40,622 bases of DNA from Lachnospiraceae bacterium (GTDB lineage: Bacteria > Bacillota > Clostridia > Lachnospirales > Lachnospiraceae), in the NCBI GenBank assembly GCA_022510605.1, contig JAFLTB010000019.1, positions 1 through 40,622 of the forward strand, in the 5' to 3' direction. Below are positions 1 through 40,622 of the stretch, piece by piece. Position numbers and translations under genes: made by a program. The first letter of the stretch is position 1. The number at the start of each line of letters is the position of its first letter. The notes under the pieces were generated by a model that was not told the origin of the DNA, ran no database searches, and was given only the letters and a program-made list of their open reading frames with translations.

Positions 1-875
1 GCCACGGCGCTACCGGTAAGGGAAATGACCAGATTCGTTTTGAACTCGGTATTAAAGCTCTGGCACCGGATTTGAAAATTATTGCCGCATGGCGGAGCGA
101 TAAATGGACGATGGATTCCCGTGAATCTGAGATTGAATACTGCAAAGCCCATGGCATTGACCTTCCATTCTCTGCCGACAGCAGTTACAGCCGTGACCGC
201 AACCTCTGGCATATCAGCCATGAGGGACTGGAGTTGGAAGAACCTGGCAATGAGCCGAACTTTGACCATCTTCTGGTACTTGGTACCACACCGGAAAAAG
301 CACCAGAGGAAGGGGAATATGTAACTATGACCTTTGAGGCCGGTGTGCCAAAGAGTGTCAACGGCAAGGAAATGAAAGTTGCTGACATCATCCGCACCCT
401 GAACGAGCTGGGCGGCAGGCACGGTATCGGAATTGTAGATATTGTAGAAAACCGTGTAGTAGGTATGAAATCCCGCGGTGTCTATGAAACTCCTGGCGGA
501 ACGATTCTCTATGAAGCACACCAGCAGTTGGAAGAATTGATTCTGGACCGGGACACCACCACTGTAAAAATGGATATGGGCAACAAACTGGCTCAGATTT
601 GCTATGAAGGTAAATGGTTCTCACCTCTTCGTGAGGCTGTCCAGGCTTTCATCGAATCTACACAGAAATATGTCACCGGCGAAGTGAAGTTCAAACTTTA
701 CAAAGGAAATATCATCAAAGCGGGCACCACCTCTCCATACAGTCTGTATAACGAGAGCATCGCCTCCTTTACCACGGGTGATTTGTATGACCATCACGAT
801 GCAGAAGGATTTATTAACCTGTTCGGTCTGTCTACCAAGGTTCGCGCTATGAAAATGGCAGAGGTAGAAAAATAA
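1..875 (+). CDS. argG: Argininosuccinate synthase, C-terminal part (5' end outside window)
   Basis: This enzyme joins citrulline and aspartate with ATP to make argininosuccinate, the penultimate step of arginine biosynthesis, in the cytoplasm. The frame is open from base 3 and begins with HGATGKGNDQIRFE, the conserved N-terminal half motif of argininosuccinate synthases, so about 100 residues are missing upstream and the gene is cut by the window edge rather than broken. Further family signatures are the IAAWRSDKW stretch, the GRHGIGIVDIVENR segment and GVYETPGGTIL. A TTG at 72 is an internal codon, not the start. The stop at 873-875 is followed by a strong terminator, so argG is the last gene of its transcript. 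argH would be expected nearby but is not in view. Confidence 0.96.
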   Translation, partial: HGATGKGNDQIRFELGIKALAPDLKIIAAWRSDKWTMDSRESEIEYCKAHGIDLPFSADSSYSRDRNLWHISHEGLELEEPGNEPNFDHLLVLGTTPEKAPEEGEYVTMTFEAGVPKSVNGKEMKVADIIRTLNELGGRHGIGIVDIVENRVVGMKSRGVYETPGGTILYEAHQQLEELILDRDTTTVKMDMGNKLAQICYEGKWFSPLREAVQAFIESTQKYVTGEVKFKLYKGNIIKAGTTSPYSLYNESIASFTTGDLYDHHDAEGFINLFGLSTKVRAMKMAEVEK

Positions 876-891
876 AATTTACTACAAAAAT

Positions 892-926
892 GGAGCAGTT
901 CTCTTTAGGAACTGCTCCGTTTTTCT
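892..926 (+). terminator. Rho-independent terminator of argG
   Basis: A perfect 10-bp stem (GGAGCAGTTC at 892-901 with GAACTGCTCC at 909-918) closes a 7-nt loop and is followed by GTTTTTCT, 17 nt after the argG stop codon. Confidence 0.93.
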
Positions 927-973
927 ATTACACAGGGTATATCACTTTATCCTGACTGATTCTGTCTCCCCGC

Positions 974-2719
974 TCATTCAATCATGTTTCCCTCAGTCAC
1001 AAATTTAGCCACCTCAGAATCCAGACGTTTGGATACATCCTCTGTGGTTTCAATACTGGACTGAATATCGGATATATTATCCTTCAGGGCTTCTACCGAA
1101 TCGGAAACACCGGTTATTTGTGAAGAATTGTCATGAACCGTCTCATAAATTCCACGAATCAGCCCTGTTATATCTTTCATGGTACTTTTCAACTCAGTAG
1201 CACTGTCGGCAAATTGCAGTATGATTTCATTGACACGTCTGGCATCATCACTGTACTGATTGCCCGTATTTACCAGGTTTTCATAATCCGGCAATACTTC
1301 ATCTTTAATAAATGCTAACATCTTGTTCGCATTAGATGCCAGTTCTTCTACCGAGGAGGTAACCTCACGGCTGATTCCCTGAATATTATTGGCTGTCTCC
1401 CGGCTGGAATCTGCCAACTGGCGGATTTCATCTGCTACCACCGCAAAACCGCGGCCCACCTCTCCCGCTCTGGCCGCCTCAATGGAAGCATTCAGGGCAA
1501 GAAGATTCGTCTGGGATGATATTTCGAGAATATCATCCGTCAACGCATTAATTTTTTCTACATCCTTACTTTTCTCCAGAGAACTCTGCAACAGAGCATT
1601 AATATCCGCTGCCATCTCACCGGTAAGTTTACGTCTTTCCTGTCCATTCAAGCGAAGAGTATCGGCACGGCCTTTAATTTCCTTGGCAAGATCCGAACCG
1701 CCGCCGACCTGTCCGGCAATATCCTCCATCGTCTGATATATTGTATCTGCCTGCTGCTTCAGATTTTCTGTATGCCTGGCCACTTCCTCCATTCCATCGG
1801 AAAACTTATTCATCGTTTCCGACACCATGTTAATATCTGTATTTGAGGTATGTACTCCACCATACACTGTATTCATATTGGTCTGCAGTTCCGCCGCATC
1901 AATTTTAATCTCTGTAATAATTTTTTTCAGCAGTTCAATAAATTTATTGATGCCTAGTACCAGCGTTCCGATTTCATCCTTTGTATTAACAGGAAGCTGT
2001 GTTGTCAAATCACCCTTGTCATTTTCAATGCTCTCGACAATGGAATCCAGTTTGCGGATGGCATGCCTGGTAGGGCGCAGTACCGTGAACATTACCATGA
2101 AAATGCAGATGGCGATGGAAAGCACTAACATAATAATAAGCACTATAAAAGCCATTGTACTCTGCCTGCCTGCGGAGGTCAGTGCTGCCTGTGCAGACTC
2201 AATCTGTGTTTTATTAAATTCCTGCATTGTATTAATCTTTTCTTCAAATATATCATAGGCATCCCCGATATACTCATTCATCGCTTTCAAGCCCATGATT
2301 TCATAACTGTCAATCTGTTCAATGACCTCATTTATCACTTTATTCAAATCATCATAGGCCGCCGCCAGCGCCTGGCATTGTTCCCGTCCTGCCGCATTGG
2401 TACTGCATGTCTCTATCGCAGTCAGACTGTTAGAAATTTCTCCCTGAACCGCAGTAATTTCTTCTTTTAATGCCTTTACTTCCTCATCATCCACACTGGT
2501 GTTATATGATACCAGTAACTGCTTTAAGACAACAAAATTGGTATTAATGCTGTCTGTCTGCTTCATAATCGTCATATAATTATCACTGAGTTCCGTGGTA
2601 ACCTGATTCATCCGGGTAATTCTTGAATAAATCAGTCCGGAGCAGATGCCACAAACCACAGCAACAATACAAAACGGAATTAGAATTTTCAGTCCAATCG
2701 ATTTTCTCAAATTTTTCAC
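974..2719 (-). CDS. Methyl-accepting chemotaxis protein (four-helix-bundle sensor type)
   Basis: Membrane chemoreceptor that signals to CheA/CheW. The 581-aa product has an N-terminal membrane segment (about residues 10-30), an extracytoplasmic helical sensor of about 150 residues resembling 4HB_MCP domains, a second membrane segment (about 187-211), a HAMP linker, and a long cytoplasmic coiled coil whose hairpin tip contains [19 protein letters not shown] and the following [15 protein letters not shown], the hallmark of MCP signalling domains. The GTG at 2719 overlaps an AGGAG; a TTG at 2710 sits 8 nt after that same AGGAG and is an equally good start, which would shorten the protein by three residues. 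The ligand cannot be inferred. It is a single-gene unit with its own promoter at 2774-2802. Confidence 0.95.
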
Positions 2720-2773
2720 TCCTTTTCCTTTATGTTCGACAATACTTGTAGATAAATCTCTATATTAGTATCA

Positions 2774-2802
2774 ATTATAACATTCTCCTATAAAAAAAAC
2801 AA
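2774..2802 (-). promoter_or_regulatory. Sigma-A promoter of the chemoreceptor gene
   Basis: On the minus strand TTGTTT (2797-2802) and TATAAT (2774-2779) are 17 bp apart. The -35 box lies in the T-tract of the upstream metA terminator, so the two signals share DNA. Confidence 0.6.
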
Positions 2803-2831
2803 GAAAGAATGTCAAAAAAGACACTCTTTCT
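2791..2831 (-). terminator. Rho-independent terminator of metA
   Basis: Minus-strand stem AGAAAGAGTGTC (2820-2831) with GACATTCTTTCT (2802-2813), one G-T pair, a 6-nt T loop, then TG followed by eight T. It lies 20 nt after the metA stop. Confidence 0.88.
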
Positions 2832-2851
2832 ACAGATATTTTTGTGAAATT

Positions 2852-3790
2852 TTACTTATCCTCATTATTTTCGCCTGCAATCTGCTTCACATCGTATGGC
2901 GTACTTTGGTACACATAATAATTCAGCCAGTTGCTATATAATAACTGCCCGGCAGAACGCCATCTTACCACTGGAGGTCGTTCTGGGTCATTCCCCGGAA
3001 AATAATTGACTGGCAAATCAGGATTCATCCCTTTCTTTTTATCCCGGAAATATTCCCTAGCCAGCGTATCGCTATCATATTCCGGGTGACAGGTAATGAA
3101 AAACTGCCGGCTGTCCCTGGTTTTTACTATGGTAACTCCTGCCTCATCGGAACAGGCCAGAAGTTCCAGTTCCGGTACCTTCTCAATCTCTTCCCTGGGC
3201 ACTGTCATTGCCCGGGATTGCGGCGCATAAAACACATCATCAAAGCCCCGGAACAAAGGGGAATTTTTCTTCATCACATGGTGCTCGTACACCCCGGACA
3301 GCTTTTTCTCCAAATTCACCTTGTCAATCCCATAGTGATAGTACAGGGCAGCATAGGTGCCCCAGCACATGTGAAGAGTACAGTGAACATGGGTTCGGCT
3401 CCATTCCATAATCTGGCACAATTCCGGCCAGTAACTCACATCTTCAAATTTTTTATGGTCAAGAGGTGCCCCTGTAATAATCATACCGTCAAAATTCCGG
3501 TTCTTTACCTCATCAAATACGGTATAGAAAGTGTCCAGATGACTGGCCTCCACATGACGCGGCTGATAACTGGCAGTCTGCATAAATTCCACTTCCACCT
3601 GCAAAGGTGTATTGGATAATTTACGCAGAAGCTGGGTCTCCGTCTCAATCTTGGCCGGCATCAGATTCAGTACCAGCACATGCAGGGGACGGATGTCCTG
3701 ATGCATGGCACGGTATTCTGTCATAACAAATATATTTTCGCCCTCCAGCGTCTTTTGCGCCGGCAGAGAATCCTGAATCTTGATTGGCAT
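2852..3790 (-). CDS. metA: Homoserine O-acyltransferase (MetA family), probably acetyl-CoA dependent
   Basis: Acylates the hydroxyl of homoserine at the start of methionine biosynthesis. I chose the ATG at 3788-3790 (product MPIKIQD..., 312 aa) over the GTG three codons upstream because AGGGG is correctly spaced for it and MetA proteins begin this way. In this numbering the nucleophile is Cys142 (LHMCWG) and the His235/Glu237 pair lies in TCHPEYD, all as in characterised MetA. The residue known to set acyl-CoA choice, position 111 (Gly for succinyl-CoA, Glu for acetyl-CoA), is Asp here (ITGAPLDHKKFED). An acidic side chain points to acetyl-CoA but is not one of the two studied states. Monocistronic, with its own promoter and terminator. 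Confidence 0.95.
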   Translation of the reverse strand: MPIKIQDSLPAQKTLEGENIFVMTEYRAMHQDIRPLHVLVLNLMPAKIETETQLLRKLSNTPLQVEVEFMQTASYQPRHVEASHLDTFYTVFDEVKNRNFDGMIITGAPLDHKKFEDVSYWPELCQIMEWSRTHVHCTLHMCWGTYAALYYHYGIDKVNLEKKLSGVYEHHVMKKNSPLFRGFDDVFYAPQSRAMTVPREEIEKVPELELLACSDEAGVTIVKTRDSRQFFITCHPEYDSDTLAREYFRDKKKGMNPDLPVNYFPGNDPERPPVVRWRSAGQLLYSNWLNYYVYQSTPYDVKQIAGENNEDK

Positions 3791-3826
3791 TTTCAACACC
3801 CCTTTTTGTTCTTTATCGCAACCGCA

Positions 3827-3855
3827 ATTTTAACACAAAAACGGCTGTTATGCAA
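3827..3855 (-). promoter_or_regulatory. Sigma-A promoter of metA
   Basis: Minus-strand TTGCAT (3850-3855) and TAAAAT (3827-3832) spaced by 17 bp, about 37 bp before the chosen ATG. The leader is too short for a SAM riboswitch, and none is visible. Confidence 0.65.
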
Positions 3856-3892
3856 GGGCTGGAGAAAAGTATTTATCCAATTCCGGATTGAT

Positions 3893-4528
3893 TCATTTTT
3901 TACAACCTTGAATGGTTTCTTCGCAAAGTTCACTGTCCTTTGCCTCTAACACTATATCCGTTTCATATTTTGCAGTCTCTTCTTTGTCCATGATTCCCTC
4001 TGACACCGCCTGCTCTAAATAGTTTTCCGCAAATATACCATAATTTTTAATTTCTTTTTTTTTCACGGTATCCGTTTTATCAGATTTTATGATGGCCGCC
4101 AGTTCCTGGTCTACATTGGCAACTTCTTTTTTCCATACCTGCCAGCATTCTTCACCATTTACCGCTCCATCATTGGAATTCTCCAGAATTTTTGTTCCTG
4201 TAATTTCTTCCAGCGCAATGACTGCCAGATATTGCTGCAAACCACCGGGTACTGTATCCTCATTCATCGCTTCTACAATAACAGGAACCGCCTCCATTCC
4301 AAGAGAGACTAATGACTTGTAGGCCTCTGTCTCCCGGTACAGATATGGATTTGACTGTGCCATCAAGAGGGGATCCGTTTCTAACTCAGAATCCAGTAAT
4401 GCAAATTTATCCTCCACCTGCTCTGCCATGGATACTGTTGATTCTCTGTTTAGCCCAATCACAAGGGAAACAGCGACTATCGCTACAATCAGAATACCTC
4501 CTGTAATAAAAATACCTTTCTTTTTCAT
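3893..4528 (-). CDS. Membrane-anchored protein of unknown function with a helical-repeat-like segment
   Basis: I do not recognise a named family. The 211-aa product starts with KKK and one hydrophobic segment (about residues 5-25), so it is either anchored in the membrane by its N terminus or secreted; no lipobox Cys is visible. The rest is acidic and probably helical. Residues around 75-120 (LGMEAVPVIVEAMNED... followed by AVIALEEITGTKI) have the spacing of a HEAT-like helical pair. Two cysteines lie close together near the C terminus (CEETIQGC). An AGGAGG is well placed before the ATG. It starts 56 nt after the stop of the upstream secreted-protein gene on the same strand and probably shares its transcript. 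Confidence 0.75.
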   Translation of the reverse strand: MKKKGIFITGGILIVAIVAVSLVIGLNRESTVSMAEQVEDKFALLDSELETDPLLMAQSNPYLYRETEAYKSLVSLGMEAVPVIVEAMNEDTVPGGLQQYLAVIALEEITGTKILENSNDGAVNGEECWQVWKKEVANVDQELAAIIKSDKTDTVKKKEIKNYGIFAENYLEQAVSEGIMDKEETAKYETDIVLEAKDSELCEETIQGCKK

Positions 4529-4584
4529 ATGAATTACCTCCTAACTTATATTATTTTATGTTTCAGATTTTTTATGTTTCATAA

Positions 4585-5220
4585 TTACTTCGTACTATGG
4601 ACATATGAAGTCGAACATACACCAAGCAGAGAGCCATAGGCTGAAGTGAATGGTGAATAGTTGGTGTTGGTATATAGTGAACCAGCCCCCCACTTTGATA
4701 TAATAGCAACACCACTTAACGCATTTCCGCCAAGCGTCGTGTGCCTGGCAAAATGTAAAACATTGCTGCTATCTGTACCATATATATAAATAATATCACC
4801 ACTTGCACGTAAATAATTAGAAGGTTCAAAAAAATAAGTATATCCGTTTTTACTTAGATAGGCTTTTACGTCCGTAAGAGATGCTTTGTTACCCCATTCC
4901 TGTGGCCAGTCCCATGAGTTGACGAAATTCTTTTTTAACGCATATGCCAGACAATTATAGTCCGTATATCCGCGTTTATAAAAAACAGCTGCAGAACTAA
5001 TGGCATTTTTATGTGTTGTACAAAATTTAATCCCATACTGCCTGTAATAACCCATTTCATCCTTTGAATAGGACGTGTCATATTTTATTGTTTCAGCACA
5101 TTTTGAACATGAAGGATTCGCTCTGCGATATACAAAGGCCTTACTTTCCTGATTTAGAAACCAAAACGAAAAAACTGGAATTAATACGAATATAATAACT
5201 CTTTGCATGACTTTTATCAT
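4585..5220 (-). CDS. Secreted Cys/His protein, DUF7689-like
   Basis: The 211-aa product has a signal peptide (hydrophobic stretch at about residues 5-22, then a polar region). The mature part contains NCLAYAL (Cys90), a WDWPQEWG stretch, a GYT segment, HFARH (His156, His160) and ISKWGAG. That order of Cys, His and the SKWG motif matches small exported proteins I remember as DUF7689, whose fold resembles NlpC/P60-like Cys-His hydrolases. A hydrolase role is inference. Four further cysteines (CSKC near residue 38, CTTH near 67, a C-terminal one) may form disulfides or bind a metal. The ATG at 5220 follows GGGGG; a second ATG four codons later is possible. It has its own promoter at 5265-5293. 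Confidence 0.75.
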   Translation of the reverse strand: MIKVMQRVIIFVLIPVFSFWFLNQESKAFVYRRANPSCSKCAETIKYDTSYSKDEMGYYRQYGIKFCTTHKNAISSAAVFYKRGYTDYNCLAYALKKNFVNSWDWPQEWGNKASLTDVKAYLSKNGYTYFFEPSNYLRASGDIIYIYGTDSSNVLHFARHTTLGGNALSGVAIISKWGAGSLYTNTNYSPFTSAYGSLLGVCSTSYVHSTK

Positions 5221-5264
5221 CCTTATTCCCCCTTCTCAGATGAACATATTATTTTATTGTGGCT

Positions 5265-5293
5265 ATTTTAGCATATAGCATTTTATTTGTAAA
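5265..5293 (-). promoter_or_regulatory. Sigma-A promoter of the secreted DUF7689-like gene
   Basis: Minus-strand TTTACA (5288-5293) and TAAAAT (5265-5270), 17-bp spacing, about 45 bp before the start codon. It separates this gene from the operon upstream. Confidence 0.6.
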
Positions 5294-5319
5294 TACTTTT
5301 TTTGTGAATTTTTATGTTT

Positions 5320-6270
5320 TTATGTAAATTCTTTTTTAAGCCTTTCCATAAAAGACCGTTCCTCTTTTATGGCTTCCACTGCCATTTTATACAGGGTTTG
5401 TTTCAGATACTCCGTTTTCTTTCGATTGTATTCAATTCCAGTAATCAAGATACTACGGAAGTTTTTTTCAAGATGATGAACTTGATTGATAAATTGACTA
5501 TTCTCCTTTATAAAATGATTTTGCATTAAAAAATTAAGACGCTTCCCCATAATTTTCTTATGTTCAAACATGCAATACAGAGATGGATAATGCAAATACT
5601 CCTTTGTCAGCATCATCTCAAAAAATATTTCTTCCGCTTTTATGTTGTATATTTTATTGCAAACAGTTTCTTGCAGGAACTCACACATTGCTGTTTTCAT
5701 TTTGTCAAAATCAAATTCCCATTTGTAATTTTCTACCACTTTATAACCAATAAAAGCTATTTCTCCTTTTTCCGGGAAATATGATAGTGCCTGATAAAAT
5801 ACATCAAAGGGAACCGTAAACCTTTCCCATTTTTCACTTGTCACATATCCCTGTGAATAAAACATCTTTCTCCCACTGTCATATCCGTAAATAAAGCATC
5901 CATGCTCATAAATCCCCGTATACTCCTCTCCCGTAAGATAACTAAAAACAACGTTTTCATCCCATAACGCAAAAAAATATTCTCCATTCTCTAACATCTG
6001 TATAACCACATCACAAATATATTCCTGGGAACATGCACCAATGGGAATTTGTGTAAAGGATTTAATAAATACTCCCTCTCCTGGAATAAAATCATAATAG
6101 TCATAGTCCGCATATTTTATGTGACCATCCTCTGGTGTATATTCCAGTCTTATATATTTATCATATATCCAGCCGGACCCAAAAGCCAAATCATCAATCA
6201 CACTAAAACAAAAAGCATCTCCCAGATACGTCCGTATAGAGGGTTCTACATTTTTTAATATTTTCTGCAT
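5320..6270 (-). CDS. BtrH/papain-like-fold protein of unknown function, copy 1
   Basis: A 316-aa cytoplasmic protein without signal peptide or membrane segment. Residues about 85-170 read like the second half of BtrH N-terminal (C39/papain-like) domains: a strand pair ending in ALWDENVVF, then EHGCFIYGYDSGRKMFYSQ and a VPFDVFYQAL helix. In BtrH, known from butirosin synthesis, this domain moves an acyl group from an acyl carrier protein to an amine. The N-terminal nucleophile expected in active members is not obvious here, while the H of EHGCFIYGYD is in the expected place. The C-terminal third is helical. It is clearly related to the gene just upstream (6300-7133), and the two are 29 nt apart. 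The BtrH link is recognition by pattern and is tentative. Confidence 0.6.
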   Translation of the reverse strand: MQKILKNVEPSIRTYLGDAFCFSVIDDLAFGSGWIYDKYIRLEYTPEDGHIKYADYDYYDFIPGEGVFIKSFTQIPIGACSQEYICDVVIQMLENGEYFFALWDENVVFSYLTGEEYTGIYEHGCFIYGYDSGRKMFYSQGYVTSEKWERFTVPFDVFYQALSYFPEKGEIAFIGYKVVENYKWEFDFDKMKTAMCEFLQETVCNKIYNIKAEEIFFEMMLTKEYLHYPSLYCMFEHKKIMGKRLNFLMQNHFIKENSQFINQVHHLEKNFRSILITGIEYNRKKTEYLKQTLYKMAVEAIKEERSFMERLKKEFT

Positions 6271-6299
6271 TCCTGTATAGTCCTTTCCATCGTTTTACA

Positions 6300-7133
6300 T
6301 TATGATTTAATGGATGTAATAAACCAAAGGCACAGATGATTATAAGTTCTTATCATATCTTTCAGATTCCTTTTTAAATTGGAACTATTTTCTTGCTTTC
6401 CTTTTAATTCCAGCACCTTTTTTATTATTTCATCATTCTTCAACATTCCCTTCCTCTTCATAAAAGCCAGTCGTTCCAAAAATACGTCCCTCCACTCCTG
6501 TAACACACATAGAGAATGTTTTTGTTGTTCCTCATTCATTCTGTTTATAAAAAATCCAGCTTTCCAGTTGCTGATTTCTGCTCTTTCAAAATTCCCCTTA
6601 ATTATTTCCAAATCCCATTGTTTCTCGAACTCCCCTCTCATGAAAAGCATATCGAAACGGAGATTTGCTTCGGATTTTTGTGGCATTAAAATTTTATCAT
6701 AATACTCTGCAAATTCCGTCTGATAATAACGTACTTTATCCTTATCATTCCAACAACAAAATTTAATAATATGACCTTCTTTATCATAATCATACAAAAG
6801 CAGGTACGGCTTGAAAGCCTCTCCTCGAAAAGTAAAATTCTCTAAATAATTGACAACATAATATTTTTTATCCAAATATCCTGTAAGAAAATCATATATC
6901 TGCTGCATTGTTGTATATTCTCTCCAGGGATATTCAAAGTAACGTTTTAACAGGATACCATATTCCCAAAACATACGATAATCCTCAAACGAAAAAACAC
7001 CTGCCTTTTTATCCATTGTTACATTACAGAAGAAATTATATATCCATCCCGTCTGATACATCTCCTCCGGTACTATCATCTGACTAATGGAAGCCATCAC
7101 TGTGCTTTCTATAATAGGTGTATGAATCTGCAT
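6300..7133 (-). CDS. BtrH-like protein of unknown function, copy 2
   Basis: A 277-aa soluble protein related to its downstream neighbour. The shared features, in order, are TGWIYN near residue 30 (GSGWIYD in the neighbour), a DY...F...G segment, LKRYFEYP (IKSFTQIP), QQIYDFLTGYLD (EYICDVVIQMLE), YLENFTF (WDENVVF), and a strand LLLYDYDKEG (CFIYGYDSG) followed by an F/Y-rich helix. The His present before that strand in copy 1 is replaced here, so this copy may lack catalysis and act as a partner subunit, though that is inference. A gap of 42 nt separates it from the broken LRR gene upstream. AAGGAAAAG precedes the ATG. No closer family name can be given. Confidence 0.6.
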   Translation of the reverse strand: MQIHTPIIESTVMASISQMIVPEEMYQTGWIYNFFCNVTMDKKAGVFSFEDYRMFWEYGILLKRYFEYPWREYTTMQQIYDFLTGYLDKKYYVVNYLENFTFRGEAFKPYLLLYDYDKEGHIIKFCCWNDKDKVRYYQTEFAEYYDKILMPQKSEANLRFDMLFMRGEFEKQWDLEIIKGNFERAEISNWKAGFFINRMNEEQQKHSLCVLQEWRDVFLERLAFMKRKGMLKNDEIIKKVLELKGKQENSSNLKRNLKDMIRTYNHLCLWFITSIKS

Positions 7134-7175
7134 TACTTTTCCTTTCGTTTTTCATGTTTGCAAGTTTATTTTCTA

Positions 7176-7532
7176 TCAACTTTCTTCCTTATATTTTGCA
7201 CAGAGCGCATGACCGCTGTCCTGTCCCGGGGAATCTTCCTGCCGTCTTGCTCCCACTTCTACTATCCGGTATCCCTGTATCCTTAAAGGAATAATTAAAT
7301 TTTTTTCCTCTAATACCAAAGAGCGCAGACGGATAGAATCGTTCCCCCTCATTTCATATTCAATGTATAAATATTTTACCCCTTCAATAACAAGATTCCT
7401 GAGACTGTATACTCCGTTTACTGGCATAACTGTCGTCGAGACTGGTGGTGTCTGCATCCCATTTTCTGTCACTGCTTGAGTTGTCACTGCATCACCTGTT
7501 TGATTTTGTTCTATCCTTTCCTTTTCCCACAT
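7176..7532 (-). pseudogene. Truncated, probably frameshifted copy of the LRR protein gene (pre-repeat region only)
   Basis: The 118-aa frame holds a Thr/Val-rich linker and then residues 53-94, which align with residues 62-103 of the LRR protein at 7778-9022 (18 of 41 identical by my count, including YIEYE/YVEYE, IRLR/IRLR and IP...GY...E.G). The leucine-rich repeats that should follow are absent and the frame ends after 24 unrelated residues. The ATG at 7532 lacks a good ribosome binding site. In another frame directly upstream (about 7597-7511) a hydrophobic run ends in LTAC followed by GKRKG, which looks like a lipoprotein signal with a lipobox and then stops. One frameshift would join the two. 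I read this as a decayed gene, but a short functional protein is possible. Confidence 0.55.
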
Positions 7533-7632
7533 GCTGTCAATATTTCAATAAAAATAATAATATTAATGAATCTCCATATTTTCCTAATACTCTTCCATCA
7601 TACAATATATAATAATACTATTTTGTACCAGC

Positions 7633-7679
7633 ACTTGGACTATAACTGTAATCCCCAAATTGTTGACTTGCACTATAAC
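7633..7679. repeat. 14-bp direct repeat, 33-bp period
   Basis: ACTTGGACTATAAC (7633-7646) and ACTTGCACTATAAC (7666-7679) differ at one base and sit three helical turns apart in the 245-bp gap between the LRR gene and its broken copy. The spacing would suit paired binding of a regulator. Apart from this and the degenerate leader, I see nothing in the gap. Confidence 0.5.
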
Positions 7680-7777
7680 CCTCTACTACCATTACATAGA
7701 CACTAATGCTTGCCCCTTTTTCCAGCTTACAGCAATCTTACAAGGTAAACAAACTCCTTCTAAGTTTATACCTTACC

Positions 7778-9022
7778 CTATGTCTCCAACAACTTCACTT
7801 TTCCCTTTTCAAATATCTGAATCCGATATGCCGTGGCTTTCGTATCCTCTATGGGATTATAATTCTCCGTACCATCATCCTCTTTTAATATTTTTAACCC
7901 TTTTTTCGTAAATTTTTTAATGCATATGGCCTTCTTTGCATAACGGGCTGCTTTCGAATTTTTTGGGGCAATTATTTTGTTTACCGTGATAAAATCATAT
8001 TTCCATTTTCCGTTCCTGGCACGGTATTTATTTCCCCGTACACTTGTATTAGCATCCTGAAACTCCAATGTAGTAACACTTTTCGCATAATTCTCTGCAC
8101 ATGGAGTACTCTGGTATGTCACCAGCCCTGTTCCTTTCGGAAATACAAGTTTATGGAGTTTTCCGCACCCGATAAACATATTGTGTCCAATGTAAATATG
8201 TTTCTGGTTTTTAGGGAATTCTACCTTTTTAAGATTTCTGCAATCCGCAAATACAGATGATTCAATGCATTTTTCAACACGGCCGGCAATGCGGGGCCAT
8301 TTAATTTCCTTTATACCTGTTCCCGCAAAACAGCTACCTTCCAAACGTCCTTTCATCTTTTTGGGTAATTTTATTTCTTTCAGATGACTGCATGCACCGA
8401 ACGCATCTGGTCCAACAACAACCTTTTCATTCTGTAACCGAATTTTTTTCAGATTCTGGCAGTCGTAAAATGCCCCATACCCAATTTCTTCTACCCAATC
8501 CAGATTTATTTTTTGTAATGTGCAGTTATCACCACTAAATGCAAAATCTCCAATGTATCTCAACGATTTTGGCAATATCACCTCTGACACATCCATTGAA
8601 TAGAAGGCATGATCCTTAATGGTCCGGACTCCTTTGCCGATAACTACTTTTTTCACTTTTTTGCCTCTGGTTATATTTACATATTTTCCCTCTATATCGG
8701 ATTCTGTATCTTTTCCCAGTTCCTCTACTTTATAGCCATCCAGTTCCGATGGTATCACAAGAACCTTATCCTGTGGTACTATGTATCTCAATCGTATCAC
8801 GCCCGGACGAATCTTTTCATATTCAACATAGCGATAGGTTCTTTTTTTAATAACGACATTTTTTTGGGTAACCACGACCTTACTGCTTTTTTCCTCCTGC
8901 TGATACAAATCTTTTTTTATGTCAGTTGAAGTGGAATGCCCCTTTATCTGGGTGTTGAGCACCATCAATAAACTACTTACAACCAGCAAAAATCCAACTA
9001 TTTGATATTTTTTTATTTTCAT
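7778..9022 (-). CDS. Exported BspA-type leucine-rich-repeat protein
   Basis: The 414-aa product begins with a lysine-rich start and a hydrophobic segment (about residues 7-26), so it is exported or N-terminally anchored. After a polar linker comes the domain at about 60-103 ending in VIPSELDGYKVEELG, the usual entry to LRR_5 repeats. Repeats of the form I...AF..C..LK.I.LP follow from about 130 to 310 (for example YGAFYDCQNLKKIRL, DAFGACSHLKEIKLP, SVFADCRNLKKVEFP). Such BspA-like proteins generally bind other proteins or host surfaces. No cell-wall anchor or dockerin is visible. It starts 14 nt after the subtilase stop, so the two are co-transcribed and possibly work together outside the cell. 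Confidence 0.85.
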   Translation of the reverse strand: MKIKKYQIVGFLLVVSSLLMVLNTQIKGHSTSTDIKKDLYQQEEKSSKVVVTQKNVVIKKRTYRYVEYEKIRPGVIRLRYIVPQDKVLVIPSELDGYKVEELGKDTESDIEGKYVNITRGKKVKKVVIGKGVRTIKDHAFYSMDVSEVILPKSLRYIGDFAFSGDNCTLQKINLDWVEEIGYGAFYDCQNLKKIRLQNEKVVVGPDAFGACSHLKEIKLPKKMKGRLEGSCFAGTGIKEIKWPRIAGRVEKCIESSVFADCRNLKKVEFPKNQKHIYIGHNMFIGCGKLHKLVFPKGTGLVTYQSTPCAENYAKSVTTLEFQDANTSVRGNKYRARNGKWKYDFITVNKIIAPKNSKAARYAKKAICIKKFTKKGLKILKEDDGTENYNPIEDTKATAYRIQIFEKGKVKLLET

Positions 9023-9036
9023 TCCTGTCCCTCCTG

Positions 9037-11052
9037 CTATTTAGTACTTACATTATAATTATATGCCGCATATGGCTGTGCCGCCACAGAACCTGCCACA
9101 GTTGTTATATAAGCACTTATATTTCTCAACTTGTAGACATACTGTCCCATCACCGTACTGAATTCATTATATGTACCACCAGTATACTTATTATTATATA
9201 CATCCAGAGATTTTTTCACTGCTGCTTTGGCATTGTCAAATCTGGGCTTATATTTCTCAGGATCATCTGCCACATCATATCCCTTCCCATCCTCATGAGC
9301 CAGATGATGCCAGCCGCTGCTATCATGTACATAAGCACTATGTGCATATGTATCTGCCAATGTATGGATTCCCATTCCCCATACAAAAGCACGCCTTCTC
9401 CCTGCCGTAGGTTCTTTCCCATTTAATACTTCTGAATGTTTCCATCCCACAACATTACCAATTGCATTGACATCCGAAAGCATATCCGTAGCATAAGTGC
9501 ATCCGGATGGTATAGGAGCATCATGAGGCATCTTCCCTTGCCCTATTGCGTTTGCCATATTAGTCGCATAGATATAAGCTGCCACATAATTATTGGACTG
9601 CTGATATGTGCCATGCCACCAGGGATTATGTGATATTTTCGCAAACATATACTTTCCATATGTATCGACAAAAGAAGTCTTGTCAGGAAAACGTGCTCCC
9701 GCCTTTACATTCGCATAATCACTTCCTACCATATCTCCATGTTTCGTCATCTCCCAACTTCCTTCAACACATCCTGTGTCTTCAAAGGCAATGACTTCAC
9801 TCTCATTTTTTACATCACCACCCTCAACTTTTCCTTTCTCATATCTGGCTTTTAATTCATGGTAATTTGTCAGGATATATTCAGCATCAATTAATCCGTT
9901 TCCATATGCTTCTTTTTCCCCATAAGAGTTTGCACCTTCGTTTATCACCCACCGTACAAAGTTTGCTGACATGCCCAAATCCTTCTGCCAGATCAATGAA
10001 GCGATTGCACTAACCTGTGGTGCTGCAAGACTGGTTCCTGACGTTACTAACTGGTTACCGAATGTGCCGGTTGTCCGAACCAGTTCTCCAGGCGCCACAA
10101 TCTCAATCTCCGGCCCTCTGGCACTACTTTGTGCCGCTTCGCCCATTTTATCCACAGACCCTACTGCCATCACTTCCTCATAGGCCGCCGGGTATTGAAC
10201 TCCTCTCTCTCCTGTGTTACCTGCGGATGCAACAATCATGATTCCGGCGTCCGCTGCATCCTGAATGGCTTTTTCCAAAGCCTCTGAATATATATCCATT
10301 CCAAAACTCATATTAATAATATTGACACCTTTATCCATTGCCATGTAAATCCCTTCAATCACCCGACTCACCGGAGCCCGGTTATTATCATCCAGTACAC
10401 GTATTGAGTATAATTCTACATTCGGATTAATCCCTGTAATTCCTTCTCCATTGTCTTCTGCAGCAATCAATCCTGCCACGCCATTCCCATGTCCACTTCC
10501 ATCCATAAACAAAGGTGACATCTCCTCTTCCCCGGGCACTAACGTAATTGTACCTGCCAGTTCAATATCATTTCCATAATCTACGCCAGAATCAATCACT
10601 GCTATTTTTACTTTTTCTTTCTTACTTTTTGCCTTTTTTCCAGTCGCCTTAATCATACGGATATTCCATTCGGTGCCGCTTTTATTTTTCTTGTATTTGT
10701 TTACTTTCTTCTCGTGGTATTTACTCCCCTCTACATACCGATCTTCTTCTACAAACAGTACATCTCCGTCATTTTTTAATTCGTTCGCCTCTCCTTCTGT
10801 CAATTTCACTGCCAGCATTTCATTTTCTTTCATCTTCCCCTGGCTGTACCTGTTGATCTCTCCCGAATCTTCATATTGTTTTTCAAAGCCAGCTAAAGGT
10901 TTTACTGTTTTTGTTCCTATGATATAATTCTTTTCCTGTGGGATTGTCGCTACTTTCCTCGGTTTTGCGTAGGAATCCGTAACAATCCCCGCATGAGAAT
11001 AATAAAAAACAAGTGAAACCGCTGTTACAAACACAACTATTTTTCTTACCAT
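9037..11052 (-). CDS. Exported subtilisin-like serine protease with a C-terminal phospholipase-C-like helical domain
   Basis: The ATG at 11052 (671 aa) is preferred over an upstream one because GGAAGGAG precedes it and it overlaps the upstream stop as ATGGTAA. Residues 1-28 form a signal peptide and 40-108 resemble an inhibitor I9 propeptide (ending FVEEDRYVEG). The peptidase S8 core carries the triad Asp154 (AVIDSG), His188 (GHGNGVAG) and Ser341 (GTSLAAPQV), with Asn279 as oxyanion residue; LAAPQV replaces the usual MAAPHV. From about residue 430 a second domain contains GMGIHTLADTYAHSAYVH, close to the H...D..AHS metal-binding pattern of zinc-dependent phospholipase C and DUF6765-like proteins. 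I do not know this fusion. It is embedded in an operon with an acyl carrier protein, which is unexpected for a plain scavenging protease. Confidence 0.88.
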   Translation of the reverse strand: MVRKIVVFVTAVSLVFYYSHAGIVTDSYAKPRKVATIPQEKNYIIGTKTVKPLAGFEKQYEDSGEINRYSQGKMKENEMLAVKLTEGEANELKNDGDVLFVEEDRYVEGSKYHEKKVNKYKKNKSGTEWNIRMIKATGKKAKSKKEKVKIAVIDSGVDYGNDIELAGTITLVPGEEEMSPLFMDGSGHGNGVAGLIAAEDNGEGITGINPNVELYSIRVLDDNNRAPVSRVIEGIYMAMDKGVNIINMSFGMDIYSEALEKAIQDAADAGIMIVASAGNTGERGVQYPAAYEEVMAVGSVDKMGEAAQSSARGPEIEIVAPGELVRTTGTFGNQLVTSGTSLAAPQVSAIASLIWQKDLGMSANFVRWVINEGANSYGEKEAYGNGLIDAEYILTNYHELKARYEKGKVEGGDVKNESEVIAFEDTGCVEGSWEMTKHGDMVGSDYANVKAGARFPDKTSFVDTYGKYMFAKISHNPWWHGTYQQSNNYVAAYIYATNMANAIGQGKMPHDAPIPSGCTYATDMLSDVNAIGNVVGWKHSEVLNGKEPTAGRRRAFVWGMGIHTLADTYAHSAYVHDSSGWHHLAHEDGKGYDVADDPEKYKPRFDNAKAAVKKSLDVYNNKYTGGTYNEFSTVMGQYVYKLRNISAYITTVAGSVAAQPYAAYNYNVSTK

Positions 11053-12266
11053 ATTTTTTCTCCTTCCTTTACTTTTGACGTAAACCATGCCATTTTTCCT
11101 GTTTTTTCACTTGGTACAAGATGATGGCAGAAGTAAAAATGAAAATTACGATTCTGTGTAAAGATTCCTAACATTTCTTTCAATAAGCCCGCAATCTCCT
11201 TCTTATTTTCCTCCTCATCAACTACCAAATATATCTCAAAATCAGAGTAGTCAGTTTGTACTATCTGATACTGGACAATACTTCCCTCCTGGATTAAGTT
11301 TACCTTTTCAATTCCGTTAGCAAAAATATCTGCATGAAGTCTGCTTCCATCCTCATTATAGATAAAATCATTATCCCGGGCAGAAGCCAGTTCAATTATG
11401 GGAGCCCCGTTACCACAGGGACAGGAATGATTTTTATGTAATATCCCTATATCTCCAATGCCGTATCGGACAAAAGGCATAACCCTGTTATGCAAAGAAG
11501 TAAGATAAATTTCCCCCTTTTTATCTGTTACAGATTCTCCCCTTTCATTTAACGTTTCCACATATACATTTTCTGTCACAATGTGCATATGCCCACAAGG
11601 GCATTCATAGGCAATACTGTTTACCTCATAACAGCCATATTGACTTACCACTGGACATCTAAAAAAATCTCTCATTTTTTCCTGCAGTTTTGGGGGTATT
11701 CTCTCACCAGTCAATTCAATATACTGCAATGAAGAGATTGGCGGCATATCATACCTGGTTCCAATATCCATTAAAACTGCTCCCATGCTGGGCTGTAATA
11801 TCATCCATTTGGGCTTGAATTCTATTATTTTTCTATAAATCTCCTGAATTCTATTTTCCGACATATCAAATTTGGAAAAGCCCAGGCCTCTTTCTGTCCT
11901 TTCCTCTGTTTGTTCCTGATTATTTATTATTTTAGTGGTAAAGAAATAACATCTTCTATCGTCCGGCTTAATTCCATAATATTTTCTTCTTAACTCCCAC
12001 AAGGGAATTAAAGACTTTCGATTATGAATTTTTGACCAGTAAATTTCCATACACTGTCCCGTAGAGCCAGAAGTCATAACATATTCCAGTTTTCCGCTCA
12101 AGTAATCCATCATGTACCGGGGAGCCATATTCAGATTTATTCCTGCCCTCATCATTTCCTTACTAATTAACGGATATTCTTCCCATTTTTCTGGTATATC
12201 CATTATTTGATTCTGATAAAATGGTACATTCTGATAAGCGTATTCGGCTATTTGTAAATGTTTCAA
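11046..12266 (-). CDS. PaaK / coenzyme F390 synthetase-like adenylate-forming ligase
   Basis: Family members activate a carboxylic acid with ATP as an acyl-AMP and pass it to a thiol such as CoA or a carrier protein. The 406-aa product shows the P-loop TSGSTGQ near residue 65, an acid-activating YGCYEVNS segment near 208, and FVRYGIGDIG near 268. It also has the Cys pairs typical of the PaaK-like branch (ECPCGHMH and SCPCGNG), which probably bind a metal. The start is TTG, 10 nt after the ACP stop and preceded by AGGAGG. The stop overlaps the subtilase ATG, indicating translational coupling. The substrate is unknown; loading the neighbouring ACP is the natural guess. No aminoacyl or aryl specificity can be read from the sequence. 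Confidence 0.85.
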   Translation of the reverse strand: MKHLQIAEYAYQNVPFYQNQIMDIPEKWEEYPLISKEMMRAGINLNMAPRYMMDYLSGKLEYVMTSGSTGQCMEIYWSKIHNRKSLIPLWELRRKYYGIKPDDRRCYFFTTKIINNQEQTEERTERGLGFSKFDMSENRIQEIYRKIIEFKPKWMILQPSMGAVLMDIGTRYDMPPISSLQYIELTGERIPPKLQEKMRDFFRCPVVSQYGCYEVNSIAYECPCGHMHIVTENVYVETLNERGESVTDKKGEIYLTSLHNRVMPFVRYGIGDIGILHKNHSCPCGNGAPIIELASARDNDFIYNEDGSRLHADIFANGIEKVNLIQEGSIVQYQIVQTDYSDFEIYLVVDEEENKKEIAGLLKEMLGIFTQNRNFHFYFCHHLVPSEKTGKMAWFTSKVKEGEKIW

Positions 12267-12276
12267 AACATTCCTC

Positions 12277-12534
12277 CTACTGTTTTTCCTTTGCTATTAA
12301 TTCAGCAATATATTCTATAAAGCCAGTCATGCAATCCAACTGTTCCAATAACGTCTCATAATCTTTGAATTCAATTCCAAACTGTTCTTCTATTTCAGAA
12401 AACAGTTCAATAATCTGTATGGAATCAAAATCCAAATCTTCTAGTAAAGATTCTTCACCGGTTAATGCTTCCCTTTTTTCTTCACCTAAAAATTGAACGA
12501 TCCGTTCATATATCTTTTCCTCAATCTGTTTCAT
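12277..12534 (-). CDS. Acyl/peptidyl carrier protein
   Basis: An 85-aa acidic protein with the carrier motif DLDFDSIQIIEL. Ser38 is the expected phosphopantetheine attachment site, and the predicted four-helix layout and length are normal for ACPs. The ATG at 12534 is chosen because GGGGAG lies just upstream; this start overlaps the end of the ligase gene by 14 nt. The motif DFDS in place of DSLD/DSLE, and its position between two adenylate-forming ligases, mark it as a specialised carrier rather than the fatty-acid-synthesis AcpP. No KS, KR or other fatty-acid genes are near. The substrate is probably loaded by one of the flanking ligases and passed to an acceptor by a transferase, perhaps the BtrH-like proteins. 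Confidence 0.9.
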   Translation of the reverse strand: MKQIEEKIYERIVQFLGEEKREALTGEESLLEDLDFDSIQIIELFSEIEEQFGIEFKDYETLLEQLDCMTGFIEYIAELIAKEKQ

Positions 12535-13942
12535 ACATTCTCCCCATATGTTTTCCTGCAAAATTTCTTGGACTTTCCTTTACCTCTTTATATATAAAAC
12601 AATGCGCCGTCAGTCCAGTATTATCTGGCAATCCTTCGGACAACCTTTGAATCTGTTCCTTCTTTGCATTTTCACATACCACAATAATTTTATTCTGATA
12701 TTCATAACAATAATTTTTAATTTGATATTCCCTGTCAATTATCTCTGACAGCGCTTGTAAATTGATTCGCCGTCCATAGATTTTTGCAAACCGGGCAATC
12801 CGACCTGTAATATACAGATAACCATCTTTTATATATCCAGTATCGCCCGTGTATAGAAGCCCTCTGTTCTGATTACCCATTTCCAAATCTTCCAAACATT
12901 CCGCATATCCCATACTGACATTGTCACCTTCATATACAATTTCTCCTATGTCCTGCTTACCCACTTGATTCAGTTGTTTCGTGATTGGTCCGGATTGCAC
13001 CATCTCCTGACAGGGAACAATACGAATTTTCCCACCTGGAATAGCGATTCCAACACTGCCCGGTCTTTTCAGTATATCCTCCGGCGGCAAATAACTTATT
13101 CTGGCTGTTGCTTCCGTCTGTCCGTACATTAGAACCATGTTTATCCCATGTTTACAGGCATACCCCCCAAATTTCAACTGTAAATCCACCGGCAGTTTTC
13201 CCCCGGCTTGTGTCATACATTTGAGAAAGGGAAAGTTCTGATGCAAAAATCCTTTTTTTTCCAATAATTCATAGGTATACGGTACACCCGATAGCGATGT
13301 TGCCTGGTATTTCTCAAAAAACTGCCAAAAAGATTTTTGCAAAATACTTTTGGAGGTTAGAAGTATTGTCGCACCAGAATAAAGATGGGTATTTAGCACT
13401 GACAAGCCATACGTATAACTCAGTGGCAGTGTAGTAATTGCTCGTTCGGATTCATTTATTCCCAAATATTCACAGATACTTTTTGTGTTTGACAAAAGGT
13501 TTTCTTTGCTGATACGAACTAATTTAGAAATTCCTGATGTTCCCGATGTGGTAAGAAGAAGGCACAAATCCTTATGTAATTTCACTGGTTTTCTGTCCCT
13601 GCTTTCCAAAAGCCAACGCGAATCTACTTTTACCAGAGTTCGAAAACTATTTTGTGAATCAAATTTTAATTTAGAGGATAATAACACATATTGGGGTTGA
13701 TACTTAGAAAGATACATCTGTACTGTCCCGACATGAATACCGTAATTTAATAAAATCGGCACCACTTTCCGTGACAGGCAGGCAAGATAACATATAATAG
13801 AATCCATATCATTTTTCATCAATATGACTGCGAGAGAGCACTCCTGCAAATTTGCACCAACACGCTTTACCTCCGCTTCCAACTGTTGGTAAGTATATCT
13901 TACTCCTACCTCTGTAATAACAGCTACAGAATCTTCTCGCAT
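12521..13942 (-). CDS. AMP-forming acyl/amino-acid ligase (ANL superfamily)
   Basis: A 473-aa stand-alone adenylation enzyme that activates a carboxylate as an acyl-adenylate and transfers it to a thiol, most simply the ACP encoded next. Motifs in order are the P-loop TTSGTSGISK (about 131-140, with Ser for Thr and Ser-Lys for Pro-Lys), LPLSYTYGL, MYGQTEAT, YTGDTGYIKDGYLYITGR with the following KIYGRRI, and a C-terminal SPRNFAGK in which Lys464 is the expected catalytic lysine. It therefore looks intact and active. Overall style is nearer to NRPS A domains and DltA than to fatty acyl-CoA synthetases, but substrate cannot be called. AGGGGGAAG precedes the ATG, and a strong promoter lies 36 bp upstream, making it the first gene of the accessory operon. 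Confidence 0.88.
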   Translation of the reverse strand: MREDSVAVITEVGVRYTYQQLEAEVKRVGANLQECSLAVILMKNDMDSIICYLACLSRKVVPILLNYGIHVGTVQMYLSKYQPQYVLLSSKLKFDSQNSFRTLVKVDSRWLLESRDRKPVKLHKDLCLLLTTSGTSGISKLVRISKENLLSNTKSICEYLGINESERAITTLPLSYTYGLSVLNTHLYSGATILLTSKSILQKSFWQFFEKYQATSLSGVPYTYELLEKKGFLHQNFPFLKCMTQAGGKLPVDLQLKFGGYACKHGINMVLMYGQTEATARISYLPPEDILKRPGSVGIAIPGGKIRIVPCQEMVQSGPITKQLNQVGKQDIGEIVYEGDNVSMGYAECLEDLEMGNQNRGLLYTGDTGYIKDGYLYITGRIARFAKIYGRRINLQALSEIIDREYQIKNYCYEYQNKIIVVCENAKKEQIQRLSEGLPDNTGLTAHCFIYKEVKESPRNFAGKHMGRMYETD

Positions 13943-13977
13943 TTATCTTCCCCCTGCATAAATATTCTTTATTTAAT

Positions 13978-14006
13978 AATTTACCATAAATGACTATTCC
14001 TGTCAA
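13978..14006 (-). promoter_or_regulatory. Sigma-A promoter of the ligase-ACP-protease operon
   Basis: Minus-strand TTGACA (14001-14006) and TAAATT (13978-13983) with 17-bp spacing. There is no terminator between tenI (stop at 14017) and this promoter, so read-through from the thiazole genes is also possible. Confidence 0.75.
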
Positions 14007-14016
14007 CAAAATTAAC

Positions 14017-14574
14017 TCATGTCCGCATACATCCCGACATGACGCAGACGCCGGCGGCTCCCTGGGCCATCACCTGTTCCTCATTTTTTTCTGAAATTCC
14101 TCCGATGCCATACACTGGCAGTTTTGTGGCAGTACATATTTCTCTCAGGAAACCCAGTCCCCGGGGGGGAAGATCCTTTTTGCAGTCAGTAGCAAAAATA
14201 TGTCCGGCTGTCACATAAGAAACGCCATACTGCTCGGCCTGCCGCAGCTGCTTCAGAGAATGGATGGAGGTCCCCAGTTCCAAAAACTTCCCTCTTTTAC
14301 TGGAAGGCATCTCTTCCAGCACGGAAAGAGGCAAATGAAGACAGGGATGGTAAAGCTCTTCTGCTGTCTGCCAGAAGGTGTGTAAAATACATTTTTTTTC
14401 ATACTTCTCACAGACAGCCAGCACCTCTTCTGCCAGCGCTTTATATTCCTTTCTCTGTAAATCCTTTTCCCGTAAAAGGATGGCATCATATTCCGTCCCC
14501 TGCGCCAGCTTCTGAATCCGGCTCAGAAAATCTCCTTCGCAGAGGTGTCGGTTCGTGACCGCAATTCTATACAT
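14017..14574 (-). CDS. tenI: TenI-like thiazole tautomerase (often labelled ThiE)
   Basis: TenI aromatises the thiazole carboxylate phosphate tautomer released by ThiG. The fold is shared with thiamine phosphate synthase ThiE, but this 185-aa protein has AGHIFATDCKKDLPPRGLGFL, where the His aligns with TenI's catalytic His122 in GHVFETDCKKG. It lacks the ND and D residues that bind Mg-pyrophosphate in ThiE (ILHTFWQTAEEL at that place). I therefore prefer TenI. The C terminus IGGIS...GAAGVCVMSG is the phosphate-binding end of the barrel. The ATG at 14574 overlaps the thiH stop as ATGTATAG with no separate Shine-Dalgarno, so translation is probably coupled. An in-frame ATG four codons earlier is the alternative. 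A true thiE is not in the window. Confidence 0.82.
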   Translation of the reverse strand: MYRIAVTNRHLCEGDFLSRIQKLAQGTEYDAILLREKDLQRKEYKALAEEVLAVCEKYEKKCILHTFWQTAEELYHPCLHLPLSVLEEMPSSKRGKFLELGTSIHSLKQLRQAEQYGVSYVTAGHIFATDCKKDLPPRGLGFLREICTATKLPVYGIGGISEKNEEQVMAQGAAGVCVMSGCMRT

Positions 14575-15787
14575 AGATGGAATCATTCATTACGGGCTGT
14601 AAACCGTTTGCCAGAATGGCGTCGTAGACCTCCTGCACGTCTCTGCCATCGGAAATTTCAAACTGGCCGTCGCCCTCCTCCTCTCCGCTGTGGCCGCCGA
14701 TTCCCACGTTGACACCGGCAGAAATTTTAGTAACGGCTATTTTTATCAGATTGTCACGCACTCTGGCGCACTCTCTGGTAGACACAGTAATAGAGGCAAA
14801 GGGCAGAAGCAGACGGTAAGCACAAACCACCTGCAAAAGCTGGGCCTCGTGAACATCCATGGGATTAATCCGGTCATTGTTAATAATCGGACGGAGTCTT
14901 GGGCAGGAAAACGCAATCTCTGCATGGGGATATTTACGCTGGAGCAGATAGGCATGAATACCGGTGGCAAAGGCATCCTTGCGAAAATCATCCAGACCTA
15001 ACAGGGCGGCAAAGCCCACCCCCCGCATCCCCCCCTTTAAGGCCCTCTCCTGAGAATTTAAGCGGTAGGGAAAAATTCGTTTTCTGCCTGCCAGATGAAG
15101 TCTTTCATACTGGTCTGAATTATAGGTTTCCTGAAATACGGTGACGTAATCAGCCCCGCACTCATGCCAGTACCGGTAGTCCTCCGAATTGGCCGGATAG
15201 ACCTCCAGGCCGATGACCTTAAAATAGTTCCGGGCAATCTTGCAGGCTTCTCCAATATATTTTACATCTGACATCTTAGGGCTCTCCCCCGTCAAAATCA
15301 AAATTTCCTGCAGGCCGGTTTTGGCAATCTCCTGCATTTCCTTTTCAATTCCCGCCGCATCCAGTTTGGCCCGGCGAATTTTATTGTGACAGTTAAAGCC
15401 ACAGTAAATGCAATAATTTTCACAATAGTTGGCAATATATAACGGCGTGAACATCATTACGGAATTGCCAAAATGCTTCCTGGTTTCCTTCTGAGCCATC
15501 TGGGCCATCTCCTCCAGAAAGGGAAGGGCTGCCGGGGATAACAGTGCCGCAAAATCCTTCGGAGTGCGATTTTCCGAATATATGGCCCGGGTCACATCCG
15601 CCGCCGTATACTGATGGTAATCATAGGCTTCCATGGCCTCCACCACCGTCTTTTCCACATCGGAGTGTAACACCTCCATGCCCTCCAAATAGGTCATGTG
15701 GTCGATGCGGTTCTCCTTCTGGTCCTCCTTTATGGCATCACTTAAAATACTTTCATTTACAATGGTCTCCCCTGTATTTATACTCAT
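14567..15787 (-). CDS. thiH: 2-iminoacetate synthase ThiH (radical SAM)
   Basis: Cleaves tyrosine with a SAM-derived radical to give dehydroglycine (2-iminoacetate) for the thiamine thiazole ring. The 406-aa length is normal for the longer anaerobic ThiH/BATS family. The 4Fe-4S motif is CENYCIYC (CxxxCxxC, around residue 125), preceded by YIANY. Further signatures are ILTGESP, GLEVYPANSEDY, VFQETYN, the GAL(L)GL region and SCPRLRP. The C-terminal VGIGGHSGEEEGDGQFEISDGRDV is also characteristic. A strong AAGGAGGAG precedes the ATG, 24 nt after thiG. The use of ThiH rather than the oxygen-dependent ThiO fits a strict anaerobe. Confidence 0.95.
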   Translation of the reverse strand: MSINTGETIVNESILSDAIKEDQKENRIDHMTYLEGMEVLHSDVEKTVVEAMEAYDYHQYTAADVTRAIYSENRTPKDFAALLSPAALPFLEEMAQMAQKETRKHFGNSVMMFTPLYIANYCENYCIYCGFNCHNKIRRAKLDAAGIEKEMQEIAKTGLQEILILTGESPKMSDVKYIGEACKIARNYFKVIGLEVYPANSEDYRYWHECGADYVTVFQETYNSDQYERLHLAGRKRIFPYRLNSQERALKGGMRGVGFAALLGLDDFRKDAFATGIHAYLLQRKYPHAEIAFSCPRLRPIINNDRINPMDVHEAQLLQVVCAYRLLLPFASITVSTRECARVRDNLIKIAVTKISAGVNVGIGGHSGEEEGDGQFEISDGRDVQEVYDAILANGLQPVMNDSIYV

Positions 15788-15811
15788 GGTCTCCTCCTTA
15801 TACCCACTTTC

Positions 15812-16609
15812 TTATGCCTGTTCCTTCTCTGAGCCGTCCTGGATATATCCTGTCAGTGGGGAAGAAGCACTGCCGCCTCTCTCCAATACCCGGCCAGTCC
15901 CGGCCAGATATGCCTGACGTCCCGCCTCAATGGCAAGCCGGAAGGCCTCTGCCATGGCCGGAATATTTCCTGCTGTGGCAATACCTGTATTTGCCATAAT
16001 GGCCGCCGCTCCCATCTCCATGGCGGCACAGGCCTCGGAAGGCTTGCCGATACCGGCATCCACAATAATAGGCAAATCAATTTCATCAATGAGAATCTGG
16101 ATAAACTCTTTCGTGCAAAGTCCCTTATTGGAGCCAATCGGCGCCGCCAGAGGCATAACAGAAGCCGCTCCGACTTCCTGTAAATCCCTGGCTGCATTCA
16201 AATCCGGGTACATATAGGGCATCACCACAAATCCCTCTTTCGCCAGAATCTCTGTGGCCTTTATTGTTTCATAATTATCTGGTAACAGATATTTACTGTC
16301 CCGCATAATCTCGATTTTCACAAAATCCCCACAGCCCACTTCTCTGGAAAGTCTGGCAATGCGCACCGCTTCCTCGGCATTCCTGGCGCCAGAGGTATTG
16401 GGAAGCAAAGTAACCCCCTCCGGAATATAATCCAGTATATTGGCACGGCCGTCCTGATTGGCACGGCGCAGAGCCAGGGTAATCATCTGCGCCCCGGCAT
16501 GTTCCACCGCCGCCCGGACTAACTCCAGGGAATACTTACCGGAACCCAGGATAAAACGGGAATGAAATTCATGTCCTCCCAGTATCAGCACATCTTCTTT
16601 TTTCTCCAT
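15812..16609 (-). CDS. thiG: Thiazole synthase
   Basis: Condenses deoxyxylulose 5-phosphate, 2-iminoacetate and ThiS thiocarboxylate into the thiazole phosphate. The 265-aa TIM barrel begins with [19 protein letters not shown], carries the substrate-binding lysine in [26 protein letters not shown], and the phosphate-binding end [22 protein letters not shown] followed by ANTGIATA. All are standard ThiG motifs and the length is usual. It follows thiS after 91 nt, a larger gap than elsewhere in the operon, with no promoter or hairpin I trust inside it. thiF, which would adenylate ThiS, is not present in the window. Confidence 0.96.
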
Positions 16610-16700
16610 CTTCTAACAATCCTTTCCTTCTGTTTTTTCTTTCTCCACAATCCTTTTTCACTATACCCTGTCAGCAGATACTTTCTGCCCACAACAGTCA

Positions 16701-16898
16701 TCAGCCTCCGCCAACAAAACTCACCACTTCAATTACATCTCCACTGTGAACGCATACAGTGGAATACTCCGCTTTGCCCACAATCTTTCCATTTATCTCC
16801 ACGGCGATACGGGCCTTGCTAAACCCCTCTCTTTCTACTAACTCCTCTACCGATACACCGTCATAACCTGTCTTCTCTTCTCCATTCAACTGTATCAT
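16701..16898 (-). CDS. thiS: Sulfur carrier protein ThiS
   Basis: A 65-aa ubiquitin-like sulfur carrier. The frame starts MIQLNGEEK, has the VAVEINGKIV-like central strand (RIAVEINGKIVGKAEY), the SGDVIEVVSFVGGG end and the C-terminal Gly-Gly that becomes the thiocarboxylate. A ThiF-type enzyme is needed to activate it and must lie elsewhere. As the first gene of the operon it would usually sit behind a TPP riboswitch, but the 220-nt leader shows no THI-box signature. Confidence 0.93.
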   Translation of the reverse strand: MIQLNGEEKTGYDGVSVEELVEREGFSKARIAVEINGKIVGKAEYSTVCVHSGDVIEVVSFVGGG

Positions 16899-16963
16899 GA
16901 AATCTCTCCTTTCACTAAACTATCCTTGCCCTCCACAGATGCCGCACAACAACTCCGTTATGC

Positions 16964-16979
16964 TGGCACGATGGTGCCA
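16964..16979. promoter_or_regulatory. Palindrome upstream of thiS
   Basis: TGGCACGATGGTGCCA is a 6-bp inverted repeat around GATG, 66 bp before the thiS start. Its core recurs upstream of lemA (19578-19605), which suggests a regulator site or an RNA hairpin. Confidence 0.4.
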
Positions 16980-16995
16980 ATTTATTTTTTATGAT

Positions 16996-17048
16996 AAAAA
17001 AGAATACCCCAAGAAACTCACACCCGAGGTGGTGTGCCCCTTCCTGGG
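16996..17048 (-). terminator. Terminator of the lemA-DUF2207 transcript
   Basis: On the minus strand CCCAGGAA (17041-17048) pairs with TTCTTGGG (17008-17015) outside an inner CACACC/GGTGTG stem, followed by GTATTCTTTTTTAT. It lies about 70 nt after the DUF2207 gene stop and before the thiS leader. Confidence 0.75.
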
Positions 17049-17119
17049 ATATCCCCAATCTGTTTCGTATTGTAGCATAGTCCTGGAAACCTGTCAAGAT
17101 TGAACTGCTATACGAGCCT

Positions 17120-18985
17120 CTACCAGGAACCGCCGCCTCCCCCTCCGGCACCGCCGCCGGAAAAGCCGCCACCGGAAAATCCTCCGCCACCGCCTTTGGA
17201 ACTTGGCTGGGAGGTCATGGCCGCCCTTGCGGAGGACATGGTATGATTCATAAAGTGATGGAAGGCAGCCGGGTGAAAGGTGGAGGCATGGGGACCACCA
17301 TACCAGTCCGGCGGCTCCGTAGCAATGGCCTCAAATTTTTCCACCCACTTCTTGGAAACATCCAGCACATAGGTATACGGCAGTATGTCATAAAAATACT
17401 GTGGATTCTGCTCCACCAATAGTTCCAGTTTCTCTTTCTCTGCCGTCTCCAGAAAATTGCGGAACCCACGGATTTTTCCCAACACTTCGCTTCCATAGGG
17501 GGTGCGCTTTGGCAGATAGGCATTGAAAAATAAAACCACAAAGCTGGCAATCACCGTAAAAGCATAGGCAACCTGATACCAGATGCTGGCATCGGCCAGA
17601 GGGGCCGCTACATAACCCACATATAGCACCAAAGCGAATATGCCAAAACCCAGTATAAAAATCAACTTTTCTAACCATCGACCGAGGCTCCCAAGCAAAG
17701 TAAAGGCAAGCATAAAGGGGATTCCTACTCCCAGACCGCCAATCAGTGCATCCGTAAAACTATAGGTATACTGGTAAATCGGAACACCTCCTGCCAGCAG
17801 AAACATCAGCGCTGACAGCAAATAGAGAATCCATCCCTTATTCAGCGAATTGGCATAAAATATCTTTTTCCTCTGCTGGCTTTTCACAATGGCTACTACT
17901 CCATTCAGTGTCTCATAAAAAGAGTTTTTCAACTCATTCTTTGTAATTATATTTCCTTTGAGGGAAAGTCCGGCCATAAAGACACGCTCTGCATCATTGT
18001 TGCCATCGTAAGGCTTCTTTATCTTCAGGGTAAAATTCTGTCTGTCTCTCTCCTGAATCTCCAGATACCCTTTCTGAGCCAGATATACCACCAGAGAAAC
18101 GGCATCGCTCCGGGTCGCTTCTCCCCGGTAAGCATAAGCCGCTTCCAGGCTGTTCAGACCGGCCGGAGGATGAAATTCCACCGTCTCCACCACCGGGTCA
18201 TCCCGTCCATATATCCACCACAGAAAGAATGCCGTGGCCATAGCAATGAATCCCAGAATAATGGTGCAGTATGCCACCAGCGGATGCTCTACCGGCATGA
18301 TAAAATATCCCTCCGGCAATATCACGCGCACCGTTAGTCCCTGACTGACAGGGCCATAAAAGACTATATTGCTGTCCACTTCACCGATAATGGAATTTCC
18401 CACCACCTGATAATTCAGACCAGAACTGGCTTCGCTGCCATGGCTGTTATAATATATGTATAAGTTATTGATATCAAAGGCTTTTGGCATATGAATGGCA
18501 AAGGATACATTGGAAATGGTGGTATCGTTCCATCCATAGCCTATCACATTCCAGTAAAAGTCATCCATATTTTCCAATGGGTCTTTTCCATACACATAAT
18601 CATAGGAAATCTCATAGGACTTTTCTCCCTGAATGGTTCGGTGCTCATCCCCCAGCCGAATAATGCAAAAACCATTCTCCCTGTTCACCTCATATTTTTC
18701 ACTGCCACAGCCAATGTTTTTTACTTTGCCGTGATACTCGGTATCCCCGCTTCCATCCGTTCTATATTGTTTACCCGTCAGCGGAATATAACGGTATATT
18801 CCATGTCGGCTCTGATGAAAATCCACGGTAATGCTTTCCTTAATTCGGTATACATTATCTTCCGCTACATCGATGTCTACATGATATTTAATAATATCAT
18901 ACCCATAACTGCTGGCCTCTGCCACTGCCCCTCGGGAAAGCCCCAAAAAGACCAGCAGAAAAAGAAATATGCCCCATCGTTTCAC
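17120..18985 (-). CDS. DUF2207 membrane protein (YciQ-like)
   Basis: A 621-aa membrane protein of unknown biochemical role, regularly found beside lemA in Firmicutes. It has a signal peptide (about 1-22), an extracytoplasmic DUF2207 beta-domain opening YGYDIIKYHVDIDVAEDNVYRI and continuing to about 215, one membrane helix near 240, a cytoplasmic winged-helix-like part with SLVVYLAQKGYLEI, four more membrane helices (about 385-500), a cytoplasmic segment, and a C-terminal tail of repeated GGG/FSGGG ending GGGGGSW. The start is GTG, overlapping the lemA stop by one base (TAGTG), so the pair is translationally coupled. The glycine tail is a normal feature of the family and not evidence of a frameshift. 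Confidence 0.92.
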   Translation of the reverse strand: MKRWGIFLFLLVFLGLSRGAVAEASSYGYDIIKYHVDIDVAEDNVYRIKESITVDFHQSRHGIYRYIPLTGKQYRTDGSGDTEYHGKVKNIGCGSEKYEVNRENGFCIIRLGDEHRTIQGEKSYEISYDYVYGKDPLENMDDFYWNVIGYGWNDTTISNVSFAIHMPKAFDINNLYIYYNSHGSEASSGLNYQVVGNSIIGEVDSNIVFYGPVSQGLTVRVILPEGYFIMPVEHPLVAYCTIILGFIAMATAFFLWWIYGRDDPVVETVEFHPPAGLNSLEAAYAYRGEATRSDAVSLVVYLAQKGYLEIQERDRQNFTLKIKKPYDGNNDAERVFMAGLSLKGNIITKNELKNSFYETLNGVVAIVKSQQRKKIFYANSLNKGWILYLLSALMFLLAGGVPIYQYTYSFTDALIGGLGVGIPFMLAFTLLGSLGRWLEKLIFILGFGIFALVLYVGYVAAPLADASIWYQVAYAFTVIASFVVLFFNAYLPKRTPYGSEVLGKIRGFRNFLETAEKEKLELLVEQNPQYFYDILPYTYVLDVSKKWVEKFEAIATEPPDWYGGPHASTFHPAAFHHFMNHTMSSARAAMTSQPSSKGGGGGFSGGGFSGGGAGGGGGGSW

Positions 18986-19539
18986 TAAAACTTCACCTGC
19001 ACATTCTGCCGTTCCTGTTCTGTCTCCACCTCAAACATCGGCTTTGTCTCAAAGTGAAACAGACTGGCAATAATATTCGTTGGTATCGTCTGTACTGTCG
19101 TATTATATTTCCTTACCGCTCCATTATAATATTTACGCGCATTGGCAATATCCTCCTCCACGGTCTCTAACTGCCGGCTGAGCTCCTGGAAATTCTGGTT
19201 GGCCTTCAAATCCGGATAGGCCTCTGCCAGTGCCATAATTTGGGGTATTGCCCTGGAAATAGCCGCACTGTTTTCCAGTTTTTCCTCCATGGACATACCG
19301 CTGTAATTTCCCCCTCTTAGGGAGATTATCTGAGACAATGTCTCCTGCTCATGTTTGGTATATCCCTTTACGGTCTCCACCAGATTGGGAATTAAATCAA
19401 ACCGTTTCTTCAGATAAACGTCCATGGTGGAAAACGCCTCTTCCACGGTGATTCTTCCCTTTACCAGTCCGTTGTAGCCGCCAATACATACAATAATAAG
19501 TATCAGCACAATCACTCCAATAATAATTCCTGCTACCAT
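18985..19539 (-). CDS. lemA: LemA family protein
   Basis: A 184-aa protein with one N-terminal membrane helix (IIIGVIVLILIIVCIGGYN) followed by the conserved LemA helical domain: YNGLVKGRITVEEAFSTMDVYLKKRFDLIPNLVETVKGY, then KANQNFQELSRQLETVEEDIANARKYYNGAVRKYN. Its role is not firmly known; LemA proteins are linked to envelope stress in several bacteria. It is coupled to the DUF2207 gene and lies 89 nt after aroB on the same strand, with a possible promoter and a tandem repeat in that gap. A Shine-Dalgarno (TAGGAGGA) precedes the ATG. Confidence 0.94.
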   Translation of the reverse strand: MVAGIIIGVIVLILIIVCIGGYNGLVKGRITVEEAFSTMDVYLKKRFDLIPNLVETVKGYTKHEQETLSQIISLRGGNYSGMSMEEKLENSAAISRAIPQIMALAEAYPDLKANQNFQELSRQLETVEEDIANARKYYNGAVRKYNTTVQTIPTNIIASLFHFETKPMFEVETEQERQNVQVKF

Positions 19540-19563
19540 AACCTGTCCTCCTATAACTATTTT

Positions 19564-19592
19564 AGTGTATTCTTCTTAGCGCCATCGTGCTA
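19564..19592 (-). promoter_or_regulatory. Possible promoter of lemA
   Basis: Minus-strand TAGCAC (19587-19592) and TACACT (19564-19569), 17-bp spacing. The weak -35 box overlaps the tandem repeat, as an operator would. Confidence 0.35.
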
Positions 19593-19605
19593 GCACCATC
19601 ATGCT
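19578..19605. repeat. Tandem 14-bp palindromic repeat upstream of lemA
   Basis: AGCGCCATCGTGCT and AGCACCATCATGCT stand head to tail with no spacer. Each is itself a near-palindrome (AGC-N8-GCT) and shares the core GCACCATCGTGC with the palindrome upstream of thiS. Confidence 0.55.
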
Positions 19606-19628
19606 AAACCTGACTTCTCATTCAGGCC

Positions 19629-20741
19629 TTACATTTCCATCAGAATATTTCGGATTTCATCCTCCGCCACCGGCCGGGCATAAACCTCATTCCCAAAGGT
19701 CATCACCTCACCAATACCTTTTTGGAACACAAAACGAAGTTTACCCTCCCGCACCTTTTTGTCGGTATATAGTTTTCGCACCAGCGCCTCTCTGTCAATA
19801 TAATCGGGAATTGCGACTGGCAGACCGATTTTTTCAAGCAGGGCAATGACCCTGTCCCGCTGTTCTTCTGAGAGATACCCGGATTGACAGCCAAGCCGTA
19901 CCTGGGCCGCCATGCCAATGGACAGTGCCTCTCCATGAAGCAGTGTATAATTGCTGACAGTCTCAATGGCCCGTCCCACCGTATGGCCCAGATTCAGAAT
20001 TTCCCGAAGGCTTTTTTCCCTTTCATCCTTCATGACTACTTCATATTTAACAGAGCAGTTTTTCTCCGATATATATTCACAGGCCCCTGGTTCACAGTCC
20101 AGAATCTCTTCCACATGACTTTCCAGATAGCCAAAAAATTCTTCGTCTGCCAGACAGGCATGCTTTACTGTCTCCGCCAGACCATTCATCAAATGTCTTC
20201 TGGGAAGAGTTCTCCATGTATCAATATCCACATAGACCTTTAACGGCTGGTAAATCAATCCTATCAGATTGGTGGCCAGCTCTGTGTCCACCGCCGTCTT
20301 GCCGCCAATGGAAGCGTCTGCCGCCGCCAGCAGGGTGGTGGCAAAATTGATAAATGGCACGCCCCTGCCAAAGGTGCCGGCCAGAAATCCGGCCAAATCC
20401 GTAACGACACCGCCGCCTACGGCAATGACACAGCAGTCTCTACGATACTCCTTCGCCAGCATGGCGTCCTCTAAGTCTTCCTTTGTCTTTCTTATCTTGC
20501 TCTTTTCTCCTGCCGGAAAAACAAACAAATCTCCCTGATACCCTGCCTCCTGTAAGGCATCAAGCACCGGTTTCCCATACAGAGGTTCCACCACAGAATC
20601 CGTAATGACCGCAAATTTTTTCCGGTTCCCGGCCAGACCCTTCTGAATATCCTGTATCATAGCCGGTATCAGTTCCCGTCCAATCTGCACCTCATAGGAA
20701 TCGTCCACTACCTTTTTTAATTCTACACGAAAACAGCTCAT
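19629..20741 (-). CDS. aroB: 3-dehydroquinate synthase
   Basis: Second enzyme of the shikimate pathway: converts DAHP to 3-dehydroquinate using NAD and a metal ion. The 370-aa product has the NAD-binding GGGVVTDLAGFLAGTFGRG, TTLLAAADASIGGKTAVD, and the three metal ligands in GLAETVKHA (Glu), NLGHTVGRAIE (His) and LHGEALSIGM (His). Length and motif order are normal. AAGGGAGA precedes the ATG. It has its own promoter, back to back with that of glmS, and no other aromatic-amino-acid gene is adjacent. Confidence 0.96.
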   Translation of the reverse strand: MSCFRVELKKVVDDSYEVQIGRELIPAMIQDIQKGLAGNRKKFAVITDSVVEPLYGKPVLDALQEAGYQGDLFVFPAGEKSKIRKTKEDLEDAMLAKEYRRDCCVIAVGGGVVTDLAGFLAGTFGRGVPFINFATTLLAAADASIGGKTAVDTELATNLIGLIYQPLKVYVDIDTWRTLPRRHLMNGLAETVKHACLADEEFFGYLESHVEEILDCEPGACEYISEKNCSVKYEVVMKDEREKSLREILNLGHTVGRAIETVSNYTLLHGEALSIGMAAQVRLGCQSGYLSEEQRDRVIALLEKIGLPVAIPDYIDREALVRKLYTDKKVREGKLRFVFQKGIGEVMTFGNEVYARPVAEDEIRNILMEM

Positions 20742-20795
20742 AAAATTCTCCCTTCCGAAGCGCCATGCCTTCCCGCTATTTTTCTATCTGCTCAC

Positions 20796-20824
20796 AGTAT
20801 ATCCCAAGACTGACTGTTTCGCAA
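20796..20824 (-). promoter_or_regulatory. Sigma-A promoter of aroB
   Basis: Minus-strand TTGCGA (20819-20824) and TATACT (20796-20801) with 17-bp spacing, 55 bp before the aroB ATG. Confidence 0.65.
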
Positions 20825-20834
20825 GTATCATTTC

Positions 20835-20863
20835 TTGACAATTAGCATGATAAATGATACGAT
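20835..20863 (+). promoter_or_regulatory. Sigma-A promoter of glmS
   Basis: TTGACA (20835-20840) and TACGAT (20858-20863), 17-bp spacing. Transcription would begin about 20 nt before the glmS ATG, leaving no room for a glmS ribozyme. Confidence 0.75.
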
Positions 20864-20893
20864 TTCATAGAATGTGGAAAGGAGATTTGTGCC

Positions 20894-22735
20894 ATGTGTG
20901 GAATTATTGGATATGTCGGAATAACCGACGCTAAAAAGGCTTTAATCAAGGGTTTACAGACATTGGAATACCGGGGCTATGACAGTGCCGGCATTTCCTA
21001 TTTTACAAGAGAGGGAGAAGACACCTCTGACAAGATTAAAACGATTAAGACAGTAGGCAAAGTATCCTGCTTAAAGGATAAGGTAAATCAGGCGGCCGGG
21101 GAGGATATCACCACCTGTGGCATTGGTCATACCCGCTGGGCTACCCACGGCGGTGTATCCGATACCAACTCCCATCCCCACACAGCGGGAAAGGTAACCC
21201 TGATTCACAACGGTATCATTGAAAATTACAAGCAACTGCAGGAAGAACTGGAGGAAAAGGGCCTGACACCAGTGTCCCAGACAGATTCAGAAATTGCCGC
21301 CATGGTAATTAACGACTGCTACACCGGAGACCCGGAATCCGCCATCCGCCGGGCCATCGCCAAATTAGATGGCGCTTATGGCTTCTGCATTTTGTTTTCC
21401 GATTTCCCGGATACCATTTACGCTGTCCGAAACGGCAGTCCTCTGGTGGCTGCCCATACAGACAAAGGCTCCATTATCGCATCGGACATGGTGGCCCTGG
21501 TCAGTTATACCAAACACTATTTTGTCCTGAAGGAAGGACACATCGCCCGGCTGACAAAGGATGAAATCCTTGTCCAGGACGAGAATGGAGAACTTTATGG
21601 CCCGACGATTCATCATATCAGCTGGGATGTGGCGGCGGCCAAAAAGGGTGGTTACGACTACTTCATGATGAAAGAAATTAGAGAACAGCCGGAGGCACTT
21701 CGCAACACCATTAAACCCCGTATGGTAAACGGACTGCCAGACTTTTCCGAGGATGGAGTCAGTGATACTCTGTTCCAGGACGTGAACCGCATTATAATTA
21801 CAGCCTGCGGTACCGCCATGCACGCCGGCCTCATGGGAAAAAATATGATTGAACGACTGTGCCGGGTACCGGTAACAGTGGAGATTGCTTCCGAATTCCG
21901 CTACCAGAATCCAATTATGGATGAAAAGACCCTGTTGATTACCATATCCCAGTCCGGGGAAACCGCCGATACACTGGCAGCCCTCCGTCTGGCCAAGGAA
22001 CGGGGAGCAAAGACGTTATCCGTCGTCAACGTAAAGGGTTCCTCCATTGCCAGGGAAAGCGATTTCGTTCTCTATACCCATGCCGGTCCGGAGATTGCTG
22101 TGGCCAGCACAAAGGCCTACACGGTTCAGGTATCGGTAATGTATCTGATTGCCTTCCGCTTCGCTCTGATTCAGGGAAAAATCAGTGAAAAAGAGGCTTC
22201 TGAATATATGACAGAACTGATGAATACCGCCTCGCGGATAAGCGAAGTATTGGATTACGATAATCAAATTGAAAGCATTGGCAAACGGCTCACAAAAGCC
22301 AGTGATATTTTCTTCCTGGGACGGGGCCTGGATTATGCTCTCTCCTGTGAAGGCTCTCTGAAGTTAAAGGAAATCAGTTACATCCACTCGGAGGCCTATG
22401 CCGCCGGAGAATTAAAGCATGGCACAATTTCACTGATTACCGACAATGTACCGGTAATTGCAGTGGCCACCCAGCCGGATGTCTTTGCGAAAATGATTTC
22501 CAATGTCCAGGAGGTCCGCTCCCGGGGCGCCAAGGTCATTCTTATTACCGGGCAGGACTCTTCGGTAGATGCCGCTCTCTGCGACCATCATGTGGTACTG
22601 CCGGAGACAGACCCTCTTTTCGCTCCGTTTTTGGCTGCCGTGGTGCTTCAGTATCTGGCCTACTATGTAGCAGTGGAAAAGGGACTGAATGTAGACCAGC
22701 CAAGAAATCTGGCAAAGAGTGTAACGGTGGAGTAA
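20894..22735 (+). CDS. glmS: Glutamine-fructose-6-phosphate aminotransferase
   Basis: Makes glucosamine 6-phosphate from fructose 6-phosphate and glutamine, the entry to peptidoglycan amino sugars. The 613-aa product starts MCGIIGYVG, so Cys2 is the N-terminal nucleophile of the class II glutaminase domain (to about 225), with GIGHTRWATHG and HNGIIENY. Two SIS domains follow, the first with ACGTAMHAG and SQSGETADTLAAL, the second with LGRGLDYALSCEGSLKLKEISYIHSEAYAAGELKHG. The C terminus DQPRNLAKSVTVE is the canonical end. AAGGAG lies before the ATG. Monocistronic, flanked by a promoter and a long terminator. Confidence 0.98.
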   Translation: MCGIIGYVGITDAKKALIKGLQTLEYRGYDSAGISYFTREGEDTSDKIKTIKTVGKVSCLKDKVNQAAGEDITTCGIGHTRWATHGGVSDTNSHPHTAGKVTLIHNGIIENYKQLQEELEEKGLTPVSQTDSEIAAMVINDCYTGDPESAIRRAIAKLDGAYGFCILFSDFPDTIYAVRNGSPLVAAHTDKGSIIASDMVALVSYTKHYFVLKEGHIARLTKDEILVQDENGELYGPTIHHISWDVAAAKKGGYDYFMMKEIREQPEALRNTIKPRMVNGLPDFSEDGVSDTLFQDVNRIIITACGTAMHAGLMGKNMIERLCRVPVTVEIASEFRYQNPIMDEKTLLITISQSGETADTLAALRLAKERGAKTLSVVNVKGSSIARESDFVLYTHAGPEIAVASTKAYTVQVSVMYLIAFRFALIQGKISEKEASEYMTELMNTASRISEVLDYDNQIESIGKRLTKASDIFFLGRGLDYALSCEGSLKLKEISYIHSEAYAAGELKHGTISLITDNVPVIAVATQPDVFAKMISNVQEVRSRGAKVILITGQDSSVDAALCDHHVVLPETDPLFAPFLAAVVLQYLAYYVAVEKGLNVDQPRNLAKSVTVE

Positions 22736-22737
22736 AG

Positions 22738-22812
22738 CAAAAAAGTCCACGAATCGCCTGGAGCCGGTGATGCTTCGCATCAAATGCTCCAGCGATTTCG
22801 TGGGCTTTTTTC
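22738..22812. terminator. Long bidirectional terminator between glmS and the 232-aa gene
   Basis: The left arm AAAAAAGTCCACGAA and TCGCCTGGAGC pair with GCTCCAGCGA and TTTCGTGGGCTTTTTT, with an inner GATGCTTCGCATC hairpin. An A-run on one side and a T-run on the other allow it to serve both strands. Confidence 0.85.
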
Positions 22813-22813
22813 A

Positions 22814-22861
22814 ACATAAGAACTTTGTTCGTTGTTTACATAAGAGCTTTGTTCGTTGTTT
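22814..22861. repeat. Tandem 24-bp repeat
   Basis: Two adjacent 24-bp units (22814-22837 and 22838-22861) beginning ACATAAGA and ending TTTGTTCGTTGTTT differ at one base. They lie just after the glmS terminator and before the stop of the convergent gene. No coding role is seen. Confidence 0.8.
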
Positions 22862-22886
22862 TCGTACTACAAATACGATGGCTCAA

Positions 22887-23585
22887 TTATTCGATAGCCG
22901 CTTCTTTCATTTTTGGGGCAAATGAAAGCATACCCTTTTTAATATCTGCATATGACATATATTTACCCACAAGGTTCTCTTCTTTATCAGAGGAGAAATT
23001 TTGATTCTTCAGTTGAATCAAAATATTCTTTATATCATTCATGATATCTTCTGCCATTTCAGAAGTGACAATCTGCTCCCTGTTTTCATCTTTTTTTAGT
23101 GCTTCCTGATACGCTTTTTCTGCTTCTTCCTCTGTGGCATAGGAAATACCTGTTTGTGGTTTTAATACAATATCCCCGGTCTGTAACCGCAGATACTTAA
23201 CATAACCAATGGAAGCATTTTTAGCCGCTTCCTCATATGCCTTATCAAGAATTGACAGCTTCTCATCCAATTCTTTGCCAGAATAATTTTCCTTAAGTTT
23301 TTGTAATTCGTTCTGATAATTATCTGCTATAATTTCAGTAAAACTACCATCCATCAATGTCCGGCTTTCTACACCCTTTAATAAGGTAATGGTAGTGTCA
23401 TAGGTGTCTATGAATGGCTCCAGTTCCCCTGCTAAAGTAAGTCCCTGTTTCGACAGTGACATCTCCACACCCTTATCAATCAAGGCTTCTGGCCTTTCCT
23501 TCGCATTATCGTCATCCGGGTTTTTCTGATGGGAGACTTCTAACTCACGATAAATACGATAGTCCTGATTCCCTTCAATTTTCAT
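22887..23585 (-). CDS. Cytoplasmic protein of unknown function, 232 aa
   Basis: I do not recognise this family. The product has no signal peptide or membrane segment, is highly charged and probably mostly helical, with an acidic middle (NYQNELQKLKENYSGKELDEKLSILDKAYEEAAK) likely to form a coiled coil and a lysine-rich end. The N-terminal part MKIEG...VEMSLSKQGLTLA resembles the opening of small motility-associated proteins in clostridia, but this is a weak impression. A good AAGGAGGT precedes the ATG by 10 nt. It lies between a chemoreceptor gene and glmS, transcribed with the former's direction but separated from it by a terminator, so it has its own promoter (an AT-rich region near 23590-23660). 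Confidence 0.8.
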   Translation of the reverse strand: MKIEGNQDYRIYRELEVSHQKNPDDDNAKERPEALIDKGVEMSLSKQGLTLAGELEPFIDTYDTTITLLKGVESRTLMDGSFTEIIADNYQNELQKLKENYSGKELDEKLSILDKAYEEAAKNASIGYVKYLRLQTGDIVLKPQTGISYATEEEAEKAYQEALKKDENREQIVTSEMAEDIMNDIKNILIQLKNQNFSSDKEENLVGKYMSYADIKKGMLSFAPKMKEAAIE

Positions 23586-23663
23586 ATTACCTAATACCTC
23601 CTTGTATTATGTTTGTATATTATATATATCGAACAGAGGCAAAGAATAAATTATAATAGTCAT

Positions 23664-23692
23664 AAAATGCCCGGAGCAAATCTACTCCGGGC
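23664..23692 (-). terminator. Terminator after the dCache chemoreceptor gene
   Basis: A perfect 8-bp stem GCCCGGAG (minus strand, 23685-23692) with CTCCGGGC (23669-23676) and an 8-nt loop, followed by ATTTTATG. It lies about 90 nt after the receptor's stop codon. Confidence 0.75.
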
Positions 23693-23779
23693 GCCAGATC
23701 CTTATTACGTCCTTTCCAGTCATATAAAAAAGCAGAACACTCTCTTTCCTGTTAAACCTGTTTCATGTGATGGCAGTGA

Positions 23780-25780
23780 CTATACCCGGAAAGCTGCCAC
23801 TGTCTCAGATAATTTCTCACTCATATTAGAAAGATGCTCCACCTGCTGTAATACATTGCCGGAGTTTTCACTGGATTCACCTGCTGAGTCACTAATATTT
23901 TTCATGTATTCTGAAATACCGGCAATCAGTTGGTTGATGCTGGTAATTGATTCGTTTACACCAGCCATGCTGACACTCATTTCCTCTGAAGATGTACCTA
24001 AATCACTGGACATTTCATTATAAAATTGGGCATCCTCCTCATATTGTCTGGCAGTGGAAATCATATGTTTGTAATCCTCTACCACCTTGTCATTCATAAA
24101 GTTCAAAAGTTTTTCCGAACTGTCAGACAGACTGGAAACACTTCCGACAATGGCTTCCGTAACCTCTTTAATTTTATCCACGGCCTGTCTGGAATCGTCA
24201 GCCAGCGTACGGATTTCCTCGGCCACCACAGCAAAGCCCTTGCCGGACTCTCCCGCTCTGGCTGCCTCAATAGAGGCATTTAAGGCAAGCAGATTGGTCT
24301 GGGCACTGATGGCAAGAATTTCTTCCGTCAGATTGTTAATTTCATCCACCCGGCGACTGTCTGAAATTGCTTTTTCCAGCCCCACTTTGGTCTCATCATA
24401 CACACGGTTGGCCTGTTCGCTGGAGTCCACAGATACCTTATACAGTTCTCTGGCACGCTCCAGAATGTCACTGGACTGCACCGCCGCCTGACTGGCTTTT
24501 TGGGCCACCTGCTCCACGGTATTTCCCAGTTCTTCTCCTGTGGCATGGATGCCTTCTGACAACTCATTGGCAGCGGCCGCATCCTGGAACACCTCTGATA
24601 CCGCTGATTTGATTTGGGAAATATTGGCATCCAGGGCTGACATCCGCTCAGAGGCATTCTCTGCTATCTGTCCAATCCGTTCTGCCTCACCCTTGGTATT
24701 CAGGATAATTCCCCTCATCTGCTTTTTCACCTTGGCAGTCGCCACCTGAATCTGTTCTGTCTCATTTTTATATTCTTTTGGAATCGTTTTATCCGCCCGG
24801 GCATTCTCCGAAAAATCCCCTGAGGCAAAAGTTTTCAGGGTTTGTATCGGTGCTAACATCTTGCCGATGATACTGGTCATAATAACTACAACCAGCACAA
24901 TGGCTATAACGGCAATGATAAGAGCTACTAAAATCATGCCAAATACCGTAGCCATAATATTGGAGGCCGGAATCACTATACCCAGTTTCCAGTTACAGTT
25001 TTCCACCAGTCCTGCGGCAAAATAACTGTTTACTCCATCATAATCTCTGGCTCTTATCACAGTACTTCCCGTGTCAGTAAGCAGCGCAGTAATATCCGGC
25101 ATTACATCCTGTACTGCCGTGGCAGTGTCCTCTGTCGGTTCATAGGCATCGTTTTTGTGAGCTATGTAATTGTTACTGCTGTCTGCCAGGAAGCCATATA
25201 CGCCATCTTCATAACGGATGCTTGTGGCAAGATCTGTCACAGTAGTCAGTGTTACATCGGCACCAATAACTGCCACTACTTTGTCCTTCACCATAACCGG
25301 CGATGCAATGGTAGCACACATCTGATTGGTCAGAACATCCCAATATGGATCTGTGACAATGGTTTTTCCTGCTTCTGCAGCCTGCTGATACCAGCCCCGC
25401 TGTACCGGATCATAGCCCTTCGGAATTTTGGCTTCCGGGTTGGACTGATAAAATCTGGAATCACTGGTACCGCAATACAGATTCAACAATTCATCTCTGC
25501 CCTTTGCATGAGTATCCACTACCTTCTGCAAAAATCCCGGTTTTAAGTCTCCTGTCACTTCAATGCTCCGAGCCGTTCCCGTAGCCATCATCATTTCACT
25601 TTCAATCCAGGTATTAATTTTTTCTGCATATTTATCCGCCTGAATCTGAAGTTTATCTTTCTGAGTATCAATCAGCCTGCTTCCTGCAACCGAAATAATT
25701 CCCACCGTTGTCAAAAGGATAATTGCCACTACAATAATAATGACACTGATTGTCAGTCTTCCTTTAATGGTTCTTCTCAT
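23780..25780 (-). CDS. Methyl-accepting chemotaxis protein with dCache sensor
   Basis: A 666-aa chemoreceptor. The ATG at 25780 (MRRTIKGRL) is preferred to one 23 codons earlier because GAGG precedes it and the protein then starts directly with its first membrane helix (about 10-32). The extracytoplasmic region (about 35-265) is a double Cache domain with [12 protein letters not shown], a later TDPYWD and GADVTL. The R-x-W-Y...D arrangement agrees with the known amino-acid-binding dCache motif, so amino acids are a plausible ligand. A second membrane helix (about 280-310), HAMP and a signalling domain with [20 protein letters not shown] follow. Upstream lie a sigma-D-like promoter and a Rex-like dyad. 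It is separated from the 232-aa gene by a terminator. Confidence 0.94.
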
Positions 25781-25810
25781 GCTAATTTTAACCTCTTTTC
25801 CGTAGTGCCG

Positions 25811-25836
25811 TATCTCTCTTTTTCTGTGCTGCTTTA
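25811..25836 (-). promoter_or_regulatory. Possible sigma-D (sigma-28) promoter of the dCache chemoreceptor
   Basis: Minus-strand TAAA (25833-25836) and GATA (25811-25814) are 18 bp apart, the distance in the flagellar consensus TAAA-N15-GCCGATAT. The GCC and final T are not conserved. No good sigma-A pair is visible here. Confidence 0.35.
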
Positions 25837-25839
25837 TTC

Positions 25840-25863
25840 CATTTGTCAAGTCATTGACAAATG
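25840..25863. promoter_or_regulatory. Perfect Rex-like dyad upstream of the dCache chemoreceptor
   Basis: CATTTGTCAA and TTGACAAATG form a perfect 10-bp inverted repeat around GTCA. The inner part TTGTCAA-N4-TTGACAA has the geometry of the clostridial Rex operator TTGTTAA-N4-TTAACAA with one symmetrical change per half. It lies between the DUF4867 stop and the receptor. No T-run follows on the minus strand, so a terminator is less likely. Confidence 0.5.
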
Positions 25864-25878
25864 CATTTCTTTCACATA

Positions 25879-26505
25879 TTATCCAACAGAAATATTCTCT
25901 CCCTTTAATCCATTAAACGCACCTTCAATCCCGGCATCTGCGTGGCCAATTAACCACTTGTTACGAGCGGTAAGGAGTTTATCCTCCCCTGCTCCTTCCG
26001 GTTTTACCTGAAGGTCAAGATTCGTGTCCTTTGGCAGAACCACTACACAGCGGAAGCCCTGACCGTCCACACTGCAAGGTGCATAGTGAAGCGTGGTGGC
26101 ATATACTTCAATCATGGTTCCTGCCGGTACTAAAAAGGCTTCAATCTTACTGGTATCATACGTATAATCCGCCTCAATATCCTGCTCGGAACCAATCAGC
26201 AGAATCAAATCCGTACAGGCCACATTGATTTCCGATGAACGGTGATATTCCACCGCATTCAGTAATGTATTATGTCCGTTGCAATAACCAATCTGAATTG
26301 GCAGGCCTCCATACAGGCTATCGGTAAAATCTTTCATTATCGGGAGCTTCTCCAGGTCTGCGTCCGATGGCACATAGATAACATCATCCGGACATGGTGT
26401 CTTTCCCATCTCCTGAATCAGTTCTGCAATTTCGTAATCCTCTGTCAAAATCCGTCCATACTTTTTGAATGAGGCATCCGTAACTTTTTGAATTGTAATA
26501 CTCAT
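25879..26505 (-). CDS. DUF4867 family protein (cupin-like)
   Basis: A 208-aa soluble protein recognised by its C-terminal half: [31 protein letters not shown] and [13 protein letters not shown], which I associate with DUF4867, a cupin-like group often next to sugar-metabolism genes. The central [22 protein letters not shown] contains His and Glu residues that could bind a metal. The biochemical role is unknown; an isomerase or sugar-binding function would be speculation. The ATG at 26505 follows GGAGGG. It is divergent from a LysR regulator, the usual arrangement for a regulator and its target. Its promoter -10 box lies in a 10-bp palindrome. Confidence 0.82.
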
Positions 26506-26540
26506 AATTATACCCTCCATAAATTTATATAGTTATATCT

Positions 26541-26569
26541 AGTATACTACGAAACCTGTCCTGTTGCAA
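26541..26569 (-). promoter_or_regulatory. Promoter of the DUF4867 gene with overlapping palindrome
   Basis: Minus-strand TTGCAA (26564-26569) and TATACT (26541-26546), 17-bp spacing. The -10 box is part of the perfect palindrome TAGTATACTA (26540-26549), a possible operator for the divergent LysR protein. Confidence 0.65.
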
Positions 26570-26665
26570 TGGCACACAAAATTATTTTGAATTTTTTTTG
26601 CCGCCTCTTGCGGAAAATATTTTTCTTTGTTACGATATCACTATTATAAATAAGGGGGAATTTCA

Positions 26666-27646
26666 TTGACTACACAACAGGTCCACTACATTATTACACT
26701 GGCAGAAGAAGGGAGTTTTTCCAAAGCGGCAAAAAAACTTTCTGTTACCCAGCCTTCCATCAGCCAGTTGATTAAAAACATGGAAGCACAGCTGGGGGTA
26801 CTGCTTTTTGACCGCTCCTTTACTCCCATCCGGCTAACCACAGTGGGACAGGCTTACTATGACGCCGCAAAAAAAATCCAGTCCACCGAACGGGAACTGG
26901 AAAATCGCATATCAGAAATTCATGAATTAAAGACCGGAACTCTCACCATCGGCACGACGCCCTTTCGGGGGGCTTATATGCTTCCGGGGAGTTTTTCTGC
27001 TTTTCAGGCCGCTTTCCCTGAAATAAAACTAAACATCATCACCACCAATGCCGGCAAATTAAAATCGCTCCTTCTCTCTGGTGAAATTGACATTTGCATT
27101 GAAACAGGACGTTTTGACCCAAAACTGTTTTACACCGAGGATTTATCAATGGAACACTATTATCTGGCAGTAGGGAAATCCCATACATTCAATCAAAGAC
27201 ATTTCACATGTCAGTTAGAGGCGGCCGATATTATCTCGGACTCACTGGCACTGTCCGGCCAGAGGAAAATTTCCATCAAGGACTGTCTACAGGAGCCCTT
27301 CCTTATTTTGGATGCCCAAACGGACGACCCGGATATTACATTTGACCTTTTTAACAAAGAAAACCAGACGCCAAAGATTGCCCTGGAGGCCCGTAACCTG
27401 GAAACCATTCTCCACTGGATCAATGCAGGGCTTGGTATTGGCATCTTACCGGACACCATGATTCGTTTTGGAAATTTCAAAGAACATCCTGTCTATTACC
27501 GCCTGCAGGAGCCAGAGGGAACCCCCGCCCTTACCAAGAAAAAAATCGTGGCGGCCTACAGCAAAAGACACTTTCTGTCCCAGACGGCTTCTGCCTATAT
27601 TCATCTGCTGAAGCAGTTCATCCGACAGGGCAGTCAGAATCTATAA
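26666..27646 (+). CDS. LysR-family transcriptional regulator
   Basis: A 326-aa regulator with an N-terminal winged helix-turn-helix (residues 1-60: TTQQVHYIITLAEEGSFSKAAKKLSVTQPSISQLIKNME, then LGVLLFDRS) and a C-terminal effector-binding domain (about 90-310) beginning GTLTIGTTPFRGAYMLP. The start is TTG at 26666 with AGGGGGAA 7 nt upstream. The co-inducer is not evident. Divergence from the DUF4867 gene makes that gene its likeliest target. A small CCGC-CTCTT-GCGG hairpin lies in the leader. The downstream GH5 gene is convergent, only 29 bp away, with no clear terminator between them. Confidence 0.95.
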   Translation: MTTQQVHYIITLAEEGSFSKAAKKLSVTQPSISQLIKNMEAQLGVLLFDRSFTPIRLTTVGQAYYDAAKKIQSTERELENRISEIHELKTGTLTIGTTPFRGAYMLPGSFSAFQAAFPEIKLNIITTNAGKLKSLLLSGEIDICIETGRFDPKLFYTEDLSMEHYYLAVGKSHTFNQRHFTCQLEAADIISDSLALSGQRKISIKDCLQEPFLILDAQTDDPDITFDLFNKENQTPKIALEARNLETILHWINAGLGIGILPDTMIRFGNFKEHPVYYRLQEPEGTPALTKKKIVAAYSKRHFLSQTASAYIHLLKQFIRQGSQNL

Positions 27647-27675
27647 TGCCTTTATACTAAGCCCCTTCTCTTCCA

Positions 27676-28653
27676 TTATTTCTTCCACCACTTGGCAATA
27701 AAGCGGCCGGTCTTTGACAGGTTTTTCTTTGTAAAACCACCGGTTTTCTGACAGGAGGACTTGATGAGGGCCGAAGTTTCCGCCTTGTTGGAAACATTCC
27801 AGGCCACGTGGCCGATTTTATATTTTTTCAGCAGTTTCATCCATTTCGTTCCACTGCTCTTACTAATCTGCCCATTGCCGGAAGCATCGCAGATATTAAA
27901 TTCCGACACCAGTACCGGAAGTCCCATTTTTCTGGCAGTAACAAGTTTCTGCCGGATATAGTCTGTATGGGTGGCTGCATAAAAATGCAGCGTATATACA
28001 ATATTTTTCTGCTTCAAAGGTTTCTGTGCCGCAATATCCACATCCTGGGACCAGGTAGGGGTTCCCACAATAATGATATTATTTTCATCATACTGGCGGA
28101 TTCGTTTGATTACTTTATTGGCGTAGGGACGGATATCCCCCTGCCAGGTAACATTACCGTTTGGCTCGTTACAGATTTCATAGAGAATATTTTTCTGGCT
28201 GCCATACTTTTTGGCAAAGTGAGTGAAAAATTTCAACGCCTGCTTTTGATGGGTTTTTGGATTGCCATCACTTAAAATATGCCAGTCAATAATCACATAC
28301 ATACCAAGGTCCGTGGCCGCTTTCACTCCCTCTTCCACCTTGCTGTAAAGACTTTCCGAATATCCGGCAGAAGGGTCGCTGTAAAACGCCAGGCGGATGG
28401 TGTTGACGCCCATTTTGCGAAAACTTTGGAAACAGGAGGAGTTCACATACTGTGGAAACCAGGCAATGCCATGGGTACTGACTCCCTTTAACTGCACCTT
28501 TTTCCCAGCCTCATTTACAATGTTCGCTCCTGACACCGACAACTGTCCCCACTTTTCCACCGGAGTGGCTGCCTCTGCCGCTGCCTGTGGCAATAATGCT
28601 CCCATCACACTGAACAAGGCGATAAGAATTCCTGTCAACAAGCCTCTTTTCAT
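27676..28653 (-). CDS. Secreted GH5 endo-beta-1,4-glucanase (subfamily 2 type)
   Basis: Hydrolyses beta-1,4-glucan or a related polysaccharide outside the cell. The 325-aa product from the ATG at 28653 (AAAGGATGG upstream) has a signal peptide (1-29) and a single catalytic domain. It follows the Bacillus Cel5A pattern closely: LKGVSTHGIAWF, VIIDWHILSDGNP, ILYEICNEPNG (acid/base Glu163), GTPTWSQDVD, TLHFYAATH and VLVSEFNIC (nucleophile Glu251). No carbohydrate-binding module, dockerin or sortase motif is present, and the C-terminal tail is short and lysine-rich. It is the last gene of a three-gene operon with a deacetylase and a glycosyltransferase, which suggests action on a self-made or cell-surface glycan as much as on dietary cellulose. 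Confidence 0.93.
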   Translation of the reverse strand: MKRGLLTGILIALFSVMGALLPQAAAEAATPVEKWGQLSVSGANIVNEAGKKVQLKGVSTHGIAWFPQYVNSSCFQSFRKMGVNTIRLAFYSDPSAGYSESLYSKVEEGVKAATDLGMYVIIDWHILSDGNPKTHQKQALKFFTHFAKKYGSQKNILYEICNEPNGNVTWQGDIRPYANKVIKRIRQYDENNIIIVGTPTWSQDVDIAAQKPLKQKNIVYTLHFYAATHTDYIRQKLVTARKMGLPVLVSEFNICDASGNGQISKSSGTKWMKLLKKYKIGHVAWNVSNKAETSALIKSSCQKTGGFTKKNLSKTGRFIAKWWKK

Positions 28654-28700
28654 AACAATTCCATCCTTTCCCAATACCATTTTTTGTAAAAACCTTCTCT

Positions 28701-29534
28701 TTATTCTAATACCAGTTCATCCTCAATGCAATATACCACACCGTCAATCTGAATCCACACCGGGATTTTGGATGGGTTAACAAAGCGCCGTCCATCCGCA
28801 GATATATCCAGCCTCTTCCATGCTGTTACATATTCATAGATTTCCATATTGGTGGCATACCAGATATCCTCTTTTCCTGATATCTCCTTCAAAAAGGACT
28901 CTATAACCTCCCAGTTGTGATTTCTCTCAAATTCAAAGGTATGGCCCCACAGATAAAAAAGTTTCGGATAGTCCTTCGCCTGCATTTCCACAAATTCTTC
29001 CGTCAGCCGCATTAAATCCGGATCATCGTGATGACAGGTGGGATGCCACTCCAGCCAGTCTCCCGGCAGTTCAAATGCCTTTGTGGAATTTACGGTACGG
29101 CAATAGGCAATGCCGCACATCTTCAGAACTTCCTTCAGTTCTCCGCTATACCATCCATAGGGATAGGCCATCCCCCGGATATTTCTTCCAAATAAGGCTT
29201 CCAGTTTTTTTCGGCAGGACAGGGTTTCCCCTGCCATCTCCGCCGTGGAAATCGTTGTCATATAGGTATGGGTATCCCCGTGGTTCGATACCTCCACCTG
29301 GGCACTCGAATATATTTCCAGTGCCTTTTTCTCCGACACAAGGCAATAGGTCTCTTCCTCGGGATATTGCTTCCCATCCTCTGCAAACCAGCCGGGAATC
29401 AGATTGAAGGTTCCCTTCACACCATACTGCTCCAGCCAGTCAATCAGCTTTTTATCCGCCTCTATTCCATCATCATAACTAAGTGTTACCGCTTTTTTCT
29501 TCCCCCCTGGGAAACACATAAATCGCTCACTCAT
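28701..29534 (-). CDS. Polysaccharide deacetylase family protein (NodB-like)
   Basis: A 277-aa cytoplasmic protein (no signal peptide) with the NodB-fold motifs VTLSYDDG (metal Asp pair), VEVSNHGDTHTYM (metal His-x-x-x-His region, here SNHGDTH) and GMAYPYGWYS. Family members remove acetyl groups from N-acetylated sugars or act on other amide bonds. The lack of a signal peptide and the LYLWGHTFEFE stretch match intracellular members whose substrates are mostly unknown. It overlaps the end of the glycosyltransferase gene by 8 nt and is followed by the GH5 gene after 47 nt. The extra C-terminal beta-strand region (KIPVWIQIDGVVYCIED) is usual for this subgroup. Confidence 0.88.
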   Translation of the reverse strand: MSERFMCFPGGKKKAVTLSYDDGIEADKKLIDWLEQYGVKGTFNLIPGWFAEDGKQYPEEETYCLVSEKKALEIYSSAQVEVSNHGDTHTYMTTISTAEMAGETLSCRKKLEALFGRNIRGMAYPYGWYSGELKEVLKMCGIAYCRTVNSTKAFELPGDWLEWHPTCHHDDPDLMRLTEEFVEMQAKDYPKLFYLWGHTFEFERNHNWEVIESFLKEISGKEDIWYATNMEIYEYVTAWKRLDISADGRRFVNPSKIPVWIQIDGVVYCIEDELVLE

Positions 29535-30819
29535 TTTTTTCTCCTTTCTGTCGCATCCGGCGAGCCGCCGCCAAAAAGGCCCCCTGATTCATATAAATAA
29601 ACAGCAGCTTACTGTATTCATAATTTTGAAGCGCCACCACATCATCTTCTGTTATAATACAGTTTCTGTCTGAGTCAATCATAATCTCATTTTCCGGAAT
29701 TTCCTTTACCTGGAAAATATACGGACACAGGTGAAATACCATATCCGCCTGTTCTCTTTGTTCCGTCTCTGTCAGCTCCGGGTTCACACTATGTAAAAAG
29801 TTGCGGAGATACATGACGTCCTCCTCCTGTCCCCCGGACAAAATGGCATAGGTTTTCTTCTGTTTCACATAAGCAGTTAATTTATCATCATTGGCATCGT
29901 TTTTCAAAATCTTATAATCCGCCGCCTTTCCCCGCACCCCTGCCAAGGCGTCATGGTAGGCATAGGAAATGGACTGCATGACGTTGTGCTCTTCTCTAAA
30001 CATACTCTCGTACATGGCGTCAAATATACTGCCAAGAGCCTGCACACTCATCTCCTCCAGCATCTCCTCCGGTGTGTAGCGCATAAAGAAATTGGTCCGG
30101 TTGCGCCACATGTAATAATCCAGGAAGGTATTGGGTTTTTTCACATTGGCGCCCATCTGATGAAGCACTTTAGAGGCCGCCAGCGTCACAATCCGATACC
30201 CTGCCATGCGAATCCGGTGTCCCCACTCCATGTCATCCCAGTAAATAAAATTGTCCTCCGGCATAATTCCGGCGTCTGTTTCCCGGACAACCGAGCCCCG
30301 TATCATCACCGAACAGGTGGCCACAGTGTCACATTCTATGACCTCCGGCAGCGTCCCGTCCTCCAGCTGGTCTGCATAAAGGGTTTTGGCGCTGCAATGC
30401 TCAAAGTCAATAAGCAGGCCGCACTGCTGGATATAATCCGGCATCTGCATATGATAAACCCGGGAACCTGCCATCCCCACCTCCGGGTTGGCCTCCATAT
30501 ATTCGTACAGTGCCTGGATGGCATTTTCATCCACCTGCACATCATCGTCCAGACATACAAAATATTCATATCCTTTGTCCCGCACCACTCTCAGCCCGGT
30601 ATTAAAGCCACCGGAACCGCCGAGATTTTCATCGTTTTGCAGTATGGTAACGGCGTCTCCAAATTCCTGCCGTACCGCCTCCACACTGCCATCGGTAGAG
30701 GCATTATCCACCATATAAATATCAAAATTCTGTACCCGACTCTCCTTCACACTGCGGATACAGTCCAGAACAAAATCCCTTTTATTATAGTTGCATATTA
30801 CAATCCCTATCGGTTTCAT
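29527..30819 (-). CDS. Glycosyltransferase family 2
   Basis: A 430-aa GT-A glycosyltransferase starting MKPIGIVICNYNKRDFVLDCIRSV. This ATG (30819) has AGGAGGAG in front; upstream in-frame codons do not look coding. The nucleotide-sugar-binding and metal motifs are VDNASTDGS, NLGGSGGFNTGL and CLDDDVQVDENA (DDD), and the acceptor side has DNFIYWDDMEWGHRIRMAGYRI. The pattern resembles rhamnosyl- and galactofuranosyl-transferases. The last 130 residues form an additional domain of unknown role. There is no membrane segment. It is the first gene of the glycan operon; the butyrate operon ends 98 nt upstream with a hairpin, and no strong promoter is apparent in that gap. Confidence 0.93.
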   Translation of the reverse strand: MKPIGIVICNYNKRDFVLDCIRSVKESRVQNFDIYMVDNASTDGSVEAVRQEFGDAVTILQNDENLGGSGGFNTGLRVVRDKGYEYFVCLDDDVQVDENAIQALYEYMEANPEVGMAGSRVYHMQMPDYIQQCGLLIDFEHCSAKTLYADQLEDGTLPEVIECDTVATCSVMIRGSVVRETDAGIMPEDNFIYWDDMEWGHRIRMAGYRIVTLAASKVLHQMGANVKKPNTFLDYYMWRNRTNFFMRYTPEEMLEEMSVQALGSIFDAMYESMFREEHNVMQSISYAYHDALAGVRGKAADYKILKNDANDDKLTAYVKQKKTYAILSGGQEEDVMYLRNFLHSVNPELTETEQREQADMVFHLCPYIFQVKEIPENEIMIDSDRNCIITEDDVVALQNYEYSKLLFIYMNQGAFLAAARRMRQKGEKNE

Positions 30820-30873
30820 CCGTCTCCTCCTGTAACAATGAGCGCTGTACTTTGCCTGCCGCTCATATATCAA

Positions 30874-30903
30874 GAAAGGCAGCCAGTTTCCCGGCCGCCT
30901 TTC
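30874..30903 (-). terminator. Hairpin after etfA, probable end of the butyrate operon
   Basis: An 11-bp stem (minus strand GAAAGGCGGCC with GGCTGCCTTTC, one G-T pair) and an 8-nt loop, 14 nt after the etfA stop. The following TTGATATATG is a poor T-run, so partial read-through into the glycan operon is possible. Confidence 0.6.
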
Positions 30904-30916
30904 CATCACAGTTTTT

Positions 30917-31951
30917 TTATTTTACTACTTCAGCCTTTAACATCTCTGTCAATTGCGGAAGAACCTTATTCAGGTCTCCTACAATACCGTAGTCTGCCAC
31001 ATCAAAGATAGGAGCTGTCTCATCTTTATTGATGGCGATGATAATATCGGATTCCTCCATACCGGCTACGTGCTGAATCGCACCGGAAATACCAATGGCA
31101 AAGTACACGTTCGGACGAACCGTCTTACCGGTCTGTCCCACCTGTAAATCTCTTGGCTTCCATCCGTTATCTACTACCGCACGGGAGCAACTTACGGTAC
31201 CGCCGATTACCTCTGCCAGATCCTCTAACAGCTTGAAGTTCTCCGGACTTCCTACGCCACGGCCACCGGATACCAGAATTTTAGCATCCATAATATCCAC
31301 AGTGTCGGTCACGGATTTAACCACATCCATAATTTCCACATATTTATTATCCGGAGTAAAGCCTGGATTGTATTCAATTACTTCTGCTTTTGCTCCTGAA
31401 ACCGGCTCAATTTTCTGCATAACGCCGGCACGTACCGTTGCCATCTGTGGACGGTTATATGGGCAGGCAATGGTTGCGATGGTATTACCACCGAAAGCCG
31501 GACGGGTCATAAGCAGCTGGTTCGGAATTACTTCCTTTGTCATGGAATCGGTAAAATCACCAATTTCCAATAATGTACAGTCTGCTGTCAGACCGGTTGC
31601 CACACGGGCCGATACCCGAGGGCCCAGGTCACGGCCAATGGCCGTAGCACCTACTAACATAATCTCCGGTTTGTACTCATTGATAACCGCAGAGAGACCG
31701 TGAGCATATGGCTCTGTCCGGTATACCTCCAATTCCGGGTCATCCACTACGATAACCTTGTCGGCACCATACTCTGCCAGAGAATCTGCCAGTCCTTTGA
31801 TGCCGGAACCTAACAGCACTGCTGTTACATCCGTATTCAAATCTTTTGCCAGGTCCTTTGCTTTGCCAAGTAATTCAAATGCGATGCTGCTGATTTCACC
31901 GTCAACCTGCTGGGCAAAGACATATACACCTTTATATTCTTCTAAATTCAT
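30917..31951 (-). CDS. etfA: Electron transfer flavoprotein alpha subunit
   Basis: Partner of EtfB and butyryl-CoA dehydrogenase in the NADH-driven, electron-bifurcating reduction of crotonyl-CoA with ferredoxin. The 344-aa product from the ATG at 31951 (GGAGGGT upstream) has the N-terminal ETF domain and the C-terminal FAD domain with SGGRGVGSPENFKLLEDLAEVIGG, SRAVVDNGW, QVGQTGKTVRPNVYFAIGISGAIQH and INKDETAPIFDVADYGIVGDL. It is the last gene of the butyrate operon, 41 nt after etfB. Confidence 0.97.
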   Translation of the reverse strand: MNLEEYKGVYVFAQQVDGEISSIAFELLGKAKDLAKDLNTDVTAVLLGSGIKGLADSLAEYGADKVIVVDDPELEVYRTEPYAHGLSAVINEYKPEIMLVGATAIGRDLGPRVSARVATGLTADCTLLEIGDFTDSMTKEVIPNQLLMTRPAFGGNTIATIACPYNRPQMATVRAGVMQKIEPVSGAKAEVIEYNPGFTPDNKYVEIMDVVKSVTDTVDIMDAKILVSGGRGVGSPENFKLLEDLAEVIGGTVSCSRAVVDNGWKPRDLQVGQTGKTVRPNVYFAIGISGAIQHVAGMEESDIIIAINKDETAPIFDVADYGIVGDLNKVLPQLTEMLKAEVVK

Positions 31952-31992
31952 TTTACCCTCCATTCTTGCACACATCGGATTTCATGCGCAAA

Positions 31993-32775
31993 TTAAATTA
32001 CATGCTTCTCTTTTAATTTGTCAACGATATAAGTGGCAGCCTCTGTCGGATCCAGTGTTACAACCTCACCGGCACCCTTACGAACCTTGTCAGAAGCCTT
32101 TGCGATTTTTGTCGGAGAACCCTTCAGACCCAGGTTGGCATCATCTACATCCTTTAAGTCTGCTCTGCCCCATACAGTCACTTCCTTATCATAGGCCTCC
32201 ATAATTCCACCTGGAGTCATGTAACGTGGCTCATTCAGTTCAGACAGTGCCGTAATCAGACAAGGCATTTTAGCCTTTACTACATGATAACGGTCTTCAT
32301 ACTGACGCTCAACCACAACGCTGTCGCCTTCGATTTTAATATCCTGTGCATAGGAAATTACCGGAATATCCAGATGCTCAGAAATCTGAGGTCCTACCTG
32401 AGCAGTATCACCGTCAATCGCCTGACGGCCGGTAATAATCAAATCGTAATCGATGTTGCGCAGGGCACCTGCAATGGTAGTGGAAGTGGCCCAGGTATCT
32501 GCACCGCCGAGAACACGGTCGGTTACCAGGATTCCCTTATCGGCACCCATAGCCATGGCCTCACGAAGTACCTCCTCTGCCTTTGGCAGACCCATGGTAA
32601 TTACAGTAACCTCTGCACCGGTTTCATCTTTAATCTTCAGCGCTGCCTCCAAACCCGCTTTATCATCCGGGTTCATAATGGTGAGCATCGCGCCTCTATT
32701 CAATGTGCCGTCCGGGTTAAATACTACGCCGCCCTTAGTGTCCGGCACCTGTTTAATACAAACTACAATTTTCAC
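31993..32775 (-). CDS. etfB: Electron transfer flavoprotein beta subunit
   Basis: Forms the EtfAB heterodimer; in clostridial bifurcating EtfAB this subunit holds the second FAD that takes electrons from NADH. The 260-aa protein starts MKIVVCIKQVPDTKG, with NPDDKAGLEAALKIKDE, VTDRVLGGADTWATS and GRQAIDGDTAQVGPQ, all typical. It follows bcd after 11 nt and precedes etfA after 41 nt, so bcd-etfB-etfA are tightly linked and probably made in matched amounts. Confidence 0.97.
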   Translation of the reverse strand: MKIVVCIKQVPDTKGGVVFNPDGTLNRGAMLTIMNPDDKAGLEAALKIKDETGAEVTVITMGLPKAEEVLREAMAMGADKGILVTDRVLGGADTWATSTTIAGALRNIDYDLIITGRQAIDGDTAQVGPQISEHLDIPVISYAQDIKIEGDSVVVERQYEDRYHVVKAKMPCLITALSELNEPRYMTPGGIMEAYDKEVTVWGRADLKDVDDANLGLKGSPTKIAKASDKVRKGAGEVVTLDPTEAATYIVDKLKEKHVI

Positions 32776-32786
32776 GAGAGCACCTC

Positions 32787-33938
32787 CTATTTCAATAAAC
32801 TGCCAGAGATAACCATACGCTGAACTTCGGAAGTTCCTTCGTAAATCTCTGTAATCTTAGCATCACGCATCATACGCTCTACGTCGTATTCACGGATGTA
32901 ACCATAGCCGCCGTGTAACTGTACTGCCTTAGTGGTAACTTCCATGGCAACCTCTGCTGCATACAGTTTTGCCATAGCTGCTTCTACGCTGTATACCTTC
33001 TGATTTTCTTTTGCCTTAGCGGCTTTGTAAACCAGAAGCTTGGCAGCCTCTACCTTGGTTGCCATGTTGGCTAACTGGAACTGGGTGTTCTGGAACTGGG
33101 CAATGGAACGACCGAACTGTTTTCTCTCTTTTACATAGTCGATGGTTGCCTGTAAAGCGCCCTCTGCCAGACCAAGAGCCTGAGCAGCGATACCAATACG
33201 TCCGCCATCCAGTGTGTGCATGGCAATACCGAAGCCTTTGCCCTGTGCACCTAACAGGTTGTCTTTCGGAATGCGGCAGTCCTCGAAAATCAATTCATAG
33301 GTGGCAGAGCCGCGGATACCCATCTTCTTTTCTTTCGTTCCAAAGGAGAAGCCCGGTGTATCTTTCTCTACGATGAATGCAGAAATCTCTTTCATCTTTC
33401 TGCCGCGTTTTTCTATAATACCGGTTACGGCAATGATAATATATATATCTGCCTCTTTACCGTTGGTAATGAAGCACTTGGAACCATTAAGTACCCACTC
33501 GTCGCCATCTAAAACAGCCTTTGTCTGCTGTCCCTGGGCGTCAGTACCAGCGCCTGGCTCGGTAAGACCGAAAGCACCCAGTTTCTCACCCTTTGCCAGA
33601 GGAACCAGATATTTCTGTTTCTGCTCCTCAGTACCATAGGTGGCAATCGGGTCACAGCAAAGGGAGGTGTGTGCTGATACGACAACGCTGGTAGTACCGC
33701 ATACCTTTGCCAGTTCCTCTACACACATGGCATACATCAGAGGATCACAGCCCTGTCCGCCATACTCTTTGGCAATCGGGATTCCCATGAACCCTAACTT
33801 CTGCATTTTGCTGACCGTCTCCCGAGGGAAGGTCTCTGTTTCATCAACATCCTGAGCAAGGGGCTTTACTTCGTTCTCGGCAAATTCCTTGAACAACTGC
33901 AGAGCCATCTCATGCTGCTTGTCAAATAAAAAATCCAT
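32787..33938 (-). CDS. bcd: Butyryl-CoA dehydrogenase
   Basis: Reduces crotonyl-CoA to butyryl-CoA with electrons from EtfAB. The 383-aa acyl-CoA dehydrogenase starts MDFLFDKQHEMALQLFKEFAENEVKPLA. It has the FAD-binding LTEPGAGTDAQG and CFITNG stretches, VQLHGGYGYIREYDVERMMRDAKI, and the catalytic base Glu367 in YEGTSEVQ, the position used by bacterial butyryl-CoA dehydrogenases. Length and motifs are normal. It lies 72 nt after hbd, a gap that holds a hairpin, and 11 nt before etfB. Confidence 0.97.
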   Translation of the reverse strand: MDFLFDKQHEMALQLFKEFAENEVKPLAQDVDETETFPRETVSKMQKLGFMGIPIAKEYGGQGCDPLMYAMCVEELAKVCGTTSVVVSAHTSLCCDPIATYGTEEQKQKYLVPLAKGEKLGAFGLTEPGAGTDAQGQQTKAVLDGDEWVLNGSKCFITNGKEADIYIIIAVTGIIEKRGRKMKEISAFIVEKDTPGFSFGTKEKKMGIRGSATYELIFEDCRIPKDNLLGAQGKGFGIAMHTLDGGRIGIAAQALGLAEGALQATIDYVKERKQFGRSIAQFQNTQFQLANMATKVEAAKLLVYKAAKAKENQKVYSVEAAMAKLYAAEVAMEVTTKAVQLHGGYGYIREYDVERMMRDAKITEIYEGTSEVQRMVISGSLLK

Positions 33939-33976
33939 GTTTGATTGAACTCCTTTCAGATAAACTTTTTATGTAC

Positions 33977-34002
33977 GTTTTTACAAACGCCTGTTTAAAA
34001 AC
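33977..34002 (-). other. Hairpin between hbd and bcd
   Basis: Minus-strand GTTTTTAAAC and GTTTGTAAAAAC form a stem of 10 pairs with a 2-nt bulge and an AGGC loop in the 72-nt spacer. It may be a processing or stabilising element; there is no T-run. Confidence 0.4.
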
Positions 34003-34010
34003 CATTCGTA

Positions 34011-34853
34011 TTACTTGGAATAGTCATAGAAACCAATACCGGTTTTCATACCCAGCTTGCCAGCACGTACCATTTTTCTTAACAATGGATGTGGACGGTA
34101 TTTCGGGTCTCCGGTCTCTGCCTGAAGCACTTCCATAATTGCCAGACAGATATCAAGGCCTACCAAATCGCCGAGAGCCAGCGGTCCCATCGGATGATTT
34201 GCTCCCAGTTTCATAGCCTCATCAATACCCTCTACAGAAGCAACGCCGTCTGCATAGATGCCAACAGCTTCGTTAATCATCGGAATCAGAATGCGGTTTA
34301 CTACGAAACCTGCAGCCTCTTTTACCTCAACCGGAGTTTTGCCGATGGTCTTGGCAATCTCTACTACCTTGTCGTTTACTTCGTCGGTGGTATTCTCACC
34401 ACGAATTACCTCTACCAGCTTCATAACCGGCGCCGGGTTGAAGAAGTGCATACCAATTACCGGATGGTCAATGCCCTGTCCAATCTCTGTGATAGAAAGT
34501 GAGGATGTATTGGTGGCAAAAATACAGTCCTTCTTCTGGCAGATATCCTGTAATTCCTTAAAGGTCTGCTTTTTCACTTCCATTACTTCAAGAGCAGCCT
34601 CTACAATCAAATCACAATCGGTGCAGATGTCTTTTACACCGGTAGTAATCTTATTCAGAATGGCGTCTGCTGCAGCCTGCTCCATTTTGCCTCTGGAAAC
34701 TCTCTTTTCCAGACCCTTGGCAATCTTGTTTTTACCATTTGCTGCGAACTCCTCGTTGATGTCGCACAAATATACCTCAAAACCCTCTGCCTGCGCAAAT
34801 GCCTGCGCAATACCAGAACCCATGGTTCCGGCACCAATAATTCCAACCTTCAT
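34011..34853 (-). CDS. hbd: 3-hydroxybutyryl-CoA dehydrogenase
   Basis: Reduces acetoacetyl-CoA to 3-hydroxybutyryl-CoA with NAD(P)H. The 280-aa product starts [20 protein letters not shown], the Rossmann dinucleotide-binding loop; [13 protein letters not shown] and [19 protein letters not shown] contain the active-site Ser and His; and [11 protein letters not shown]...[27 protein letters not shown] is the C-terminal helical domain. The order is the usual clostridial one, 23 nt after crt. Confidence 0.97.
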
Positions 34854-34876
34854 TGAATCTTACCTCCATTTGATAT

Positions 34877-35662
34877 TTATTTATTTTTGAATGGTTCTTT
34901 TACCTTGTCCTTGTTTTTGTCCAGGAAAAATTCCATTCCATATCTCTGATCCTCGGACTCAAAGCAGTCACCAAACAATTTTTCTTCAATGACAATGGCT
35001 TTGTCCATATCCACTTCCAGGCCTTCATTGATGGCCTTTTTGCAATTGCGCACGGCAATTGGCGCATTCTTTGCAATGCCTGACGCCATCTTCTTTGCCT
35101 GTGGCAGTAACTCCTCCAGCGGATATATTGCATTGACAAGACCGATGCGAAGCGCCTCGTCTGCCTTAATGTTTCTTGCAGTGTAGATGATCTGCTTTGC
35201 CATACCGGCGCCTACCAGACGGGCCAGTCTCTGTGTACCACCAAAGCCCGGTGTGATGCCAAGTCCAACCTCTGGCTGACCGAATACAGCATTGTCGGCG
35301 CAGATGCGTATGTCACAGCTCATGGCAATCTCACAGCCGCCGCCCAAAGCAAAACCATTGATGGCTGCGATTACCGGAAGTGGGAACAGCTCCAGTTTGC
35401 GGAACACATCGTTTCCTTTTTTGCCGAAGGCCTCGCCCTCTGCTTTTGTCAGGGTGCTCATTTCTCCAATGTCAGCGCCAGCCACAAAGGATTTCTCTCC
35501 TGCTCCGGTAAGAATCAGACAGCGTACCGCCTCCTGGTCCACAGAATCCAGTACAGCATCCAACTCCTCCAGTACCGTGCTGTTCAATGCGTTCAGCGCT
35601 TTAGGACGGTTGATGGTAATAATTCCAACCTGTCCTTCTACTTCATATGTTATAAATTCCAT
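34877..35662 (-). CDS. crt: 3-hydroxybutyryl-CoA dehydratase (crotonase)
   Basis: Dehydrates 3-hydroxybutyryl-CoA to crotonyl-CoA. The ATG at 35662 (MEFITYEVEGQVGIITINRP, 261 aa) has GGAGG 8 nt upstream; nine extra upstream codons are unlikely to be used. The enoyl-CoA hydratase signature is complete: SFVAGADIGEM, NGFALGGGCEIAMSCDIRIC and the catalytic Glu region FGQPEVGLGITPGFGGTQRLARLVG. It follows thl after an 82-nt gap that contains a 9-bp hairpin. Confidence 0.96.
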   Translation of the reverse strand: MEFITYEVEGQVGIITINRPKALNALNSTVLEELDAVLDSVDQEAVRCLILTGAGEKSFVAGADIGEMSTLTKAEGEAFGKKGNDVFRKLELFPLPVIAAINGFALGGGCEIAMSCDIRICADNAVFGQPEVGLGITPGFGGTQRLARLVGAGMAKQIIYTARNIKADEALRIGLVNAIYPLEELLPQAKKMASGIAKNAPIAVRNCKKAINEGLEVDMDKAIVIEEKLFGDCFESEDQRYGMEFFLDKNKDKVKEPFKNK

Positions 35663-35707
35663 AGGTATAACCTCCAAAATTGATTTCATAATGGATATAC
35701 GTGGAAA

Positions 35708-35731
35708 TTGACCGGTTTATACACCGGCCAA
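35708..35731 (-). other. Hairpin between thl and crt
   Basis: Minus-strand TTGGCCGGT and ACCGGTCAA pair over 9 bp (one G-T) around a 6-nt loop and are followed by TTTCC. It could reduce transcript flow past thl or protect the thl mRNA end. Confidence 0.5.
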
Positions 35732-35744
35732 CTCCCTGCAGTTT

Positions 35745-36929
35745 TTAATCTCTCTCTACGATTGTGGAACAGCCCATTCCACCACCGATACAAAGCGTTG
35801 CCAGACCCTTCTTCGCATCTCTCTTCTGCATCTCATGAAGCAGGGTAACAAGAATACGGCATCCGCTGGCTCCTACCGGATGGCCCAGCGCAATGGCACC
35901 GCCGTTTACATTCAGTTTACTCAAATCGAAGTTTAAGTCTCTGCCCACAGCGATGGACTGTGCTGCAAATGCCTCATTGGCCTCGATTAAGTCCATATCA
36001 TCTATGGTCAGACCGGTCTTAGCCATTACCTTCTTAGTGGAGGCAACCGGACCTACACCCATGATTTCCGGATCTACGCCGCCCAGAGCACCAGCTACAA
36101 AGGTAGCCATTGGGGTAACACCCAGCTCTTTTGCTTTTTCTTCGCTCATGACAACAATCGCAGCAGCACCATCGTTAATACCGGAAGCGTTTCCAGCTGT
36201 CACTACGCCGTCTTCTTTGCCGCTGCAGCAGCGAAGAGAGCCAAGGCTTTCTGCTGTGGTTCCCGGACGAGGACCCTCATCGGTATCAAATACAATTGTT
36301 TTCTTTCTGGATTTAATTTCAACAGGAACGATTTCATCCTTAAATTTACCCTCAGCGATGGCAGCCTCACATTTCTGCTGGCTGTTGGCGGAGAACTCAT
36401 CCAGTTCCTCGCGGGTAATGCCATACTTATCTGCCACATTCTCTGCCGTAATCATCATATGGTAGTGGTTAAATGCATCCCAAAGAGCATCGTTTACCAT
36501 AGTATCTACCAAGGTACCGTTGTTCATACGGTAACCGAAACGGCCATTCATCGCTGCATATGGCGCCATGGACATGTTCTCCATACCACCTGCTACAACG
36601 ATATCAGCATCGCCTGCCTGAATCATCTGCGCAGCCATATTCACACAGTTCAGACCAGAACCGCAGACTACGTTTACTGTAACAGCGGTGGTCTCAATTG
36701 GAAGGCCTGCACCAATGGAAGCCTGGCGGGCAACGTTCTGTCCCAAACCTGCCTGGATAACACAGCCCATGTATACATGGTCAACGGCATCTTTCGGAAC
36801 ACCGGCTCTCTTTAACGCCTCCTCAATCACGATGGAACCCAGTTTGGGTGCTGGGGTTGTGCTTAAAGCACCGCCCATCTTACCAATTGCTGTACGACAA
36901 GCACCTGCTAATACAACTTTTTTTGACAT
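35745..36929 (-). CDS. thlA: Acetyl-CoA acetyltransferase (thiolase)
   Basis: Condenses two acetyl-CoA to acetoacetyl-CoA, the first step of butyrate formation. The 394-aa product has the active-site Cys89 in [10 protein letters not shown], His350 in [14 protein letters not shown] and Cys380 in LCIGGGMG, plus [12 protein letters not shown] and [10 protein letters not shown]. An AAGGAGG precedes the ATG. It starts 53 nt after the coaD stop. The gap shows a hairpin but no convincing promoter, so thl and the rest of the operon may be transcribed from the coaD promoter. Confidence 0.97.
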
Positions 36930-36955
36930 GAAAAAAACCTCCTTAAATGTTTAAT

Positions 36956-36982
36956 CTGTATAACGGCCTGACCGTCCTACAG
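36956..36982 (-). other. Hairpin between coaD and thl
   Basis: Minus-strand CTGTAGGACGG and CCGTTATACAG pair over 11 positions (one mismatch, one G-T) around TCAGG, immediately after the coaD stop codon. It lacks a T-run and leaves 26 nt before the thl ATG, so it looks more like a processing or pausing site than a full terminator. Confidence 0.5.
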
Positions 36983-37462
36983 TTATTTTCCATATTTTTT
37001 CCGGAACCCCTCCGCCACCACCGGCGGCACCAGTTTGGATACATCCGAGCCATAATATGCCACTTCCTTTGCTATCGTGGAACTGAGAAAGGCATACTCC
37101 AAACTTGTGGTAAAAAACATCGTGTCAATCTCGGGGTCAATACTGTGGTTGGTCTGGGCAATCTGCATCTCAGATTCAAAATCCGTCACTGCACGGAGCC
37201 CGCGGATAATCAGCTTGGCCTGATTTTTTCTCGCAAAATCAATGGTCAGGCCCTCAAAGGTCTGAACTGTTACATTGGAAAATTCCTTCGTGGTTTCCTT
37301 CAAAAAGGACATTCTCTCTTCCATTGTAAATAACGGCTTTTTTTCCTTATTTACCAGCACGCCGATAATCAACTCGTCCACTACTTTCGCCGCTCTCTTT
37401 ATAATGTCAAGATGGCCGAGTGTAACCGGATCGAAACTGCCAGGATAAATCGCTTTAATCAT
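36983..37462 (-). CDS. coaD: Pantetheine-phosphate adenylyltransferase
   Basis: Adds AMP to 4-phosphopantetheine to make dephospho-CoA, the penultimate step of CoA biosynthesis. The 159-aa protein from the ATG at 37462 (AGAGG upstream) starts MIKAIYPGSFDPVTLGH, with the TxGH-type nucleotidyltransferase motif TLGH, IIRGLRAVTDFESEMQIAQTN, and the C-terminal LSSTIAKEVA, where Lys replaces the more common Arg. It heads the butyrate operon, which is not its usual neighbourhood (rsmD or recG is common), and its promoter carries a Rex-type operator. Confidence 0.95.
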   Translation of the reverse strand: MIKAIYPGSFDPVTLGHLDIIKRAAKVVDELIIGVLVNKEKKPLFTMEERMSFLKETTKEFSNVTVQTFEGLTIDFARKNQAKLIIRGLRAVTDFESEMQIAQTNHSIDPEIDTMFFTTSLEYAFLSSTIAKEVAYYGSDVSKLVPPVVAEGFRKKYGK

Positions 37463-37501
37463 CTTGTAGCCTCTCTTGCATAGATTTACCACCACGTTTC
37501 T

Positions 37502-37530
37502 ATCATAACAAAAGCAGGTATTATTGTCAA
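37502..37530 (-). promoter_or_regulatory. Strong sigma-A promoter of coaD (and probably the butyrate operon)
   Basis: Minus-strand TTGACA (37525-37530) and TATGAT (37502-37507) with 17-bp spacing, 40 bp before the coaD ATG. The -35 box is part of the Rex-type operator. Confidence 0.82.
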
Positions 37531-37541
37531 CAAATTAACAA
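37524..37541. promoter_or_regulatory. Rex-type redox operator
   Basis: The minus strand reads TTGTTAATTTGTTGACAA, matching the clostridial Rex consensus TTGTTAA-N4-TTAACAA at 13 of the 14 specified bases. It covers the -35 box of the coaD promoter, so bound Rex would block transcription and NADH would relieve it. The site is seen directly; the Rex protein itself is not in the window. Confidence 0.75.
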
Positions 37542-37576
37542 AGTTTTTTGGATGAAATTTTTGTGTGTTGGGATAC

Positions 37577-37605
37577 TTGACCGCAATGGGTTCTAATGCT
37601 AGAAT
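37577..37605 (+). promoter_or_regulatory. Sigma-A promoter of the fliB-like gene
   Basis: TTGACC (37577-37582) and TAGAAT (37600-37605), 17-bp spacing, about 60 bp before the ATG and divergent from the coaD promoter. Confidence 0.65.
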
Positions 37606-37666
37606 GTAAACAGTCTACATCATATTATTTCATGGATAAACTATAATCTTTGAAAGAGGGAACAAA

Positions 37667-38806
37667 ATGAGGATATATCCTAATATTTATAGTGATTTCT
37701 CCTGTATTGGCGGCAATTGCGAGGCAACCTGCTGCGGCGGATGGAAAATCACTTTGGATGAAAAAACCTATGAGAATTATATAAATATACCAGGGGATTT
37801 TGGGGATTTTGTCAGAGAAAATATTGAGTCGAACCATTTGATAAGAATGACAGAGGATGAAGCATGTCCTTTTCTAAATGAGGAAGGACTCTGCCAGATA
37901 TACATCCATTGCGGAGAGAATTATCTAAGTAATACCTGCACACAGTTCCCAAGAAGAAATATGAACATGGGAAACATACATTTTCTGGGGTTATCCTTAT
38001 CCTGTGAAGAAGTATTACGGCTTCTGTACCATACAGAGAGCCAAATTGAACTCTGCATAACGGGCAAAGCAGGGTTAGCCAAACGGGAGGATTCTTTTCT
38101 GCAATTACTGGAGTGGAGCATAAAACTTTTACAGGATGAAAAAATTCCTTTTGGTATTGCATTAGGTACTGTATGTTATCTGGGAAGTATGGCATTTGAC
38201 GCCTGGAAAGCAAAAGATTATGAACAGGTGCGTTTGCGATTCACTCAGCTGCCCTCCGTCATGGAGGAGTTTTTGCAGGCAAAACAGGATTTGATGCCGG
38301 AAGAATTACAGGAAATTGCACTGCATCACATTTTTAATGTTGTGGATACATTTAATCAGGTTGTTTTTAAAAGCACTTTACCCAATAAAGACAGTTATTT
38401 ATGTGAAGATAGTTATTTTCATATGTCAGATCAGCAGCGGAAAGACTATATGATTCAACTGGTGGAAAAGAACAGGGGAAATGTAATAAAAGACACTCCT
38501 GTTACAAGAAAAGTGGCTGCCAGTTTTTTGATTGGACATCTGCTATCCATTGTGTCTGAAACATCCGAACAGGTATTTACTGCATCTTTTGCTAACTATG
38601 TGTTATTATCCAGGGTACTGCCCTTAACATGGAGCCAGGATGTTCAATGTGATGAACGCCAGTATCTGGCAACAATGGCCCGCTTTGGACGGGTGTTTGA
38701 CCAGTCACATGCCATGCAGAATTTAATTTGGCCTGTCATAAAGGATTTGTTTGAACCAGATGTGTTGACATATGCCATGAGTTTTATGTACTTATTTCCA
38801 GAATAG
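37667..38806 (+). CDS. fliB: FliB-type flagellin lysine-N-methylase
   Basis: Members methylate lysines on flagellin; the enzyme mechanism is little studied. The 379-aa product has the cysteine-rich N-terminal region typical of the family: FSCIGGNCEATCCGGW (Cys13, 18, 22, 23), CPFLNEEGLCQIY (Cys67, 76), HCGENYLSNTCTQFPRR (Cys82, 91). These eight cysteines probably bind an iron-sulfur cluster or zinc. The remaining 270 residues are helical with few recognisable motifs. No flagellin or other flagellar gene is adjacent, so the target is inferred from the family name only. AAAGAGGG precedes the ATG. It lies between the coaD-butyrate operon and the CoA-transferase gene. Confidence 0.87.
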   Translation: MRIYPNIYSDFSCIGGNCEATCCGGWKITLDEKTYENYINIPGDFGDFVRENIESNHLIRMTEDEACPFLNEEGLCQIYIHCGENYLSNTCTQFPRRNMNMGNIHFLGLSLSCEEVLRLLYHTESQIELCITGKAGLAKREDSFLQLLEWSIKLLQDEKIPFGIALGTVCYLGSMAFDAWKAKDYEQVRLRFTQLPSVMEEFLQAKQDLMPEELQEIALHHIFNVVDTFNQVVFKSTLPNKDSYLCEDSYFHMSDQQRKDYMIQLVEKNRGNVIKDTPVTRKVAASFLIGHLLSIVSETSEQVFTASFANYVLLSRVLPLTWSQDVQCDERQYLATMARFGRVFDQSHAMQNLIWPVIKDLFEPDVLTYAMSFMYLFPE

Positions 38807-38825
38807 TGTGGCAGGTTGAAAAAAT

Positions 38826-38851
38826 GATGTGGTGTCAAAAGCACCTGCATC
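38826..38851. other. Small hairpin after fliB
   Basis: GATGTGGTG and CACCTGCATC pair imperfectly around TCAAAAG, 19 bp after the fliB stop. The flanking T-run is on the minus strand, so it is at best a weak terminator for fliB. Confidence 0.3.
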
Positions 38852-38867
38852 ATAAAATAAATATGCC

Positions 38868-38903
38868 GGGCAAAACATATTTTCCCAGGGCAAATAAATT
38901 TTC
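38868..38903 (+). repeat. Imperfect direct repeat upstream of the CoA-transferase gene
   Basis: GGGCAAAACATATTTTC (38868-38884) and GGGCAAATAAATTTTC (38888-38903) have a 20-bp period and end 5 bp before the AGGAGG of the next gene. They might be a regulator site or affect translation. Confidence 0.4.
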
Positions 38904-38914
38904 AGGAGGTAATT

Positions 38915-40255
38915 ATGGATTACGAAGCGTTGTATAAGGACAAGTTGACCTCAGCGGATGAGGCAGCCAAAATAGTGAAAAACGGCGACTGGATTGATTA
39001 TGGCTGGACTGCCACAACTCCGGTGGCCTTTGATGCCGCTCTGGCAAAACGGATGCCGGAGCTCACTGACATTAAATTCCGGGGTGGTATTCTGATGTGG
39101 GTGCCGGAAATCTTTAAAATTGACGAGCCAGCCAAACATCTTACCTGGAACTCCTGGCACATGGGAGGAATCGAGAGAAAGGCTGCCACACAGGGCTTTG
39201 CCTTTTATGCCCCAATCCGCTATTCCGAGCTGCCACGTTACTACAGGGATTCAGAAAATCCAGGAGACGTGGTGGTAATGCAGGTGGCTCCTATGGACGA
39301 GCATGGCTTTTTCAACTTCGGTCCCAGTGCCTCCCATACCATGGCGGCCTGCGAGCGCGGCAAATGTATTATTGTAGAGGTCAATGAAAATGTGCCCCGG
39401 TGTCTTGGCGGTTTTGAAGAGGGAATCCATGTCTCCAGAGTGGATATGATTATTGAAGGCGACAACCCGCCTATGGCTGAGTTAGGTGGCGGCGGTGCCG
39501 CAACGGAAGTGGACCAGGCGGTGGCAAAACAAATTGTGGCACAGATTCCAAACGGAGCCTGCTTACAGCTGGGCATCGGCGGTATGCCAAATGCTGTGGG
39601 CTCCCTTATCGCTGATTCTGACTTGAAGGATTTGGGAGTACATACAGAAATGTATGTAGATGCCTTTGTAAAAATTGCCAAGGCTGGAAAAATCAATGGC
39701 TCCCGTAAAAACATCAACCGGGGACGGCAGGTCTACGCTTTTGCAGCCGGCTCCAAAGAACTTTACGACTACCTGGACAACAATCCGGAATGTATGAGTG
39801 TACCGGTGGATTATGCCAATGACATAAATTCCATCTCGGCCCATGATAATTTTATTTCTATTAATAATGCGGTGGATATCGACCTGTTCGGACAGGTCAA
39901 TGCCGAGTCAGCCGGAACCCGCAACATCAGCGGCGCCGGCGGCCAGCTGGACTTCGTTCTGGGTGCCTATAAATCCAAAGGAGGAAAAAGTTTCATCTGC
40001 TTTTCTTCCACCTTTACAGATAAGCAGGGGCAGCTTCAATCCCGTATCCGCCCTACCCTCTCCAATGGCTCCATCGTAACCGATACCCGGGCTAACACTC
40101 ATTATGTAGTGACGGAATACGGCATGGTAAATCTGAAAGGCCTCTCCTCCTGGCAGAGAGCTGAAGCCTTGATTAGCATCGCTCACCCGGACTTCCGGGA
40201 TGGCCTGATTGCTGAAGCCGAAAAGATGGGCATTTGGCGGCAGAGTAATAAATAA
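38915..40255 (+). CDS. but: Butyryl-CoA:acetate CoA-transferase
   Basis: Final step of butyrate formation: moves CoA from butyryl-CoA to acetate, giving butyrate and acetyl-CoA. The 446-aa length and sequence match the enzyme of colonic Lachnospiraceae (related to 4-hydroxybutyrate CoA-transferase). The catalytic Glu is in [11 protein letters not shown] (Glu245), the oxyanion-hole glycines are in [11 protein letters not shown] (220-227), and the C-terminal domain has [23 protein letters not shown] and [24 protein letters not shown] lies 7 nt before the ATG. It is transcribed away from the thl-etfA operon with only fliB and coaD between them. A 4-hydroxybutyrate or propionyl-CoA preference cannot be excluded from sequence alone. 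Confidence 0.93.
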
Positions 40256-40282
40256 TTGAGATATATCGTAATAACAAACATA

Positions 40283-40358
40283 AAAGAGATACCCTCCAAT
40301 CAGTGAGAACATTAAACGCGAAGCGTTTCGGTTCGAATCGATTGGAGGGTATCTCTTT
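40283..40358. terminator. Long inverted repeat after the CoA-transferase gene
   Basis: A perfect 19-bp stem (40283-40301 beginning AAAGAGATACCC, paired with 40340-40358) encloses 38 nt that contain a second hairpin, AAACGC-GAA-GCGTTT (40314-40328). T-runs are short on both sides. It probably ends the CoA-transferase transcript and the convergent gene at 40417, but its size is unusual. Confidence 0.65.
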
Positions 40359-40416
40359 GCTTTGGTATCTGATTTATTTGTTTCTCAAAAATCTTGTATA
40401 GGTACAGAAAACACAA

Positions 40417-40622
40417 TTAATTTATCAAAATAAATTTCTCATCAAACAACTTGTTTTCTACACAATAAAATTTGCTGTATGAATGATCCGATATTTTTGT
40501 CAGTTTCCATTTATCCTTTTCCATATCATTTAAACTAATTTTCCATAAACCATTCCATTTGGAATCCACTTTGCTTGTGCTGCCAATTCCCTTAATCATA
40601 TATTTGTCTACACTTATATATA
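40417..40622 (-). CDS. C-terminal fragment of an unknown protein (gene continues past window end)
   Basis: The frame is open to the last base of the window, with seven residues (YISVDKY) before the first ATG, so the visible 67 residues are the end of a longer protein. The segment WNGLWKISLNDMEKDKWKLTKISDHSYSKFYCVENKLFDEK has the alternating pattern of beta-propeller blades such as DUF5050, but the piece is too short for a family call. It converges on the CoA-transferase gene across the long inverted repeat. No mobile-element signature is visible. Confidence 0.6.
   Translation of the reverse strand, partial: YISVDKYMIKGIGSTSKVDSKWNGLWKISLNDMEKDKWKLTKISDHSYSKFYCVENKLFDEKFILIN

Follow-up and report, generated by a model that had tools for sequence, protein, structure and literature searches.

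A minus-strand gene block in the DNA analyzed here, a 40,622-nucleotide stretch from a Lachnospiraceae bacterium (the window), joins genes for carrier-protein chemistry to genes for exported proteins. The initial annotation of the window had proposed this tie, and sister loci in other genomes show the linkage again. The exported proteins of these loci come from unrelated families, and their C-termini tend toward [Ser/Thr/Phe/Tyr]-Lys. We tentatively prefer the reading, at less than even odds, that the core enzymes acylate (or otherwise amidate) exported clients at a C-terminal lysine tag, a putative activity. The features are as follows.

13978..14006, minus strand: promoter-like -35/-10 pair (TTGACA-17-TAAATT with TG) that fits the consensus and lies 36 nt before the ANL start
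12521..13942, minus strand: stand-alone ANL (AMP-forming) ligase, 473 aa (Pfam AMP-binding, E 2.3e-43)
12277..12534, minus strand: acyl carrier protein (ACP), 85 aa from ATG (PP-binding, E 4.2e-7, over the cut-off)
11046..12266, minus strand: PaaK-like AMP ligase of 406 aa, the module's core gene (AMP-binding, E 5e-7)
9037..11052 from ATG, minus strand: exported subtilase with a C-terminal helical domain, ending AYNYNVSTK (Peptidase_S8, E 4e-45)
7778..9022, minus strand: exported BspA-type LRR protein, 414 aa (LRR_5, E 6.7e-40)
7621..7707, minus strand: remnant of a second subtilase C-terminus, ending DYSYSPSAGTK (matches the tail of the L083 subtilase with 52% over 29 aa, E 1.6e-4)
7176..7532, minus strand: N-terminal portion of a second LRR gene, left as a remnant (tblastn with the 7778-9022 protein, E 7e-10)
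6300..7133, minus strand: BtrH-like protein 2 (Btr2), 277 aa, degenerate partner (hhalign to the 5320-6270 group, P 96)
5320..6270, minus strand: BtrH-like protein 1 (Btr1), 316 aa, CtaG/CcbD fold (AF2 pLDDT 85.8; Foldseek)
4585..5220, minus strand: exported DUF7689 protein, ending SYVHSTK (PF24738, E 6.5e-13)
3893..4528, minus strand: exported or anchored protein of 211 aa, partner to the DUF7689 protein (adjacent in the window, L094 and L102)

Every gene named in the initial annotation, from the ANL ligase to the broken LRR copy and the two BtrH-like proteins, was found on this strand, and the tight spacing it reported was reproduced: the ACP gene overlaps the ANL stop by 14 nt and lies 10 nt before the PaaK-like gene, the subtilase start overlaps the PaaK stop by 7 nt, and the LRR gene follows after 14 nt. 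The claim that the block has its own promoter was only partly upheld. The match upstream of the ANL gene is present, but promoter-like matches in the region were not above chance (46, against 38.5 with sd 7.3 in shuffles). The block probably extends downstream to 3893, taking in the DUF7689 gene and its exported partner, because these two also adjoin ACP-PaaK in two other loci. The DUF7689 family occurs three times in 39 genomes of the genus (window, L094 and L102), each time near ACP-PaaK. A protein of genome G177 (L292) is a fusion in which a partner-like part (29% over 147 aa, E 1e-13) is followed by a DUF7689 part (36% over 194 aa, E 3e-33).

The ACP has a PP-binding domain over the Pfam cut-off and the phosphopantetheine serine in DFDSI; an alternative TTG start at 12561 would give 94 aa. 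PaaK-like adenylate-forming ligases are marked by an ATP-binding loop and a late catalytic lysine, and the PaaK-like protein has both, with T65-S66-G67-G70, D272, R297 and K391 invariant among 30 aligned sequences. Its AMP-binding score (29.3 bits) is just below the Pfam cut-off of 29.9. Phenylacetate-CoA ligases are its nearest solved structures by profile comparison, and it scored 32 bits against the curated NCBIfam phenylacetate-CoA ligase family TIGR02155 (cut-off 646). Four PaaK genes of the same clade are present in the window's own genome, and a scan of genome contigs returned mostly PaaK-like genes from other phyla. The ANL ligase was below the cut-offs of NCBIfam families among the matches listed (25 of 91).

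The initial call of two BtrH-like proteins holds in that the two are interrelated and the predicted model of Btr1 has the papain-like fold of carrier-dependent amide synthases. Its top Foldseek matches were 9qvl (CtaG; E 2.3e-7, TM 0.60), the AziU2-U3 complex and CcbD (1.1e-4). CtaG is a peptidyl transferase according to PMC6772006. Neither protein of the window matched Pfam, BtrH_N included, or NCBIfam. Compared with the CtaG active site (C11, H128 and D144, taken from PDB variant titles), the Btr1 group conserves His123 and not the catalytic Cys, so that a Cys-His-Asp active site was not recovered; Btr2 also lacks the His of the Btr1 group. Pfam BtrH_N was over the cut-off in the BtrH-type proteins of L078 and L210.

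The extra domain that had been noted in the subtilase was borne out. It spans about 265 aa and has 17 invariant columns in 13 sequences, including invariant H/D positions. Its sole Pfam match was sub-threshold (Zn_dep_PLPC, E 0.065), and a resemblance to a metal enzyme, read from the alignment, remains a guess because Foldseek gave no significant match in the PDB (best E 2.8). The tail remnant of the second subtilase sits a short way upstream of the broken LRR copy. The subtilase-LRR pair has undergone duplication and decay in the window, which amounts to local turnover.

We collected PaaK loci by hand and examined genomic context for a chosen subset of search matches, with mechanical gene calls and an export filter based on our own hydrophobicity rule, which differs from SignalP. 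Within 8 kb of PaaK and on the same strand, 37 loci (the 36 used for tail counts plus L069) contained an ACP in 31 cases, an ANL ligase in 20 and a BtrH-type gene in 26; no BtrH-type gene was seen in the other 11. This ACP/PaaK/BtrH-type core was seen in a small number of the family's genera, and the exported cargo beside it varies. The cargo families are unrelated, comprising S8, DUF7689 and Amidase_6 (over the cut-off), C10/C39-like proteins (sub-threshold) and families without a credible Pfam match. Radical SAM proteins and ABC exporters are carried by the PaaK loci L069, L212 and L215, and by L216 as judged by homology. The genomes covered include that of a cultured relative, Eubacterium xylanophilum ATCC 35991, in which one PaaK copy has an in-frame stop and the other is partial.

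A real possibility, though short of probable, and the chief competitor of the preferred reading, is that these loci encode a thiotemplated small-molecule pathway of the butirosin, closthioamide or celesticetin kind. The ligases would load the ACP, the BtrH-like pair would form an amide, exported hydrolases (subtilase, amidase, C10-like) would mature or cleave the exported product, and the lysine tails would be incidental. Several cargo proteins are indeed hydrolases, the radical SAM proteins and ABC exporters typify small-product clusters, and the nearest folds to Btr1, those of CtaG, AziU2-U3 and CcbD, serve small-molecule pathways (for the last two, judged in part from PDB titles). Against this, Pfam found no transporter among the ten proteins scanned in the window block, a hydrolase signature is absent from several of the cargo families, and retention of a terminal lysine across unrelated exported proteins is left unaccounted for.

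The linkage of PaaK and subtilase recurs in eight genomes. The initial annotation had staked its system on the ligase-ACP and protease-LRR genes staying together, and here the outcome was mixed: the subtilase-LRR pair is also present without ligases nearby, as seen in many neighborhoods, and the ACP-PaaK core accompanies other exported proteins, with many loci lacking S8. An obligate linkage is thereby ruled out, and since the pair and the core each occur apart, the pair is one of several cargoes. The same separations, together with the duplication and decay of the pair, would fit two independent modules lying side by side, an ACP-ligase pathway and a mobile exported pair that inserts nearby. 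We regard this as rather unlikely, given the 7-nt overlap of PaaK stop and subtilase start, the repetition of the linkage and the difference in lysine tails that sets linked S8 proteins apart from the S8 proteins of genomes lacking this PaaK.

Tails of the [Ser/Thr/Phe/Tyr]-Lys type were found in subtilases, DUF7689, C10/C39-like and amidase_6 proteins and a family without a Pfam match. Among S8 proteins with the C-terminal domain (counts that take in fragments of 65, 109 and 129 aa), terminal lysine was present in all 16 linked members, that is, those on a named list of PaaK-bearing loci (eight genomes; one is the 65-aa fragment). It was present in 13/22 unlinked members of genomes having this PaaK, with L082, on a cut contig, scored as unlinked despite adjoining ACP and ANL genes, and in 2/15 from genomes without this PaaK clade, defined as no match at E <= 1e-60 (linked versus absent, Fisher p 5e-7). 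When nine of the genomes without PaaK were rechecked (G177 and eight of the genus), weak and distant PaaK-like matches appeared in eight and none in G177. The family without a Pfam match retains the terminal lysine in 5/5 members at 22-28% identity, as one of 18 invariant columns, and occurs in 2 of 397 genomes of the Lachnospiraceae, both PaaK carriers.

At least one K-tailed exported gene was found in 27 of the 36 loci. The outside rate of 25% would give 18.0 such loci (P 5e-5, assuming gene independence, yet many of the genes are homologues), and the in-operon rate of 48/124 would give 22.2. Endings in [STFY]K were present in 30/124 exported genes of PaaK operons versus 15/443 other genes (p 1.5e-11), or 17/72 versus 11/282 with families collapsed (p 1e-6); these p-values are too good because [STFY] at position -2 was picked after the tails were viewed. 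Comparison with exported genes elsewhere in the loci was not significant, either for any terminal lysine (48/124 versus 13/52, p 0.086) or for [STFY]K (30/124 versus 7/52, p 0.16). Six of those seven outside genes are S8, F9, DUF7689 or amidase_6 neighbors of PaaK that the mechanical rule for operons left out. An earlier version of the filter and loci gave 38/99 K-ending exported genes near PaaK and 17/76 otherwise. Phylogenetic pairs were underpowered and non-significant, both for PaaK genome versus lysine (2.5 same, 1.0 opposite and 4.5 no difference, of 8) and for linkage versus lysine (1.4 same, 0 opposite and 4.5 no difference, of 6).

There are exceptions, among them the K-tailed DUF7689 protein of G177 cited below. 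An amidase_6 protein ends GNK in G034, which is without this PaaK clade; nine unlinked S8 proteins in PaaK genomes have no terminal lysine; and some homologues of K-tailed cargo lack it as well (F28 in L085; the L074 relative of the L207 protein). A common N-terminal or lipobox signal in clients was rejected by eye, as only some LRR proteins are lipoprotein-like. Host lysine-binding (kringle) proteins and carboxypeptidase resistance are possible reasons for a terminal lysine, but that it is merely a general trait of secreted proteins here, with the ligases uninvolved, is quite improbable, for although exported proteins off PaaK operons are K-ending in 13/52 and the DUF7689 protein of G177, without any PaaK match, ends VCYK, S8 paralogues seldom end in lysine where the genome lacks this PaaK and [STFY]K is rare among other genes.

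The common C-terminal lysine hints that the exported proteins may be substrates of the cytoplasmic enzymes, instead of processing or displaying their product as first proposed. For a lysine-tag modification, we infer the loading of the ACP, the nature of the acid, its transfer, the timing and the purpose as follows. A carboxylic acid would be adenylated and loaded onto the ACP by the PaaK-like ligase, joined by the ANL ligase in loci that have one. The BtrH/CtaG/CcbD-fold protein would then take the acyl group off its ACP thioester and hand it to an amine of the proposed acceptor, the lysine at the extreme C-terminus of exported clients (probably the epsilon-amine). In the window, the candidate clients are the subtilase (VSTK end) and the DUF7689 protein (HSTK end). 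Modification of the tag would take place in the cytosol, ahead of Sec export, and the acyl group may anchor or activate the clients outside. The missing catalytic Cys of Btr1, the missing His of Btr2 and the 11 of 37 loci without a BtrH-type gene count against this reading.

A precedent is CdiC/CdiA, for which PMC8510554 describes acyl-ACP-dependent lysine acylation of exported proteins with matching covariation of lysine and enzyme. The proposed logic is alike in using acyl-ACP and a lysine of a neighbor-encoded exported protein, as in HlyC/CdiC toxin-activating acyltransferases, but the window has a dedicated ACP and ligases and the lysine is at the extreme C-terminus. No HlyC-type (TAAT) acyltransferase was matched by Pfam or NCBIfam in the ten proteins scanned. 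With the amide-forming enzymes of butirosin, closthioamide and celesticetin (BtrH/CtaG/CcbD), the window shares the Btr1 fold and a carrier protein with stand-alone ligases nearby; it differs in the absent catalytic Cys, the two related proteins side by side and the tie to exported proteins. Dlt D-alanylation likewise pairs an ANL ligase with a small carrier protein, but the DltA similarity is weak (E 1e-26; 93.5 bits against a curated cut-off of 476), and neither DltB/DltD nor MBOAT was matched in the ten scanned proteins, so a Dlt-like system was rejected. An exosortase-type EPS ligase scored far under its curated cut-off and was likewise rejected.

In LPXTG/sortase and PEP-CTERM/exosortase systems, exported proteins that are otherwise unrelated share a short C-terminal signature, and a dedicated set of enzymes goes with it. 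The loci described here share that arrangement, but their client tails lack a hydrophobic anchor, the core signature is a single residue, and the ligases, ACP and BtrH-like proteins look cytosolic (tails and enzymes judged by eye). It is a more doubtful proposal that the portable ACP/PaaK/BtrH-type module defines an undescribed class of protein modification, placing an acyl group on a C-terminal [Ser/Thr/Phe/Tyr]-Lys tag of unrelated exported proteins as a C-terminal equivalent of lipoprotein or sortase anchoring. Such a module could also act on clients whose genes lie in other parts of the genome. A literature search on C-terminal lysine tags returned nothing on the subject, judged by titles or the start of abstracts. 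The initial annotation knew of no described pathway with this gene set, and our search likewise found no paper describing it.

Even as a small-molecule pathway, these genes would constitute a carrier-protein locus family for which no description was found. If lysine-tagged clients are indeed modified, enzymes of the thiotemplated type, familiar chiefly from antibiotic pathways, would prove to have been redirected to the modification of secreted proteins, and an operon neighbor with a terminal lysine would be a simple rule for predicting clients across the family.

The genes of the block on the minus strand of the window are arranged with short overlaps and gaps. The ANL and ACP genes overlap by 14 nt and the ACP and PaaK-like genes are 10 nt apart; the PaaK stop and the ATG of the subtilase gene share a 7-nt overlap, and 14 nt separate the subtilase and LRR genes. 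The features are as follows.

13942-5320, minus strand: block encoding ANL, ACP, PaaK-like ligase, subtilase, LRR, remnants and two BtrH-like proteins, in that order
First gene of the block, minus strand: stand-alone ANL ligase, followed by the ACP
After the PaaK-like gene, minus strand: exported subtilase carrying an additional domain at its C-terminus
After the subtilase, minus strand: exported BspA-type LRR protein
Between the LRR gene and the BtrH-like pair, minus strand: what is left of another subtilase gene and another LRR gene
3' end of the block, to 5320, minus strand: two mutually related BtrH-like proteins
4585-5220: exported DUF7689 gene, placed in the block by locus comparison
3893-4528: exported partner of the DUF7689 gene, placed in the block by locus comparison

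We assign the DUF7689 gene and its partner to the block because both families likewise come after ACP-PaaK in two other loci (L094 and L102) and because relatives of the two are fused in genome G177. The fusion protein (L292, 1489-2538, minus strand) consists of a relative of the 3893-4528 protein (29% identity over 147 aa) followed by a relative of the DUF7689 protein (36% over 194 aa). DUF7689 was present in 3 of the 39 genus genomes, always in an ACP-PaaK-type locus. Locus L083 has nearly the gene order of the window and carries two subtilase-LRR pairs; the remnants in the window resemble such a second pair after decay.

The PaaK clade has a narrow distribution: matches at E <= 1e-60 occur in 14/39 genomes of the genus and in 11/397 genomes (10/334 genera) of the wider family, with four PaaK genes in the window's own genome. 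Within 8 kb and on the same strand, 37 PaaK loci contained an ACP (31), an ANL ligase (20) or a BtrH-type gene (26). No ACP was found at six loci, in four of which the contig ends less than 400 bp from PaaK. The exported cargo changes by locus: subtilase (S8) and LRR, DUF7689, C10/C39-like, amidase_6, and families without a credible Pfam match. Two such proteins of ~275 aa, exported, without a Pfam match and ending in VFK and SFK (L097, 16408-17238; L099, 13226-14047), adjoin an ABC/FtsX-type gene (Pfam in L097) and the ACP-PaaK core. A sigma-70-like gene lies near subtilase-LRR pairs in L087 (Pfam) and in L252, L257, L258 and L085 (homology), and some of these pairs have no PaaK nearby, which suggests from gene context that such pairs may have their own regulation. 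Other ANL homologues stand among repeated genes of two large families in L072-L073 (own genome, contig C39), L096, L105, L106 and L108. Two of the L072 repeated genes were scanned, one ketoreductase-type and one KAS III-type, and C39 carries several ACPs; clusters of the L072-L073 type are probably type II fatty-acid or polyketide-like.

Subtilase C-termini were compared with and without the core. All 16 F5-family subtilases of the first loci end in Lys, after a variable tail. A control search found the subtilase C-terminal domain in 25/39 genus genomes; of the unlinked copies, a chosen part was fetched for the comparison. Among subtilases with complete C-termini, Lys versus other endings numbered 16 to 0 for PaaK-linked copies, 13 to 9 for unlinked copies in genomes with the PaaK clade, and 2 to 13 in genomes without it. 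Linked and unlinked copies each differed from the PaaK-absent set (Fisher, p 5e-7 and p 0.007). On a tree of 50 of the subtilases, the Lys tail needs 8 state changes, at least 7 of them on starred branches, and thus does not reflect one inheritance. Independent phylogenetic pairs of subtilases, too few in number, gave no significance. The C-terminal domain itself (9037-9831, minus strand) has invariant H31, D50, H73, H156, D160, H164 and D189, positions that recall zinc-dependent phospholipases; the best match in a fold search had E 2.8 and was not significant.

Terminal lysines recur in other exported families. One without a credible Pfam match (L093, L109, L207, L209 and L210) is Lys-ended in 5/5 members at 22-28% identity to the first alignment row, and the terminal Lys is among 18 invariant columns. 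It was found in 2/397 family genomes, both with PaaK, which hold two more broken or partial copies in which this tail is not seen. DUF7689 proteins end in HSTK in the window and ICYK in L094 and L102. There are counter-examples: the G177 fusion ends in VCYK although its genome has no PaaK match, a G354 DUF7689 protein is not Lys-ended, and a G034 amidase_6 protein ends in GNK.

Across 36 loci, K-ended proteins made up 48/124 of the exported set inside PaaK operons, 13/52 of the exported set elsewhere, and 25/184 and 35/207 of two groups of other genes; exported proteins inside and outside did not differ significantly (p 0.086). At least one K-tailed exported gene was present in 27/36 loci, where the outside rate of 25% would predict 18.0 (P 5e-5, treating genes as independent, which homologues are not). 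The pattern [STFY]K, picked only after tails had been inspected, occurred in 30/124 exported proteins inside, 7/52 outside, and 5/184 and 3/207 other genes (inside versus all others, p 1.5e-11; families collapsed, 17/72 versus 11/282, p 1e-6). Exported inside versus outside was not significant for this pattern (p 0.16), and 6/7 of the outside cases are S8, F9, DUF7689 or amidase_6 neighbours failing the mechanical operon rule.

Neither BtrH-like protein of the window matched in Pfam or NCBIfam. In profile comparison they proved related to one another (P 96) and also to longer sister-locus proteins (P 99); a single one of these longer proteins gave a BtrH_N hit, which was weak and under the threshold. 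BtrH itself contains a papain-like domain and works as an ACP:aminoglycoside acyltransferase (excerpt of PMC10318531). For the 5320-6270 protein, an AlphaFold2 model (pLDDT 85.8) best matched CtaG of closthioamide synthesis (E 2e-7, TM 0.60), then an AziU2-U3 complex and CcbD. CtaG is a proposed mover of hydroxybenzoate between carrier proteins (excerpt of PMC6772006). Two BtrH-type families of sister loci, F13 (n=7) and C518 (n=3), have Cys, His and Asp in every aligned member; the window's type keeps His and acidic residues with no common Cys. This would fit direct attack without an acyl-enzyme, a mechanism discussed for His/Asp TAATs (PMC8510554, in the part available).

The enzymes closest by fold act on small molecules, and radical SAM proteins and ABC exporters occur at some other PaaK loci. 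For these reasons a small-molecule carrier-protein pathway is nearly as likely as a lysine tag. In L069 (own genome, contig C33), L212 and L215 (Pfam), and L216 (homology), other PaaK genes of the wider clade have ABC exporters and one radical SAM protein as neighbours, which looks like a peptide-modification cluster. The enzyme families themselves are already known; the combination of the core with exported Lys-tailed cargo was not found in the open-access literature searched, a collection that leaves out most subscription journals.

A constant carrier-protein module with varying Lys-ended exported cargo is the pattern expected if the cargo is the substrate. CdiC/CdiA provides a precedent for this logic, also in that its target lysine tracks the presence of the enzyme, being substituted where the enzyme is missing (PMC8510554, as excerpted). 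We tentatively favor, as the model fitting most observations, that the ACP would deliver an acyl (or aminoacyl) group to the lysine at the end of the exported cargo.
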